NCBI GenBank assembly: GCA_015061545.1
Contig: SUWJ01000006.1
Location: 1 to 64,000, forward strand
Reading direction: 5' to 3'
Source: Lentisphaerota bacterium
Lineage (GTDB): Bacteria > Verrucomicrobiota > Lentisphaeria > Victivallales > Victivallaceae
Length of the DNA: 64,000 bases
Shown: piece by piece, positions 1 to 64,000 of the stretch
How the letters are laid out: the number at the start of each line of letters is the position of its first letter
How positions within the stretch are numbered: position 1 is the first letter of the stretch
Made by a program: the position numbers and the translations under genes
Notes under the pieces: generated by a model
The model's input: the letters and a program-made list of their open reading frames with translations, nothing else
What the model was told of the DNA's origin: nothing
Databases searched by the model: none

Positions 1-401
1 AAATAAGTATAGAAACGCAAAAATGACAAGGGACTGTTGTATTTGTACCCCTGGCGAAAAATCTGCAAATTATTTGCAAAATCTGTTTTTACAGCTACTC
101 TATAGAAAAGTTATGGGATGGCTGTGAAAAAAATTTGCATTATTCAAATTCCGTGCTACTGTGGTTAATAAAGCGAAAAGGTTAATGCAATCAAATACCA
201 ATTGAAATAATTGACACGCTAACAAAGAGGGGAACAACTTTTTTCTACTTTCATTGGCAACCGGATCAGTTTTTTCATTGTCTATATAGCAGATTTTTGT
301 ATATTGTTTTCTATTTGATCAAATAACCGTAAGGTTTAATAAATAAAAAGACTTCCCGCAAACTCGGGGTGTCAAAAACAAACACTTAAAGGAGTGTAAG
401 T

Positions 402-839
402 ATGAAGAAACAACTTCTTCTCGCCGGCGGCGCTGTTGCAGCCGCTTTCGTCATGACTGGTTGCATGGCAACTCACACTAATGATGCCACTGCCACCGTT
501 CAGTTCAATGTGGAAAAGGACTTTAAGGCTGATGTCATGACCAGCCAACAGGCTGTCTCTGGCGAAGCTACTGTCCACAACCTCTTTGGTCTGATCTCTT
601 GGGGCGTGAGTGATTTTGCCGATGACGCTTTCGTCACCACCAATGCTTCTCCGCTTCAGTTGGCGGCTTCTCCGCTGACCATCGCCAAGCAGGGTGCAAC
701 CTACAATGCTTGCGAAAGCGCTAAAGCTGATGTCATCTTAGCCGCCAAGTATAAGATTGATGTTGCCGACTTCTTCGTCTACAAGACTGTAAAGTGCAAG
801 GTTACCGGTTATCCTGGCACTATAAAAGGAGTAAAATAA
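402..839 (+). CDS. small secreted lipoprotein (possibly TRL-like)
   Basis: ORF with signal peptide and lipobox (MKKQLLLAGGAVAAAFVMTGC); AGGAG-type RBS 10 nt upstream; LFGLISWG segment is reminiscent of TRL-like proteins. Confidence 0.75.
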   Translation: MKKQLLLAGGAVAAAFVMTGCMATHTNDATATVQFNVEKDFKADVMTSQQAVSGEATVHNLFGLISWGVSDFADDAFVTTNASPLQLAASPLTIAKQGATYNACESAKADVILAAKYKIDVADFFVYKTVKCKVTGYPGTIKGVK

Positions 840-892
840 GTCTTTATCGCTGAACAATCAGGTCTGAAATCATTGGCTGATTGATAGCATTC

Positions 893-929
893 AAAATCCG
901 GGAACGATCCGTTGTTTCCGGATTTTTTA
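893..929 (+). terminator. Rho-independent terminator of the 402-839 lipoprotein gene
   Basis: AAATCCGGGAAC/GTTTCCGGATTT hairpin followed by a T run. Confidence 0.75.
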
Positions 930-1031
930 TCATATCGTTTTAGCAGTAGTTTGCAAAACAGTTGTGCGAGACGAACATATTCAAAACCCGTATTGTGGCG
1001 CCAGCATCATCGACTTGAAGGCGTGGTGCAT

Positions 1032-1052
1032 ACCACCGGCTAAGCCGGTGGT
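1032..1052 (+). repeat. perfect 9-bp-arm hairpin (accaccggc taa gccggtggt) followed by TTTGATT
   Basis: perfect inverted repeat in the convergent intergenic region. Confidence 0.6.
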
Positions 1053-1117
1053 TTTGATTATCTTCTGTCATCCTGTTTATCATACGGAAGGCAGAAAAAA
1101 GTCAGCAACGGTCAAGT

Positions 1118-2029
1118 TCAGGCAAAAAAACTTTCGCAGAACTCTTTTTCGGTCATATCCGGCACAACTGCCCGGGCAAGGAACTCTTTGCCGCTCTGAT
1201 TGCCCCAGCTGTAGACCAGTTCCAGATTGCCGTTGTATTCGCACATATCAAGGTCAGAAGCGTTGATATTTTCGGCAGCTTTGAGTTTTGCCACTTCGCT
1301 GACAGGATATACATCCATAAGCGAATAATCCTTTTCGCCATACCCCAGCACCGGATTCTTTTTGCTGTAATCCCAGTTTTTCAAATCTTTTGAACGCGCC
1401 ACACAGGTTTCAAATCCATCTTCGTAACTGCCGTTGAGATAGAATATGTAGTAGTATCCGTCAAAATAACGCAGCATCGGCCCGCCGGTGTAATGGTCAA
1501 AGCCGAACCGCGCCCCTTCGATAACGCGAAAAGTCACCAGATCGCGGGATTCTGCAAAAAACATGGTAAACGGCACGCCGACCTTTTCTGCCGGTTTGCT
1601 CAATTCATAAACCATAACAAACTTATCGCCCGCCTTGCAGACCGAAGTGTTGAATCCCGCCTGACATGGATCATCCAGAATCAATCGCGGCGTTGTCCAG
1701 CGGATCAAATCTTTACTTTCCAGCTGATAAAAGCGGCTCTTCCCCCAATCTTCCACCGCCGTTACCACCATGCGGCTGCCGTCAACATAAGCATTGCCCA
1801 TGTGCAGACCAAAGCCGAAAGGCAAACTGAATGTATTGTCGCTTACTTTACGGAATCGGAAATAAGATACTGTACTGTTATTAAAATAGCAGCGCTGGCG
1901 CCCTATGTCGTCAATACTGCGTATATATTCAAAAATATAAAGTTCGTTCTGCCACACCACCGGATTGGCTTCTACAATATCACACTCAAACGAGCCGATT
2001 TTCTGTATAAATTCTGCTGTACGATCCAT
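1118..2029 (-). CDS. five-bladed beta-propeller glycoside-hydrolase-like protein (GH43/GH32/GH130 fold type)
   Basis: 303 aa; propeller-type segments (GNAYVDGSRMVVTAVEDWGKSRFYQL, GGPMLRYFDGYYYIFYLNG). Confidence 0.6.
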   Translation of the reverse strand: MDRTAEFIQKIGSFECDIVEANPVVWQNELYIFEYIRSIDDIGRQRCYFNNSTVSYFRFRKVSDNTFSLPFGFGLHMGNAYVDGSRMVVTAVEDWGKSRFYQLESKDLIRWTTPRLILDDPCQAGFNTSVCKAGDKFVMVYELSKPAEKVGVPFTMFFAESRDLVTFRVIEGARFGFDHYTGGPMLRYFDGYYYIFYLNGSYEDGFETCVARSKDLKNWDYSKKNPVLGYGEKDYSLMDVYPVSEVAKLKAAENINASDLDMCEYNGNLELVYSWGNQSGKEFLARAVVPDMTEKEFCESFFA

Positions 2030-2050
2030 ATTTTTTTCCTTTCCACAAAC

Positions 2051-2086
2051 AAAAAAAGGTATTGCCGTTAATCCAACAGCAATACC
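2051..2086 (-). terminator. Rho-independent terminator downstream of asd
   Basis: minus strand GGTATTGC...GCAATACC hairpin followed by TTTTTTT. Confidence 0.85.
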
Positions 2087-2109
2087 TTATTGATTTTAAA
2101 TGCTGATTA

Positions 2110-3114
2110 TCACAGCAATTCGGCGATCTGAACCGCGTTGAGTGCCGCGCCCTTAAGCAGCTGGTCGCCGGTAACGAACATTTCGATACCCTTGAGGTCA
2201 TTGCGCGAGATATCCTGGCGGATACGACCTGCCAGCACGTCATACTTTTCGGTCGCATCGATCGGCATGGGATAAACCTTGTTCATGGGATCATCCACCA
2301 CCTGCACACCCGGCGCCGCGCTGAGGATCGCGCGAACTTCTTCGGGAGTAATATCTTCTTCAAACTCCATGTTCAGCGATTCGCTGTGAGCGCGCAGCAC
2401 CGGAATACGGACACAGGTGCAGGAGAGCTGCAGTTCGGGCAGATGCAGCATCTTGCGGCTTTCGTTGACCATTTTGAGTTCTTCTTTGGTATAGCCGTTT
2501 TCTTTGAACGCGTCGATGTGCGGAATCAGGTTGAAACCGATCCGGTGGGCAAATGCCTTGGGTTCGATCGCTTCGCCATTGAGCAGCTGACGGGTCTGCA
2601 CCAGCAGTTCTTCCATACCTTTGGCACCCGCGCCGCTGGTAGCCTGATAGGTGGCAGCCACCAGACGCTTGAGCTTCTTGGCACGGTGCAGCGGAGCAAC
2701 CGCCACCAGCATGATCGCCGTAGTGCAGTTGGGGTTGGCGATCACCCCGTTGTGCCATTTAACATCTTCGGGGTTGACTTCGGGCACGATCAGCGGCACA
2801 TCGTCATCCATACGGAAGGCGCTGGAGTTATCCACCATCACGCAGCCGGCATCCACCACCGCTTTGCGATATTGTCTGGAAATGTCGCCACCAGCACTGA
2901 AGAGAGCAATATCGACGCCTTTGAACGACGCTTCGGTCATCTCTTCAATAACAATTTCTGTGCCTTTGAACGTCAATTTTTTACCGGCAGAACGGGCAGA
3001 AGCCAGCAGTTTGAGATTCTTCACCGGAAAATTGCGTTTTTCCAGAGTTTTGATCATTTCGATCCCGACCGCACCGGTAGCACCGGCCACGGCGACGTTG
3101 TAGGCTTTCGACAT
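2110..3114 (-). CDS. asd: aspartate-semialdehyde dehydrogenase
   Basis: VAVAGATGAVGIEMIKTLEKRNFP, ASARSAGK, ANPNCTT active-site Cys motif, HIDAFKENGYTKEE. Confidence 0.95.
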   Translation of the reverse strand: MSKAYNVAVAGATGAVGIEMIKTLEKRNFPVKNLKLLASARSAGKKLTFKGTEIVIEEMTEASFKGVDIALFSAGGDISRQYRKAVVDAGCVMVDNSSAFRMDDDVPLIVPEVNPEDVKWHNGVIANPNCTTAIMLVAVAPLHRAKKLKRLVAATYQATSGAGAKGMEELLVQTRQLLNGEAIEPKAFAHRIGFNLIPHIDAFKENGYTKEELKMVNESRKMLHLPELQLSCTCVRIPVLRAHSESLNMEFEEDITPEEVRAILSAAPGVQVVDDPMNKVYPMPIDATEKYDVLAGRIRQDISRNDLKGIEMFVTGDQLLKGAALNAVQIAELL

Positions 3115-3404
3115 CTTTCTATCTTTCCTTTCCTGAAAATATTAACGCTATCAAGCGCGATCAAATCAAAACCTATAAAATAACCCCCTTTTGAAAAATT
3201 GCAATTTTTTTACAGCAAACACCTGAACTTTTTCCATTTTTTTATCAAAAAACTGTTCCCGTAAAAAAAAATTGCAAAAAATATGCCTTCAAGGACTTTT
3301 TCAAAATTGCAAATAAAGAAAACCACATTATCTTTATAGGCGCAAAAAATTTACAACCCGTTGGTTTCCCGTGCAGGAGGCCCAAAATAAAAGAAAGTTT
3401 TCCA

Positions 3405-5081
3405 TTGATGAATCTGTTGAACAACTTTATCATTTCGACGGCAGCAGCCGCCCCGCAGCTGAATGCGGAAGGCGAAGCTATGATCGCGCTGGACAACAAC
3501 ACCAAGCTCACTTTGTGGATCGGTATAGCCATATATATAGTCGTTATGCTGGCCATCGGCTGTCTGGCAGGCCGTAAAGTAAAAAATATGGGCGACTTTC
3601 TGGTGGCGGGCCGCCGTCTGCCGCTTTGGATGGCTACAGCTACATTGCTGGCAACGTGGTTCGGTGCAGGCTCCAGCATGGGGGTGGCGTCCACAATCTA
3701 CAGCGGGAATTTGCGCGATGTTATTGCCGACCCCTTCGGAGCTTCGCTGAGTTTGATCCTGGCGGGGATCTTCGTTGTCGGCGTGCTGCGTAAACTCAAC
3801 TGCATGACCGTTACCGATATTATTCAAAAGCGCTACGGCAAAGGCGCAGGCATTTACGCCTCGCTCTGGATGATTCCCGTTTATATCGGCTGGCTCGGCG
3901 CGCAGGTGCTGGGTCTGGGTACGCTGCTTAATCTGCTGACCGGCATGGATCTCTTTTATGCCAGAATCCTCGGTGCTGCGGTGGTATTGTTCTACACCGT
4001 TTCGGGTGGGATGTGGGCAGTTACGATTACCGATGTGGTTCAGGTGATTCTGATCGTGGCAGGACTTTTTATCATTGTACCGGGCGCGGTACAGCTGGCA
4101 GGCGGTTTCGACGCCATATTGAACAATCCATCAGTAGATCTTTCGCTGGCGCCAGCTGAAGGCACCGCAGGTAAACCGCTGGAAACAGTCAATTATATCG
4201 GCAACTGGATCATTATGGGGCTGGGCTGTATGGTCGGTCAGGATCTTATCCAGCGCTCGCTGGCAAGCAAAGACGATAAAACAGCAATATCCAGCTCGGT
4301 GATTTCAGGCTTTCTTTATCTGCTGATCGGAGCTACTCCGATCATCATCGGGCTGGCGGCCAAGATATTGCTGCCCCAATGGGGGATCACCGATGAAGCT
4401 ATGGGCAGCAATCTGGAAAATCAGGTATTGCCCCGCATGGCGATCGGAGTGATGGGTTCGATCCACCCCATATTGCTGACGCTGTTTTTAAGTGCGCTCT
4501 TTTCGGCAATCATGAGTTCGGCAGACAGTTCGCTGCTGGCGGCATCCAGCTTGCTGGTCAACAATGTTATTTCGCCGCTCTTTCCAGATGTGCAGGATAA
4601 AAAAATTCTGCTGACTGCCCGTATCGCCACGGTGCTGCTGCTGGTGGTTGCAACATTTCTGGCGATGAAGGTGGAAAGTATTTATGCGCTTATGACCAGC
4701 TGTTGGTCATCGCAGCTGGTGGTGGTGTTATTGCCCGTGCTGGCAGCGATTTATGTCCCCAAAGCATCTTCCTGCACTATCTGGTGCACCATGATCGTTT
4801 CCACGGCAGTCTGGATGATATATTTGTTCATAACCGGCATGGGAGTTCCCGGCGATCTTACTGCCAAGCTGGCTTCGGATACTTTCAAATTCCAGCTGAC
4901 CAATGGGGCGGTATTCGGATTTGCCGCCGGGATCATCGCCTTTTTCTCCTCCTATTTCGGAGAACGCCTCGCCAAAAAATTCCGCGGCGATGACGATGAT
5001 GAACGCCGCAGAAAAAAGCAGCGTAAGCACCGCAAAAAATCCTTTGCAGCCGAATACACCAAAGTAGGGGAAAACAATTAA
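3405..5081 (+). CDS. sodium:solute symporter family transporter
   Basis: many TM segments; SSS motifs (GGMWAVTITDVVQVILIVAGL, SALFSAIMSSADSSLLAASSL); start could be TTG 3405 or ATG 3408. Confidence 0.9.
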   Translation: MMNLLNNFIISTAAAAPQLNAEGEAMIALDNNTKLTLWIGIAIYIVVMLAIGCLAGRKVKNMGDFLVAGRRLPLWMATATLLATWFGAGSSMGVASTIYSGNLRDVIADPFGASLSLILAGIFVVGVLRKLNCMTVTDIIQKRYGKGAGIYASLWMIPVYIGWLGAQVLGLGTLLNLLTGMDLFYARILGAAVVLFYTVSGGMWAVTITDVVQVILIVAGLFIIVPGAVQLAGGFDAILNNPSVDLSLAPAEGTAGKPLETVNYIGNWIIMGLGCMVGQDLIQRSLASKDDKTAISSSVISGFLYLLIGATPIIIGLAAKILLPQWGITDEAMGSNLENQVLPRMAIGVMGSIHPILLTLFLSALFSAIMSSADSSLLAASSLLVNNVISPLFPDVQDKKILLTARIATVLLLVVATFLAMKVESIYALMTSCWSSQLVVVLLPVLAAIYVPKASSCTIWCTMIVSTAVWMIYLFITGMGVPGDLTAKLASDTFKFQLTNGAVFGFAAGIIAFFSSYFGERLAKKFRGDDDDERRRKKQRKHRKKSFAAEYTKVGENN

Positions 5082-5084
5082 ATT

Positions 5085-5666
5085 ATGGAAGATTTACTGC
5101 AAAAGGCGTTGGACGTGCTTCAACAGCCCGGTTCGGTGCTGCTGGTTCCTACCGAAACGGTTTACGGGCTGGTTTGCGATTGGCACGATACCGCCGCCCG
5201 CCAACGCATATATCAGCTCAAAGCCCGCGAAGCAGCCAAACCGCTTGCCATGTTCGCGGCCTCGGCGGAAATGGCAGCCGAACACGGTGCAGCGCTTAAT
5301 CCCGAAGCAATCAAACTGCTCGATGCCTTTGCCCCCGGCCCGATAACCGTTATTGCTCCCGGCAGCGGAGATTACCCCACCATAGGAGTAAGGATTCCAG
5401 ATCACGAATTTGTGCTGAAACTGCTCAGGCACTATAACCGCCCGCTGGCATCCACCAGCGCCAATGCGTCAGGTATGCCCAATGCGTTGACTGTTGCCGA
5501 AGCCACCGCCCAGTTGCAGGGAGAAGTCGATCTGGTAATCGACGGCGGCGCCCTGCCCGCCAACGCAGCTGCTTCAACAGTAGTAAGCGTATGCGAAACG
5601 CCCTGCCGTATTCTGCGACAGGGTCCGATCAGCGCCGAAGCGATCTGTCAAAAACTTGCTCAGTAA
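5085..5666 (+). CDS. tsaC: L-threonylcarbamoyladenylate synthase (Sua5/YciO/YrdC family)
   Basis: VPTETVYGLVCD, KAREAAKPLAM, GVRIPDHEF, ASTSANASG motifs. Confidence 0.92.
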   Translation: MEDLLQKALDVLQQPGSVLLVPTETVYGLVCDWHDTAARQRIYQLKAREAAKPLAMFAASAEMAAEHGAALNPEAIKLLDAFAPGPITVIAPGSGDYPTIGVRIPDHEFVLKLLRHYNRPLASTSANASGMPNALTVAEATAQLQGEVDLVIDGGALPANAAASTVVSVCETPCRILRQGPISAEAICQKLAQ

Positions 5667-6694
5667 TAAATATACAGCGGACGTGGCAGACTCAAACTGA
5701 AATTACAGCTGGTCAGTTTGCCTGCAGCTTTGTCGTAGGCAAAAAGCGACAGATTATCTGAAAACTCGTTCGCCATGGCAAAAAACTCACCGCCGGGCAA
5801 AAAGTTTACATCCCGCGGACTTTCGCCTTCGCTGGGTACTACATCCTGTAATTCCAACGTGCCGTCCGCAAGAATTTTGAATACCGCCGTGGAGTCATAG
5901 CCGCGGTTGGAAGCAAAGAGGAAACGCTCGTCCGCAGACAATCTGATTGCCGAAGCCTTGCTGTAGATTTCCACCGATTCGGGCAAGGTGTTTACCAGTT
6001 GGCGGAACGTAAACTTGCCGTCGGCAAAATCCAGCACGCAAACCGTATTTCCGATTTCGTTAAGCAAATAAGCCATATTGCCTGCACGGTTGAAAATAAT
6101 ATGCCGCGGCCCTGAACCGGCAGGCTCAACCTTGAATACATCGGGTTTTTCCACATTCAACAACCCCGCTTCGGGATCGAAATCAAACAGTCGGATCTCG
6201 TCAGTTCCCAAATCTATAACCATAAGCTGTCTGCCGTCCGGAGTGAAATCAGTAAAATGCGGATGCGGCATATTCTGGCGCTCATCCGGACCGCTGCCGC
6301 TGAACATTATACTGCGTTTAAGCTCTCTGATCGAACCGTCACTATTCAGAGTAAACTCGCTGATATTGCTGCTGGAGTAATTGGCTGCATAAAGATATTT
6401 CCCGCCCGGGGCAGTTGCCACATAGCAGGTGCTTTTGCCGTTGGCAGCAACCATATTTAGATATTCCAGCGAACCATCGGCTTTGATCCTGAATGACGCA
6501 ACTCCTCCATTGCCGTCAATAATGCAAGTGGAATAAAGCACCTTGCCATCCACCGAACGGCACAGCAGATTGCACCCGCAAAATGGTTGGTGAAATTTCT
6601 GCTGCGGAATATTGTTTTCATCCAGTTCATATCCGTAAATTCCGCCCGTAGTATCCGGGGTCATACCGCACAAATAAAAAAGTTTATCCGACAT
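5660..6694 (-). CDS. lactonase family protein / 6-phosphogluconolactonase (YbhE type)
   Basis: beta-propeller lactonase motifs (KYLYAANYSSSNISEF, GSGPRHIIFN, RFLFASNRGYDS, GESPRDVNFLPGGEFF); ORF opens at 6733, more plausible ATG at 6694. Confidence 0.88.
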   Translation of the reverse strand: MSDKLFYLCGMTPDTTGGIYGYELDENNIPQQKFHQPFCGCNLLCRSVDGKVLYSTCIIDGNGGVASFRIKADGSLEYLNMVAANGKSTCYVATAPGGKYLYAANYSSSNISEFTLNSDGSIRELKRSIMFSGSGPDERQNMPHPHFTDFTPDGRQLMVIDLGTDEIRLFDFDPEAGLLNVEKPDVFKVEPAGSGPRHIIFNRAGNMAYLLNEIGNTVCVLDFADGKFTFRQLVNTLPESVEIYSKASAIRLSADERFLFASNRGYDSTAVFKILADGTLELQDVVPSEGESPRDVNFLPGGEFFAMANEFSDNLSLFAYDKAAGKLTSCNFSLSLPRPLYIYY

Positions 6695-6831
6695 ATAAAA
6701 ATCTCCGTAAAAAGTCATTATCTTTAAATACAATATACCTCGCCGATGAAAAAATGCAACATTTCCGCCTTACTTATGTTCAATATAAATGACAATAACC
6801 CTGAAAAACAATCAGAATAAGGAGCAACATC

Positions 6832-7395
6832 ATGAGTAAACATCTTCGCGGCAAACTGTTTTTTCTGCTGGGTACAGTCACCGCCGTCATCTTCTTCGGC
6901 TGTTTGAAGGAAGAATTTTCCACCGATAATATCCCTCCGGTAGAACACTTTCAGCTGGAGCGCTATATGGGCAGATGGTACGAAATCGCCCGCCTGCCCC
7001 ACCCGTTTGAAGAAGATGTCAGCGATGCTCAAGCTGAATACACCCTGCGTCCTGATGGTCAGGTTACGGTGCTTAATTCAGGTTTCCGCAATCAAATCCC
7101 TGTTTCCGCCGACGGCATAGCCCGCAGCATCAGCGAAGATGGCATGGGGATTATGGAAGTAAGTTTTTTCCGTCCCTTTTACGGACTTTACAAGATCATC
7201 TATCTGGATAAAGATTACCAGCTTGCCATTGTAACATCGTCAACTATGGATTATGTATGGATCCTGGCGCGCCACCCGCTGATCAGCCGTCAGGAATTGA
7301 ACAAATGTCTGACCATGTTAAAACAATGGGGTTATGCGGTAAACCTGCTGCAATATCCCAGCGGAATGGTTCAGGAACTCGCCCGGGAAAATTAA
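6832..7395 (+). CDS. bacterial lipocalin (Blc-like), lipoprotein
   Basis: lipobox FFGC then lipocalin motif YMGRWYEIARLPHPFE and YKIIYLDKDYQLAIVTSSTMDYVWILAR. Confidence 0.92.
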   Translation: MSKHLRGKLFFLLGTVTAVIFFGCLKEEFSTDNIPPVEHFQLERYMGRWYEIARLPHPFEEDVSDAQAEYTLRPDGQVTVLNSGFRNQIPVSADGIARSISEDGMGIMEVSFFRPFYGLYKIIYLDKDYQLAIVTSSTMDYVWILARHPLISRQELNKCLTMLKQWGYAVNLLQYPSGMVQELAREN

Positions 7396-7407
7396 ACCGG
7401 GCAAAAA

Positions 7408-7449
7408 AAGTGCCGTCAAACCGCAATCATTACGGGTTGAACGGCACTT
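7408..7449 (-). terminator. terminator of thrC in the convergent intergenic region
   Basis: AAGTGCCGT/ACGGCACTT inverted repeat followed by a T run on the minus strand. Confidence 0.75.
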
Positions 7450-7467
7450 GATTATTCAGTCAGGCGC

Positions 7468-8961
7468 TCAGGCAAGGAAATTCAGCACAAATTCTGCCAT
7501 GTTGTCCTTTTCAATGCAGTTTTTATGCAGCACTTCGCAGCCTTTGAGTCCTGCCAGCGGAGCAGGAACCGGTGTATTGGTCAATGCCGAAAGCTGCTGC
7601 AGCTGTTCAAAACCGTCAGTTGGGATCGCGCTGTTGCTCAAAGCAGGCAGCACTGCCGAAGCAAACTTGTAAGGCGACGCAGTCGATGCGACCACCGTCA
7701 AACGATCATCATCGGTTGCCTTGCGGTACTGTTCAAGCACATTGGCAGCAACTGCGGTGTGGGTATCGGCAAGATAGTTGTACTCTTTGAACAAATTCAA
7801 AATAGTCTTCTGAGTACCTTCTTCATCACAGTATCCGCCGAAAAATTCGCTCTGCAATTTTTCCAGCACTTCCTTCGGCAGCTCGTAACGGCCTTTTTCC
7901 GCCAGATCCTTCATCAGGCGGGCGGTCAGTTCAGCATCGTTGCCGGCAGCGTGATAGATCATACGTTCCAGATTGCTGGAAATCAAAATATCCATCGAGG
8001 GGCTGCTGGTGGTGTAGAATTCGCGGTTGCGGTCATACACCCCTGTAGCCAGAAAATCGCTCAAGACATTGTTGCGGTTGGATGCACAGATAAGTTTGTC
8101 GATCGGGATCCCCATCTGCTTGGCGTAATACGCCGCCAGAATATCGCCGAAGTTCCCCGTGGGTACCGCCACGTTGAACTTATCGCCCGCAGCAAGTTTG
8201 CCGCTCTTGATAAGGTCGCAGGCCGCCGAAACGTAGTAGACAATCTGCGGCACCAGACGGCCGAAGTTGATGCTGTTGGCAGAAGAAAATTCCATATTCT
8301 TTGCTTCCAGCTGCTGACGGATGGCATTATCGGTAAAAATCTTCTTGACTCCGCTCTGAGCATCGTCAAAGTTGCCTTTTATGCCGCAGACCGACACATT
8401 GTTTCCAGTCTGGGTGATCATCTGGAGTTTCTGCATATCCGACACCCCGTTTTCGGGGAAGAATACTACGATTCTGGTATTAGGTACATCGGCAAACCCC
8501 GCCAGCGCCGCTTTGCCGGTATCGCCGGAAGTTGCCACCAGAATTACGATCGTGCGGCCCGGCACAGTCTTATTGGCAGCCTTGACCAGCAGAAACGGCA
8601 GCAGCTGCAGCGCCATATCCTTGAACGCGCAAGTCGGTCCGTGCCAGAGTTCCAGCATTTCGGTATTGCCGTTGACCGTTGCCAGCGGCGCAGGAATGTT
8701 TTTATCGAAGGTATTACTGTAGGCTCCGCGCACACAGAAATCCAACTCTTCTTCGGTATAGTCGGTCAGATAAAGTTTCAACACCGCCTTGGCACGGCCG
8801 ATGTAGTCCATATCAGCCAGCTTCAAAAGTTCTTCATAACTGATCTGCGGAAATTCGCAAGGCACAAACAGACCGCCGTCAGCAGCGATACCACGGGTGA
8901 TGGCAGCAGCAGAGGTAAAATCCTGAGCGCTGCGGGTACTGGTAAATTTCATTTTCAACAT
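7468..8961 (-). CDS. thrC: threonine synthase
   Basis: ELWHGPTCAFKDMALQLLP PLP-lysine motif, ATSGDTGKAAL, VPTGNFGDILA, SPSMDILISSNLER. Confidence 0.96.
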   Translation of the reverse strand: MLKMKFTSTRSAQDFTSAAAITRGIAADGGLFVPCEFPQISYEELLKLADMDYIGRAKAVLKLYLTDYTEEELDFCVRGAYSNTFDKNIPAPLATVNGNTEMLELWHGPTCAFKDMALQLLPFLLVKAANKTVPGRTIVILVATSGDTGKAALAGFADVPNTRIVVFFPENGVSDMQKLQMITQTGNNVSVCGIKGNFDDAQSGVKKIFTDNAIRQQLEAKNMEFSSANSINFGRLVPQIVYYVSAACDLIKSGKLAAGDKFNVAVPTGNFGDILAAYYAKQMGIPIDKLICASNRNNVLSDFLATGVYDRNREFYTTSSPSMDILISSNLERMIYHAAGNDAELTARLMKDLAEKGRYELPKEVLEKLQSEFFGGYCDEEGTQKTILNLFKEYNYLADTHTAVAANVLEQYRKATDDDRLTVVASTASPYKFASAVLPALSNSAIPTDGFEQLQQLSALTNTPVPAPLAGLKGCEVLHKNCIEKDNMAEFVLNFLA

Positions 8962-9078
8962 TCCTTAAATATATAAAGTGATGAATAAATTCAATATTGA
9001 ACATAAGATACACCCACAAGTGATTTTTTGCAAATACACAGGCTCATAATCCGCCAAACCCGTTCCATATCGGGTAAA

Positions 9079-9122
9079 AGATAAAAAAATATTGATTATT
9101 AGATAAAAAAATATTGATTATT
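9079..9122. repeat. two perfect tandem copies of a 22-bp AT-rich unit agataaaaaaatattgattatt
   Basis: direct reading: 9079-9100 equals 9101-9122. Confidence 0.9.
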
Positions 9123-9221
9123 GATCAAAGTCGTGCTATATTATCAGATACCCGAAAACGGAAAGAAAAACGCAATCGTTTTGAACAATTGTCAAATCAA
9201 TAAAAAACACGCGGAGGAAGC

Positions 9222-9878
9222 ATGAACGACAGTCGTAAATTACCCAGATTGCCTTCTGTAAAACGCCTTCCATCTTATTTGCATGAATTGAAATTGATGC
9301 GCGACAACCAGCAGCAGGTCGTATCCACCACCCAACTGGCTCAGCGACTCGGCTTGGAACCCATTATTGTACGCAAAGATCTTGAACTTGCCTCCAGCCC
9401 CGGTTCTCCCGGAGTGGGGTACAATATACATAATCTGATTGCAGGGATCGAAAATTTTCTGGGCTGGAACGATGAAACCCCGGTATTTCTGATCGGCGTG
9501 GGGAATCTGGGAACTGCGCTTTTAGGCTACAGGGGTTTTATTGAATACCGCTTCAACATTGTAGCTGCCTTTGATAATGATCCGCGTAAAATCGGCACGC
9601 AAGTTCACGAAAAACCTGTTTTCAGCATAGACGATCTGGCAGCAAAAGCTGAGGAATTCCATGTAAAAATAGCTGTTTTGAGTGTACCTTGCGAATATGC
9701 TCAGACTGCTGCCAATCAAATCGTAAACGCAGGGATCAAGGCGATCTGGAACTTTACCAATACACCGTTATCTCTGCCGCCGAACATTGTACAGCAGCGG
9801 GTGAATATGGCAGGCGACCTGGCAGAATTATCCGTAAAACTCTCCGGCAAGCTCTACAGCGACACCCCGGATATTTGA
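9222..9878 (+). CDS. rex: redox-sensing transcriptional repressor Rex
   Basis: winged-helix N-terminus plus Rossmann domain (FLIGVGNLGTALLGYRGF, FNIVAAFDNDPRKIG); RBS GGAGG. Confidence 0.95.
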   Translation: MNDSRKLPRLPSVKRLPSYLHELKLMRDNQQQVVSTTQLAQRLGLEPIIVRKDLELASSPGSPGVGYNIHNLIAGIENFLGWNDETPVFLIGVGNLGTALLGYRGFIEYRFNIVAAFDNDPRKIGTQVHEKPVFSIDDLAAKAEEFHVKIAVLSVPCEYAQTAANQIVNAGIKAIWNFTNTPLSLPPNIVQQRVNMAGDLAELSVKLSGKLYSDTPDI

Positions 9879-9918
9879 TATAACACGTTCATCAAACATA
9901 TAAAACAGAGGAATCAAT

Positions 9919-10440
9919 ATGCAGGAATCCCTTGAAAAGACCACAGCAATGATCGAGCATTTTGCTGCGGTCAACCGAATTCTTGAAAAGCACAATTACA
10001 GTGCCGCCAAACTGATCCCGATCCTTCAGGAAACGCAGGATGTTTACAAATGTCTTTCCCGCGATGTCATCAGTTACGTGGCAACCAGTATCGGTGTTCC
10101 CCCCGCCAAAGTTTACGGAGTTGCCACATTTTACGCTCACTTTTCGCTGGAACCCAAAGGCCGGCATATCATCAGGTTGTGCGATGGAACTGCCTGCCAT
10201 GTAAAAAAATCCCACGGTATTCTCAACGCGCTGCAGAAAAGACTCAAGCTGGAAGACGGCAAAACCACGACCGCCGACTTTGCTTTTACGGTAGAAACAG
10301 TAAGCTGTCTGGGAGCTTGCGGTCTGGCACCGGTTATGGTGGTGGATGGCGAAGTTCACGGTCAGGTAGCACCGGAAGAAGCGGTAGCATTGGTGGATGA
10401 GATCGTCAAAAACGAAGCCGATGCCACTCAGGCACAATAA
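9919..10440 (+). CDS. NuoE-like [2Fe-2S] subunit of trimeric [FeFe] hydrogenase (HydC/HndA type)
   Basis: VYGVATFYAHFSLEPKGRHIIRLCDGTACHVK, VSCLGACGLAPVMVV. Confidence 0.93.
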   Translation: MQESLEKTTAMIEHFAAVNRILEKHNYSAAKLIPILQETQDVYKCLSRDVISYVATSIGVPPAKVYGVATFYAHFSLEPKGRHIIRLCDGTACHVKKSHGILNALQKRLKLEDGKTTTADFAFTVETVSCLGACGLAPVMVVDGEVHGQVAPEEAVALVDEIVKNEADATQAQ

Positions 10441-10464
10441 CAGCAGAAAAAAAGAGAATAGTTT

Positions 10465-12360
10465 ATGAATACCGATTTGAAAAAAATTGCTGAAAATTAC
10501 CGTCTTGCCACAGGCAAACTTGCACGGAGAATCGTGCTTTGCGGCGGCACCGGCTGCGTCGCCAACGGTGCATTGAAGGTGCGCGACGCTCTGGTGCAGG
10601 CGCTTAAAGCAGAAAATCTGGATGTAGTTGTCGAAATCAAAAGCGAAGCTGGTCACAGCCACGACAACGCTATTTATGTATCCAAATCAGGCTGCCAGGG
10701 TTTCTGTCAGCAGGGACCGCTGATGCACATCGAACCCGAGCACATTCTCTACACAAAAGTCAAGGTCAGCGATGTACCCGCGATCGTGGAAAAAACCATC
10801 AAAAACGGCGAAATCATCGAAGATCTGCTCTACTGCAATCCGAGCAACGGCGAACGCTGCAAGGGCAACGATGAAATTCCTTTCCAGAACCGCCAGTTCC
10901 GTATGGTTATGAAAAACTGCATGATCGAGCCGGAAAATATTGCTGAATATATCGCCCGCGGCGGTTACGAAGGCGCCCGTAAAGCGATTCAGGAAATGAG
11001 TCCCGAAGAAGTCTGCCAGACCGCCGTCGACTCGGGTCTGCGCGGCCGCGGCGGTGCCGGATTCCCCACCGGACGCAAATGGCTGGCAGCTTTAAGCAGC
11101 AAAAACGATAAAAAATATATCATCTGCAACGGTGACGAAGGCGACCCCGGAGCATTCATGGACCGTTCGGTCATGGAAGGCAATCCCCATGCGGTCATCG
11201 AAGGCATGATGATCGGCGCCAAAGGTATCGGCGCGGACGAAGGTTTTGTCTATGTGCGCGCAGAGTACCCGCTGGCGGTGCAGAGAATGCGTATTGCAGT
11301 AGCCGATGCCGAAAAGGCAGGTATTCTGGGCGATAATATTTTCGGTACCGACTTCAGTTTCCGCGTGCATATCATGGAAGGCGCAGGTGCGTTTGTCTGC
11401 GGCGAAGGTACGGCGCTGATCGCCAGTATCGAAGGCCGCCGCGGTATGCCCCGCCCCAAATCGCCCCGTACAAGCGTATCGGGTCTGTGGGGCAAGCCCA
11501 CGATCATCAACAACGTGGAAACGCTGGCATCGCTGCCGATCATTTTCCGTGAAGGAGCGGATTTCTACCGTTCAGTCGGGACTGCCAAATCCCCCGGAAC
11601 CAAAACTTTTGCCCTTTCCGGGCACGTTGCCAATACCGGTTTGATCGAAGTACCTTTCGGCACCACGCTGCGCGAGATCGTCTACAACATCGGCGGCGGA
11701 GTTACCGATAACGACGGCAATGTGACCAACGAAGATTTCAAAGCTGTCCAGATCGGCGGACCTTCCGGCGGCTGTCTGATTCCCGAAATGCTGGATCTGC
11801 CCATCGACTTTGACAGTCTGCCCGAAGTGGGCGCCATGGTCGGTTCCGGCGGACTGGTGGTTATGAACAAACAGACCTGTATCGTCAAAATTGCCCGTTT
11901 CTTTATGCAGTTTATTCAGAACGAATCCTGCGGAAAATGCGTACCGTGCCGCGAAGGAACCAAACAGATGCTGGCGCTGCTGGACGATATTATTGAGGGC
12001 CGCGCCACTATGGAAACGCTGGATTTACTGGAACAGACCGCTGCAGCGGTGGAACTTGGCAGCCTTTGCGGTTTGGGAAAAACGGCTCCCAATCCTGTAC
12101 TTTCCACGATCAAATATTTCCGTGAAGAGTATTTGGATCACGTTATCCGCAAGACCTGCCCCACCGGAGAGTGCAAGGCGCTTGCCAAACCTGAAATCGA
12201 TCCTGCCAAATGCAAAGGCTGTACCGCCTGCGCCCGCAAATGCCCGGTGGATGCTATCAGCGGTTCGGTCAAGCAGCCCCATGTAATCGATGCAGACAAA
12301 TGCATCAAATGCGGTGCCTGCAAAGCCACCTGCAAATTTGATGCGATAAGCGGTATTTAA
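10465..12360 (+). CDS. NuoF-like flavoprotein subunit of trimeric [FeFe] hydrogenase (HydB/HndC type)
   Basis: N-terminal thioredoxin-like ferredoxin, GLRGRGGAGFPTGRKW, ESCGKCVPCREGTKQM, C-terminal 2x[4Fe-4S] motifs. Confidence 0.95.
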   Translation: MNTDLKKIAENYRLATGKLARRIVLCGGTGCVANGALKVRDALVQALKAENLDVVVEIKSEAGHSHDNAIYVSKSGCQGFCQQGPLMHIEPEHILYTKVKVSDVPAIVEKTIKNGEIIEDLLYCNPSNGERCKGNDEIPFQNRQFRMVMKNCMIEPENIAEYIARGGYEGARKAIQEMSPEEVCQTAVDSGLRGRGGAGFPTGRKWLAALSSKNDKKYIICNGDEGDPGAFMDRSVMEGNPHAVIEGMMIGAKGIGADEGFVYVRAEYPLAVQRMRIAVADAEKAGILGDNIFGTDFSFRVHIMEGAGAFVCGEGTALIASIEGRRGMPRPKSPRTSVSGLWGKPTIINNVETLASLPIIFREGADFYRSVGTAKSPGTKTFALSGHVANTGLIEVPFGTTLREIVYNIGGGVTDNDGNVTNEDFKAVQIGGPSGGCLIPEMLDLPIDFDSLPEVGAMVGSGGLVVMNKQTCIVKIARFFMQFIQNESCGKCVPCREGTKQMLALLDDIIEGRATMETLDLLEQTAAAVELGSLCGLGKTAPNPVLSTIKYFREEYLDHVIRKTCPTGECKALAKPEIDPAKCKGCTACARKCPVDAISGSVKQPHVIDADKCIKCGACKATCKFDAISGI

Positions 12361-12381
12361 TTTTACGGAGATATATAGATA

Positions 12382-14403
12382 ATGGATACCAAACCCAATA
12401 CTCTTACAGTCAACAATGTTGAAATTGCTATCGAAGGCGAGCGCAATTTGCTGGAAGTGATCCGCAAAGCGGGGATCGACCTGCCCACGTTCTGCTATCA
12501 CTCCGAACTTTCCATCTACGGTGCCTGCCGTCTTTGTCTGGTGGAAATCGTCGGCAAGGGTGTGACCGCCGCCTGCTCCACCGCTCCGCGTGCAGGCATG
12601 GTCATCAAGACCGAAACCGCCCAGCTGCGCAATATGCGCAAGATCAATATTGAGCTGCTGCTGGCAAATCATAAACGCGAATGTCCCAGCTGTACCCGCA
12701 GCCATAACTGTAATCTGCAGGATATCGCCCGCCGTCTGGGCGTCAGCGAAGTGCGTTACAAGCAGTCGGAAAAAATGCTGCCGATCGACAATTCCAGCGA
12801 TTCGCTGGTGCGCGATCCCAACAAATGCGTACTTTGCGGCGACTGCGTGCGGGTCTGCTCCGAAATCCAGAGTGTCGGCGCCATTGATTTTGCGTTCCGC
12901 GGCGCAAAGGCTCGTGTAGTTCCCGCATTTGACCAGAATCTCAACGAAGTGGAATGTGTGAACTGCGGTCAATGTGCCGCCGTATGCCCCACAGGCGCCA
13001 TCGTACCGAAAGCCGATTACGACGACGTGTGGGAAGAATTGAACAATCCCGACAAAGTGGTCGTGGCACAAATCGCCCCTGCCGTGCGGGTGGCACTGGG
13101 CGAATATTTCGGCTGCCCGGTCGGTACCAATGTGGAAGGTCAGATGATCGCCGCGCTGCGTTTGATGGGTTTTGACTATGTGTACGACACCTGCTTCAGC
13201 GCGGATATGACGATTTTTGAAGAAGCTACTGAACTGCTTGACCGCATTCAGAACGGCGGCAAACTGCCGATGTTCACCAGCTGCTGCCCTGCCTGGGTCA
13301 AATTTGCAGAAACCTATTTCCCTGAAATGCTGCCGCACCTTTCCAGCACCCGTTCGCCGCAGCAGATCTTCGGTGCAGTGGCGCGTCAGACGCTGCCTGC
13401 CAAACTGGGGATCAAGCCGGAAAATCTGGTGATCGTTTCGATCATGCCCTGCGTGGCAAAGAAGTTCGAAGCCAAGCTGGATAAGTTCAAGCGCGAAGGC
13501 CGCCGCGACGTCGATCATGTGGTCAGCACCGTCGGTCTGGCGCAGATGATCAAATCCATGGGGATCAATATGATGTCGCTGGCGCCTGAATCATTCGATA
13601 TGCCGCTGGGCTTTTCGACCGGCGGCGGGGTGATCTTCGGCGCAACCGGCGGGGTGATGGAAGCTGCGCTGCGCTATGCGGTGGAAAAGCTGGAAGGCAA
13701 ACCGCTGGCAAAAGTGGATTTCAAAGAAGTCCGCGGCATGGATTATCTGCGCGAAGCAACCTACAATGTAGCCGGTAAAGAGGTGAAAGTTGCCGTGGTG
13801 CATACTCTGGCTGCCGCCCGTAAGTTGATCGAAAAGATCAAAGCCAACGAAGTGGAATATCAGTTTGTGGAAGTTATGTCCTGCCCCGGCGGTTGTATTG
13901 CCGGCGGCGGTCAGCCGATCAACACCACTCCGGGCTTCCGCCAGCAGCGGGCAGCAGGGCTTTACTCAGCAGATAAATCCCGCCGTCTGCAAAAGTCGCA
14001 GGATAACTTTATGGTCGAAAAATGCTATCAGGAAAACTTCGGCGGAGCCCCCGGCTCCCACGAAGCTCACGAAGCATTGCACACTTACTATCAGAACCGC
14101 GGTCAGATTTTCGACGCCCGCCAGGAAGTGCTTACCGGCAGCGCCGAAAAGAAACTGCCGATCTGCGTGACGATCTGCACCAAACAGGAAGATTGCAAAA
14201 GCCAGAAACTTTTGTCGGAACTGGTAGGTTTTGTCAAAGCCAACGGCATTTCGGAACAGGTGGATATCTCGGCGGCATTCAGTTCGCGTCCGCAGCTGAA
14301 AGATACCATCGGCATTACCATCGGCAGTTGGGCTCCTGAAAATGAAGATTGCAGTGTGGAAACCCTCGGAAAAGTTATTCTTGAAGAAGTCAAGGCGCTG
14401 TAA
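12382..14403 (+). CDS. [FeFe] hydrogenase catalytic subunit (HydA/HndD type)
   Basis: H-cluster motifs FTSCCPAWVKFAE, MPCVAKKFEA, EVMSCPGGCIAGGGQP; N-terminal [2Fe-2S] and [4Fe-4S] domains. Confidence 0.96.
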   Translation: MDTKPNTLTVNNVEIAIEGERNLLEVIRKAGIDLPTFCYHSELSIYGACRLCLVEIVGKGVTAACSTAPRAGMVIKTETAQLRNMRKINIELLLANHKRECPSCTRSHNCNLQDIARRLGVSEVRYKQSEKMLPIDNSSDSLVRDPNKCVLCGDCVRVCSEIQSVGAIDFAFRGAKARVVPAFDQNLNEVECVNCGQCAAVCPTGAIVPKADYDDVWEELNNPDKVVVAQIAPAVRVALGEYFGCPVGTNVEGQMIAALRLMGFDYVYDTCFSADMTIFEEATELLDRIQNGGKLPMFTSCCPAWVKFAETYFPEMLPHLSSTRSPQQIFGAVARQTLPAKLGIKPENLVIVSIMPCVAKKFEAKLDKFKREGRRDVDHVVSTVGLAQMIKSMGINMMSLAPESFDMPLGFSTGGGVIFGATGGVMEAALRYAVEKLEGKPLAKVDFKEVRGMDYLREATYNVAGKEVKVAVVHTLAAARKLIEKIKANEVEYQFVEVMSCPGGCIAGGGQPINTTPGFRQQRAAGLYSADKSRRLQKSQDNFMVEKCYQENFGGAPGSHEAHEALHTYYQNRGQIFDARQEVLTGSAEKKLPICVTICTKQEDCKSQKLLSELVGFVKANGISEQVDISAAFSSRPQLKDTIGITIGSWAPENEDCSVETLGKVILEEVKAL

Positions 14404-14483
14404 TTATGAACGACCTGCTTAATACTGCCAACACCGTTTATACCGTGACAAATCAGGATAGAGCAGGATAAAAAAGGCATAAC

Positions 14484-14525
14484 CCTCCGAAAAATCTCCA
14501 AAAAGATCTTTCGGAGGCGTTTTTT
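14484..14525 (+). terminator. terminator downstream of the hydrogenase operon
   Basis: CCTCCGAAA...TTTCGGAGG hairpin followed by CGTTTTTT. Confidence 0.85.
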
Positions 14526-14657
14526 CACCGCTTAAGCGGTTGAAAAAAAAGTTTTTGCGTATATATTATAAGAGATGATTATGTAACTATGTCAGCCGGA
14601 TAAAACCGTCTGACACGGATTTGTTTTTGCAACCATTAACAACATTGGAGGTTTTCA

Positions 14658-17600
14658 ATGGCTAAATTCAAGCAGACGATCGACGGTAACTACGCCGCAG
14701 CGTATGTAGCTTACGCATTCAGCGAAGCCGCCGCGATCTACCCGATCACCCCGTCCTCGACGATGGGTGAGTACGCCGACACCTGGGCAAGCCAGGGTCT
14801 TAAAAACATGTTCGGTCAGGTTGTCGAAATTGCCGAAATGCAGTCCGAAGCCGGTGCAGCCGGTGCGGTTCACGGCAGCTTGAGCGCCGGGGCGTTGACC
14901 ACGACTTTCACCGCCAGCCAGGGCTTGCTCCTGATGGTCCCCAACATGTACAAGATCGCCGGGGAAATGATCCCGACGGTGTTCCACGTTTCCGCCCGCG
15001 CGCTGGCGGCGCAGTCGCTCTCGATTTTCGGCGACCACTCCGACGTGATGAGCTGCCGCAGCACGGGTTATGCTATGACCAGTGCCGCTTCTATCCAGGA
15101 AACTCACGACCTGGCGATCGTTGCTCACCTTGCCACGCTGGAAAGCGAAGTGCCGTTCCTGGCGTTCTTTGACGGTTTCCGTACCTCTCACGAAATCCAG
15201 AAGATCGAACTGCTGGACTATGCCGACATGAAGTCGATGCTGGATATGAAGTTCGTCGAACGCTTCCGCAAACGCGCGCTGCGTCCCGAAGCTCCCTATG
15301 CCAAGATGGCTGCCCAGAATCCCGACGTCTACTTCCAGGGCCGCGAAACCACCAATAACGAATATGCTGCATTGCCCGCCATCGTCCAGAAGTATATGGA
15401 TGTGGTCGCCAAAGCTACCGGCAGAAGCTATCACCTGTTCGATTACGTCGGTGCCGAAGATGCCGAAGATGTGATCGTTGCCATGGGTTCCGGCTGCGAA
15501 ACCATTGAAGAAACCATCAACTACCTGAACGCCCGCGGCAGCAAGCTGGGTCTGGTCAAAGTCCGTCTGTACCGTCCCTTCGACGCTGCAGCGCTGGCCA
15601 ATGCTCTGCCCAAGAGTGTCAAACGTATTGCAGTGCTTGACCGCTGCAAAGAACCCGGCAGCCTCGGCGAACCTCTGTTCCTCGACGTGCAGGCGGCGCT
15701 TGCCAACACCGGCATCAAGATCATCGGCGGACGTTACGGTCTTGCCAGCAAGGAATTCACTCCTTCGATGGTCAACGCTGTCTACAAGCATCTGGCAGGC
15801 AAATGCACCCACAACTTCACCGTTGGTATCAACGACGACAAGAGCAATCTCTCCCTTGCCATCGACGAACAGCTTATCACCGAACCTGCCGGCTCCACCG
15901 CCTGTATGTTCTGGGGTCTGGGCGGCGACGGTACCGTGGGCAGCAACAAGAACTCCATCAAGATCATCGGCGACAATACCGATAAATACGTTCAGGCTTA
16001 CTTCTCCTACGACAGCAAGAAGTCCGGCGGCGTGACCGTTTCGCACCTGCGTTTCGGTGATGTGGAAATCAAGTCGCCCTATCTTATCACCGCGCCTGAC
16101 TTTGTAGCCTGCCATAACGAAGCTTATGTCGGCCGTTACGATATGCTTGCGGGCATCAAAGAAAACGGTACCTTCCTGATCAATACGTCCAAGAAGGCGG
16201 ACGAAGTTTTTGCCTCGTTCACCAAGGAAATGCAGGAAGTCATCATCGCCAAGAAGATCAAGGTCTATGCTATTGACGCGTTGAAGACCGCTCTGGAAGT
16301 CGGCAGCGCCAAATATGTTTCGACCATCATGCAGACCTGCTTCTTCAAGCTGGCTGCGATCATCCCCGCCGATGAAGCGATCAACCACATCAAGAAGGCG
16401 ATCGAAAAGAAATTCAAGAAGAAGGGCGACGAAATCGTTGCTCAGAACATCAAGTGCGTGGATATGGCTCTGGAAGGTCTGGCTGAAATCGCCGTGCCTG
16501 CTGCTATTACCGAAAGCTATGTTGCGCCCAAACTGATTGCCGATGACGCCGGTGATTTTGCCGTGAAACTGATGAAGCCGATCCTGCACCTGCAGGGCGA
16601 CAGCATTCCTGTTTCCGCCATGAGCTTCGACGGCTCCATGCCGATCGGTACCAGCGCGTTGGAAAAACGCGGTATCGCCCCCAGCGTGCCGAAATGGGAT
16701 TCCGCCAAGTGTATCCAGTGCAACCAGTGCGTGATGGCTTGCCCCCACGCTGCGATCCGCGCCAAGCTGATCAAGGAAGAAGATCTTGCCAACAAGCCTG
16801 CAACCTTTGAAACCGTTGCTCCCAAGGGCGTTAAAGAACCCGGCCTGGTCTATCGTATGCAGGTCTATGTGGAAGACTGTACCGGTTGCGGCGTCTGTAT
16901 TGAAACCTGTCCTGCCAAGGAAAAAGCTCTCAGCTTCAGTCCTCTGGCTGCCGAACGCGAAGCCGGTCAGAATGCCAACGAAAAGTTCTTCGAAGCTCTG
17001 CCCGACAACGTTACCGGCGGTGTCAGCGTTGACACGGTCAAGGGTTCGCAGTTCCTGAAGCCCTACTTCGAGTTCAGCGGTGCCTGCGCCGGTTGCGGCG
17101 AAACTCCCTATGTCAAACTCGTAAGCCAGCTTTTCGGTAACCGTATGGTCGTTGCCAATGCCACGGGCTGCAGCTCGATCTACGGCGGCAGCTTCCCCAG
17201 CTTGCCCTACTGCAAAGACAAGAACGGCCGCGGTCCCGCCTGGGCGAACAGCCTGTTCGAAGATAACGCCGAATACGGCTATGGTATGCGTATGGCGGTT
17301 GATACCAACCGTGCCCAGCTGCGCAACAATGTAGAAGCGCTGCTGGAAAAAGCGGGCGATTGCAAGTGCGAAATCAAAAATCTGCTTGCCAAGGGTATCG
17401 AACTGTGGAACAGCACCGATGCTGAAGCCATTGCCAATCAGGATGCCATCAAAGCGGCGCTGCCCGCAGCTATCGAAGCAGCCCCCTGCCCCGAAGGCAA
17501 AGCCATCCTCACCAAGATCGCGGAACTCTCCGACTACTTCGTTGACAAGAGCGTCTGGATCCTCGGTGGTGACGGCTGGGCATACGATATCGGTTACGGC

Positions 17601-18191
17601 GGGTTGGACCATGTGGTCGCCCAGCGCCGCAACGTCAATATTCTGGTGCTGGATACCGAAGTGTACTCCAACACGGGCGGTCAGGCTTCCAAGTCCACTC
17701 CGATCGGTGCGGTGGCACTCTTTGCCAACGCGGGTATGGAACAGACCAAGAAGAATCTTGGCTTTATGTGCATGAGCTACGGCAATGTTTACGTTGCCAG
17801 CATCTGTATGGGTGCCAACCGTCAGCAGGCGTTGACTGCGATCAAGGAAGCCGAAGCCTACAATGGTCCGTCGATCATTCTGGCATACGCTCCCTGTATT
17901 GCTCACGGTATCAAGGGCGATATGCGCATGAGCCAGAACGAAGCCAAGCGCGCGGTGGAAGCCGGTTACTGGCCGCTCTACCGTTACAATCCTGCCAATG
18001 CGGAAGCTCCGTTCAAGTGGGAAACCAAAGAAGCTACTGCCAGCTTCCAGGATTTCATCCGCAGCGAACGTCGCTACGCCAGCTTGACCAAGACCAATCC
18101 TGCCAACGCCGAAGCGCTTTTTGCCAAGGCGGAAGCTGATTGCAAACGCCGTATGGATTTCTTCAAGAAACTCGGCGAAGTGATGAAATAA
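14658..18191 (+). CDS. nifJ: pyruvate:ferredoxin (flavodoxin) oxidoreductase
   Basis: 1177 aa; YAFSEAAAIYPITPSSTMGEYAD, two CxxCxxCxxxCP clusters, ACAGCGETPYVKL, NTGGQASKSTP. Confidence 0.97.
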   Translation: MAKFKQTIDGNYAAAYVAYAFSEAAAIYPITPSSTMGEYADTWASQGLKNMFGQVVEIAEMQSEAGAAGAVHGSLSAGALTTTFTASQGLLLMVPNMYKIAGEMIPTVFHVSARALAAQSLSIFGDHSDVMSCRSTGYAMTSAASIQETHDLAIVAHLATLESEVPFLAFFDGFRTSHEIQKIELLDYADMKSMLDMKFVERFRKRALRPEAPYAKMAAQNPDVYFQGRETTNNEYAALPAIVQKYMDVVAKATGRSYHLFDYVGAEDAEDVIVAMGSGCETIEETINYLNARGSKLGLVKVRLYRPFDAAALANALPKSVKRIAVLDRCKEPGSLGEPLFLDVQAALANTGIKIIGGRYGLASKEFTPSMVNAVYKHLAGKCTHNFTVGINDDKSNLSLAIDEQLITEPAGSTACMFWGLGGDGTVGSNKNSIKIIGDNTDKYVQAYFSYDSKKSGGVTVSHLRFGDVEIKSPYLITAPDFVACHNEAYVGRYDMLAGIKENGTFLINTSKKADEVFASFTKEMQEVIIAKKIKVYAIDALKTALEVGSAKYVSTIMQTCFFKLAAIIPADEAINHIKKAIEKKFKKKGDEIVAQNIKCVDMALEGLAEIAVPAAITESYVAPKLIADDAGDFAVKLMKPILHLQGDSIPVSAMSFDGSMPIGTSALEKRGIAPSVPKWDSAKCIQCNQCVMACPHAAIRAKLIKEEDLANKPATFETVAPKGVKEPGLVYRMQVYVEDCTGCGVCIETCPAKEKALSFSPLAAEREAGQNANEKFFEALPDNVTGGVSVDTVKGSQFLKPYFEFSGACAGCGETPYVKLVSQLFGNRMVVANATGCSSIYGGSFPSLPYCKDKNGRGPAWANSLFEDNAEYGYGMRMAVDTNRAQLRNNVEALLEKAGDCKCEIKNLLAKGIELWNSTDAEAIANQDAIKAALPAAIEAAPCPEGKAILTKIAELSDYFVDKSVWILGGDGWAYDIGYGGLDHVVAQRRNVNILVLDTEVYSNTGGQASKSTPIGAVALFANAGMEQTKKNLGFMCMSYGNVYVASICMGANRQQALTAIKEAEAYNGPSIILAYAPCIAHGIKGDMRMSQNEAKRAVEAGYWPLYRYNPANAEAPFKWETKEATASFQDFIRSERRYASLTKTNPANAEALFAKAEADCKRRMDFFKKLGEVMK

Positions 18192-18214
18192 TCACAGAAC
18201 AGCGTTAAGCCAGG

Positions 18215-18247
18215 GGTGTGTCTTTATAAAAGGCACACCTTTTTTTT
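18215..18247 (+). terminator. terminator downstream of nifJ
   Basis: GGTGTG...CACACC hairpin followed by TTTTTTTT. Confidence 0.85.
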
Positions 18248-18358
18248 ATATATGCAAATTGTAAATATTTTTTCCGGATCGTTATTAAAATGTAAACAAA
18301 TAAAATTGCTTTTTTCAAAGTGATGTGTTAAATTAGGAAAAGTTATACAGGAGAAAAT

Positions 18359-19162
18359 ATGACAGTAGATATATCGCAAATATTAAATGGCTTTATGCTG
18401 ACATTGCTGGCAGGGCTGGCAACAGGGGTCGGCAGCTGCATAGCATTTTTTGCCAAACGTTCTGACACGCGTTTTCTCTCCTGCGCGCTGGGTTTTTCCG
18501 GCGGGGTGATGATCTACATATCGCTGGTGGAATTGCTGGCAGGGGCGCAGCTGGAGCTGGCGGAAATGTTCGGGAAACGTCCCGGCTCGCTTATGGGGAT
18601 AGGCGCATTTTTCGGCGGAATCGCGCTGGCAATGCTGATCGACAAACTGGTTCCAACCGGAGAAAATCCCCACGAAGTACGCAAGCTCGAAGAGATGACC
18701 ACGCCGATGCATCACGATAAACTTATCCGCAGCGGCAAGTTGTTTGCGCTGGCGATTGCGATCCATAACTTTCCCGAAGGTATGGCGGTATTTACTTCGG
18801 CTTTAACCGATCCGGTTACCGGCATATCCATTGCCGCAGCTATTGCCATACATAACGTGCCGGAAGGGATCACGATTTCGGTACCGATCTATCACGCTAC
18901 GGGCAGCCGTAAAAAGGCATTTTTGTACTCATTCTGCTCAGGGCTGGCAGAACCGCTGGGGGCATTGGCGGCATGGATATTTTTGCTGCCGTTCCTTACC
19001 GCGGCATTGATGGCAATGATATTTGCAGCGGTGGCAGGAATCATGGTATTCATCTCTTTTGACGAACTTCTGCCGCTGGCGGAAGAATACGGCGAACACC
19101 ATCTGGCCATTCTCGGCTTGGTGGCAGGTATGCTGGTTATGGCGCTTACGCTGGTCTGGTAA
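18359..19162 (+). CDS. zupT: ZIP-family zinc/metal transporter (ZupT-like)
   Basis: AIAIHNFPEGMAVF and AIAIHNVPEGITISVPIYHATGSRKKAF motifs, multiple TM. Confidence 0.93.
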   Translation: MTVDISQILNGFMLTLLAGLATGVGSCIAFFAKRSDTRFLSCALGFSGGVMIYISLVELLAGAQLELAEMFGKRPGSLMGIGAFFGGIALAMLIDKLVPTGENPHEVRKLEEMTTPMHHDKLIRSGKLFALAIAIHNFPEGMAVFTSALTDPVTGISIAAAIAIHNVPEGITISVPIYHATGSRKKAFLYSFCSGLAEPLGALAAWIFLLPFLTAALMAMIFAAVAGIMVFISFDELLPLAEEYGEHHLAILGLVAGMLVMALTLVW

Positions 19163-19165
19163 AAC

Positions 19166-20401
19166 TCATTCGCGGTCAGACTCGAACAATCCCTGACTGC
19201 TCATAGCCTGACAGATTTTCCAAAGATCAAGCACACCTTCAGCTTCCAAACGGCGGATATTGGTATCATCAATATCGGCAAAACGCCGGATTTCGCTGCG
19301 GAGAGTATTTACACAAGCTTGATTGTAATTTATAATATTCAGCATTCGTTCTTCAGGGATGGAAACATTATCTTTCATCAGGGTGATTATTTCTTCAGCC
19401 GTAATATCCGCATTTCCCGCACAACTGACAATCCACGCGGCAACTGCGGCAGTAACTCCCACCGAAGGACAGGTTGTTCCGGGAGTGTGGGCATAGGAAC
19501 TTGGAGCGATAAAGTTGATCGTTTGCGAATCCTTACCATTGCGTTTGGAAACTGTCAAAAGCCGCCCTTTCCCATCCCGCGCCAACGGAATGGTGGTTAT
19601 TAAATTACGCACGCCGCTGCCGTCAGGATGCCGTCCATGCCCCTGAAATGCCTGTCCGCTGAAATATTGCGGACCGACTTCCCCATAAGGAGCAATGTAC
19701 AAAGTATCAGGATTAGCTTCAACACTTTTCAGCAGCGGTTCGACATTGTGCCAGAAAGAGTGATAAGTTATGACAATATCCGCACTTTTCCCCGCCTGAT
19801 CGAACGCTTGGGCAAGATTGGCACTTCCCGCTGCTTGATAGACTTGGATCTCAAGCGGACAAAAAAGTTTTTCTGCCACCAGCAGTAATTCGGAGATTTG
19901 AAAAACATCGTGCATACTCCGGCAGCTTTTTTCGGAACCGACAATATATTTTATGGAGCTGTTATTTTTAAGCCGCTCAGCCAGCTTGCCAGCATTCAAT
20001 CCGGAACTGCCGACCAGAGCGATTCGCGGTATGCGTTTGAAATGCAATTTAAGTAAAGCGGCTTTTTCGGGGGTATCGATTCCCAGCATATAGGCCTCCC
20101 AATCACCGTAAACTTTTACCAGTCTTTTGTCATCGGGCTGCCGGCCGGGAGTTTTTGAGCTGCCGGGTTCAGACTGCTTGGCGGAGGAGTTTTGGGGCGG
20201 AGAAACTACTTGAGTTTTATTTTTATCAACCACTCTGAAGGTGGGAAAAACTTTGTTTGCCGCCTTTTGCCCGCCCGATGATTTGCCCACCCTTTGGGGA
20301 GCGATACTGACCATTGGCTTTGCGAATTTTTCACTCTCCTGCGCATAAACAGCCCCGCAAAAACAAGCCGACAAAAATATTACAGCCAATATTCTACGCA
20401 T
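19166..20401 (-). CDS. secreted subtilase-like (S8 fold) protein, probably catalytically degenerate
   Basis: signal peptide MRRILAVIFLSACFCGAVYA; GTTCPSVGVTAAVAAWI aligns by eye to the subtilase GTSMAAPHVAG block; ORF opens at 20545, likely start 20401. Confidence 0.6.
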   Translation of the reverse strand: MRRILAVIFLSACFCGAVYAQESEKFAKPMVSIAPQRVGKSSGGQKAANKVFPTFRVVDKNKTQVVSPPQNSSAKQSEPGSSKTPGRQPDDKRLVKVYGDWEAYMLGIDTPEKAALLKLHFKRIPRIALVGSSGLNAGKLAERLKNNSSIKYIVGSEKSCRSMHDVFQISELLLVAEKLFCPLEIQVYQAAGSANLAQAFDQAGKSADIVITYHSFWHNVEPLLKSVEANPDTLYIAPYGEVGPQYFSGQAFQGHGRHPDGSGVRNLITTIPLARDGKGRLLTVSKRNGKDSQTINFIAPSSYAHTPGTTCPSVGVTAAVAAWIVSCAGNADITAEEIITLMKDNVSIPEERMLNIINYNQACVNTLRSEIRRFADIDDTNIRRLEAEGVLDLWKICQAMSSQGLFESDRE

Positions 20402-20699
20402 AAAAAAACACCTTGTTTTGATGAATTTTAATAAAGCATAAAATTGTTTCAAGTTATTATACACCAATATATCAGCTTTTGCAACTCCAACAAGGATGAA
20501 ATCACCGGGTAATAACTGTCTGCCCCACGAGATAGCGTAATACATTGAAAATTGCCAACAATAGTTGCAAAAGTGTTTTTTTGTGTTATGTTATGTTTTG
20601 TAATAAATTTACAGAGCGGGGAATAATATATTCGTAATGTTCGGGATAGTCATTCACCGCAGTTTAACAAATGTATTTAAGGGATACGGAGCGGGTATT

Positions 20700-21986
20700 A
20701 TGAGCGATTTCACGATCAACGCCAACAACAGTCAGAACAGTAATTTTTCCATCGGGGCACCGGCAGCGGCTCCGGCGGCAGCCAAACCTGCTCCGCCCAA
20801 ACAGCCGAGTATCTATGGCGAAGTGCCCAAGATTCCGACTATGGATGCGGTGGAAGGGATCAAATTTGACTTCAACGAAGGTATCCGTATTCTCTTTCCC
20901 CATAACGGCAAAGAGTACCATGTTACTTTTACAGATATTGATACGGGGATCATTCTTTACAGCGCCGACACCGTGCCCGGAGCTTATGTTACCAGCGTTA
21001 AAAAGTTCTACATCCGTTTCCGTTTGATCATTCACGAAAAGGGCGGCAAGGAACCGATTTTCACCCACGATTACGACTGCCGCGACAAAGAAGTCATGAT
21101 CCAGCTGCCGGTGGGCACGCTGGGCGACAGCATCGGCTGGTTCAGCTATGTGGAACGTTTTCAGCAGAAACACGGGTGCAAAGTTATCTGCGTAATGACG
21201 CCGTGGATCGCGGCGATCGTCAAAGATCAGTATCCGGATATCACCTTTATTGCGCCGGAAGAAACCAAAAACTACAAGCCCTACGCCTGTTACTATATGG
21301 GATTGTTTTTCCGGGGCAATGTGGACAACCAGCCCATCGACTTCCGGTACATTGGCTTGCACCGTACCGCCGGATACATTCTGGGGGTTGATCCTGCCGA
21401 CATTCCGCCGCGGGTGAATCTGAGTGCGCCGCGCAAGATCAAAGAAAAGTACGTTTGTATTGCGGCGCAAAGCTCCAGTCAGGCGAAATACTGGAACAAT
21501 CCCTTCGGTTGGCTGACGGTGGTCAAGTTTTTGAAAGACAACGGCTACCGGGTACTGTGCATCGACAAAGAAAAGGTTCACGGAACGGGTTTGAACTGGA
21601 ACTTTATTCCTTACGGCGCGGAAGATTTTACCGGCGACCTGCCCTTGCAGGAACGGATCGATCTGATTAAAGACGCGGACTTTTTTGTGGGACTTTCCAG
21701 CGGGTTGAGCTGGCTGGCGTGGTGCTGCAAAGTACCGGTGGTGATGATTTCGGGCTTTACCCACCCCACCAACGAGTTTGAAACTCCGTACCGGGTGATC
21801 AACTACCACACCTGCCACAGCTGCTGGAACGATATGCGGCTGGATTTTGACCATTTCGACTTTTTGTGGTGCCCGCGCCATAAGGGAACCGACCGTCATT
21901 TTGAATGCACTAAACTTATTTCTGCGGAACAGGTTATTACAACGATCAAAAAGATCCCAACCTTCCGCGGCAACGAAGAAAAATAA
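20700..21986 (+). CDS. autotransporter strand-loop-strand O-heptosyltransferase (TibC/AAH-like)
   Basis: GT9-like C-terminal fold; four-Cys metal-finger pattern CHSCWND...WCPRHK...FECT; adjacent to a gene encoding AIDA-like repeats; likely ATG at 20700. Confidence 0.82.
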   Translation: MSDFTINANNSQNSNFSIGAPAAAPAAAKPAPPKQPSIYGEVPKIPTMDAVEGIKFDFNEGIRILFPHNGKEYHVTFTDIDTGIILYSADTVPGAYVTSVKKFYIRFRLIIHEKGGKEPIFTHDYDCRDKEVMIQLPVGTLGDSIGWFSYVERFQQKHGCKVICVMTPWIAAIVKDQYPDITFIAPEETKNYKPYACYYMGLFFRGNVDNQPIDFRYIGLHRTAGYILGVDPADIPPRVNLSAPRKIKEKYVCIAAQSSSQAKYWNNPFGWLTVVKFLKDNGYRVLCIDKEKVHGTGLNWNFIPYGAEDFTGDLPLQERIDLIKDADFFVGLSSGLSWLAWCCKVPVVMISGFTHPTNEFETPYRVINYHTCHSCWNDMRLDFDHFDFLWCPRHKGTDRHFECTKLISAEQVITTIKKIPTFRGNEEK

Positions 21987-22022
21987 CAGCAAAATTTATA
22001 AGCCAAAGCCGGGGAGAAAATA

Positions 22023-25000
22023 ATGGAACAGCCGATGATTGCCAATGGCGGAGTGCAATATGTTCCGCAGATTGCAGTTCAGTACGTCTATTTGGATTTT
22101 GATGGTGAGTTGACTTCGTATAACGGAGAAATTCTGACCATTGAAGAGGTGAATGTCGAGGATTCAAAGATTACCAAAGCACGCATAGATAATATTCTGG
22201 CGGAACTCAACGCCAAATATGCCGATCAAAACGTAATTTTTGTGACCGAAAAGCCTGCTGATTACGACTACTCCACCATTTTCATCGGCAAAACCGAAGC
22301 CTTTTCTCCCTACGGCAACTTTGCCGGACTTGCTGAAACCATTGATTCCGGAAACAAAAACAAAACCGACAACGCCTTTGTAATGCTGGATTCCACCGCC
22401 AGTAACGAAACAATAATTTCCACCATTTCCCACGAAACCGACCACCTCCTCGGCACGCTCAACCACGGCGGCGAAGGACTTGAGGCTTACACATTTTATA
22501 CAACCTCTACAATTAAAAAAGGTGTAACTTCAACCAATGTTTCCCTTGGCCTGGGAGATACTCTTAATGTATCTGGGACCTTGAACCGCGCAACAATCAA
22601 TACTGCTGCTGCGGTTAATATTTATCCGACGGGGATAGCAAACAGTATAACTGTATCTTACGGATATATCACAGTAAGCGGGGGAACTGCAAACAACATC
22701 ATTGTAGATTATGCCGGATCACTTAGAGGAAGCGGCAAGATGAATAATGTCAGCATCCTATCTATAGGCAGCTGTTGTATATTTTCCGGAGGAACAGCAA
22801 GCGCGGTTACAGTCAAACAAGGCGGGGCTCTTACGATCATCAGCGGTGCAACCGTGAAAAATTTAACCATTTCTTCCGGAGGCAGCCTGGGGGGCTTCAT
22901 GCTCTATGAAACCAGATCATGGTCTACTGTAACCGGAAGAGTTACGCTTTCAGCAAATACATTTATTACCGGGGCGTCTGCAATCATATCCAGCGGTGGA
23001 AGTGCTCACAATATTCATGGCAGTAACTGCAGCGTTTTCGTTTCTAATGGCGGCTTTGTCAGTAATCTCACAGAATACTACCACGGTGAAATATTTATTT
23101 ACAGCGGTGCTTCAGCAACATCCGTTTATAATAACGGAAGCATGAACGTATATGCAGGAGGAACTGTTAGTTACCTGTCTAATTTTGAGTCCGCGTTTAT
23201 TGGTGGTACAATACAAAATACAAGCAATTACGACTATTTGTATGTCAGCAGCGGCGGACAGGCAATCAATACCTACAATGAGTCATCTCTGATTATTGGA
23301 GGCAGCGCAAGCAATGTCAACAATTCCGGATATATGGTTTTACAGGTTTACGGAGTTGCAAAAAATGTTTCCAACTTCAAAAATTTACACATCAGCAACG
23401 GAGCAACTCTTGCACAATTCACGAATTTCAGTTCGCTGTATGTTTCCAACGGTGGAACGGTGCGGGATGGCAATATAAATTCTGGCGCAGTTGTTTATCT
23501 CTATCAGGACGCTGTTGCAAAGGGTGTTTTAACTCTCGGCGGGACTGTAAATGTCTCCGGTACAGTAAAGGCAACAGGTGCAACGCTTGTATTCAATGTT
23601 GAGCAGCGTAAAACGTCCGACACCTATATCATAAACGATCTTTCTCTGATTACAGGCAATCCGATGTTTACAATAACAGTTTCAGCTGAACAGAATACTG
23701 GAACATATAAACTTGCGGCCAATGCATCAAATTTCAATACATCTGTAAAACTGCAAAATTCAGAGGGGAGATCATACGGCACGCTGACTGTTGGAAATAT
23801 GCTACAGTACGGAGAAGTGCAGTACCTTCTGGAGAAGGACAGTTCAGGGAATCTTTCTTTACAGGTAAAAGACTACGATGTAACGGCTCCGGAAATCCAA
23901 AACGCCGCATTGAGCCAAGACAACAGTTATACTTTTACTTTAGCTGCGACTGTTTCAGATAACAAGACTCCGGAATCAAAACTTACCTGGCAGATAAAAT
24001 ATGCTGCAACTGCAATTGCATTGAACAGTGCAATTGCAGTTACCGGCAAATCATTTTCTCTGACAGAAGCTGATGCAGGAAAGCTATATTACTATTCATT
24101 TGGGGTCACCGATGAATCCGGCAATACAACCTGGAGCAAGGCACAGGCATTTACGGTCAAAGATACAACATCACCTTCAATATCCAGTGTTTCTCTGACA
24201 CAGAATGCAAAGAGCTGCACATTTACAGCCTCAATTACTGCCCAGGATAATAAAACAGCTTCAAGAAGTCTTACGTATGAAATCAGATATGCTTCGAGTT
24301 CCGCTGCTCTCTCCTCAGCTCAGGTAATATCAGGAAAAAGTTTTACTCTTTCGCCCGATACAGTGGGGAATACTTATTATTATCAGGTTGGCGTAACGGA
24401 TGCAGCAGGAAACACAACTTGGAGCTCGGCTCAAACATTCACGGTTCAGGATTTAATAGCACCCGTTATTTCAGGACAGCCTACAATAAGTTTTCGCTCC
24501 GGAACGGCGGAACTTTCATGGAACAGAGCATACGATAACGTCGCAATTGCCGGATATCGGGTTCATGTCGGCTCGCAGACTTATGAGGTTCAGACAGAAA
24601 AATTCACGCTGACGGGAGTATCTTCCACGCAGAAAATATATGTATCTGCCTATGACACTAACGGCAACAGCAGTGTTTTGTATGAATTTATAAATCCGGA
24701 AAACATAAATTGGCAGGATATATATATATCAGAAGATTCCGTCAAAGAATTGATTGTCAATTCCGGAACATTGATCATTGATACGGGTGCGGAGGTTCCT
24801 GTTATAACACTGAATGGAGGCATTGTGGAAACAGGAACGGTCATTAACAATGTCGCTGTTTTTGACTTTAAGTATCTGAATATCGGTGCAAATACAGATG
24901 TCCAGATAATAGGTACAAGACCTGTTGCTCTCAATTCTCTCACGGATATGGTCATTAATGCTGAACTTGATGTTTCCGGAGAACTTGCGGGGCGTGCCGG

Positions 25001-27923
25001 CGGTGGAATTGGTGGTGCCGGTGGCAATGGAGGTACAGGCGGCAATGGGGGGTATGGAGGAGATGGCGGCTACAGAGGATACGGCGGTGCAGGCGGTTAT
25101 CAGGGTAATGGAACCATTGGAACAAGCGGAAACAATGGAAGCAATGGTGGTCTGGGGGCTGCTGGCGGCGCAGGCAGTGCGGGGGCTGCTGGCAATGCAG
25201 GCTTTCTTGCACAGCAAACGCTTGTTCAGGATCCCGTTGCCGGAACAGGCGGAAAAACAAATTATTCTTATGCAGACGGAGGAAGCGGCGGTGCATATGG
25301 AAGAGCTGGCACCATAAATGCCTACGGTAATGGCAGAGATGGTTCAGATGGCAGCGATGGCAGCAATGGCGACAACGGCACACGAGGTAACAGCGGAACT
25401 ACCGGAGGCGCAGCAACAGATGCAACATGCAACCGGGATGCTAACTCTTTGGTTATGGTCGGCGGCAATGGTGGTGCCGGTGGCGCTGGCGGCGGCGGTG
25501 GTGCCGGTGGAAACGGCGGCGGTGGTGGCGGCGGCGGTGGTGCTGGCGGCGGCGGTGGAAACGGCGGCTCCAAGGAAACCAGTTACGGAACCGGTATTAT
25601 TTTCGGAGGAAAAGGTGGAGATGCCGGGTATGGCGGTATGGGAGGTGACGGCGGAAATGGCGGAAATGGCGGAAATGGCGGAAATGGCGGCGGCGGTGGA
25701 AACGGCGGCGGAATACTTTCGCTTTCTGCGCGCGGAAATCTCATAATAAAATCAGAACTTGATATTTCAGCCTCCTCTGCGGAACAAGGCACATCCGGAC
25801 AATCCGGCAAATCCGGAACAGCAGGCAACAGCGGAACCTCTGGTGTCCAAGGTGGTCCAGGCAGTGCCACCGCCGGATACGATGGCGGTAACGGCGGTGC
25901 CGGTGGGAATGGCGGTGCCGGTGGGAATGGCGGTGCCGGTGGGAATGGCGGTGCCGGTGGGAACGGCGGAAATGGCACTCCCGGCATGATAAAACTCTGC
26001 GCCTCTCTCATCATTGCCGGAGATGGCACAATCAGTGCTTCAAATGGAAATGGAGATACCGCAGCAAATCGTAACGGAGTTGTCACCTATATAACAAATA
26101 TGACAACGTCTTCGCTGCAAGGAAATCAGGCAGATTCAAATGACAATATCACTGTCGGCACCATAACATTTGACAGTTATTTAAAGGTGCAGGCGTCTTA
26201 TGCTCCGAATTTGTATATCCCAGTTGTTGGCGGACTTGAAGACATCAGGGCAGGAGAATATGGCATTTGTGCCATAGACAATCCTGTCCTGTCTATGATT
26301 TCGGCATTGAATCCAGAACAAAAACAGAACAATATTGCAGTTTACAGAATTGCAGATCTTTATGAAGGATTTGATCAAATTCTAATTAAAAACAACACTG
26401 CTGCAACGTTGAACGGATACAGCCTGCAAATAGGCAATTACACACAAACCTTAAAAATAAATGGCCTTGATTCCGGAGAATACTGGACCGTTTGTGTGCC
26501 TGATGCAATGTCGGTTTCCGTGGTAAATGAAAAATACCCCGATCTGACAATATCATCTTTTTCAGCACCGGGGACTGTCGAAAACAATGTTGCGTTTAAT
26601 CTGACATTCCAGATAAGTAATTACGGCAAAAAAGATGCAGCTGCATCCACTCTATATTTGTATGACGGTAATGTAAAAATAGGTGAAATTATCGTCGAGC
26701 CAATTGCGGCTGGGGACAGAGTTACGAAGATTTACTCGGTAAGTGCAGGCTTACCTGATATTGGCAGCCATATACTGAAACTGGTTGCAGACGGGAAAAG
26801 CAATATTACTGAAACAAATGAGGAAAACAACTCAGCATACTGTAAGGTAACCAGTATAATTTCCACCGTTCCGGAAAATCTGCAGGTAACAACAAAAGAA
26901 TTGAGTTGGAGTCATCCGCTGGCGACCGATTTCCGTGTGGAAATTTCCCAAGATACCTTTGCTCATGTTTTTGCCCTGGAAACTGCAGGGAGCAACGTTG
27001 ACCTTTTGGGAATTTCCCCTGGTACATATCAGTGGCGCGTTGGTTTGAAAGATTTTGCAGAAACTACACAGGGTAATAATTTTACCGTAACTGGATTGCA
27101 CACCCCGGAGAAATTGATTTCTGATGCGGATGGCAATATGGATGTGTTCTTTGCTGAAAATAAAGGTACTTGGAGCAGTAACTATTCTGCTCAACATCAA
27201 GGTATTAAGGATGGCTGGAAGGGTTCCGGCGAGCAAGTCAAGTTAGCGGGGAAAAATATTATTGCCGATGTATTTGCCGGGTCGAGTGACGCCAATGTGC
27301 TGGTCTTGACCGATTCTGCCAATGGCGATGCCCTCTTTGTGGAAGATGTTTTTACTGCCTTCGGCAAAGATTCCGCACGCATTGCGCAAATTGATGAGAT
27401 CCGCGCCGGTGCGGGCGACGACGTGGTCGATTTGACCAGTCAGAAGTTTGCCTATAATGGCTCCGGAGTGAAAGTTTACGGCGGCTTGGGCAACGACACG
27501 ATCTGGGCCAATGAAGGCGAAAATATTCTCTTCGGCGATGCCGGAAATGACCGGATCGTGGGCGGTTCTGCCAACGATCTGATTGTCGGCGGCATCGGCA
27601 ATGATTCTCTGCACGGCGGCGGCGGAAATGACATTTTCTGCTTCGGCGACAACTTCGGTAAAGATACTGTTGAACAACTCGCTGATGGCAAAGTGATTCT
27701 GTGGTTTGAATCCGGCTCAGAAAGCAACTGGAACGCTTCAACCCTCACTTACTCTGACGGTAACAACAGCGTCAAAGTCAGCGGCGTAACTGCCGATAAA
27801 ATCACCCTCAAGTTTGGCGATGACCAATCAGCACTTTACGACAAACTTGCCGCTAATGGATCTTTTGACGATGCCGCCAGCGAAAAGATTTTTGAAGATA
27901 AAAACAAAGGTTTCCTGGCGTAA
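22023..27923 (+). CDS. giant surface protein: HExxH N-terminal domain, AIDA-like strand-loop-strand repeats, Fn3-like repeats, Gly-rich region, CARDB, RTX repeats
   Basis: 1966 aa; HETDHLLGTLNH, repeated SGGTAxN blocks, three DxTAPxI...GNTTWSxAQxFTV repeats, GGxGGxGG tract, PDLTISSFSAPGTVENN (CARDB), GGLGNDTI/GDAGNDRI/GGIGNDSL/GGGGNDIF. Confidence 0.85.
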   Translation: MEQPMIANGGVQYVPQIAVQYVYLDFDGELTSYNGEILTIEEVNVEDSKITKARIDNILAELNAKYADQNVIFVTEKPADYDYSTIFIGKTEAFSPYGNFAGLAETIDSGNKNKTDNAFVMLDSTASNETIISTISHETDHLLGTLNHGGEGLEAYTFYTTSTIKKGVTSTNVSLGLGDTLNVSGTLNRATINTAAAVNIYPTGIANSITVSYGYITVSGGTANNIIVDYAGSLRGSGKMNNVSILSIGSCCIFSGGTASAVTVKQGGALTIISGATVKNLTISSGGSLGGFMLYETRSWSTVTGRVTLSANTFITGASAIISSGGSAHNIHGSNCSVFVSNGGFVSNLTEYYHGEIFIYSGASATSVYNNGSMNVYAGGTVSYLSNFESAFIGGTIQNTSNYDYLYVSSGGQAINTYNESSLIIGGSASNVNNSGYMVLQVYGVAKNVSNFKNLHISNGATLAQFTNFSSLYVSNGGTVRDGNINSGAVVYLYQDAVAKGVLTLGGTVNVSGTVKATGATLVFNVEQRKTSDTYIINDLSLITGNPMFTITVSAEQNTGTYKLAANASNFNTSVKLQNSEGRSYGTLTVGNMLQYGEVQYLLEKDSSGNLSLQVKDYDVTAPEIQNAALSQDNSYTFTLAATVSDNKTPESKLTWQIKYAATAIALNSAIAVTGKSFSLTEADAGKLYYYSFGVTDESGNTTWSKAQAFTVKDTTSPSISSVSLTQNAKSCTFTASITAQDNKTASRSLTYEIRYASSSAALSSAQVISGKSFTLSPDTVGNTYYYQVGVTDAAGNTTWSSAQTFTVQDLIAPVISGQPTISFRSGTAELSWNRAYDNVAIAGYRVHVGSQTYEVQTEKFTLTGVSSTQKIYVSAYDTNGNSSVLYEFINPENINWQDIYISEDSVKELIVNSGTLIIDTGAEVPVITLNGGIVETGTVINNVAVFDFKYLNIGANTDVQIIGTRPVALNSLTDMVINAELDVSGELAGRAGGGIGGAGGNGGTGGNGGYGGDGGYRGYGGAGGYQGNGTIGTSGNNGSNGGLGAAGGAGSAGAAGNAGFLAQQTLVQDPVAGTGGKTNYSYADGGSGGAYGRAGTINAYGNGRDGSDGSDGSNGDNGTRGNSGTTGGAATDATCNRDANSLVMVGGNGGAGGAGGGGGAGGNGGGGGGGGGAGGGGGNGGSKETSYGTGIIFGGKGGDAGYGGMGGDGGNGGNGGNGGNGGGGGNGGGILSLSARGNLIIKSELDISASSAEQGTSGQSGKSGTAGNSGTSGVQGGPGSATAGYDGGNGGAGGNGGAGGNGGAGGNGGAGGNGGNGTPGMIKLCASLIIAGDGTISASNGNGDTAANRNGVVTYITNMTTSSLQGNQADSNDNITVGTITFDSYLKVQASYAPNLYIPVVGGLEDIRAGEYGICAIDNPVLSMISALNPEQKQNNIAVYRIADLYEGFDQILIKNNTAATLNGYSLQIGNYTQTLKINGLDSGEYWTVCVPDAMSVSVVNEKYPDLTISSFSAPGTVENNVAFNLTFQISNYGKKDAAASTLYLYDGNVKIGEIIVEPIAAGDRVTKIYSVSAGLPDIGSHILKLVADGKSNITETNEENNSAYCKVTSIISTVPENLQVTTKELSWSHPLATDFRVEISQDTFAHVFALETAGSNVDLLGISPGTYQWRVGLKDFAETTQGNNFTVTGLHTPEKLISDADGNMDVFFAENKGTWSSNYSAQHQGIKDGWKGSGEQVKLAGKNIIADVFAGSSDANVLVLTDSANGDALFVEDVFTAFGKDSARIAQIDEIRAGAGDDVVDLTSQKFAYNGSGVKVYGGLGNDTIWANEGENILFGDAGNDRIVGGSANDLIVGGIGNDSLHGGGGNDIFCFGDNFGKDTVEQLADGKVILWFESGSESNWNASTLTYSDGNNSVKVSGVTADKITLKFGDDQSALYDKLAANGSFDDAASEKIFEDKNKGFLA
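25653..25688 (+). repeat. four perfect 9-bp tandem copies (ggaaatggc) inside the Gly-rich region
   Basis: direct reading. Confidence 0.9.
25896..25967 (+). repeat. four 18-bp tandem copies (ggtgccggtgggaatggc; the last differs by one base)
   Basis: direct reading. Confidence 0.95.
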
Positions 27924-27939
27924 TTTAAACAAAAATAAC

Positions 27940-27979
27940 AAGGGGCGTTGCACTCGGTTTGAGTTTTGCAACGCCCCTT
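27940..27979. terminator. bidirectional terminator between the giant gene and the 27984 gene
   Basis: perfect 13-bp arms AAGGGGCGTTGCA/TGCAACGCCCCTT; T-rich mainly on the minus-strand exit. Confidence 0.8.
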
Positions 27980-27983
27980 TGCT

Positions 27984-28412
27984 TCAGAAGCGGCGGCCAT
28001 GATGCGGCGGCCCTGCCCGATGGTGTCCGGCGATCGGATGAATTATCACCGTCGGAGGAGGCGGTGTCACCGGATTCACCACCACCGTCGGAGCGGTGGG
28101 AACAATTATTTCCGGAGGTTCCGGAGTAATGATTTCCTTGACCAGATGCACGATACCTGCTGCCAATGCCAGACCTTCGTTGCGTTCAGGCTTTTTGCCG
28201 TGCTTCACATTCCTGATCTTTTTTTCAGGTTTCTTTTCAAATTTCTTGTCGGTTTTCCTTTCCTTGGGTTTTGCTTTCACAAATTTCTCTGCTTTTTCGT
28301 GCCGGGGAGCCTCCTTGCGGGGGGCTTTATCCCGATTCGCAGGTGCCGCCATCGCTTCGGTAAACGCCATTGTCATTGCCAACGCGCCCAGAATCATCAC
28401 TTTTGCTTTCAT
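27984..28412 (-). CDS. small secreted Lys/Pro-rich protein of unknown function
   Basis: signal peptide MKAKVMILGALAMTMAFTEAMA, then a basic and a Pro/His-rich tail; RBS AGGAAGG upstream. Confidence 0.65.
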   Translation of the reverse strand: MKAKVMILGALAMTMAFTEAMAAPANRDKAPRKEAPRHEKAEKFVKAKPKERKTDKKFEKKPEKKIRNVKHGKKPERNEGLALAAGIVHLVKEIITPEPPEIIVPTAPTVVVNPVTPPPPTVIIHPIAGHHRAGPPHHGRRF

Positions 28413-28495
28413 AACAACCTTCCTTTCCTATCCGGCTTATTCCGCCGGGTTTTATGTTTTTAAGTTTGCATTGTCGGATTTCACTCATATTAACG

Positions 28496-28509
28496 ACTGA
28501 CTGGTCAGT
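28496..28509. promoter_or_regulatory. TetR-type operator-like palindrome ACTGAC-TG-GTCAGT
   Basis: 6-bp perfect arms in the divergent promoter region. Confidence 0.4.
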
Positions 28510-28625
28510 TTTATTGTCGTATATTCCCAAAATTTTGTCAAAATCTTAAAAAATGATAAAAAAACAATAAATGATTGCAAGTTTGCTTAAAATGCGCTAT
28601 ATTATCGCATATTTGTGCAGTATAA

Positions 28626-29741
28626 GTGTATTATGAGGTATTTATGGCGACAAAACTGAGTCTGGTCGTTCCCTGCTATAACGAAGAAAAGACCCTGGCT
28701 GGAATTGTGGATCAAATTCTGAAACTGAAAAGTGATTCGCTGGAGCTGGAAATTATTATTGTTGACGATTGTTCGAGCGATAACAGTCGGCAGATCGCTG
28801 CCCAGCTGGCGCAGATCCATCCTGAAATCGTGCTGGCCAATCATCAAGTCAATCAGGGCAAAGGCGCCGCGCTGAGAACCGGTTTTCTGAAAGCCTCCGG
28901 GGATTATGTCGGTATTCAGGATGCGGATATGGAATACGATCCGCAGGATTATTTGAAAATGCTCCAGCCCATGCTGGAAGATCGCGCCGATGTGGTGTTC
29001 GGTTCCCGTTATCTGCGGCCTGACAGCCGTCGCGTGCTCTACTTCTGGCACAGCTGGATGAACAAATTTCTGACTTTTGCCTCCAATATGTTCACCAATC
29101 TGGATATCAGCGATATGGAAACCTGCTACAAGCTCTTCCGACGCGAGGTTATTCAGCAAATCGCCCCCCGGCTCAAAGAAAACCGCTTTGGTTTTGAGCC
29201 GGAAGTCACAGCCTATGTAGCCGAAGCCAAAGTCAGAGTCTATGAGTGCGCAATCAAATACAATCCGCGCTCTTACGAAGAAGGCAAGAAAATCGGCTGG
29301 CGCGATGGCGTTCATGCCCTTTACTGCATTATGCATTACGGGGCGTGCAATGCGCCGGTACCTATGCAGCTGCTGCTTTACTTTTTTATCGGAGCTGCCG
29401 CCGCGCTGGTCAATCTGGGCGTGTTTGCGCTGCTGCTCAACTGCAGCAACCTTACTGCCAACTGGGCGATTGTTATTTCTTATGCAGCCAGTGCGGCAGC
29501 AAACTATCTTTTGTGCATAGCCATACTTTTCCGCCACAAAGCGCGCTGGACAACAACCGGAGAACTTTTGGCATACATCATTACGCTGCTGATAATGGGC
29601 GGAGTGGATTATTTGCTGACGCTTTTCCTGATCGGAGCATTGAAAGCGCCGCTGACGGGTAAATTGCTGGCATCAATCGTGGGATTTTTCGGTAATTATC
29701 TGCTGCGCAAATATCTGGTATTCCCGATGCGGCGGAAGTAA
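28626..29741 (+). CDS. GT2 polyprenyl-phosphate glycosyltransferase fused to a C-terminal GtrA-like membrane domain
   Basis: LSLVVPCYNEEKTLAGIVDQIL, NQGKGAALRTGFLKASGDYVGIQDADMEYDP; four C-terminal TM segments GtrA-like. Confidence 0.88.
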   Translation: MYYEVFMATKLSLVVPCYNEEKTLAGIVDQILKLKSDSLELEIIIVDDCSSDNSRQIAAQLAQIHPEIVLANHQVNQGKGAALRTGFLKASGDYVGIQDADMEYDPQDYLKMLQPMLEDRADVVFGSRYLRPDSRRVLYFWHSWMNKFLTFASNMFTNLDISDMETCYKLFRREVIQQIAPRLKENRFGFEPEVTAYVAEAKVRVYECAIKYNPRSYEEGKKIGWRDGVHALYCIMHYGACNAPVPMQLLLYFFIGAAAALVNLGVFALLLNCSNLTANWAIVISYAASAAANYLLCIAILFRHKARWTTTGELLAYIITLLIMGGVDYLLTLFLIGALKAPLTGKLLASIVGFFGNYLLRKYLVFPMRRK

Positions 29742-29853
29742 AAATGCTGAATTGATAATTAAACTTGCCATAAATCGAACAAAAACTGTTTTTTGAAACT
29801 CCAATTTTCTGCAATGCAAACTCAATTGCCTTGCGGAAAAAAGGAGTTTTTTT

Positions 29854-30309
29854 ATGTTAGGCCCCCTCAAAAGACACGCTTTGCTGCCGGCGACCCGTCG
29901 GTGGGACACTATGTTTGACACGGTAATGGGCAAATTTGACCTGTTCCCCGGCGAAGAATTGCGCTCGGAACTGGAAGATACGCTCCACCCTGATATTGAA
30001 CTGACCGATAAGGCAGTTACAATTCATCTGGCGATGCCCGGATTCACCCGGAAAGATATTACTGTCGAAATCGAAAATGATATGCTGCACATCCGCGGTG
30101 AACGTAATTGTGAAGTTCCGTGCAGCGGAAAAAGCAAAAAAATTCTGCGCAGCGAAAGAATCCACAACGAATACAGTCAAAGTTTGCGCTTGCCGGGTAA
30201 TATTCAAAGCCAGCAAGCCACGGCAGTCTGCGCCGATGGAGTACTGACCGTAAGTATCCCCCGCGAAAACTGCAATTGCAATCAGCTGCGTAAAATCGAA
30301 GTTAAATGA
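29854..30309 (+). CDS. Hsp20/alpha-crystallin small heat shock protein
   Basis: PDIELTDKAVTIHLAMPGFTRKDITVEIENDMLHIRGER; VLTVSIPRE. Confidence 0.92.
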   Translation: MLGPLKRHALLPATRRWDTMFDTVMGKFDLFPGEELRSELEDTLHPDIELTDKAVTIHLAMPGFTRKDITVEIENDMLHIRGERNCEVPCSGKSKKILRSERIHNEYSQSLRLPGNIQSQQATAVCADGVLTVSIPRENCNCNQLRKIEVK

Positions 30310-30665
30310 GGTTTATTATGACAGATTCAGCCAACAAGATAACATCGAATCAATCGGCGATCGAAAATATTGAAATCATGCCGCCGGTAGATATTCTGGA
30401 AGATAACGAAGCCTTTACCATGCATTTTGAAGTTCCCGGCAGCAATGCTTCTTCAGTAAAGCTGGAAGTGGAAAACGGTATACTCTCCCTTGAATGTGCC
30501 AGCACTCTGCGCCGCGGCAAACGGCCGGTGCTGTTCAAACGCATATTCCGCCTTTCCCGGGCGGTCGATGTAAACAAAATAACTGCCAAAAGTGCCGACG
30601 GCGTACTTACTTTAGTATTGCCCAAAGCTGAACACGTAAAACCGATCAAAATAGCGGTATCGTAA
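30306..30665 (+). CDS. Hsp20 family protein, second tandem copy
   Basis: EAFTMHFEVPGSNASSVKLEVENGILSLEC...DGVLTLVLPKAE; overlaps the upstream gene; ATG at 30318 is a likely alternative start. Confidence 0.85.
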   Translation: MRFIMTDSANKITSNQSAIENIEIMPPVDILEDNEAFTMHFEVPGSNASSVKLEVENGILSLECASTLRRGKRPVLFKRIFRLSRAVDVNKITAKSADGVLTLVLPKAEHVKPIKIAVS

Positions 30666-30739
30666 AAAAATAACCACCCGTCATGCCAATTTGCCCTTTC
30701 AGCAATAAACCGATTGCTATACGGCAGGGGGTTATTTTC

Positions 30740-30784
30740 AGGCTCTGTTCATATTCAAAATTTTATGAACAGAGCCTTTTTTTG
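30740..30784. terminator. terminator between the hsp20 pair and the convergent GH78 gene
   Basis: perfect 13-bp arms AGGCTCTGTTCAT/ATGAACAGAGCCT plus T run. Confidence 0.88.
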
Positions 30785-30813
30785 TTCCGCAGCAACCGCC
30801 CGAATTCCTTGCA

Positions 30814-33003
30814 TTATTTTTGACTGACAGGCAAAGTGAATTTGTACACGCCGCCGGTATATTCGCCAGCGAAGTCAGGCAGTTTAACTTCGGCCGTGGC
30901 ATTTTCAGGAATTTCCAGAGTAAGTTCGACCGTTTCGCCGCAACGCTGCCACGAGCTGCGGATCGTTCCGGCAGGAGTCTTGCAGGACATTTCAAAAGAA
31001 TCCATATCGGCAGGAATTTGCGGAGCATAGGCAAATTTTCTGAAGCCACCCCCCGCAGTAAGCGGTTTGACCCCGCCCAGAAATTCATACGCCCAAGCCG
31101 AAATATCCCCGAACATAATGTGATTGTGCGAATTGGTCGTATTCCAGCATTCGCACAAGGTCGATTCGCCTTTTTTGACCCAATACCCCCAACCGGGGAT
31201 CTCTTCCTGAGTAAAGAGTTTTATAACGTCATCAATATAACCATATTCAGCCAGCGCCCGCGGCACCCACTTGGCGCCGAAAATGCCGAACTGCGCCCGA
31301 TGCTGAAGTTTTCTGACTGCGGCAACCAACTCAGAAGCCTGACGTTGACGGTCGTCGGCATCGGCAATCCTGAAATAAAGCATTGCAGCACGCATTGTCA
31401 ATTCCGTTTCATCGTTGAAATCCCGTGCGGGGAACGCTTTATTTATGGCACAGCGCAAAACTTCGGCACGCGCCTTGAATTCTGCGGCATCCTCTTGCTT
31501 GCCCAGCAATTCAGCAAATTCAGCCAGCAAAGTCAAATCATAAAAATAGTACGCCGACGAAGTGAATCTTACCGGAGCAATCTTGAATAATTCAAAGTGA
31601 CACCAGTCACCCAGACCGAAATCAATCAGATTGTCGCTGTCTTCCATACTGCGGCAATAATCCATATAACGCTTCAGCCCTTCATAATGCTGTTCGATTA
31701 TCCCGGTATCGCCTTCGTATTGCCAGATGCGGTAAACATATTCAAAAATTACGCTGTCCCAGCCGGGGCCCGACCAGTAATTATAGCCGAATATTCCAGT
31801 GGGAGCAATCGCCGGCAGCTGCCCCGACGGGCGTTGGGTATCCAGCACCGTCTGCAAAAACTCGCGGCAGCCATCCGCGCAGTCAAAGTTCCACAAACCG
31901 CACTCCATAGCCAGCAAAGCATCGCCCGTCCAGCCATTTTTTTCCCGATGCGGACAATCGGTGGGAATTCCGACAAAATTGCATTTATAGCTTTGCAGCG
32001 TCATCTGCTGGAGCTTGTTCAACGTCTGATTGGAGCAGCTCCAGTTGCCGCGCTGTTCAAAATCGCTGTGAATAAATGCCGCCCTGACCTGATGAAACTT
32101 TACTTCCGGCGAAAGGGTCTGCACTTTGGCATAACGGAATCCGTGATAGGTGAAGCGGGCCTGAAAAGTTTCCACCCCCTCGCCTTTAAGGATAAAGCGG
32201 TCGCGCTGAAAATTACCGGTTTTGACAAAACGGCCGAAGTCATAAATATCTATATCGCCGTTATCCCGCAGCACATCCGCGTAATCGATCCATACTTCCG
32301 CCCCCGCAGGACCTGAAACGCTGATAGAACAAACGCCGCTCAGGTTGATATTAAAATCATAAACCCTTGCATAAGAGGCTATTTTATGGCAGGAAAATGC
32401 CTCCACCCAGCGGGTTATACGGCAAGGCGGTGCAATCTGTTCGACGACCAAACCGCCCGGTGACGGCACGATATTCACATTCTGCCATACCGGGGGATTA
32501 TTTTCCAGACGGGCATCATAAGTTTCGCCGTTACGCAGTTCGTTGAACACGATCGGCGTTTTGCGCCATTGCCAGAGTTTATCGCTGTGCATAACCACCT
32601 TGCCGTCGATTTCAAGATCGCAGCAAAGTTTGACCGTATCGCGCCACGGCGAGTGTTCAGTCCGCCAGACGGTGGCGGTTCCGCAATCGTACCAGCCGTT
32701 GCCCAATATGATTTCAATATAATTCTGACCTTTTTTCAAAAGATCCGCTACCTTGTATGCCACATAAAAGACGTGTTTATCGAACTGGGAAGGCGTAGGA
32801 GCCAACACCCGGTCGTCAGGGCGGATGCCGTTTACATAGAGCTCGTGATAACCGCCGCTGGCAAGATAGATCACCGCATTGTCCGATACGGAATCAAGGG
32901 TAAAATCACGCCGCAGCAACGGGGCGGGAGCTTCGTTTTCGTTATGTACCAATTCAGCAGGACCGATCCAACGCCCCTGCCATTTTCTGCTGTTCCAAGC
33001 CAT
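30814..33003 (-). CDS. alpha-L-rhamnosidase (GH78-like)
   Basis: WQGRWIGP start, ASGGYHELYVNG, GIPTDCPHREKNGWTGDALLAMEC catalytic-region motif, STLCECWN, SHNHIMFGDISAW. Confidence 0.93.
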   Translation of the reverse strand: MAWNSRKWQGRWIGPAELVHNENEAPAPLLRRDFTLDSVSDNAVIYLASGGYHELYVNGIRPDDRVLAPTPSQFDKHVFYVAYKVADLLKKGQNYIEIILGNGWYDCGTATVWRTEHSPWRDTVKLCCDLEIDGKVVMHSDKLWQWRKTPIVFNELRNGETYDARLENNPPVWQNVNIVPSPGGLVVEQIAPPCRITRWVEAFSCHKIASYARVYDFNINLSGVCSISVSGPAGAEVWIDYADVLRDNGDIDIYDFGRFVKTGNFQRDRFILKGEGVETFQARFTYHGFRYAKVQTLSPEVKFHQVRAAFIHSDFEQRGNWSCSNQTLNKLQQMTLQSYKCNFVGIPTDCPHREKNGWTGDALLAMECGLWNFDCADGCREFLQTVLDTQRPSGQLPAIAPTGIFGYNYWSGPGWDSVIFEYVYRIWQYEGDTGIIEQHYEGLKRYMDYCRSMEDSDNLIDFGLGDWCHFELFKIAPVRFTSSAYYFYDLTLLAEFAELLGKQEDAAEFKARAEVLRCAINKAFPARDFNDETELTMRAAMLYFRIADADDRQRQASELVAAVRKLQHRAQFGIFGAKWVPRALAEYGYIDDVIKLFTQEEIPGWGYWVKKGESTLCECWNTTNSHNHIMFGDISAWAYEFLGGVKPLTAGGGFRKFAYAPQIPADMDSFEMSCKTPAGTIRSSWQRCGETVELTLEIPENATAEVKLPDFAGEYTGGVYKFTLPVSQK

Positions 33004-33213
33004 TCTATTCTCCTGTAAACTCCTGAAAAGAGCGGTTTATTTCCAACTGTCCGACAAACTCATTTTGTACATACAGTAGCATATATTTACCAATTTTTCA
33101 ATCCCCGGCATGGCTGCGGATCAGAAAAATTAAAAAAAGATTCCCTCTGCGAAAAAACCTGTTCCTGTTGACCTGCAAAAAGTATAACTTTATAACGTTT
33201 TTTTCTGTCAGGA

Positions 33214-34458
33214 TCACCGACCTGCCGCAGCTGGCGCCAAATTTGCAGGAGCAGCAAAAACTTCACACTCCCCGGGTCCGAGAATCATTCTTTCGCTGTA
33301 CTCCGATGCAGGAACGCTGCTGCCGTCTTTGCGTATACGCTCAACGCCTTCAATGCATTTTATATCCAGATTCATAGTGCGGTCAATGTTGGCATTGACG
33401 ATCACCAGATAAAACATATCCGCTTTCTGCAGCAGCGAAACTACTGCATCGTCGCCATGAGTATCCAGCTTGGTTACCATAAACGGCAATTTCTGCAAAC
33501 GCCGGGTGCCCGGCGGCAGCTGTTTGCCGGTATGATACACCTGCAATACCCGCGAACGCATAAATACAAAGTTACGTTTCTGCAATTCGGCATTGACCTC
33601 GCGCACCATATCGTAAACGGCGGAGCGTTTGCCGTTCTGCAAAATCGGTGCATCGTGGAAATTCCAAGTTTCCGTCCCCGGATTCCAATAGGTGAAATAT
33701 TGCAATCCCTGAGCGCCGTAAGCCAGATTGCTGTACATCTGGAATTTCAACTGCGCCACCGTCGGAATCGGATAAGGTCCGTGGGCGGTGGTCAGCGCAA
33801 ATGCCCAGAACGGCTTATTGAGTTTACGCGCCTCCTGCGAAAATACTTCCAAATTCATATAATAAGTGTTGCGCACAGTGTTGTGAACGATTCCGTAATG
33901 GTCGTAAGAGATGAAAGGTGTATCCACTTCTTTGCTGCAATAGTTGATATAATCCACATAGGGCATAAAAGAGTCGGTTGCTCCGATCGGCAGCAAATTC
34001 AGATAAGTAAAGTGTTTGTCATCCAGTGCGCGGATCTTTATATTAAGTGCTTTCAAAGCAGGAATATGATCCCGATGCGGCTCATCTTGCAAGTGATAAC
34101 CTGCCAACCCGGGATGATTTTTTACCATAGGGACAACCTGTTCGGGATTTTGATTCAACTCATTACACATAAACAAAGTGCGGATCCCCACCTCCGCTGC
34201 GCAATCCAGCGCTTTGAGCGCATCTTTCAGGCTGTAAGTATGCGGAAAGCTCAGATTAAAACCGCAATCCTTCAGCTCCTGATAATGCTCAACGCTGATA
34301 TGTCCCGGCATGATGCAATGCCACGAAAGAATGGGGATGGTATCTTCACCTGGAAACAGATCTGCCGGATTGACCGAAGCATTTGCCTTTTCAGCTGCGC
34401 TGCAGGTAAAACCGATCAAAATGCCCGCCAGCACTCCTGCCCAATATATTTTCTTCAT
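33214..34458 (-). CDS. secreted TIM-barrel glycoside-hydrolase-like protein
   Basis: signal peptide; TIM-barrel-like blocks (GFNLSFPHTYSLKDALKALDCAAEVGIRTLFMCNEL, HPGLAGYHLQDEPH). Confidence 0.55.
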   Translation of the reverse strand: MKKIYWAGVLAGILIGFTCSAAEKANASVNPADLFPGEDTIPILSWHCIMPGHISVEHYQELKDCGFNLSFPHTYSLKDALKALDCAAEVGIRTLFMCNELNQNPEQVVPMVKNHPGLAGYHLQDEPHRDHIPALKALNIKIRALDDKHFTYLNLLPIGATDSFMPYVDYINYCSKEVDTPFISYDHYGIVHNTVRNTYYMNLEVFSQEARKLNKPFWAFALTTAHGPYPIPTVAQLKFQMYSNLAYGAQGLQYFTYWNPGTETWNFHDAPILQNGKRSAVYDMVREVNAELQKRNFVFMRSRVLQVYHTGKQLPPGTRRLQKLPFMVTKLDTHGDDAVVSLLQKADMFYLVIVNANIDRTMNLDIKCIEGVERIRKDGSSVPASEYSERMILGPGECEVFAAPANLAPAAAGR

Positions 34459-34523
34459 CTCTTCGACTCCCGATAACGTTATGCGTATAAATTCTTTCTG
34501 CTGATGCAGAAATTCCCGTCAAT

Positions 34524-34558
34524 AAAAAAAGCGCCGTGCTGTTGAAGCTGGCGCCTTT
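34524..34558 (-). terminator. terminator of the DUF4432 gene
   Basis: GCGCC/GGCGC hairpin followed by TTTTTTT on the minus strand. Confidence 0.7.
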
Positions 34559-34594
34559 ACTCTGCCTTGTCCGAACGGCGGCACAGCAATATTT

Positions 34595-35593
34595 TTACTT
34601 GATCTCGCTGATTTCGATCTGGAAATCAAACTTGACCGTTTCCCCGGGTTCGATCATTTTCAAATCTCCCCGAGCGGCGTTACCGCTTTGACCGATCGGC
34701 ACACAGTTACCCGGTTCCAGCCCGATCACATACTCGCCCTCGCCCATCTGCTTCCATTGATTCAGATAAGGCAGCGTGGCAGAATTGTAAGCCATCGTCA
34801 CCCGCAGATTGGCATCAGGATTGACAATCGAAATACGCGACAAGCCATCTGCATCGGCAGGGATCGTATGGAAAAACACTTCTTCGGCGTAATCGTGGAT
34901 CGGTGCGCTGAGTTTATTCCAGCTGTCGATACCTGCTGCCGCAGCTTCATCTTTGGGTTCCAGCTTATGCTCCACAGCTTCCAGATAACCATTTTCGTCC
35001 ACCGTCGGATAGCCGAAATTGCAATGATAAAGCATCATCAGCGGCGCAGGTGCAAAGCCCTGATTTTCCACCGTATCGCTGACTTTGATAATATTTTTGC
35101 CGTAAGCCGTGCTGATAGTGCGGCGAACCTCCAGCTTTTCTCCGAATGCCATCGTGTGACGCATCACCCCGCCGACACTCAGGATATACTCATCATCCTG
35201 CCAAAGGCGTTCCAACTTCAAATCTTCCGCCGCCAGCGAAGAGGCTCTGCCGTGCAGACCGTGTCCAGCATCGGGCGTTCCCACGTTCAGTAAACCGGCC
35301 GTGGTCAGCAAGCCCCCCGCCCAGCTGCGCAGCCACATGGCGCCTTCGGGCTCATAAGCATTGGGATTGATTATTCCGTTGGGCGTCAGCCACGCCAGCG
35401 ATTTATTCATATATTTGGCAGAGTAAATATCGCAGCAGCGGTCAGCCATTACCGTAAAGGTCAAACCCGAACCATTATCCACTTCCACCAGGCGGACATC
35501 TCTTCCGCGGCCGCTGTTGACTACCACTTCGCGCAAGCCTGCCAACTGCTCCATATTGCCCACGCGCTGTCTGAAAAAACTCTTCTTGCTCAT
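34595..35593 (-). CDS. aldose 1-epimerase-like (DUF4432-type) protein
   Basis: DNGSGLTFTVMADRCCDIYSAKYMNKSLAWLTPNG, GLHGRASSL, HCNFGYP; likely ATG at 35593. Confidence 0.8.
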   Translation of the reverse strand: MSKKSFFRQRVGNMEQLAGLREVVVNSGRGRDVRLVEVDNGSGLTFTVMADRCCDIYSAKYMNKSLAWLTPNGIINPNAYEPEGAMWLRSWAGGLLTTAGLLNVGTPDAGHGLHGRASSLAAEDLKLERLWQDDEYILSVGGVMRHTMAFGEKLEVRRTISTAYGKNIIKVSDTVENQGFAPAPLMMLYHCNFGYPTVDENGYLEAVEHKLEPKDEAAAAGIDSWNKLSAPIHDYAEEVFFHTIPADADGLSRISIVNPDANLRVTMAYNSATLPYLNQWKQMGEGEYVIGLEPGNCVPIGQSGNAARGDLKMIEPGETVKFDFQIEISEIK

Positions 35594-35613
35594 AAAATAT
35601 TCCTTTATAAAAG

Positions 35614-38157
35614 TCATTTATCCGCGTACTTGGCAGCCAGTTTTTTCAATGCTGCCAACTGCTTTTCGGATAAATTCTTACCGTTGTTGAACTGTTCAGC
35701 CAAAGATGTATAGAACGATTTATCGTCGTAGGTACGGCGGCCCTTGCGTTCGGCGGGCGCCCATTCGGTTACATTGGCCAGCATACTGATCAATTTACCG
35801 GCTTCGTCGTGCGCAGCGGAACTGCTCTTTTCTTCCGCCGCCAATTCGTTTTCATCCGGCAGATTCAATGCTGTTGCCACCGCTGCATAGTCGGTAATAT
35901 CATCCCGGTAACGCAGCGCTATTTTGCCCAGGGCTTCCAGCTGTTTATCACTTAAAATCTTGCCTGATTCCGCCTGCTGGCGGAGCGAATCAAAGAACTT
36001 TTTGTCATCATAAGTCCGACCTCGCCGCACCGTGGGTTCAGCAAATTTGACCTGATCGAATGCGGCAAAAAGTTTACTCATCGCCGCCGGATCAACACCA
36101 CGGGAAACGGCTTCGGCATCCTTGATTTTCTTAACTTCCGCCCGTTCAAATGCAGCAGCAAGTTCCTGAGTAAATCCGCCCTCCGCAGCCAGTTTCTGCA
36201 AATCGGGCAGCTGATCGGCATATTGCAGCGCCAGATCCAGCAGCGCATTGAATTGTTTTTCGCTCAGTTTGGATTGTTTAACCAGCTTTCCGGCAATGGA
36301 TTTGAAAAACTTTTTGTCGTCGCGGACAAAACGGCCGGTTTTCTCAGCGGGAGCAAATTCAATATTCTGCATGGCATCGGTCAGTATACTGAGTTTACTG
36401 CCTTCCACCGAACCGAAATCGCGGGCGGCAGCCAACCATTGCTGGAAATTGCCGTAAAACTCTTCCATCATTTCCGTCCACTTGCGTTCGCCGCCTTCTA
36501 CTGCATCCAGCTCACCTTCCATGCGCGAGGTGAATTTTACATCAAAAAGTTCCGGCAGCATCTGCACAAGAAAGTCTGTAACCTTGCAGCCCAACTCCGT
36601 AGGAATCAGCTTATTCTGCAGCCGCGAAGTATATTTGCGGCTCTGGATGGTTTGCAGGATCGTAGCGTAAGTGGACGGCCGTCCGATGCCGTTTTCTTCC
36701 AGTTCCTTGATCAGAGTTGCTTCGGTAAAACGGGGCGGAGGTTCAGTAAACTTCTGCTCTTTCAACGCTTCGATGATCCGGCACGCCTCATTATCTTTGA
36801 GCTTGGCAAGCGCTCCTGAAAGATCAACTGCAGTATTTTCGTCCTCATTTTCCACAGTTTGAGCTGCGCCCATAACCTTCATAAACCCCGGAAACACCAC
36901 GCTGCTGGCGGCCGCTCTGAAATCGTAGCGGCGGGAATCGGCGCCTTCAATATTCACCTGCACGTTCAGCTGGGCAAACTCGGCGCGGGTCATCTGACTT
37001 GCCACAAACCGTTTCCAGATCAGCGAATAGAGTTTATACTGCTGGGCATCCAGGAACTCCTTGACCGATTCAGGCGTGCGGGTAACATCAGTAGGCCGAA
37101 TCGCTTCGTGAGCTTCCTGAGCGCCGTTTTTGCTCTTGAAAAAATTCGGTTTGGCAGGTACAAATTCCGCTCCGTAGTTACTGCGGATAAACTCCGCTGC
37201 GGCACTTCTGGCTTCGGCAGCAATATTTACCGAGTCGGTACGCATATAGGTAATCAAACCGACGGCGCCGCGGCTGCCCAGTTCAATTCCTTCATAAAGG
37301 GACTGCGCCACCCGCATAGTACCCGATGCCGAAAACCGCAACATCTGGTTGGCAGTCTGCTGCAAAGTACTGGTGGTAAAGGGCGGAGGCGCGTTGCGGT
37401 AACGCTTGCTCTTTTCGATATCGCCCACTTTGCAGCTGCGGTGATTCAACACTGCGTCCAACAATTCAGCAGCAGATTTTTCGTCGCCGACCTTGATCGT
37501 TTTACCATCTATTTTTGCAAATTTGGCATAAAACTCCACGCCTGATTCCGACATAAGTTTCAGCTTGAACACCCAGTATTCAACGGGCTTGAACGCTTCG
37601 ATCTCCCGTTCGCGTTCCACGATCAGCCGCAAAGCAACACTCTGCACCCGTCCGGCGCTTGAGCCTTTGGCTACACGGCTCCAGAGCAAAGGACTGATGC
37701 GGTAGCCCACGATCCGGTCCAGAACCCGTCGAGCCTGCTGAGCATCTACCAGATCCATATTTACCGAGCCGTAATTTTCCAGCGCTTTCAAGATGGCGCT
37801 GCGGGTGATTTCGTGAAAAGTCACCCGTTTGAAATCGCCTTTGAAGTCGCTGCCGAGCACCTCCTGCAAATGCCAGGCAATCGCCTCTCCTTCCCGGTCC
37901 GGGTCAGGAGCCAGATAAATTTCGTCGGCATTGCGGGCAGCGGCTTTGAGTTCGCTCACCACTTTGTTGCCGCGGCCCGAAGCCACATACTGCGGAGCAA
38001 AACCATGCTCGATATCCACCCCCAGCTCCCGCTCAGGCAAATCCCGTATATGCCCCATGGAAGCCATAATATTAAAATCGCTCCCCACCATCCGCGTTAT
38101 GGTACGCGCCTTGGTCGGAGATTCCACGATCAAAAGTTTTTTACCTTTTTTCACCAT
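35614..38157 (-). CDS. topA: DNA topoisomerase I (type IA) with atypical C-terminal repeats
   Basis: KKLLIVESPTKARTI, MGHIRDLP, APDPDREGEAIAWHL, GLITYMRTDSVNI, RPSTYATI. Confidence 0.96.
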   Translation of the reverse strand: MVKKGKKLLIVESPTKARTITRMVGSDFNIMASMGHIRDLPERELGVDIEHGFAPQYVASGRGNKVVSELKAAARNADEIYLAPDPDREGEAIAWHLQEVLGSDFKGDFKRVTFHEITRSAILKALENYGSVNMDLVDAQQARRVLDRIVGYRISPLLWSRVAKGSSAGRVQSVALRLIVEREREIEAFKPVEYWVFKLKLMSESGVEFYAKFAKIDGKTIKVGDEKSAAELLDAVLNHRSCKVGDIEKSKRYRNAPPPFTTSTLQQTANQMLRFSASGTMRVAQSLYEGIELGSRGAVGLITYMRTDSVNIAAEARSAAAEFIRSNYGAEFVPAKPNFFKSKNGAQEAHEAIRPTDVTRTPESVKEFLDAQQYKLYSLIWKRFVASQMTRAEFAQLNVQVNIEGADSRRYDFRAAASSVVFPGFMKVMGAAQTVENEDENTAVDLSGALAKLKDNEACRIIEALKEQKFTEPPPRFTEATLIKELEENGIGRPSTYATILQTIQSRKYTSRLQNKLIPTELGCKVTDFLVQMLPELFDVKFTSRMEGELDAVEGGERKWTEMMEEFYGNFQQWLAAARDFGSVEGSKLSILTDAMQNIEFAPAEKTGRFVRDDKKFFKSIAGKLVKQSKLSEKQFNALLDLALQYADQLPDLQKLAAEGGFTQELAAAFERAEVKKIKDAEAVSRGVDPAAMSKLFAAFDQVKFAEPTVRRGRTYDDKKFFDSLRQQAESGKILSDKQLEALGKIALRYRDDITDYAAVATALNLPDENELAAEEKSSSAAHDEAGKLISMLANVTEWAPAERKGRRTYDDKSFYTSLAEQFNNGKNLSEKQLAALKKLAAKYADK

Positions 38158-38406
38158 ATATCACCTGAATATTGCAATTCTTGATTTTTCTCGCATACAT
38201 ATATATAAAATACCTTAACGCCCAAACCGGGGGTTTGTCAAATAAAAATACAAAAAAATTGCACTTTTTATGAAAAAAAGGAGTTTTTAAGCCGTCCGCC
38301 CTTGAAATTGCCCCGTTTGGTGACTATAGTAATAACCGTTGATTGTGTAAACACAACTTTAATTTGGATAACCAACAAAACAAAAAAAGAAAGGATTGGT
38401 TCCAAT

Positions 38407-39864
<1,458 letters not shown>

Positions 39865-39905
39865 GCTGCTGCGTTCAGGAGTTTTCAGGCGGGATGTCAG
39901 AAAAG

Positions 39906-40709
39906 ATGAAAAATGTATTCAGAAAGCTGTTTGATTCAACGGCAATACTCTGTTTTATATTGATCATGGCAGGATGCGCAACGGAACGTCCTGCCGACAT
40001 CTCGCTTGATGAACTCAAATCGCAAATGGCGCAAGCTATGGATCCCGCCGGTGAATATCGGCGGGCGAGCGCCTATTATCAACGGCAGAATATTACTGAA
40101 AGCGGATTTTTCTCGACCAGTCATCAGCTGCTGGAAGTGCGTTTTCAGCGTCCGGATAAATTCAAATTAAGCTACTATCATAAAAACAAAGTCGCTACCG
40201 AAATCATCAGCAGCGGCGATCAGGCGTGGCTGGTGGATCACCGCCACGGCAAAGTAACTGCCATCAGCGGCGAAGCCCATGATAAACTCAAACTCATGCA
40301 GGCGCTGGGGCATCCTGATACCGATTACGGCAAACTCTTCAGCAATATAACCTTGTCCATGCTGCAGCTGGAGGATGACCGCTGGTATTACAAAATGATC
40401 TGTCAACCGATACTTACGGGTTCCAACCCGATTATTGTGTATGTGGATAAAGCAACCATGCTGCCTAAACGCATGGAAATAACGATCAATACTCCTCAGG
40501 GCAAAATCACTTCGGTAAGCGATGTGGAGCAATATCAGAAGTTCGGCACGCTTAACATACCTGTATTGACCAGGGTCAAAGACGGCTCGCGGGAATATAC
40601 CACGCGGGTGGTGGGCTATCAGCTTAACGCGGCTTTTCTGCCCGAAGAATTTAATTTGCCCGAATTTGATCCGGTGCTGCTGGAAAACACCCGTCAGAGC
40701 CGTCGGTAA
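39906..40709 (+). CDS. lipoprotein, possible LolA/LolB-like fold
   Basis: lipobox ILIMAGC; LEVRFQRPDKFKLSYYHKNKVATEIISSGDQAWLVDH resembles LolA-like carriers; ORF opens at 39816, ATG at 39906. Confidence 0.65.
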   Translation: MKNVFRKLFDSTAILCFILIMAGCATERPADISLDELKSQMAQAMDPAGEYRRASAYYQRQNITESGFFSTSHQLLEVRFQRPDKFKLSYYHKNKVATEIISSGDQAWLVDHRHGKVTAISGEAHDKLKLMQALGHPDTDYGKLFSNITLSMLQLEDDRWYYKMICQPILTGSNPIIVYVDKATMLPKRMEITINTPQGKITSVSDVEQYQKFGTLNIPVLTRVKDGSREYTTRVVGYQLNAAFLPEEFNLPEFDPVLLENTRQSRR

Positions 40710-40778
40710 GCAAACGGTGCAGACAGGGTGAATAATTGATGCGGCAAATAGTAAACAGCTGTAAAATTCAGAGTCAAG

Positions 40779-42074
40779 ATGCATTTTATCATGGATAAGT
40801 TGCTTGGATTGAGTATCACTGCCCAGCTGAATTTTAAAGATTGGCTGGCAAACGGTGCAATCGTATCCATTTTGACAATAATCTTGCTGATAATATTTGC
40901 CCGATACCTGAAATACCGCAAACTTTACCGCCGGAGCCTCAACAATATTCAACAGCTGGAAGAGCGTATTGCCGAACAGAATGAAATTATCAGCAGCATG
41001 GCGCAAATCGGCAGGATCAGCTATATTTCAAGTTCGCTGGAAAATATGCAGCTTCTGTACAGCAACTTTCCCAACTCAAATTTCAACAACGGCGATTCGG
41101 TAAATCTGCTGCCGGAAGACCGGGAGCGTTTTCTCCGGCAATGCCATATGCTTTTGAGCGGCGAAAAAAACTATTTTCACGACCGCTTCTCTCTGCTGAT
41201 CAACGGCAAGCGCTGTACCCATCTGCGTTCGGGCAGAATTTTCCGTAACCAGCACAGCGGGCAGAAAAAGTTTATACTTACAGTCATGGATGTAACCGAT
41301 TGGGAGCAGCAGAATAACGAAATAGCTTACGCGGAATCGCTGCTTTCAGCGATTTTTGAAAACCTGCCGGGGCCGATTTTTCTTAAAAGTGTATCCAGCG
41401 AGTTCAAATACGAGCGCTGCAACCCTGCCTACAGCGGACTGCTGCAGAAGAATCCTGCCGATCTGGTGGGTAAAAATGACTTTGAGCTTTTTGAACGTCC
41501 GCTTGCCAGCCGCATACGCAATTGCGATCTGGGGGTGGCAAGGACCAGAAATATTGCCGACAACCGCTGGTTTTTCACCACGCCAGACGGCAAGGAACAC
41601 GCCATGCGTTTTATCTCCCGTCTGCTGAAACACTCCGATGGCAGCGAATCAATTCTGGGCTTCGGGGTGGATGTAACCCGTCAGGAACAGATTGCAGGCA
41701 AGCTGCGGCGGCGCAATAAGGAGCTGCGGCTGCTGCTGAGTCAACAGCCCCACGCCTCGATGCTGCTGGATACGGAGTTGAATCTGGTCTGTGCCACCCC
41801 GCCGTTACAGGATATCATTTTGCAGCGGGAACTGGAAAGTACGCCTGTCTGCCGTGAAATTTGCGCTTGCAATATAACCGATAAAGCTGAGTGTGCCGCC
41901 TGCGGTGCGCTGGAACATCATTCAAGATTTATCTGCCGCCGTGCCCGTCTGGGGGAAAATCAACAGTTGTCAATAACTCCGCTGGAAAATGAAACCGGAG
42001 CGGTAATTTATCTGGCGGCAAGCATTATTGACGACAGCGGCGCAAACGACAGCGGCAATGCCAACGAAAGATAA
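40779..42074 (+). CDS. membrane-anchored multi-PAS sensor protein without a recognisable output domain
   Basis: N-terminal TM, coiled coil, PAS-like blocks (ILTVMDVTDWEQQNNEIAYAESLLSAIFENLPGPIFLKSV; ILGFGVDVTRQEQI), Cys-rich C-terminus. Confidence 0.7.
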   Translation: MHFIMDKLLGLSITAQLNFKDWLANGAIVSILTIILLIIFARYLKYRKLYRRSLNNIQQLEERIAEQNEIISSMAQIGRISYISSSLENMQLLYSNFPNSNFNNGDSVNLLPEDRERFLRQCHMLLSGEKNYFHDRFSLLINGKRCTHLRSGRIFRNQHSGQKKFILTVMDVTDWEQQNNEIAYAESLLSAIFENLPGPIFLKSVSSEFKYERCNPAYSGLLQKNPADLVGKNDFELFERPLASRIRNCDLGVARTRNIADNRWFFTTPDGKEHAMRFISRLLKHSDGSESILGFGVDVTRQEQIAGKLRRRNKELRLLLSQQPHASMLLDTELNLVCATPPLQDIILQRELESTPVCREICACNITDKAECAACGALEHHSRFICRRARLGENQQLSITPLENETGAVIYLAASIIDDSGANDSGNANER

Positions 42075-42080
42075 TTACTC

Positions 42081-43370
42081 ATGTTAAAAATTATTTCCAT
42101 ACTTTTAACCGCCGCTGCCGGATTGACTTTTTTGCACGGACAGAATATCCCCGGCAGCAAATATGCCGGATTACTGGATAAACGCCCGGTAAAAATTCCC
42201 GCCAAGCGCCCTGCCCGCACAGGAGAAATGCGGGGGATCTGGGTGGCCACCATTTTTAACATGGATTATCAGCGACCGAAAAATGTGGAGGAATTCAAGA
42301 AATTTTTCAGCAATATGTGCGTCAATCTGAAAAATCACGGCTTCAACGCCATATTTTTTCAGGTACGGCCCGCTAATGACGCATTTTATAAATCAAAACT
42401 CAATCCGTGGTCCCAATTTCTTTCCGGGCGCGAAGGCGTACCGCTACCAGGAGCAAAAAACTTTGATCCGCTGGCATTTATGATCGCCGAAGCCGGGAAA
42501 CACAATTTGGAGTTCCACGCCTGGCTGAATCCGTATCGGGTGACAGGATCGACTAAATTAAGCAAACAAAAATATCTCAACACCTTATCTGCAGGTAATT
42601 TTGCCCGTCAACACCCCGAATTGGTGTTGGAATCGCCCCTGCCGAAGGGTATGCGCCGTCTGGTGCTGAATCCGGGCGAAAAGAAAGCGCGGGATTTTAT
42701 CATAGCAAGCGTTATGGAAATCGTGCAAAATTACAATATCGCCAGCATCCACTTTGACGATTATTTTTACCCCGATAATGCCCCCGCTTCGGTGGATGCG
42801 GCAACTTACAGGCGGAATAATCCGCGAAAACTCCCGCTGGCGGAATGGCGGCGGAACAATGTGACCATGCTAATGAAGGATATTCACGACCAAATTACCG
42901 CCCACAATCGCCGCACAGGGCGGCGGGTACGCTTCGGGATCAGTCCTTTCGGTATATGGCGCAATCGGAAAAATTCACCAAATGGCTCCCTGACTGACGG
43001 CTTGGAGAGTTATTCCGCCCATTACGCTGATACCCGGCTCTGGGTCAGGCAGAATATGATCGACTACATCGTGCCGCAGATCTACTGGCAGTTCGGCCAC
43101 AACAGCGCCGCCTATGCAGCAGTAGCTGACTGGTGGAACGATACAGTGAAAAACAGCCGCGTAGACCTTTATATCGGTCAGGCGGCGTATAAGCTGGGCG
43201 ATCCCGGGTGGAACATCAACGAACTCTACTACCAGATGCTTTACAACCGCAATCTGCCCAATGTACGCGGCTCAATAATTTTCTCCTATCGCAGCATGGC
43301 TGCACCTGCCAACCGCACTATGCAGCAAGGCGGCCGCGATATGCTTAAATCGTTGTGGAAAAAACGCTAA
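42081..43370 (+). CDS. secreted GHL10-type (YngK/DUF187-like) glycoside hydrolase
   Basis: GEMRGIWVATIFNMDYQRP, FNAIFFQVRPANDAFYKS, FHAWLNPYRV, SIHFDDYFYPD, DYIVPQIYWQFGH. Confidence 0.9.
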   Translation: MLKIISILLTAAAGLTFLHGQNIPGSKYAGLLDKRPVKIPAKRPARTGEMRGIWVATIFNMDYQRPKNVEEFKKFFSNMCVNLKNHGFNAIFFQVRPANDAFYKSKLNPWSQFLSGREGVPLPGAKNFDPLAFMIAEAGKHNLEFHAWLNPYRVTGSTKLSKQKYLNTLSAGNFARQHPELVLESPLPKGMRRLVLNPGEKKARDFIIASVMEIVQNYNIASIHFDDYFYPDNAPASVDAATYRRNNPRKLPLAEWRRNNVTMLMKDIHDQITAHNRRTGRRVRFGISPFGIWRNRKNSPNGSLTDGLESYSAHYADTRLWVRQNMIDYIVPQIYWQFGHNSAAYAAVADWWNDTVKNSRVDLYIGQAAYKLGDPGWNINELYYQMLYNRNLPNVRGSIIFSYRSMAAPANRTMQQGGRDMLKSLWKKR

Positions 43371-43398
43371 AATAAATTTTCTTGCTATAAAAAAAAAC

Positions 43399-43426
43399 TT
43401 GTATATTCAAGTTACAGTATTATATT
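43399..43426 (+). promoter_or_regulatory. candidate sigma70-like promoter TTGTAT-N16-TATATT upstream of the 43474 operon
   Basis: AT-rich 103-bp gap before the operon; weak consensus match. Confidence 0.3.
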
Positions 43427-43473
43427 ATCCGGAATAGGTTATAAAATCAGAAACTTGACGGGGAAGCTGTTTT

Positions 43474-44430
43474 ATGAAAAAATTGTGCGCGATTCTGCTT
43501 TTGCTGATAACGTGGGGGACATGGGCAACAGCAGCCGGCCATGTTTACAGCGACGATGATATCGGCAGAATCATCTACTGCCGCCCCAATAATTTTCTGG
43601 TAATTGATGAAATCAGGCAAACTCATCTGCTCTGTCACACTTACGGCAAAACCAGCAAATACAAGGTCAAATTTGCTGACAGTATACCGACACGTTTCTA
43701 CGAATCAAGCCCTTCTTTGATGATAACCCAGTACGCTTTGCAGGATTATACTGCCAAGCGGCAGAACGGCTTTGCCTCGATGCTGGCAAAGATTTGCGGC
43801 GACCCCAACGGCAGAAGCGAGAAAATCGCCTTGCAGGAAGCAGCGATCAGGAGTTTCGATCAGGCAATGCTCACCATAAAAAAATCCCCTGATTACGCCG
43901 GATATCCTGAAGATCAGCTGGACGCATATATTGCCCAGCTTGACTCCGACCTGCCCGATAAGCAAGTTCAAGCAGCCACAGTGGCGGGCGACTGGCTGCT
44001 GGCAACGGCGCTTTTCCACCGTTTCAGAGAATATATGCTCGCATTGCCGAACAAGCTGAACGCCGCCGAGCTGAAGGCGGTTGTTCAGGAAAAACTCAGC
44101 GAACGGGAAAAGAGTCTGCTGGAGGATTTTTCCAATTATATGAAGCTGGACAACACCCGCCGCAAACTCTTCAGAAAACACTATCCCAACGCCAAAGGTT
44201 TGTGGACCATGTCGCCCCCGGCCACTTATGCGGGACTTTGGAAATTTTACCTTAAAAGCATGAATGCGTTTTTTACCCTGGACGAACTCTCCAAAGTTAC
44301 CGAACCGCAGGATTGGGGCAGCGCCATGCTGGATGTCTTGCTGATGTGCGAAGGTACTCCCGAAGCGGCGGTGCTGGAAAAGGAATTTGACGCGGAAATA
44401 AGAAAACTGGAAAGTTCATCCTCCAGATAA
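43474..44430 (+). CDS. secreted alpha-helical protein of unknown function, probable first gene of the GTPase/stator/vWA block
   Basis: signal peptide MKKLCAILLLLITWGTWATAAG; 25 nt before the next gene. Confidence 0.65.
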   Translation: MKKLCAILLLLITWGTWATAAGHVYSDDDIGRIIYCRPNNFLVIDEIRQTHLLCHTYGKTSKYKVKFADSIPTRFYESSPSLMITQYALQDYTAKRQNGFASMLAKICGDPNGRSEKIALQEAAIRSFDQAMLTIKKSPDYAGYPEDQLDAYIAQLDSDLPDKQVQAATVAGDWLLATALFHRFREYMLALPNKLNAAELKAVVQEKLSEREKSLLEDFSNYMKLDNTRRKLFRKHYPNAKGLWTMSPPATYAGLWKFYLKSMNAFFTLDELSKVTEPQDWGSAMLDVLLMCEGTPEAAVLEKEFDAEIRKLESSSSR

Positions 44431-44455
44431 AATAAAATATTGCAGAGATTTTATA

Positions 44456-46471
44456 ATGAAGAATTTTTACATTTTTACCGATGGCAATGTGCGCGGCCCT
44501 TTCCCGCCCGAAACAGTCGCTATGATGCTGGCGGACGGGCGGATCGATATGCAGACCTTGCTCTGTTCGGGCAAAGGTCAGCCCTGGATCAAGGCTGCGG
44601 ATGTAGGAGTCGTTATCGAAGAGCTGGAAAAAATCAAAAATACCGCCCAAGCGCCCAAGCCGACTCAAGTGCTTTATCCGACCAATGCCAATCACCCTGC
44701 TGCGGGAAATCCCCCGTCACCGGAAAGCGTTGCGGAATCCGCCAATACAGCTGCATCTACTCAGTCCCGCAGAGAGGTGGTATTCTACTGTCCCCATTGT
44801 TCGCAAAAGTATTCAGGCAGCGAAAGCTGGCTGGGGCGCGATATAAATTGTATCCGCTGCAGCAAAAGTTTTACTGCCATCGAAAATGCCCCCACCAAGG
44901 CGGATAGAACACCAAGTCAAAGTTCAGCTGCTCAAGCAGCCCAGTCAGTACCCAATGCCAACAGTACAGAAAATAAAGTCAGTTCTGCAACATCGGCGGG
45001 TAAAAACAGTATGGAATTTTTCGATTGGGAAAATTCCACAGGCGAACTTATCTGCCCCCATTGCTGGGTCAAATTCAACAGCGACCAGCTGCTTTACATT
45101 GCCAGCCACCCGGCATTGACCGGGGATCCTGTACTCGGCTCCATGGCGCAAAAGCGTTTTCTGCCGACGATTTTCAATGCCCGCGGTCAGGCGCTGGACG
45201 AAATGTCCCAAGCCACCAACGATCTGGCGTGTCCGCGCTGTCACTTGAAGATCCCGGCTACGATCATCGACGAAAAATCCTGCTATTTTTCGCTGGTTGG
45301 TGCGTCAGGAACGGGTAAATCCTATTATCTGGCAACGCTGCTAAATCAGGTGCGCAAAAACATGAGCAGCGATTTTGCCTGTACGCTGTTGGATGTGGAT
45401 CCGGAAATGAACGCCCTGCTGGATGGCTACGAAGAAACACTGTTCCGCAGTACCCGCCGCAGCGAAGTGGCGGTGCTGCCAAAAACTCAGGCGGCAGGCG
45501 GCGGTCACGTTACGCAGGTAACGCTGAACAATATAAGCGTGAATCTGCCCAAACCGTTTATATACGAGCTTAAACACTTTATAAGCAATCAGACAATAAA
45601 AGACTGCAATATAGTTTTTTACGATAACTCAGGCGAACTTTTTATGCCCGGAGCCGACAACCTTGCCAATCCGGGCACCCGTCATCTGGCGTGTTCAGAC
45701 GGCATAATCTTTCTCTTTGACCCGCTGAACGATGCGGTAATGCGGACTCAATGCGCTCAGGAAGAACCGCAGCTGCAAAGCGATAAGTTTGTTTACGACC
45801 AGCTTAAACTGCTTTCGGAAATGATCAGCCGTATCCGCCGCCACCGCAATTTGAATGTGGAAGAAAAGTGCCAGATCCCGCTGGTGATCGGCGTTTGCAA
45901 ACACGATGCGTGGCAGCATTTGCTCGAACGCGATATCAGCCAACTGCCCGTGCGGCAGAGCTGCGAAGGCGAACTTGCCATGCAATGGGTGCAGAATACA
46001 ATTATGGATGTATCTTTTGAACTGCGGGAATTACTGTTCAAATATGCGCCCGCGCTGGTAAATACGGCGGAAAGTTTCTTTGAAAAGGTCATCTTTATCC
46101 CGTTCAGCAACTTTGGCTGCTTCTCCTCGCCTGCCGATGCCGACGGCGGCTTGGGGGTGATTCCGGAAAAGATCAATCCTTTATGGGTGACCGAGCCGTT
46201 GATGGCATTGCTGGCGGAAAATTCGCTTATTGCCCAAGCGCCGCTGCCGGAAGGCAATATTTCTCCTGCCAATGCTCAAATCGCGGAAGATTTCATTATT
46301 CTGAAACATCCTGAAAACGGGCGGCTGATCCGTCTGCCGTGGAACTATTCCGGGGTGGTAATTACAGTCAACGGCAAACAGTACAAACTGCCGCATCACC
46401 CCAGAAGCAATCAGCAAATTCAGGATAAAGTCACTATGCTGGGCAAAATGAACAACGATCTCTGGAACTGA
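44456..46471 (+). CDS. GYF_2(DUF4339)-zinc ribbon-P-loop GTPase (Double-GTPase 2-like)
   Basis: N-term FYIFTDGNVRGPFPPETVAMMLADGRIDMQTLLCS; CPHCSQKYSG...CIRCSKSF; Walker A GASGTGKS; Walker B-like NIVFYDNSGE; G4-like GVCKHDAW. Confidence 0.8.
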   Translation: MKNFYIFTDGNVRGPFPPETVAMMLADGRIDMQTLLCSGKGQPWIKAADVGVVIEELEKIKNTAQAPKPTQVLYPTNANHPAAGNPPSPESVAESANTAASTQSRREVVFYCPHCSQKYSGSESWLGRDINCIRCSKSFTAIENAPTKADRTPSQSSAAQAAQSVPNANSTENKVSSATSAGKNSMEFFDWENSTGELICPHCWVKFNSDQLLYIASHPALTGDPVLGSMAQKRFLPTIFNARGQALDEMSQATNDLACPRCHLKIPATIIDEKSCYFSLVGASGTGKSYYLATLLNQVRKNMSSDFACTLLDVDPEMNALLDGYEETLFRSTRRSEVAVLPKTQAAGGGHVTQVTLNNISVNLPKPFIYELKHFISNQTIKDCNIVFYDNSGELFMPGADNLANPGTRHLACSDGIIFLFDPLNDAVMRTQCAQEEPQLQSDKFVYDQLKLLSEMISRIRRHRNLNVEEKCQIPLVIGVCKHDAWQHLLERDISQLPVRQSCEGELAMQWVQNTIMDVSFELRELLFKYAPALVNTAESFFEKVIFIPFSNFGCFSSPADADGGLGVIPEKINPLWVTEPLMALLAENSLIAQAPLPEGNISPANAQIAEDFIILKHPENGRLIRLPWNYSGVVITVNGKQYKLPHHPRSNQQIQDKVTMLGKMNNDLWN

Positions 46472-46496
46472 CAAGCCATAAAAATCGGGCGGAACA

Positions 46497-48653
46497 ATGT
46501 TTGAACTTATTTACACTTCAGCCCCGCGCGGACTGCTGCCGGGACGATCAGGATTCAGTACCGTGGCAATGACCAAAGGTATGCCGCCGAATTTGATCGT
46601 ACCGCTGGAAAATCTCAGCGGATATAATTTTACCTACCATAATGGTCTGCTGCCCGATGAGTTGAACCCGATTTGCTGTTATTATATAAAACTGCGTTAC
46701 GGCAACTGTCTTTATCCGATTGCAGGCAGGGTGGCGCCAAACGGATTGGATTACACCCGCCGCAATAACAAAATTGCCCATCACATATTGCTGGAAGATA
46801 CAGCTGAAATCAAAAGTTTCTGCGGCGGCGCAGCAGACTGTTTCTTGCAGTCGGGCAATATGTTCGTCCAACATTTCGATCAGGAGCCTTATGAACTGCC
46901 TTATCGGATCATTCCTGAAGGTACGCCGCCTGTAACATTGCAGAGCAATACATGGGCAAGACTGGCAGGAGATGCCGGTGCAGCGGCATTGCTTGCCAGA
47001 AAATTCCAACAGGATAAAAAATCTGTATTCTATGTCGTATATCCGGCAGGAACTGCGGTGGAAGATCTGTTGAATATGGCTGCCGAAATCTGCCGTTTAC
47101 TGGACGATCAAGCCGAAAAAAGTGATTTTACATTCAGTACATATTTTCAGGAAGACAGTGCATCAAGCGAATGTTTTCTGCGCTTCATACCGGATTTTTC
47201 GCCACTACTGAACAATTTGCGCAGATTCCATGGCAATATACTCATCGAGCTTGACGGCAAATTTCAGCTGCCTGCCGAGTGGGAAGACGATCCGCTTTGC
47301 CAGCTGGCGCGCAGCGGTGGTTTCTGGCAGGAAGAGGAAGAAGAGGCCATCATGCTTGATGCGCCTGAAATAACCGATACCGCTGCAGCTGCCGTACCGC
47401 CCAAGCCGCTATATATACCTGAATCCCAGCAGAAAATGCGGCTGAGAATGAAAAAATCGTCCGATACTGCAGCCGATGGAAATCAGCAGCCCGATAAGCC
47501 GGAGTCTGACGGAGGCTCGGCGGTGCTTCTCTCTTGCGAATACACCAACAGCCGAAGCAAACTTATATTTATGGGGTTGGCAGGATTGGTAATATTGCTG
47601 ATTCTGGGAGTGATACTCTATTTTTTCAGTATTCCTGATACCATCGAGCCGACACCGTCGGGCAAAACGCCCCCGTCTTCAGTAAAAATACCGGCAGAAA
47701 CTGATCCGAAAGTTGAAAAAACAACTCAGCCCAAGCCGACAACAGTTCCGGCAGGAAAAACCGGCGGCAACGCTGCGGCAGTTAAAGTTTCCAAGCAGCC
47801 GCCAGTTCAAACTGCAACGCAGTCAAAACAAGTTCCTGCCGCGCAGAAAAAGCAGTCAGCTCCGTCCAGGACGGCGGATAAAGGTTCGATTGCAATTGCA
47901 GATAACGGGCAGCTGCGCTATACGCCGCCAGAAAGTATCAAAAATCAACTTGACAAATTCGATATCCGCATCGGCAAGCTGGGTATGGGCGATTTCAACT
48001 CATTGTCGCTGTACACCGCCAACTGGAACAAGCTGACAGATGAATGGATATCGATAAATAAAAACGTTGCCAATTTGCAGAAAAAACTTGAAAAACAGAA
48101 AGTTACCGACGAAAAATGCAAATTTTCCGAAGTTCAGCAGCAGTATCAGGAATTACTGGAACGGGCAGATGATATTGATGACGTGGAAGATGCCGAAGAA
48201 GCGCTGAGAATTTTCAAAAATAATATCACAACTTTTATGGAATCGTTGTTCACCACCGCCAGCTCGACCGGCGATGACAGTTCGATAATGAAAAAGATTC
48301 TGCAAAAATTTCCTGACGATATTCTGGAAGAAGTGGACGACAGCAAAGATTATCTCAAAGTTGCAGCCCAAAACTGGCGTAAACGCAAAGAAGAGCTGAG
48401 AAATTTTCACACTCTAAAAAAAAATTGGGAAGACGCCCGGAAAAGGTTGGATAAACAAAATAATGCCTTGGGGAATTGTCAGCAAAAGATGCTGCACACC
48501 GCCGAGCGGATCGCGCCTGAACTTAAAAGTGCTATAATAAGTCTGACCCCATTGTCGCCGCCGAAAAAAATCAATAGCGACGGAATCAAAACAATCATTG
48601 GGAAAATGGCGGAATATATAACGATAAAAAATGTGGAAAACGTATCAAAATAA
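46497..48653 (+). CDS. GAP1-N2-like (GTPase-associated) domain - TM - Pro/Lys-rich linker - coiled-coil protein
   Basis: FELIYTSAPRGLLPGRSGFSTVAMTKGMP...LENLSGYNF and NKIAHHILL; TM LIFMGLAGLVILLILGVILYFF. Confidence 0.75.
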   Translation: MFELIYTSAPRGLLPGRSGFSTVAMTKGMPPNLIVPLENLSGYNFTYHNGLLPDELNPICCYYIKLRYGNCLYPIAGRVAPNGLDYTRRNNKIAHHILLEDTAEIKSFCGGAADCFLQSGNMFVQHFDQEPYELPYRIIPEGTPPVTLQSNTWARLAGDAGAAALLARKFQQDKKSVFYVVYPAGTAVEDLLNMAAEICRLLDDQAEKSDFTFSTYFQEDSASSECFLRFIPDFSPLLNNLRRFHGNILIELDGKFQLPAEWEDDPLCQLARSGGFWQEEEEEAIMLDAPEITDTAAAAVPPKPLYIPESQQKMRLRMKKSSDTAADGNQQPDKPESDGGSAVLLSCEYTNSRSKLIFMGLAGLVILLILGVILYFFSIPDTIEPTPSGKTPPSSVKIPAETDPKVEKTTQPKPTTVPAGKTGGNAAAVKVSKQPPVQTATQSKQVPAAQKKQSAPSRTADKGSIAIADNGQLRYTPPESIKNQLDKFDIRIGKLGMGDFNSLSLYTANWNKLTDEWISINKNVANLQKKLEKQKVTDEKCKFSEVQQQYQELLERADDIDDVEDAEEALRIFKNNITTFMESLFTTASSTGDDSSIMKKILQKFPDDILEEVDDSKDYLKVAAQNWRKRKEELRNFHTLKKNWEDARKRLDKQNNALGNCQQKMLHTAERIAPELKSAIISLTPLSPPKKINSDGIKTIIGKMAEYITIKNVENVSK

Positions 48654-48666
48654 GTAAGCAGTTGTT

Positions 48667-51600
48667 ATGAGCAAGATAGAAAATACCGTACAGGAGATGA
48701 TCCGATATTTATCGGGCAATGATTTGAGCGACACACCGCAGATGCGTCAGAACTTTGCCATATACAGCGCCGCCTGCCGCGAAGTAAACGACCTGCTGCG
48801 CGAGTGCCGCAATATGTTCGATAAAGGTTTGTATATTGATGCGCAGCGTTTTTGTTCCGACCTTAAGCCTTCGCTGTCGGAGCGGGTAAATATGCTGCTT
48901 TTGAGCCGCGAATTGCAGGAGCGCTACCGCAAGGTATGCTCGCTTTACAATTATGAATCTGCTGAACTGCCTGATGATACTATTCTGAAACGTCTGCAGG
49001 CAGCCAGCTCGGATATGACTCTGAACAGTCTGGTGCTGCATTGGCGGCAGATCGCCCGCGGTCACGATACTCAGGCAAAAATAAATCTGCTGCGGGAAAT
49101 TGTGGATAAATCGCCGCAGAATCCTCAAATCTGGATCAACAACCTGCGCACCGTGGAACAGGAATACCTGGCAGAACAACGCAACAATCTGGAAAAAGCC
49201 ATTGCCCTTGCTGATACCGAAAAGATTGTGGCAATATATAATACGCTTATTGACAAACGCCTCATAAGCCGTTTGCCTGAATATGAACTGAGCAAATACC
49301 AACCCGAAATAATTGCCGCCAATCAAAAACTGCTCCGTCAGCAGCTGAAAAATAAAAGCGACGAAATCTTTGCCGCTTACAGCAAGTTGGATCACGCTTC
49401 CTGTGCCGCCCATCTGCAGGAATACGATCAGCTGACCGCCAGCGAATACTTTGTCAGCGATGCCGATATGGAGAAGGCAATCGCCGAAGTCAGAACTTTT
49501 CTGCAGACTCATCAGCACGATATGCAGATCCAAGCGGAATTCAACCAGAAGAAAGCTGAACTGCTGCAGGCGCTGGATCAGCGCAAAAGTTATACCGTAG
49601 TGGAAAATATGTGGGAAGCGCTGCGGCAGATGGATATGCCGCTGGAAAAGAATTTGAGCAGCCGGGTGGAAAATCTGCATCAGGAGTATCTGGCGGAAAA
49701 CAACCGCAAACATATCCGCAAATGTATTCTGGGGGTGTTGTCGGTCTTGCTGCTGGCTGCAGGAGCGGCGGCAATATTTCATTTTGCCCAATCATATCAG
49801 AGCTACCGCCATCACCGCGCAGCCATGCAGGAACTGTTGCAGCAAAAGTGTTACAGCGAAGTGATCGCCCATTACAATAAAATCAACGAGCATACTCCCA
49901 GCTTACTCAAATACGGTCAACTGACGGCGCTCAAGCTGGAAGCGGAACACTATCTGCAGGAACAGGCAAGTCAAACCAGTCAGCTGGATGATCTCTGCCG
50001 ACGGGGCAATGCGGAATTGGCAAAAGCGGAACCGTCGCTGGAAACGCTGAACTATATCATTAAGGAACTCAGCACTCAAAAAAAGGATTTTATTTCCTCC
50101 GAATCCGCAGGCAGGATACGCAATCTGGAGCTTGCCGTCCGCAAATTTGAATTGGATAAACAGCAGAAAGCAGATCAGGCTTTCCAAAAGAAATTTGCCG
50201 ATACTGTAAAGCAGCTGGATAAACTTATCAACAGTTTCAAACCCAACGGCAAATACGATGAGCAAACCGTAAAACAGGCGCTGACACTGCTCAAAACCTC
50301 CGAAGCGCTGCAAAAACAATCCGGCAATATCTCAACTGAACTCTATCAAAGCAGCAAAGCTATTCTGGCAGAAAAGAATAAACAGCTCGCTTTACATATG
50401 CAAAGTGCCGAACGGGGCAGTCAGCTGCTGAAAAAATTGCAGAAGCCTGCCAATGCGGACGAATATTGCCGTGCATTGGAACAAATGCCATTATTTCTGC
50501 CGCAAATGGCTGCAGGCAGCTGGCAGGAAGCGGTAAGCAATGTAACAGAAATCCGCCAGTTGTCCGCCGGCGCCAGTTTGCCCGCCGTCAGCAACAGCCA
50601 CAGCGATTTTATTGATGCACTTAACCAGCTGCATATCACCGATAAGGATCTGCCGATGGTACAGGATGCATTAAAGCAAATGCCGCTGCCGGGAGCTGCC
50701 GAAAGTATTGATATGCAAATAAAGAAATTCGACCGCGATTTCTCAGGATTTTACAACTGTTACGAAATATCGCTCAGCGATGCAGAGGGCAGACGCTTCA
50801 ACTTTTATGCGCGGGAAGAACCGCCGCCCGCCGAACGCTCCATGTCCACGCGCAATCCCAAAAGTATCTCACTCAAACTGGAAACCGGCAACAATGCTGC
50901 CGACGGCATGATAACGTTCCGCATACGGCGCAGCAATGATAAATATTTTATTATGCCAGTGCTGCCGGAAAATACACCGCTGCAGCTCCCTGGTCGCTTT
51001 ACCAAAGTAAACAATTTCAAGCTCACCCGTCCCGAAATTCCCCAAGCGCAGCACTACACTTTTCAGCAGAAAGCCTTGAAATCGCTCAAAGCAGCTCAAA
51101 CGCTTGCCGAAAAGGAAAGCGTGCTGATCGTTTTGCTTAAAGATTTGAAAAGTCAGGATGATATGAATATTTTTGCCCGGGCGGCGCTGACCAGAGAATT
51201 GTTGAATATGCTGCCGGCGCTCTCCGGATTTTACACCGAAACGGTCAACAAATACACTATTACTCTGGATAGTGTTGCCGGGTCGCTCTACGGCAGTTTC
51301 ATGCAGCCGGAACTGGAACAGCTCAAGCCCGATCAAACCCGGGCGCTGAAAAAGTTTTTCAATGAGTTCGACCCGGCCCGTATGGAACAGTATTGCCAAA
51401 TATCGCGTCAACTCCATCGTTCGGCGCTCTCCCGCGGACTCTATCCCTGCGGAATAATTCAACAAAATGACCGCCAAAACTGGCAGGTTCATTACTTTGA
51501 CGCACAAAACAAACCCGATGAATTGTGGTTTTATGATTGGAACAGCAACAAATTCAGTATATTGCTCCAAAGCTCGCTTCAGGAAAATATCATAAAAAAC

Positions 51601-51756
51601 AGTCAGGGACTTAAATTCAAAAACGGCATGATCTTTTTTGCCCCTGCCGATGGCATAAGTACGGCAAAAATGACTGCTGAAGCGGTGGAACTCTATAAAA
51701 AAATGTTTTCAGCCCATCCGTTGTGGCCCGATTCGTGGCCGTTGAACCGCAGGTAA
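48667..51756 (+). CDS. 1029-aa single-TM coiled-coil-rich protein of unknown function
   Basis: TM CILGVLSVLLLAAGAAAIFHFA; long helical segments; C-terminal globular domain; no family recognised. Confidence 0.75.
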   Translation: MSKIENTVQEMIRYLSGNDLSDTPQMRQNFAIYSAACREVNDLLRECRNMFDKGLYIDAQRFCSDLKPSLSERVNMLLLSRELQERYRKVCSLYNYESAELPDDTILKRLQAASSDMTLNSLVLHWRQIARGHDTQAKINLLREIVDKSPQNPQIWINNLRTVEQEYLAEQRNNLEKAIALADTEKIVAIYNTLIDKRLISRLPEYELSKYQPEIIAANQKLLRQQLKNKSDEIFAAYSKLDHASCAAHLQEYDQLTASEYFVSDADMEKAIAEVRTFLQTHQHDMQIQAEFNQKKAELLQALDQRKSYTVVENMWEALRQMDMPLEKNLSSRVENLHQEYLAENNRKHIRKCILGVLSVLLLAAGAAAIFHFAQSYQSYRHHRAAMQELLQQKCYSEVIAHYNKINEHTPSLLKYGQLTALKLEAEHYLQEQASQTSQLDDLCRRGNAELAKAEPSLETLNYIIKELSTQKKDFISSESAGRIRNLELAVRKFELDKQQKADQAFQKKFADTVKQLDKLINSFKPNGKYDEQTVKQALTLLKTSEALQKQSGNISTELYQSSKAILAEKNKQLALHMQSAERGSQLLKKLQKPANADEYCRALEQMPLFLPQMAAGSWQEAVSNVTEIRQLSAGASLPAVSNSHSDFIDALNQLHITDKDLPMVQDALKQMPLPGAAESIDMQIKKFDRDFSGFYNCYEISLSDAEGRRFNFYAREEPPPAERSMSTRNPKSISLKLETGNNAADGMITFRIRRSNDKYFIMPVLPENTPLQLPGRFTKVNNFKLTRPEIPQAQHYTFQQKALKSLKAAQTLAEKESVLIVLLKDLKSQDDMNIFARAALTRELLNMLPALSGFYTETVNKYTITLDSVAGSLYGSFMQPELEQLKPDQTRALKKFFNEFDPARMEQYCQISRQLHRSALSRGLYPCGIIQQNDRQNWQVHYFDAQNKPDELWFYDWNSNKFSILLQSSLQENIIKNSQGLKFKNGMIFFAPADGISTAKMTAEAVELYKKMFSAHPLWPDSWPLNRR

Positions 51757-51763
51757 GAGTACT

Positions 51764-52723
51764 ATGCAAGACCGATTTTTCATCCGCGACACAGATAATA
51801 TAATAACCGGGCCGTTTACCCGGCAGCATTTGCTGGAGCAATTCAACTCTGCCAAACTGTCGGTAAACGAAGTTGTGCTTTCCGACGATAAGTCAACATG
51901 GCTTCCGCCCGAAACACTGTTATCGGAATTGATTCCTGAAAATCCGGATAATGTTGCAGAATTCACCCCGGAGCCGCCGCCCGCGGCAACCGATAACTCC
52001 GACGCCGAAGCCGATGCCGGGGCGGAAGCCCCCCAGCCGCTTGAAAATGCGGATACGCAAGCAGAAAAAGAACCTGTTGCCGAAAATATTTGTCATGCTG
52101 ACCGCACATTCAAACGGCTGGCAGGCGATACCGTGGCTGTACTCTTTAACAGTCAGAGTTATTTCTACCGTCTGGCGGTCAAAGGCCCCAGCGCCATGCT
52201 GACTGCCGGTTTGCTGGCAATATCCGGCAGCGTAATGATAACGCTGCTGGGCGGAGTGCTTTTTGCCGGAAGGTACGAAACAGGAACGGCATTATTCTTC
52301 ATCCGCAGTTTTGTTCAATGTATTGCTTCAGGGATATTGCTGTGGCTGTTCAATCTTATGATAAATGAGTTCAGCAAATCAGGCAAAAAGCAGAAATATT
52401 ATCAGATGGAAACCGATTTTCTATCTGCCATGCTTGGCAATATGAATATCTCGCTGCTGGTGATGATATTTAATGCCACACTTTTTATGTGGAACAGAAA
52501 TTTGTATCAGATGAACCGGATTCAGAGCATTCTGCTGGCGGCAGCAGTGCTGTTTATGGCAATGTACGTTCTGGGCAACACGTTTCTGCTGCTGCGGATC
52601 AATCTGCGCAAAAATGCGCAGCTGCGGCGCTTTACGTCGGCGGTGCTGGCGGCAGCAGAAATGTGGGCAATAGTGCTGTTATCTTACGCGCTTCTGCACC
52701 CGATTTACCGTAATATATTATAA
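51764..52723 (+). CDS. GYF_2(DUF4339)-multi-TM membrane protein
   Basis: N-term DRFFIRDTDNIITGPFTRQHLLEQFNSAKLSVNEVVLSDDKSTWLP; about four TM segments at the C-terminus. Confidence 0.75.
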   Translation: MQDRFFIRDTDNIITGPFTRQHLLEQFNSAKLSVNEVVLSDDKSTWLPPETLLSELIPENPDNVAEFTPEPPPAATDNSDAEADAGAEAPQPLENADTQAEKEPVAENICHADRTFKRLAGDTVAVLFNSQSYFYRLAVKGPSAMLTAGLLAISGSVMITLLGGVLFAGRYETGTALFFIRSFVQCIASGILLWLFNLMINEFSKSGKKQKYYQMETDFLSAMLGNMNISLLVMIFNATLFMWNRNLYQMNRIQSILLAAAVLFMAMYVLGNTFLLLRINLRKNAQLRRFTSAVLAAAEMWAIVLLSYALLHPIYRNIL

Positions 52724-52744
52724 ACAATAAAAAGGTTTGCAATC

Positions 52745-53602
52745 ATGAAACTCTCTTATGCTAAAAACGATATTGAACGGATGTGCGGCTTCCGCAGCAA
52801 AAAGTTCACCATGGTCAACTATGTTTTTACTTTTATTCTGGGACTGCTTTTGACCTTGATCATTTATCTGCTGCTGCTGCCGTTTTACGGCAAAGGTCTG
52901 GAGTGGATCGATATGTTTTTTCACGGCGGAGCCAAAGATCGGTCAAGTATTCCCTATTACACAGTATTTCTCAGCTGCTGGTCAATGGCAATATTGTTTA
53001 TCAAACTCTGCAAATTGAAAAATCAGCGCAAAGCCTTTGAGTTGTCGATTCTGCCGGAAGATCCGAACTTTGTACTCTCGCCCCGCACCGCACGGGAAAT
53101 ACTTGACCGGATCTATGAATCGGTGGATCAACCCGGCTGCTATGTGCTGCTGGACAGAATCGACCTGGCGCTGGGCAATTTGAAAAATCTGGGCAATGTC
53201 AACGCGGTTTCGGAGTGTTTGAACTGTCAGGCGGGTAATGATGAAGGATATCTTGCCAGCAGCTACACCATTCTTAAAGGCTTTATCTGGGCAATTCCGG
53301 TACTGGGTTTTATCGGGACTGTGGTGGGGCTGTCAGAAGCAGTCGGCGGCTTCGGCAATGTAGTGTCGCAAGGAGCGGATATTGCGGAGCTGAAAACTGC
53401 TCTTTCGGGTGTTACCGGCGGGCTTGCCATCGCTTTTGAAACCACGCTTATCGCGCTGGTGCTGGCGTTGATCGTGCAGCTGACCGCCAAGTTTGTCCTC
53501 AGCGAAGAGGAAGCGTTTCTGGATGAATGTGCCGCTTACTGCAACCGCAACATTGTCGCCAAGATGAAAAATATTTATCTGGCTAACAGCGAAAATATTT
53601 GA
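52745..53602 (+). CDS. MotA/TolQ/ExbB-family proton channel subunit
   Basis: AIPVLGFIGTVVGLSEAVGGFGN...ELKTALSGVTGGLAIAFETTLIALVLALIVQL. Confidence 0.92.
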   Translation: MKLSYAKNDIERMCGFRSKKFTMVNYVFTFILGLLLTLIIYLLLLPFYGKGLEWIDMFFHGGAKDRSSIPYYTVFLSCWSMAILFIKLCKLKNQRKAFELSILPEDPNFVLSPRTAREILDRIYESVDQPGCYVLLDRIDLALGNLKNLGNVNAVSECLNCQAGNDEGYLASSYTILKGFIWAIPVLGFIGTVVGLSEAVGGFGNVVSQGADIAELKTALSGVTGGLAIAFETTLIALVLALIVQLTAKFVLSEEEAFLDECAAYCNRNIVAKMKNIYLANSENI

Positions 53603-53603
53603 T

Positions 53604-54449
53604 ATGCCCCGCAGCAACGAAGACGAATCACCGATTTCCCTGTTCAGTTTTCAGGATATAATCACCTCCATCACCGGGATCATGTTTCTGGTGGTGCTGC
53701 TGCTGGTGATGATAATGCTGAGCAGTTTTGAAAAAAACACTTCCGATCCAGTCGCGGTGGAAACTTGTCGTTTGACGCAGGAATTATCTGAACTCAAGAA
53801 AAAGCTGCAATCGCTGCAAAACAATCAAACGGAGCTGGCAGAGCAACTTGCCAAATTAAAAAAACTTACCCCGGCAGAACTTGCCGCCAGAAAAATGGAG
53901 CTGCAGCAGGCAATTCACAGCCGGACACTTGAGCTGAAAAACCTTATACAGCAGTTGAAAATCCAGCAGGATAAACTCTCACTGATTCAACAAACATTGG
54001 AAAATCAGCAGAAACAATTGACCTTTCAGCAGGAAGAAAGCATTAAATTCAAGGCGCGTCAAGTTGAAATCAAACGGGAAATCGCTCAACTTGAAAAAAT
54101 ACTCCGCCAGCAGGAAAAACTTATGCAGTTTACGATTCAAAGTTCCAGCAGTAAATCGCCAATTTTGCTGGAGTTGAGCAAAAGCGGCATCCAACTGTTC
54201 TATCCAGATAAAAATCAACTGCACGATATGCGCAGCAGCAAAGGCGATTTTGCTGAATCACAATCGCAATTTGAATCTTTTATTGCCCCAATACCGCCTG
54301 AACAATATTACTTTTGTATAACTGTTAAACCGGAAGCCTTCCGCTATGCAGCAAACGTGGCTGCGCTTTTGCAGAAAAATCTCTTCGAGCGAGGCATTGA
54401 ACTGCTGCCCAACGATCAGATCAGTATTATGGGAGGCAACACGCCATGA
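53604..54449 (+). CDS. MotB/ExbD-like subunit 1 (single N-terminal TM, coiled coil, C-terminal periplasmic domain)
   Basis: FQDIITSITGIMFLVVLLLVMIML has Asp just before/within the TM, as in ExbD/TolR/MotB; long Gln-rich coiled coil. Confidence 0.65.
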   Translation: MPRSNEDESPISLFSFQDIITSITGIMFLVVLLLVMIMLSSFEKNTSDPVAVETCRLTQELSELKKKLQSLQNNQTELAEQLAKLKKLTPAELAARKMELQQAIHSRTLELKNLIQQLKIQQDKLSLIQQTLENQQKQLTFQQEESIKFKARQVEIKREIAQLEKILRQQEKLMQFTIQSSSSKSPILLELSKSGIQLFYPDKNQLHDMRSSKGDFAESQSQFESFIAPIPPEQYYFCITVKPEAFRYAANVAALLQKNLFERGIELLPNDQISIMGGNTP

Positions 54450-55390
54450 GCAAAAGAAGTTATCGTAAATCCGAAGATGAGTCCAGCCTGGAACTGCTGC
54501 TGGATACCATGTGCAACACCTTTGGCGGGGTTATGTTTATTGCCATTTCCATATTTGTTATAATCTCGGGCATGACACAGATCGACAATGCCTTGGAGCA
54601 GCAGAACACCGATCCGGAAGAACTGCGGCGGAACATTACCGAACTGCAAAGTGTGCTGCAACAGGCAATGCACCAGCTGGATATCCAAACTGAGGAGTTG
54701 AAAATACGGCAAAAGGAATCCGACTCACCGCTGATGCAGGAAACCGTTCAGCTGGAACAACTGCTTAAAGAATTGGATTTGAAAAAACAATCCACCCTTC
54801 TGGCGGTGACTGGTGCCGACAAAAGTCTGCAGCAGGCAACTGCACAGCAGTTGAAATTGCAGGAGCAGCTGAAAGCACTTGCCGCCGAAAACTCTGCAGA
54901 AGAAATTCAGCTTATGGAACTTACCCAAAAGTTGAAAAATTTGCAGTATCAGCAAATTCCCGCTCAGCAAATGGTCTTCAAGGTGATGCAGAGCAGCGAA
55001 AAACATCCGTTTTTTATCGTCATGCAAAACGGCAAGGTCTGGCCGGTCGGGCCGTGGAAAACGCCCGATGGGGACACGCCCGATGCAGCTGTAATAACGG
55101 AGAAAATCGCGCAGGATAATATCCAAATCTACCGCTTCAAGGTAAAACCTGACACGGGAATCGAAGTTTTGGCGGGCGATGACTTATCAAGTCAGTTTGT
55201 CAAATTGCTGAAAAAGATCCCCGCCGATCGGGTACCTAAATTTTTTATTCCGCCTGCCAGCGCTGAAACGGCGTTCAAAATGCGGGAAATATTGAAAAAA
55301 CAGAATATTCAGCATGGTTTGACGCTGGCACCGGATGACAGCACACCGCTGAGTTATCAGTATTATTCGGAAGTTAAATATGAATATTGA
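54446..55390 (+). CDS. MotB/ExbD-like subunit 2 (single N-terminal TM, coiled coil, C-terminal periplasmic domain)
   Basis: LELLLDTMCNTFGGVMFIAISIFVIIS; coiled coil; ATGA overlap with the preceding gene. Confidence 0.65.
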   Translation: MSKRSYRKSEDESSLELLLDTMCNTFGGVMFIAISIFVIISGMTQIDNALEQQNTDPEELRRNITELQSVLQQAMHQLDIQTEELKIRQKESDSPLMQETVQLEQLLKELDLKKQSTLLAVTGADKSLQQATAQQLKLQEQLKALAAENSAEEIQLMELTQKLKNLQYQQIPAQQMVFKVMQSSEKHPFFIVMQNGKVWPVGPWKTPDGDTPDAAVITEKIAQDNIQIYRFKVKPDTGIEVLAGDDLSSQFVKLLKKIPADRVPKFFIPPASAETAFKMREILKKQNIQHGLTLAPDDSTPLSYQYYSEVKYEY

Positions 55391-56405
55391 ACCTGACAAA
55401 CATTGGTTTCGTCCATTCGGATACTTGATTATTTGCCTTTTCCTGCTCCTGATCTGGGCTGGAATCAGCGAAGGCTGCCGTAAAAATGATTCTCTGCCCG
55501 GCGCAGGCATGGTCAGCACCGGCGGCAGCTCAGTCGATAAAAAAGGCAGCGGCAACAGCGATTCCGGCGATGGTCCGGGCGCCGGGATTGATGGCAAGGG
55601 CGATGGTTCCGGCGGTAAATCCGCCGCTCAATCAGGCACGGTAAAAGTTGCGGCAAACACCAACGCGCCCCCGACTGCTGAAAGTAATTCATCCTCAATG
55701 GCAGCTCAATCATCTGCCAATACCAATGGTACTGCGCAAACAGTAAAGCTGCAGGCGATTGAATCGCTGACTTCGCCCCGGCAGCAAAGCGCCTCCAATG
55801 ATTTGCCGCCGGCGGATTACAACAGCAACAGCGCCGGTCGCAAAGGGTTTTACGGCATAGCCTCGCACAGCAAAGGCAGAGTATTGTTTATCATTGATAC
55901 TTCAGGTTCCATGGCAGGACCTTCGGGGGAATTTCCCGGCAAGAGCCGTATTGATGTATTGAAAATGGAACTGAAAAAGTATATCTTCGGCGGTCAGAAA
56001 CTCACCCCAGCCAGCTACAAACGCGGCGGAAGTTTTGTAATAGCCGCCTTCAACTCCTCCACTACATTCTTTCCCGATAATGGTTCGTGCCGCAACAGCA
56101 ATCACAGCGATATGAAAAAGACGGAAGAATTTATCGACAGTTTGCAAGCCAACGGCGGAACTATGATGCGCGATGCCTGGCAGCGCTCCTTTGAGTTGAT
56201 AAAAAAGCAGAAAATAGATACGGTTTTCTTTCTGACCGATGGCGAGGCGGGCGATGGGTTCAGCAGTAAATGGCTGTTGGATGAGCTGAAAGAAATTTCA
56301 CATACAAAACCTGTGGTGCATTGTATAAGACTGGGTGGAAGAAAAAATAAAGATATGGAAATGATAGCAAAAAAGCGCAATGGCAAATTCATTGCGCTTC
56401 CGTAA
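55380..56405 (+). CDS. membrane-anchored von Willebrand factor type A (vWA) domain protein
   Basis: N-term TM, Gly/Ser-rich linker, MIDAS motif FIIDTSGSMAG, NGGTMMRDAWQRS, FFLTDGEAGDG. Confidence 0.9.
   Translation: MNIEPDKHWFRPFGYLIICLFLLLIWAGISEGCRKNDSLPGAGMVSTGGSSVDKKGSGNSDSGDGPGAGIDGKGDGSGGKSAAQSGTVKVAANTNAPPTAESNSSSMAAQSSANTNGTAQTVKLQAIESLTSPRQQSASNDLPPADYNSNSAGRKGFYGIASHSKGRVLFIIDTSGSMAGPSGEFPGKSRIDVLKMELKKYIFGGQKLTPASYKRGGSFVIAAFNSSTTFFPDNGSCRNSNHSDMKKTEEFIDSLQANGGTMMRDAWQRSFELIKKQKIDTVFFLTDGEAGDGFSSKWLLDELKEISHTKPVVHCIRLGGRKNKDMEMIAKKRNGKFIALP
56373..56399 (-). terminator. minus-strand terminator for the 56438-57388 gene, lying inside the vWA coding sequence
   Basis: perfect 10-bp arms AAGCGCAATG/CATTGCGCTT; minus-strand exit is TTTTTTGC. 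Confidence 0.65.
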
Positions 56406-56437
56406 AAAGCTCATTGCTCAGCTGCTCTGAAGTCGGC

Positions 56438-57388
56438 TCAAAGCATCCCCAGCACCGCCAGCGATGCCAGACACAGCAGCAGCGCCACCACCTGCATCGG
56501 TTTGCGCTTTTCTTTAAGAAATACCAGCGAATAAATTTCAAACGCCACGATCGCCGCCGCCGTCATCACCTGATTGGCAATGGCTCCCGCATTGGCTTCC
56601 ACCATAGCATCGATCCCGGGATAGAACAATAAATAGCAGGAAATACCGCTTACCCCGACGATCAGCAGCCCATAGATCCATGTGTATTTATTGCCGATCA
56701 ATCTTACGGTATCGATCCGATTTTGTTTATTTACAATAAGACTGATCAAAAACCCCAACAGCAGCCCGCTGAAATAACAGAGCGTGCGCCATACGCTGGA
56801 AACTGTATCCACCCCGTCAATATTGCTGGGTATATATTGCAGACTCTGGCATATACAAGTTGCCCCGAATGCCAGAATAGTCATCAGCAGCCAATGCCCT
56901 TTAGCGGCATTATCCGCAGTAATCGCAAAGATCACCAGCGAACTTAATACCAGCAGCATCGACAACCCGAACGCCAGCGTGAGCGGTTCCCTGAAGCAGA
57001 TGATCCCGATAGCAAAAGGCACAATAAAGCCCGACTGAACAATACTCCAGATGATCCCGTTAGGTCCGAACTTCATCGCCTTACCCATAAAATATGCCTG
57101 AGAAAAGTTAAAAATCCCGGCAATAACCACCAACGCCATAATAATTATTACGTTTATATTGGAAAAGTCAGGAATCGCAGGCGCCACCGCCGAATTTAAA
57201 ACAACCCCATAGCTTTCCAAAAGCAGCAACACCCCGATACAGCAGGCGCTGAAAATCACCGCCAGAACTGCACTTGCTGCCACAATCAGTCCATAATTAA
57301 GTTTACGCTGCGGAACGACTCCCGCCACATAGCCCCATACCGTCCAGCTTACACCGTCCAGAATCATGGCAATAATACCAAAAAGCAT
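56438..57388 (-). CDS. DMT/EamA- or GRP/RhaT-like multi-TM permease
   Basis: about ten TM helices; WTVWGYVAGVVPQRKLNYG; GIICFREPLTLAFGLSMLLVLSSLVIF. Confidence 0.7.
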   Translation of the reverse strand: MLFGIIAMILDGVSWTVWGYVAGVVPQRKLNYGLIVAASAVLAVIFSACCIGVLLLLESYGVVLNSAVAPAIPDFSNINVIIIMALVVIAGIFNFSQAYFMGKAMKFGPNGIIWSIVQSGFIVPFAIGIICFREPLTLAFGLSMLLVLSSLVIFAITADNAAKGHWLLMTILAFGATCICQSLQYIPSNIDGVDTVSSVWRTLCYFSGLLLGFLISLIVNKQNRIDTVRLIGNKYTWIYGLLIVGVSGISCYLLFYPGIDAMVEANAGAIANQVMTAAAIVAFEIYSLVFLKEKRKPMQVVALLLCLASLAVLGML

Positions 57389-57554
57389 AACACTCCTTCG
57401 ATTTTTACTTATGTTTTATCAATCTGTATTTATATACAAAAAAAAAAGAGTCGTATTGCAACTCTATTTGTATTGCTTACTTTATTTCCGGCACTGTTTG
57501 ATTCAGCCGCCCGCGCAGGCACTCTTGAGCTGCGAACTCAATTGCCGGGCAATC

Positions 57555-58025
57555 TTACTTATCACTCCCGTTGGCACTGGCAAGAAGTTTGCTGACCAGA
57601 CCGTTCCAGAAGCGGGAAGTCAACTGAAAAAGCATCCGCTGATCCTCTTCGCTCAATTCTGAAAGCGCCTCCAGCTCGCATTGGGCAATCGTATCAAGTA
57701 TTTCACGGCAGACCTGTTGCCCCTTGTCGGTAAGTTTGATCATCTTTTTACGGCGGTCGGTAGGATGAAACTCTCTGATTACCAAACGCTGTTCTTCCAG
57801 ATCATTAAGCACCACCGTCATCGTTTGACGCAGCAGATTGGCTTCATCGGCCAAAACTGCGGGTTCCACCCCTTCGGGGTGTTCAGAAAGACACTCAAAT
57901 GTCCAGACCATATTCAGCGACAAATTGCGGCTGTGCGCAAGGCGCGAGTATGCCACATCGGTCTGTTTCCACGCCGAAAAGCACTCTTTGAGCCATTGAG
58001 TTTGTTTTTTTGAGGCTGCAGCCAT
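57555..58025 (-). CDS. MarR-family transcriptional regulator
   Basis: wHTH blocks LADEANLLRQTMTVVLNDLEEQRLVIREFHPTDRRKKMIKLTDKGQQV; ORF opens at 58076, likely ATG at 58025. Confidence 0.9.
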   Translation of the reverse strand: MAAASKKQTQWLKECFSAWKQTDVAYSRLAHSRNLSLNMVWTFECLSEHPEGVEPAVLADEANLLRQTMTVVLNDLEEQRLVIREFHPTDRRKKMIKLTDKGQQVCREILDTIAQCELEALSELSEEDQRMLFQLTSRFWNGLVSKLLASANGSDK

Positions 58026-58051
58026 GATCTGTTTTTGAACTCCAATAATAA

Positions 58052-58087
58052 GCGTCCATATTATGACAAATATCATAATATGGACGC
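58052..58087. promoter_or_regulatory. perfect 15-bp inverted repeat upstream of marR (gcgtccatattatga-caaata-tcataatatggacgc)
   Basis: direct reading; 26 bp upstream of the marR start; no T tract on either side. Confidence 0.75.
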
Positions 58088-58138
58088 GTTTATGCTATTA
58101 TGCAAATTTATTTACTGAAAAATCGGATTTTTCCTTTT

Positions 58139-59512
58139 TCAGCGGTTAAAATGCTCCATAGCAGCCTTGATCGCCTGACGCAGATTGCTCATAACCAACT
58201 CAAGTTCTTCATCGGTGATGACGATCGGCGGAGCGATCACGAGCATGTTGCCGTTGTTACGGAGAATCATGCCATGTTCATAGCACCAGTCACGGATGAA
58301 TACACCATAGGGTTCAGCCAGCTTGGTGCGCTTTTCGCGGTCATCCATAAGTTCGATCGCCCACAAGGTACCCATACCCTGAATATCGCCGACCACGTCA
58401 AATTCCATGAGTTCGGTCAGCTTTTCACGGATCTTCTTGCCGAGTTCAGCAGCGCGTTCCACCAGGTGTTCGCGTTCCATGATTTCGATGTTGGCCAAAG
58501 CAGCGGCGCAGCTGATGCCGTGACCGCCGTAGGTGCTGCCGCTGCGGAATTCGTTACCGGGAGCGCTGAAGGCGGAAGCGATCTTCTGGGTGGTGATACA
58601 GGCACCCAGCGGAGCATAGCCGCTGGTGATGGACTTACTGACATCCAGAATATCCGGCACAACGCCGAAGTGTTCGCAAGCAAACCACTTACCGGTCTTG
58701 GCGAAACCGGTCTGAACTTCGTCGAAGATCAGCAGGATGCCGTATTTATCGCACAGTTCGCGGACACCCTGCAGATAGCCCTTGGGCGGCACGGGGTAAC
58801 CGCTGTTGCTGCCGGGAAGCGGGTCCATAATAATCGCCGCAACGGTATCAGGACCTTCGGAAACTACAATGCGTTCGAGTTCGCGCAAGCAAGCCATGTT
58901 ACATTCGGGCAGTTTCAGACCCATTTCGCATTCGCTGCATTTGACCTGCGGAGCATAGATGCTGCCGGGCATCAGCGGTTCAACAGGTTCGCGCAGCGCG
59001 CTGAAACCGGTCCAGCTGGTGGCAGCCAGAGTGGTGCCGTGATAGCTGCAGCGGCGGCTGATGACCTTGTAACGGCCCTTCTGCCCGGTCTGCCAGAAAT
59101 ACTGACGCGCCATCTTGACCGCAGTTTCGTTGGCTTCGCTGCCGGAGTTCAAAAAGAAGGTAACTTCCAGATCGCCGGGGGCGATTTCAGCAAGTTTTTC
59201 CGCCAAACGAACCAGCGGAGCGGAGAATCCGTCGTGGTAGTTCGGGAAGAATTCCAGATCTTTGAGCTGTTCGTCGATTGCCAGACGGATTTCTTCGCGG
59301 CCATGACCGATCGCACAAGTCACCAGGTTGGAAAAAGTATCAATAAATTCGTTGCCGTCGATATCCGTAATGCGGCAGCCTTTACCGCGGGTAAAGATCT
59401 TTACCCCTTTATCAAGGTCGGCATTGTCCATCCAATGACCGAGAACGTGTTTGCGGGCACTGACCTTCAGGCGGGCTTTTTCTGCATCTGTGAAATTCAT
59501 TTTTCTCACCAT
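58139..59512 (-). CDS. class III PLP-dependent aminotransferase
   Basis: FFLNSGSEANETAVKMARQY, SRRCSYHGTTLAATS, LLIFDEVQTGFAKTGKWFACEHFGVVPDILDVSKSITSGYAPLGA. Confidence 0.93.
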   Translation of the reverse strand: MVRKMNFTDAEKARLKVSARKHVLGHWMDNADLDKGVKIFTRGKGCRITDIDGNEFIDTFSNLVTCAIGHGREEIRLAIDEQLKDLEFFPNYHDGFSAPLVRLAEKLAEIAPGDLEVTFFLNSGSEANETAVKMARQYFWQTGQKGRYKVISRRCSYHGTTLAATSWTGFSALREPVEPLMPGSIYAPQVKCSECEMGLKLPECNMACLRELERIVVSEGPDTVAAIIMDPLPGSNSGYPVPPKGYLQGVRELCDKYGILLIFDEVQTGFAKTGKWFACEHFGVVPDILDVSKSITSGYAPLGACITTQKIASAFSAPGNEFRSGSTYGGHGISCAAALANIEIMEREHLVERAAELGKKIREKLTELMEFDVVGDIQGMGTLWAIELMDDREKRTKLAEPYGVFIRDWCYEHGMILRNNGNMLVIAPPIVITDEELELVMSNLRQAIKAAMEHFNR

Positions 59513-59610
59513 TTTTATAAATGATTTATATTGTTTTTGCCGGGCACCCGCAATTTACGGGCGCCTTGCAGACTTGCGTTTAGTAATTTATTCAGTATAA
59601 GGGTTATTCC

Positions 59611-60879
59611 TTACTTCATATAAGCATCGGCAACCTTGTTGAACGCTGCCACATATTTTTCCAGATGGCAGATATCGTAGTTCGGATGCGCAAAGAACGA
59701 GATGGTGCTTTCCGCCAGTTCTTTGGCGACCGGGCAATCGACTTTGCTGTAATCCATAGCCTTGGCAGCGGGAGTGTTGAACGGATAGTTATCCGGACCG
59801 ATCCCGTTCTTCTGCTGCAGTGTATCTTCCTTGTACAATTCAGGCCACAACGCGCTGAAAACCGGCACGCCTTCGGCAGCCATCGCCGCGATAAATTCTT
59901 TGATCGTCACGGTCAGCTTGCTCATATCCAGAGAGAACGGCACCCACCAGAAGGAGTTTTTGCGTTCTTCGCTGTCGAAGGGGCAAATCTTGACCACGGG
60001 GTGATCTTTCAAAGCATTGATCAGATATTCACCGTTTCTTCTGCGCAGCGGAAGGTTCCAGGAATCCATCCGTTCCAATTCGCAGGAACCGATCAAAGAC
60101 TGGATTTCCGTCATGCGGTAGTTGCAGCCGATGCGGTTGTGAACGTACAGACGGCGATGTTCTTCGGAGATCATATCCAGACCGTTGCTGGTGTCAAAAC
60201 CGAAATCGCGCAGCGAGAAGCAGGTTTCAAAGATATCCTTATCGTTGGTAATGATCGCACCGCCTTCGCCGCCGGTGGTCAGGTGCTTGGTATGGCAGAG
60301 GTTGTAGCAGCCGACATCCGCCACCGTACCGGTCTTTTTGCCGTTGTAAACACCGCCGAAACATTCGGTACAATCTTCCAGCACGCGCAGACCATGCTTT
60401 TTGGCAATATCCATAATCGGGCCCATATCCGTAACAATACCGTACATATGGGAAACCACGATCGCTCTGGTGCGGTCGGTGATTTTTTCTTCGATGTGTT
60501 TGGGGTCAAGCGTGTGCGAGTAGTCCACGTCGGAGAACACCGGCAGCGCCCCCAGCTGCAGAATCGCAAAAACAGGCGGGAAATAAATGTAGCAGGGCAC
60601 GATAACTTCGTCACCGGGGATCACACCCAGCGCCGACAGCGCCATATGCACAGCGCCATATTCGTTGACCGTGCTGACGCAATACTTGGCATTGTGCCAC
60701 GCGGCAAGTTCCTGCTCAAACTTCTTACCGTAAGGACCGCTCCAGTAATTCAACTTGGCAGTCTTCAGAGGTTCCGCCAGCATCTGGTAAGTCTTTTCGG
60801 AATACACAGGCCACAGCGGAAACGGCTCCGTATTCAATGCTGCGCCACCATTAATCGCCAACTTTTCAGCCATGCTCAC
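59611..60879 (-). CDS. DegT/DnrJ/EryC1/StrS family PLP-dependent aminotransferase
   Basis: ALSALGVIPGDEVIVPCYIYFPPVFAILQLGALPVFSDVD, VLEDCTECFGGVYNGKKTGTVADVGCYNLCHTKHLTTGGEGGAI. Confidence 0.93.
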   Translation of the reverse strand: MSMAEKLAINGGAALNTEPFPLWPVYSEKTYQMLAEPLKTAKLNYWSGPYGKKFEQELAAWHNAKYCVSTVNEYGAVHMALSALGVIPGDEVIVPCYIYFPPVFAILQLGALPVFSDVDYSHTLDPKHIEEKITDRTRAIVVSHMYGIVTDMGPIMDIAKKHGLRVLEDCTECFGGVYNGKKTGTVADVGCYNLCHTKHLTTGGEGGAIITNDKDIFETCFSLRDFGFDTSNGLDMISEEHRRLYVHNRIGCNYRMTEIQSLIGSCELERMDSWNLPLRRRNGEYLINALKDHPVVKICPFDSEERKNSFWWVPFSLDMSKLTVTIKEFIAAMAAEGVPVFSALWPELYKEDTLQQKNGIGPDNYPFNTPAAKAMDYSKVDCPVAKELAESTISFFAHPNYDICHLEKYVAAFNKVADAYMK

Positions 60880-61104
60880 ACTCTCTTTCTCTTTGTTGTT
60901 TATTATTTAAGGTACGCTCGGCTGCTTCCGTCAAACCGTAGGCTGCCGATTGAGATTTTAATAAATGTTATTTACTATACATATCATTTACTAAAAAATA
61001 CTATACAACTGTTTTTCTCAAAATGCAAATACTGTAAATAATTTTTTCCGAAACTTACCGCCCGACAGCAGACAAAAAAATGCCGTCATGAGCTTCTGAA
61101 AAGT

Positions 61105-61959
61105 TCAGAATATGGAAATTACCGTAATATTATCGCCCGCGCCACGGAAGAGCGTATTGCAGATAAATTTATCGTTAGCAGCACGGGGCGTCGGACTCTG
61201 CATGAGATTGCGCCCGATCTCCTGCTCGCTCCAGCAGTAAGTCAAGCCGTCGGTACAAAGCAAATAACGATCCGACGGATTGCGGAAATAAGTATGGATT
61301 TCAGGCTTGACCCGCCCGCTGGCCCCCAAAGCCTGCGATATAACGTGCGCACCTGGCACCAGCGAGGGATTAGTTACGCCTTGTTCCATCAACTCATTTT
61401 GTACCGTGTGATCCACGGTTATCTGCCGGCAGACTCCGTTGCGGCAGCAATATATACGGCTGTCGCCCACGTGCGCGGCAATGACCATATCGGGCGTGAA
61501 TACGGCAGCTGCCAGTGTTGTACACATGGGCAGACGGTTTTTCTTTTCGTAGTTGGCGCTGCAAATATCCCAGTTGGCTCGCTGAATACTTTCGGCAAGA
61601 AATCGGGCAAGGAACGCATCAGGCGGATTCTTCTGCTCGCGGAAAAGCTCCTTCCAATCCAATATAAGCCGATGGCAGCAAAGATAACTGGCAATATCAC
61701 CGCCCGTATGTCCGCCAACGCCGTCGGCAACCGCCGCCAGCAAATACCCCGGATAAAGCGATACATAACAGAAGTTGTCTTCGTTGGCCTCGCGGACACA
61801 ACCTTTGTGACTTTCTCCTGCAATATTAAATTCCAAATTAGCGTTCATTTCTGCCATTTTATCTTTATATATGTTGTAAAAACACTCTTTTATCGGCTGA
61901 AAATGGTCATTTTCGCTCTTTTTCATAATAAAATAGCACTTATTTTGCAATAAGTCCAT
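61105..61959 (-). CDS. PP2C-type serine/threonine phosphatase
   Basis: REANEDNFCY, AAVADGVGGHTGGDIAS, CTTLAAAVF, AHVGDSRIYC, LLCTDGL, GAGDNITVISI; N-terminal start uncertain. Confidence 0.93.
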   Translation of the reverse strand: MDLLQNKCYFIMKKSENDHFQPIKECFYNIYKDKMAEMNANLEFNIAGESHKGCVREANEDNFCYVSLYPGYLLAAVADGVGGHTGGDIASYLCCHRLILDWKELFREQKNPPDAFLARFLAESIQRANWDICSANYEKKNRLPMCTTLAAAVFTPDMVIAAHVGDSRIYCCRNGVCRQITVDHTVQNELMEQGVTNPSLVPGAHVISQALGASGRVKPEIHTYFRNPSDRYLLCTDGLTYCWSEQEIGRNLMQSPTPRAANDKFICNTLFRGAGDNITVISIF

Positions 61960-62005
61960 ATTTTTTCTTTGATTTTTTAAAATACTCTGCTATTGTGTCA
62001 TAAAG

Positions 62006-62040
62006 CAAAACCTGCACAATGGGTTTTCCGGCAGGTTTTG
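62006..62040 (+). other. hairpin (perfect 10-bp arms caaaacctgc/gcaggttttg) in the leader of the EF-G-like gene
   Basis: direct reading; 15-nt loop. Confidence 0.6.
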
Positions 62041-62210
62041 TCCGGTATTTTCCGGAGTTTCAGACCGGTTTTTCGGATCTGGTCTGCTGCAGGCGGTGAT
62101 ACCGGAAGCTGTGTGGTAATTTTTCAAACCCGAAAACTGTGTCGGGAACCGGAAAAGTACATCTGGCGCCCGGCGGAGTTTTCCTAATGCTCTTATAAGA
62201 AAGGAAGAAC

Positions 62211-64000
62211 ATGAAGAAGGCTGCTGAAATCCGCAACTTTGCCATCGCCGGTCACGCCGGCAGCGGTAAAACCACTCTCGCTGAAATGCTGGTGTTCAAG
62301 GGTAAAGGTATTACCCGCCGCGGTACCGTTGAAAGCAAAAATACCATTTCTGACTTTACCGCCGAAGAACAGGAACGCGGCGGATCTATCTACGCAGCCG
62401 AAATGAACACTTCGTGGAAAGACCATCAGTTCTTCTTTGCCGACACCCCCGGTTACGGTGAATTTCTGGGCGAAGTGACCAGTTCTTACGCCGCCGCGGA
62501 TGCCGCATTGGTAGTTATCGACTGCGTGGACGGTCCGCAGGTAGGTACCGCCCGTGCATGGAAATTTGCCCGTCTGGCGGGTAAACCCCGCGCCGCATTT
62601 GTCAACCGCCTCGACCGCGATCGTGCCGACTTTGCCACCACGCTGGAAGCCATGCGCGGCAATCACGGCAAAAATGTGATCATTCCGCTCTATTATCCCG
62701 TTGGCAGCGAAGCAAACTTCAGCAAAGTAGTCAACGTACTTTTCGATAAAGATATCCCCGCTGAAATCGCCGATCAGGTCGCCGAATGTCGCGCGCTGTG
62801 GATGGATGTTATTGCGGAAACCGACGAAGAACTTATGATGCGCTATCTTGACGGCGAAGAACTCACCGATGAAGAAATCGCCCAGGGTCTGGTTGCAGCG
62901 GTACACAACTGCAAAGCGATTCCGATCTTTGTCGGCAGCGTCGCCAAAGATATCGGTATTGATGAACTTATGGATGGCATTATCCAGCTTTTCCCCAATC
63001 CGCTGCTGCGTAAAGATATCAAAGATGTTGACGGCAATGCGCTGGAAATCAGCGAAAGCGGGACGGCGATCGGTCAGATCTTCAAGTCGATCAACGATTC
63101 CTTTATCGGCCAGCTGGCATTTATGCGGGTATTCTCAGGCGTATTCAAAGCCGACAGCGACGTTTACAACGTTTCCACCCAGGGCAAGGAACGCATCGGT
63201 CAGCTGCTTTTTATGAACGGCAAAAACTCCACTCAAACTGCGGAAGCCGGTCCCGGCAGCATTGTTGCGGTTGCCAAACTTAAAGCCACCAAAACCAACC
63301 AGACGCTGTCAACTTCGGCAGATGCCAAGGCGCTGGCGCCGATCAACTTCCCCAAACCGGTTATGTCCTACGCAATTACTGCGGTCAAGCCGGGCGAAGA
63401 CGAAAAGATCGCCGCCGGATTGACCCGTATTGCCGAATGTGATCCTACGGTTACGCTTGCCCGCAGCGAAGAAACTCATGAATTGCTGCTCTCGGGCATG
63501 GGCGACCAGCATTTGGCAGTAGTGGGCAAAAAATTGCGCGAACAGTACAAAGTGGAAGCCAACTTTGCCACACCTCAGGTGCCTTACCGCGAAACGATCA
63601 CCGGCAACGGCGATGCCAGCTACCGTCATAAGAAGCAGACCGGTGGTTCAGGACAGTTTGCCGAAGTTCATCTGCGGATCGCGCCCTACGAAGATGGTTA
63701 CGAATTCGCCAACGAAGTAGTCGGCGGCAACATTCCCAAAAACTTTATTCCCGCCGTGGAAAAAGGTGTTATGGAAATGCTCGCCAAAGGTCCGCTGGTC
63801 GGCTGTCCCGTGCAGAACGTTAAAGTTACGGTTTACGACGGCAAATATCACCCCGTAGACTCCAACGAAATGGCGTTTAAAATCGCCAGCCGTGCGGCGT
63901 TCAAAGATGCTATGAAGATGGCAAAACCTGTGCTGCTGGAACCGATCATGGCGGTCAAGATCATTATTCCTGAATCCTACACTGGCGATATTTCCGGCGA
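62211..64000 (+). CDS. elongation factor G-like translational GTPase (3' truncated by window end)
   Basis: ATG 62211, RBS AAGGAAG; FAIAGHAGSGKTTLAEMLV, DTPGYGEF, VNRLDRDR; not in the supplied ORF list because it runs off the edge. Confidence 0.92.
   Translation, partial: MKKAAEIRNFAIAGHAGSGKTTLAEMLVFKGKGITRRGTVESKNTISDFTAEEQERGGSIYAAEMNTSWKDHQFFFADTPGYGEFLGEVTSSYAAADAALVVIDCVDGPQVGTARAWKFARLAGKPRAAFVNRLDRDRADFATTLEAMRGNHGKNVIIPLYYPVGSEANFSKVVNVLFDKDIPAEIADQVAECRALWMDVIAETDEELMMRYLDGEELTDEEIAQGLVAAVHNCKAIPIFVGSVAKDIGIDELMDGIIQLFPNPLLRKDIKDVDGNALEISESGTAIGQIFKSINDSFIGQLAFMRVFSGVFKADSDVYNVSTQGKERIGQLLFMNGKNSTQTAEAGPGSIVAVAKLKATKTNQTLSTSADAKALAPINFPKPVMSYAITAVKPGEDEKIAAGLTRIAECDPTVTLARSEETHELLLSGMGDQHLAVVGKKLREQYKVEANFATPQVPYRETITGNGDASYRHKKQTGGSGQFAEVHLRIAPYEDGYEFANEVVGGNIPKNFIPAVEKGVMEMLAKGPLVGCPVQNVKVTVYDGKYHPVDSNEMAFKIASRAAFKDAMKMAKPVLLEPIMAVKIIIPESYTGDISG

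Follow-up and report, generated by a model that had tools for sequence, protein, structure and literature searches.

A conserved gene block of PVC bacteria joins a GTPase/GAP1-N2 pair to a TolQ-like channel with two TolR-like subunits: a candidate ion-driven envelope motor

Nine open reading frames on the forward strand occupy positions 43474 to 56405 of the window, by which we mean the whole stretch of 64,000 nt of the Lentisphaerota contig SUWJ01000006.1 that was analysed. Their products are as follows:

Gene 1, 43474-44430, + strand, 318 aa: secreted protein with an N-terminal signal sequence (hydrophobic residues 4-22); accessory.
Gene 2, 44456-46471, + strand, 671 aa: cytosolic protein with a GYF domain, two CxxC pairs and a DO-GTPase2-like P-loop GTPase domain.
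Gene 3, 46497-48653, + strand, 718 aa: GAP1-N2 (3-135) and GAP1-M (171-253) domains, TM helix 356-374 and a variable helical C-terminus.
Gene 4, 48667-51756, + strand, 1029 aa: modelled cytosolic alpha-solenoid (1-325), TM helix 353-371 and a periplasmic part of about 650 aa, helical and beta.
Gene 5, 51764-52723, + strand, 319 aa: GYF-like domain at the N-terminus followed by four TM helices.
Gene 6, 52745-53602, + strand, 285 aa: MotA/TolQ/ExbB channel with four predicted TM helices.
Gene 7, 53604-54449, + strand, 281 aa: putative TolR-like axle subunit A with F16-Q17-D18, a coiled coil (49-171) and an end domain (185-267).
Gene 8, 54446-55390, + strand, 314 aa: putative TolR-like axle subunit B with the motif LLLDxxCNxFG, in which D20 lies at the TM entry.
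Gene 9, 55380-56405, + strand, 341 aa: TM anchor, Gly/Ser-rich linker and vWA domain with DTSGS and TDG motifs; accessory.

The spacing between successive genes is 25, 25, 13, 7, 21, 1, -4 and -11 nt. The ORF coordinates and these distances bear out the description of nine co-directional, tightly packed genes given in an earlier note on this DNA. The block is preceded by a co-directional ORF ending at 43370 and followed by a gene at 56438 in the opposite orientation. Promoters and terminators were predicted inside the block at the same rate as in shuffled sequence and were uninformative. Hydropathy analysis detected the signal sequence of gene 1, no TM segment in gene 2, one each in genes 3, 4, 7, 8 and 9, and four each in genes 5 and 6. 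Genes 1, 4, 5, 7 and 8 received no reliable Pfam assignment.

Gene 6 matched the Pfam family MotA_ExbB with 34.9 bits, above the cut-off of 22.9. Its residues T192 and T234 are invariant and align with T148 and T181, respectively, of E. coli ExbB, which we take to be pore-lining. On the side of the putative axle, D18 within the FQD motif at the TM entry was found in all 64 gene 7 homologues and D20 in at least 90% of the gene 8 homologues. The two proteins are homologous along their full length with D18 aligning to D20, and homology of their end domains was also detected after removal of the coiled coils (96.4%). A structural model of gene 7 (pLDDT 89.5) comprises the coiled coil and an end domain of the order beta-beta-beta-alpha-beta-alpha-beta, for which the solved structure matched by Foldseek with the highest probability was E. 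coli TolR (5by4; probability 0.97, weak E = 0.065, TMt 0.55). Kinship of genes 7 and 8 to ExbD/TolR was looked for by sequence and not found: neither protein matched the ExbD/TolR Pfam models, hhalign alignments to E. coli ExbD and TolR were not significant, and the PDB matches represented coiled-coil noise. The designation TolR-like therefore rests on anatomy and modelled fold. An ion motor composed of the channel and the axle is well supported.

The GTPase side of the locus was delimited by domain scores and motifs. Gene 3 scored 61.7 bits for GAP1-N2 and 28.5 bits for GAP1-M, both above the Pfam cut-off of 24. The scores of gene 2 for GYF_2 (22.5 bits) and DO-GTPase2 (19.0 bits) lie below the Pfam cut-offs (27 for DO-GTPase2), as do the DO-GTPase2 scores of its relatives, which range from 19.3 to 26.2. 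Gene 2 carries the G1 motif GASGTGKS at 282, the G3 motif DNSG at 390 and the G4 motif KxD at 482-484, and the P-loop residues (G, G-K), the D and G of DxxG and the KxD motif were invariant in 71 of 71 homologues. Its CxxC pairs at 112/132 and 200/259 probably form two zinc ribbons. The GYF domain of gene 5 had no Pfam match in the window. Gene 4, the third member of a conserved GTPase-GAP1-gene 4 triad, was modelled with a pLDDT of 87 as a helical solenoid with one TM helix and a long periplasmic part; a fold search with this model returned only generic helical or TPR proteins with TM-scores too low for kinship, and no close solved relative. In genes 3 and 4 the cytosolic parts are the most conserved and the periplasmic parts the least, and in genes 7 and 8 the TM segment is more conserved than the periplasmic region. 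This distribution is as expected for a constant engine with variable arms.

To what extent these genes belong together was assessed in two samples of genomes. Among 196 genomes of the window's own phylum, Verrucomicrobiota, stator scores were bimodal: 16 genomes reached at least 196 bits, at 39-69% identity for the relatives, and the next best score was 133 bits. GAP1-N2 was present in all 16 stator-bearing genomes compared to 2.3 expected (hypergeometric p = 2.5e-16), and the GTPase likewise in 16 of 16. In 13 of them, stator, GAP1-N2 and GTPase were located within about 12 kb on a single contig; two of the other three carry a gene 4-GYF-stator-TolR-TolR cassette on a different contig, or a different contig region, from the GTPase, and in the last one the locus lies on a fragmentary contig. 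In the second sample, consisting of 200 genomes of Planctomycetota, the phylum of Botrimarina, we found a close stator in 8 genomes, a strong GAP1-N2 in 13, and both in 6, five of these within 7 kb (6 of 8 versus 0.5 expected; hypergeometric p = 5.5e-7). Against coupling count the two planctomycete genomes with a close stator and no GAP1-N2, and one genome in which the two halves occupy separate loci. Co-occurrence, which the earlier note had proposed to search for, thus proved strongly positive in both phyla.

A profile scan of genome contigs with the stator alignment yielded at least 555 relatives, and the loci of the best 80 were analysed. These 80 belong to Lentisphaerota (among them the isolate Victivallis vadensis DSM 14823), to Planctomycetota, to Verrucomicrobiota and to a few Desulfobacterota such as Desulfamplus. 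Besides V. vadensis DSM 14823, Botrimarina colliarenosi Pla108 also has the unit. Within this set, Lentisphaerota, Planctomycetota and Verrucomicrobiota share the order GTPase, GAP1-N2, membrane-anchored helical protein of about 1000 aa, GYF protein, TolQ-like and two TolR-like proteins, which is rare in other groups; the median spacing of neighbours in related loci is 2 nt. Where 8.5 kb or more of upstream sequence was available (47 loci), GAP1 and gene 4 were found in 45. In 38 of the loci with this upstream length, a GTPase gene of the same orientation lay within 10 kb; six more were cut at the locus edge and one lay on the opposite strand. Two TolR-like genes were present in 62 of the 65 loci whose downstream sequence extended for 2.5 kb or more. 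Since stator and GAP1-N2 co-occur with low hypergeometric p values in two phylum samples and gene order is kept between phyla, the nine-gene block is a real conserved unit and not a chance assembly. The arrangement first described for the window, in which a MotA/TolQ/ExbB stator and its pair of TolR-like subunits are coupled to a GTPase and GAP1-N2, is accordingly recurrent, with conserved catalytic and ion-path residues.

Not all nine genes belong to the core. Gene 9 scored 30.2 bits for VWA_3 and 28.7 bits for VWA_2 (Pfam cut-off 27), and a vWA gene was found near the stator in only 27 of 65 loci. We therefore class the vWA protein as accessory, and its original placement within the core machine did not hold. 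Across all loci searched, only 17 members of the gene 1 family were found; the gene occurs in a subset of Lentisphaerota loci, mostly directly 5' of the GTPase gene.

The two halves also occur apart. The GTPase-GAP1-gene 4 triad was also found without a stator, and about half of the GTPase-GAP1 loci have no stator, which implies that the GTPase does not need it. Conversely, many genomes carry distant stator-TolR-TolR cassettes without the triad, and one such paralogue is present in the genome of the window itself. The window locus thus combines two modules. The close stator subfamily is almost restricted to triad loci.

Each half has counterparts in the literature. DO-GTPase2/GAP1-N2 systems were described as GTPase-centric with a predicted function in biological conflict (Kaur et al. 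2020, eLife, PMC7159879). As in those systems, a GAP1-N2 and GAP1-M protein with a C-terminal TM helix is encoded beside a zinc-ribbon P-loop GTPase in the window, and a fusion of GYF with a TM-rich region was also reported from planctomycetes (PMC7159879). However, TolQ, ExbB and MotA are mentioned nowhere in the main text of that paper, and the DO-GTPase2 score of the window GTPase lies below the Pfam cut-off. The described GAP1-N2 systems further include a component with FNIII repeats (PMC7159879), the position of which is occupied here by gene 4, a protein without a Pfam family and with a helical model containing beta parts; no FNIII match to Pfam was obtained with any of the nine proteins.

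The other half resembles the TPR-tolQ-tolR-tolR-vWA force-transducer clusters of PVC bacteria described in the accessible part of a recent study (Mol Biol Evol 2025, PMC12204202). These share with the window a TolQ-like protein, two different TolR-like proteins, a TPR-like protein, a TM-anchored vWA protein and PVC hosts, and may overlap some of the loci analysed here. In contrast, that part of the study reports no GTPase, GAP1 or GYF protein. It also describes a TonB/TolA-like SHLS histidine motif in the TM helix of the vWA protein. Assignment of gene 9 to this vWA family, as delineated there, was ruled out, because S-x3-H was absent from the TM helix of the window vWA and of 27 strong vWA homologues scanned; a match in one vWA homologue (locus L067) lies after the TM helix. 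The statement of the earlier note that no characterised system has the full set stands insofar as none was found in the literature searched, and has to be qualified insofar as the halves have been reported separately (PMC7159879 and the accessible part of PMC12204202). No paper joining the GTPase/GAP1 half with the TolQ-TolR-vWA half was found in this search, which covered mainly freely available journal papers. As far as this literature goes, both halves are known and their joining in one locus appears to be new.

The Agl-Glt/Nfs machinery of Myxococcus xanthus offers the nearest working parallel to a motor under GTPase control: the effectors of the motor-acting GTPase MglA include AglR and GltJ (PMC12288465), AglRQS consists of one TolQ and two TolR proteins (PMC3169522), TPR proteins take part, and CglB carries a vWA adhesin domain (PMC13104615). 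Unlike genes 7 and 8, AglQ and AglS match Pfam ExbD/TolR; no GAP1-N2 is described there, and the genes form scattered clusters instead of one operon. Among Pfam families, DO-GTPase2 is the nearest to the window GTPase. The likeness is likely one of way of working and not of kinship as a set.

Taken as a whole, the locus is best read as encoding a 5:2 motor complex of the PVC cell envelope that is powered by ion flow, is regulated by the GTPase and drives periplasmic arms, a reading to which we assign a probability of roughly 0.55. A pentamer of gene 6 would form the channel, and a hetero-dimeric axle would consist of one gene 7 and one gene 8 protein, giving the presumed 5:2 stoichiometry. The TM-entry aspartates D18 and D20 would face the pore threonines T192 and T234, and ion flow would rotate or stroke the axle. 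Force might then reach the cell wall, the outer membrane or the surface by way of the axle coiled coils, the TolR-type end domains and the periplasmic portions of the gene 3 and gene 4 proteins; this output, and with it the function of the complex in the cell, is conjectural. From the cytosol, the DO-GTPase2-like protein and its GAP1-N2 partner may assemble or gate the motor depending on GTP state, docking via the GYF proteins and the helical N-terminal region that is conserved in gene 4. The vWA protein would be an optional terminal ligand-binding or adhesive part.

Alternatively, the locus could be an anti-phage or conflict system. The GTPase-GAP1 pair would then detect an invader and define a threshold, with the stator as effector at the membrane, acting by ion leak or a mechanical signal, much as has been proposed for GAP1-N2 systems and is known from Zorya. 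A role in conflict has been predicted computationally for GAP1-N2/DO-GTPase systems (PMC7159879), the locus is patchily distributed (16 of 196 genomes of the window's phylum), its periplasmic parts diverge fast, and an Anabaena plasmid carries a distant stator homologue next to viperin and a type III-B CRISPR cluster. PADLOC also returned weak ZorB/ZorA profile matches, and with Zorya (ZorAB) the locus shares a MotA/ExbB-family channel and a one-TM coiled-coil partner. However, gene 6 is only 285 aa long and lacks the long ZorA tail, genes 7 and 8 carry no OmpA-type peptidoglycan domain, two distinct axle subunits and a GTPase core are present, and PADLOC matched none of ZorC, D, E, F or G among the nine genes. 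Membership in Zorya was rejected on these grounds, and Zorya-like defence, one of the functions initially envisaged, is not indicated. Nor did the flanks resemble a defence island: in a PADLOC comparison of 100 flanking with 100 random-region proteins, which is rough because many models match one protein, no defence excess was seen, and the flanking genes are mostly metabolic. No GTPase copies were found on plasmids or phages, in collections poor in PVC records. Moreover, the stator tree largely tracks phylum, with Verrucomicrobiota as one clade and exceptions such as Desulfamplus, and the seven core genes are constant, unlike swapped effectors. We consider a defence function unlikely.

A Tol/Ton-like machine for maintenance or uptake, with the vWA protein as force transducer to the outer membrane or cell wall and the GTPase-GAP1 pair regulating only assembly, would agree with the putative TolR-type fold of the gene 7 model. 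Tol-Pal and Ton share the pore threonines, the TM-entry aspartate and this type of end domain with the locus but differ from it in having no long coiled coils or paired different axle proteins and a channel subunit with three TM helices instead of four, and neither TolA nor TonB has a counterpart here: Pfam detected no TonB/TolA C-terminal domain in the nine proteins. As more than half of the loci lack the supposed transducer, and the S-x3-H described for the transducer family (PMC12204202) does not occur in the TM helix of the window vWA or of its relatives, this explanation appears distinctly improbable. That co-transcribed neighbours simply act separately in an operon of convenience could be argued from the separate occurrence of triad and stator-TolR-TolR cassettes, the latter even within the window's own genome. 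Order and tight spacing conserved in three phyla, the co-occurrence statistics (p = 2.5e-16 and 5.5e-7) and the near restriction of the close stator subfamily to triad loci speak against it so strongly that we give it hardly any credence.

The GTPase-regulated motor would unite two uncharacterised gene sets, the GTPase/GAP1-N2 'conflict' systems and the paired-TolR ion motors of PVC bacteria, in one testable machine, and would provide GAP1-N2 systems with a concrete physical output. With Victivallis vadensis DSM 14823 a cultured host is available in which control of an ion-driven envelope motor by GTP state could be examined outside Myxococcus. A broader proposal, which we put forward tentatively and with more doubt than conviction, is that PVC bacteria possess a distinct class of rotary ion motor that has a hetero-dimeric axle and is gated by an operon-encoded GTPase/GAP1 switch, and that the triad, plugging into either this motor or a PilM/PilO/PilP-like assembly, is a general control unit for trans-envelope machines. 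In three stator-less triad loci, the genes after the triad encode a PilM/FtsA-like actin and two proteins with one TM helix each, which appear to resemble PilO and PilP/GspC; two of these three loci also encode an AAA ATPase.

The control core of the unit, consisting of the DO-GTPase2-like GTPase, the GAP1 protein and gene 4, was also found without a stator at three homologous loci (L037, L046 and L048), where a PilM/FtsA-like actin gene comes next. The two one-TM proteins encoded behind it are PilO- and PilP/GspC-like as judged by eye, and an AAA ATPase gene is also part of the module in two of the three loci (L037 and L048).

L037, 10258-15168: module after the triad (PilM/FtsA-like actin, two one-TM proteins, AAA ATPase)

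At these loci the core would carry a second trans-envelope module.

The window's own genome encodes a distant second stator as a stand-alone cassette, and GTPase, GAP1 and gene 4 were not found in the neighbourhood of this stator. Another distant homologue, in Anabaena cylindrica, directly follows a type III-B CRISPR cluster with viperin nearby, and is itself followed by two hypothetical proteins.

G000:C48, 54259-54972 (L144, 9215-11747): second stator, accompanied by two TolR-like genes of its own
L183 (plasmid pANACY.03), 8845-11424: Anabaena stator homologue

At L068, L072 and L073 the vWA protein is divided between two genes, one encoding the anchored linker, which is rich in Gly/Ser, and the other a vWA protein that is secreted and has a signal sequence of its own. 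The additional vWA gene at L101 shares its S-x3-H TM motif with the published force-transducer family (PMC12204202), and the HSP70 gene adjoining a TolR-like gene at L112 recalls the HSP70 theme of GAP1-N2 systems. In Desulfamplus (L122), other genes intervene between the stator and the TolR-like genes.

L101, 17508-18596, opposite strand to the unit and a few kb away: additional vWA gene
L112, 4907-6745, directly 3' of the second TolR-like gene: HSP70
L122, 1723-3633: GTPase with an N-terminal FHA domain and GYF

Follow-up and report, generated by a model that had tools for sequence, protein, structure and literature searches.

Gene content of the operon

The analyzed window was a 64,000-nucleotide stretch of DNA from a Lentisphaerota bacterium (GenBank assembly GCA_015061545.1, contig SUWJ01000006.1, positions 1 to 64,000 of the forward strand). 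The genome is a 2.35-Mb assembly in 53 contigs. An operon at 44456-56405 (+) was found to encode a MotA/TolQ/ExbB-family subunit (A) followed by two different single-pass membrane proteins (B1 and B2), together with proteins of a GAP1-N2/DO-GTPase-like module. In order, its features are as follows.

44456-46471 (+), protein with a GYF_2 domain, zinc ribbons, and a DO-GTPase2-like P-loop region, a predicted cytosolic switch
46497-48653 (+), GAP1 protein (GAP1-N2 and GAP1-M) with one transmembrane (TM) helix (residues ~356-374) and then a predicted periplasmic coil
48667-51756 (+), 1029-aa protein with one TM helix (residues ~353-371), a conserved core component of unknown fold
51764-52723 (+), accessory protein with a GYF-like N-terminus and 4 to 5 TM helices
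52745-53602 (+), A, 285 aa, with 4 hydrophobic helices and no long C-terminal tail
53604-54449 (+), B1, 281 aa, candidate axle subunit with TM Asp18 in an FQDII motif, a coil, and a C-terminal domain predicted to be TolR/ExbD-like
54446-55390 (+), B2, 314 aa, candidate axle subunit with TM Asp20 in an LLLDTMCN motif, a coil, and a C-terminal domain homologous to that of B1
54446-54449 (+), ATGA stop/start overlap between B1 and B2, likely translational coupling
55380-56405 (+), accessory protein with an N-terminal TM helix and a predicted periplasmic VWA domain (DTSGSM)

The assignment of A was supported by a Pfam match to MotA_ExbB (PF01618, E = 1.5e-8; 34.9 bits against a cut-off of 22.9). 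The GAP1 protein also exceeded the Pfam cut-offs (GAP1-N2, 1e-16; GAP1-M, 1.8e-6), and the VWA protein matched VWA_3 (5.5e-7) and VWA_2 (2.2e-6). For the first protein of the operon, the matches to GYF_2 (9.7e-5) and DO-GTPase2 (0.0012; 19 bits against a cut-off of 27) were below the curated cut-offs, as was DO-GTPase2 in the Victivallis vadensis orthologue (1.1e-5, 25.7 bits; GYF_2, 6.3e-8), although CxxC pairs and GxxGTGKS were visible in the sequence. No Pfam family over its cut-off was found for the 1029-aa protein, and the GYF-like character of the 51764-52723 product rests on sequence only, with no Pfam hit. Promoter and terminator scans gave results near the shuffle level.

The initial annotation had described two dissimilar proteins downstream of a TolQ/ExbB protein, each with an Asp at the TM entry, a long coiled coil, and a C-terminal domain, and overlapping by 4 nt. 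This description was confirmed, although it did not mention the larger operon. Both proteins have a short Lys/Arg-containing N-terminus, one TM helix, and an Asp at its entry. AlphaFold monomer models (mean pLDDT of 89 for B1 and 88 for B2) showed a TM helix, long helices (residues 49-86 and 90-171 in B1; 57-91 and 95-169 in B2), and a folded C-terminal alpha/beta domain.

Conservation of the A-B1-B2 triplet

In 61 genomes searched (the genome itself and relatives), A occurred in 16, and the loci retrieved carried A, B1, and B2. In a collection of named genomes, 403 relatives of A were counted and the best 80 were kept. These came from Lentisphaerota, Planctomycetota, Verrucomicrobiota, and Desulfamplus, including V. 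vadensis DSM 14823, the complete genome WC36, Botrimarina colliarenosi, and Desulfamplus magnetovallimortis. Of the 80 loci, 74 carried both B1 and B2, and two more ended at a contig edge. The TM Asp was kept in 75 of 76 B1 and 73 of 74 B2 proteins. The two exceptions were a B1 with Ser (FQS; locus L112, 4382-5233) and a B2 with Gly (LLG; locus L085, 11686-12612), and each of these loci kept the Asp of the partner. In A, the pore-lining Thr residues of the last two TM helices were invariant or nearly so (Thr192, 68/68; Thr233, 67/68; Thr234, 68/68). A pseudogene pair or a frameshifted single gene was considered for B1 and B2 and rejected, as the two are distinct and conserved in 74 loci.

In an even draw of 240 genomes of the phylum, 16 had A at E < 1e-75, and the same 16 had B1 (E < 1e-20) and B2 (E < 1e-30). 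The only further strong B2 hit was a fragment at a contig edge. Four of the 80 loci had A without a B nearby. In three of these genomes, B1 and B2 were encoded elsewhere, adjacent in one and on different contigs in two (one of which has a B1 ORF that looks shortened), and the fourth locus was on a short contig. In a further locus (L040), B2 was separated from B1 by other genes of the system. Thus, both B proteins were kept even when unlinked.

Of 47 loci with at least 9.5 kb upstream, 46 had GAP1, 46 had the 1029-aa protein, and 44 had the GTPase-like protein, so the predicted motor is a constant part of this GAP1-N2 subtype. The GYF-TM protein (homologues in 42 of 80 loci) and the VWA protein (22 of 80) were accessory. 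A second A-B1-B2 triplet lies on another contig of the same genome (contig C48; locus L003, 10215-12747), with the same order and 4-nt overlap but without GTPase, GAP1, or VWA genes beside it, and the same triplet type occurs in four other genomes of the genus (loci L041 to L044).

Relationship between B1 and B2

B1 and B2 are indeed dissimilar in pairwise comparison (about 16% identity), but their profiles are homologous. The profile comparison gave 99.6% (E = 1e-24) over the full length and 97.3% (E = 2e-11) for the C-terminal domain alone, so this is not a coiled-coil artifact. In the weak TM-only alignment, Asp aligned with Asp. When the C-terminal domain of B1 was compared with 999 chains in a VIA fold search, the first match was Escherichia coli TolR (5by4; Z = 8.4, rmsd 3.3, 84 aligned), with ExbD at Z = 7.2 (8pek) and another TolR at 6.8 (2jwk). 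These values are near the level where chance matches occur, and unrelated folds reach 6 to 8, so this is moderate evidence. For B2, the corresponding search was inconclusive and contained no ExbD/TolR row, although its domain is homologous to that of B1.

Neither window protein matched Pfam ExbD (PF02472) at E <= 1. A profile of local ExbD proteins aligned with B1 and B2 in the same register in the C-terminal domain but without significance (probability 3 to 13%). Foldseek searches with the whole B1 and B2 models gave only weak matches to RNase H-like folds such as retroviral integrase (none at E < 0.001), which were treated as a common arrangement and not as kinship. A PDB sequence search with B1 returned coiled coils, and a search with A returned nothing.

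The distance from the Asp to the C-terminal domain is nearly equal in B1 and B2 (167 and 168 residues in the window) and changed together across loci. Over 68 loci, r was 0.85, and the mean difference was 4.0 residues, compared with 10.1 in shuffles. On phylogenetic contrasts, r was 0.74, with 18 of the 20 largest contrasts in the same direction, whereas C-terminal domain lengths and A length showed no significant correlation. Length matching could partly reflect a shared envelope geometry, but the second triplet in the same genome has different lengths (153 and 162), so envelope width alone does not set them. In addition, a 4-nt overlap between B1 and B2 was possible in 32 of 73 related loci and a 1-nt overlap in 15. 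However, the net charges of the B1 and B2 coils were not opposite (r = +0.46), so electrostatics gave no support for pairing.

Further evidence came from sister families. The TM segments were read by eye in 36 loci of other A subfamilies, from verrucomicrobial genomes and two cyanobacterial plasmids. Of these, 31 had two B proteins; the first lacked the Asp in 21 (Ser, Cys, Asn, or Ala), while the second had it in 31. In one such family, first-B relatives with and without the Asp aligned without gaps (PFLDIL in locus L143, PFLSIL in L142). Some of these subfamilies (loci L142 to L150 and L156 to L167) have an A of 450 to 570 aa, in some cases with an N-terminal zinc ribbon. In two more loci of another subfamily (L151 and L175), the first B had LPFLSIML, without Asp, and the second had SALVDIIS, with Asp. 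On Anabaena and Microcystis plasmids (L005, 9845-12424, and L006, 9536-12136), an A with a long cytosolic tail and two B proteins, the first without the TM Asp, lies next to type III-B CRISPR genes and a viperin-family gene (Anabaena) or helicase/methylase/SLATT genes (Microcystis), which looks like a defense island motor. One A subfamily (L153 and L170 to L173) has two B proteins with nearly the same TM motif (SLSFLDxICCGFGA), both with Asp, possibly a recent duplication stage. Planctomycete pairs of B1-like (745 to 857 aa) and B2-like proteins were also seen (L138, 11905-15285, and L141, 2184-5827), the B1-like protein having Ala (L138) or Asp (L141) at the site; in L141, an A-like gene (723-2144) is nearby on the other strand. 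Ordinary ExbD genes occurred in tandem pairs or triples in four genomes (genome and contig G045:C519, G041:C63, G042:C68, and G039:C6), so unlike-B pairs may also exist in classical ExbBD systems.

An Asp-less protein cannot make a conducting homodimer by the known mechanism, and pairing with the Asp-bearing partner is therefore the simplest reading. An alternative is that A assembles with B1:B1 or with B2:B2, giving two specialized stators from one ring gene, as one MotA can serve two MotB-type proteins. Both B proteins keep an Asp in the window's type (type I), each resembles a complete B subunit, and AglRQ and AglRS were said to be theoretically able to form separate channels (PMC9389320). 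However, the linked changes in shaft length, the tight overlap, the 1:1 co-occurrence, and the Asp-less first B proteins of the sister families speak against it. We consider this alternative unlikely. As for homodimers with separate A subunits, the complete WC36 chromosome has one A, one B1, and one full-length B2, as does V. vadensis, leaving no second A of this family for a separate motor.

It is also possible, but less likely still, that only one of the two is the true axle and the other is a transducer outside the ring, in the manner of TolA with TolQR or TonB with ExbBD (5:2:n). TolQRA and ExbBD-TonB likewise appear to pair one A with two single-TM periplasmic proteins, only one of which has the Asp, and this would fit the Asp-less first B proteins. 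In type I, though, both carry the Asp at the same TM site, and B1 and B2 are homologous in the C-terminal domain, which TolA/TolR and TonB/ExbD, to our knowledge, are not.

A putative motor with a heterodimeric axle

The best explanation of these results, which we favor with reasonable but not high confidence, is that A, B1, and B2 form one proton-driven motor of the MotAB/ExbBD/ZorAB class, in which a ring of A, presumably five, surrounds an axle made of one B1 and one B2. The initial annotation had proposed that the two B positions could be filled by different proteins, with the lever in the periplasmic coiled coil rather than in a long A-subunit tail. This interpretation was supported, and the absence of a long cytosolic tail in A fits the lever idea, but heterodimerization and the 5:1:1 assembly are inferred without a multimer model, co-purification, or structure. 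In this inferred mechanism, B1 and B2 pair through their TM helices and a parallel coiled coil of about 120 residues (about 18 nm if straight, estimated from the helix lengths) that carries the two C-terminal domains toward the peptidoglycan or outer membrane. Proton flow past the Asps would turn the ring against the axle, the cytosolic DO-GTPase-like/GAP1 pair would gate the motor, and the large TM protein and the periplasmic VWA protein would couple it to its load. Gating by the GTPase rests on gene linkage only.

The biological task is unknown. A conflict or defense role triggered by contact, phage, or envelope stress, as proposed for GAP1-N2 systems, is our first guess, about as likely as not. 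A related possibility is that A-B1-B2 is a homologous but nonrotating device, a gated proton leak opened by the GTPase to depolarize an infected cell. GAP1-N2 systems are predicted conflict systems whose shared effectors include the SLATT pore-forming domain (PMC7159879), and the distribution is patchy (16 of 61 genomes). However, the conserved long coil and folded periplasmic domains in both B proteins are not needed for a simple leak, and this explanation seems improbable.

The nearest functional parallel is the AglRQS gliding motor of Myxococcus, in which one MotA/TolQ-type protein (AglR) occurs with two B-type proteins (AglQ and AglS) in one cluster, and for which a 2022 review states that homo- or heterodimer is not known (PMC9389320). 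AglQ and AglS are short ExbD/TolR Pfam members (162 and 194 aa; PMC3169522), whereas B1 and B2 are ~300 aa with a long coil, have no Pfam ExbD match, and lie in a GAP1-N2 operon. Zorya also combines a MotA-type channel with a TM-Asp B subunit in a conflict system, and weak ZorA/ZorB profile hits were obtained, the ZorB hit covering the TM and coil only. However, ZorA5B2 uses identical ZorB, a Pal-like peptidoglycan-binding domain, and a long cytosolic ZorA tail (PMC11890865). Here, A ends about 40 residues after its last TM helix, no OmpA Pfam hit was found for B1 or B2 at E <= 1, and no ZorC-E was seen among the neighbors, so membership in Zorya was rejected. TolQR and ExbBD share the ring subunit family and the TolR/ExbD-like domain of B1 but have one B type, a short linker, and separate TolA/TonB. 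GldM forms an 18-nm shaft (PMC9389320), but it is a homodimer of several periplasmic domains without a GTPase context.

As reported previously, GAP1-N2 systems are predicted conflict systems with tubulin, HSP70, or kinase themes, and planctomycete versions have paired GYF domains (Kaur et al. 2020, PMC7159879). GAP1-N2, GAP1-M, a zinc-ribbon protein that may be a DO-GTPase, a GYF and TM-rich protein, and VWA are shared with the present operon, but no FNIII hit was found in the window proteins or in two orthologues of the 1029-aa protein. The main text of that paper does not mention MotA or a proton channel, and no other paper on the system was found in a search that excluded preprints and most subscription papers. 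As far as that literature shows, A-B1-B2 is an undescribed constant module within GAP1-N2 systems, and it differs from the solved or modeled ion-driven 5:2 motors known to us in its two unlike B proteins.

In type I, both B proteins carry an Asp; in sister families in which only one does, the motors would run on a single proton site. It is possible, though we hold this only tentatively, that heteromeric-axle (5:1:1) proton motors are an ancient, widespread class in Verrucomicrobiota, Planctomycetota, Lentisphaerota, and cyanobacterial plasmids, and that in several of its families the motor works with a single proton site and an inherently asymmetric cycle (about 72 instead of 36 degrees per proton).

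The solved or modeled ion-driven 5:2 motors known to us have two identical axle subunits, and current models of how they step rest on that symmetry. A conserved pair of unlike, length-matched candidate axle proteins, with relatives in which one has lost the proton site, offers a natural test of whether two sites are needed and what asymmetry does. It also ties a putative proton motor to the GAP1-N2/DO-GTPase systems, whose outputs are largely unknown, and gives the unresolved AglRQS question a clean model in cultured species such as V. vadensis.
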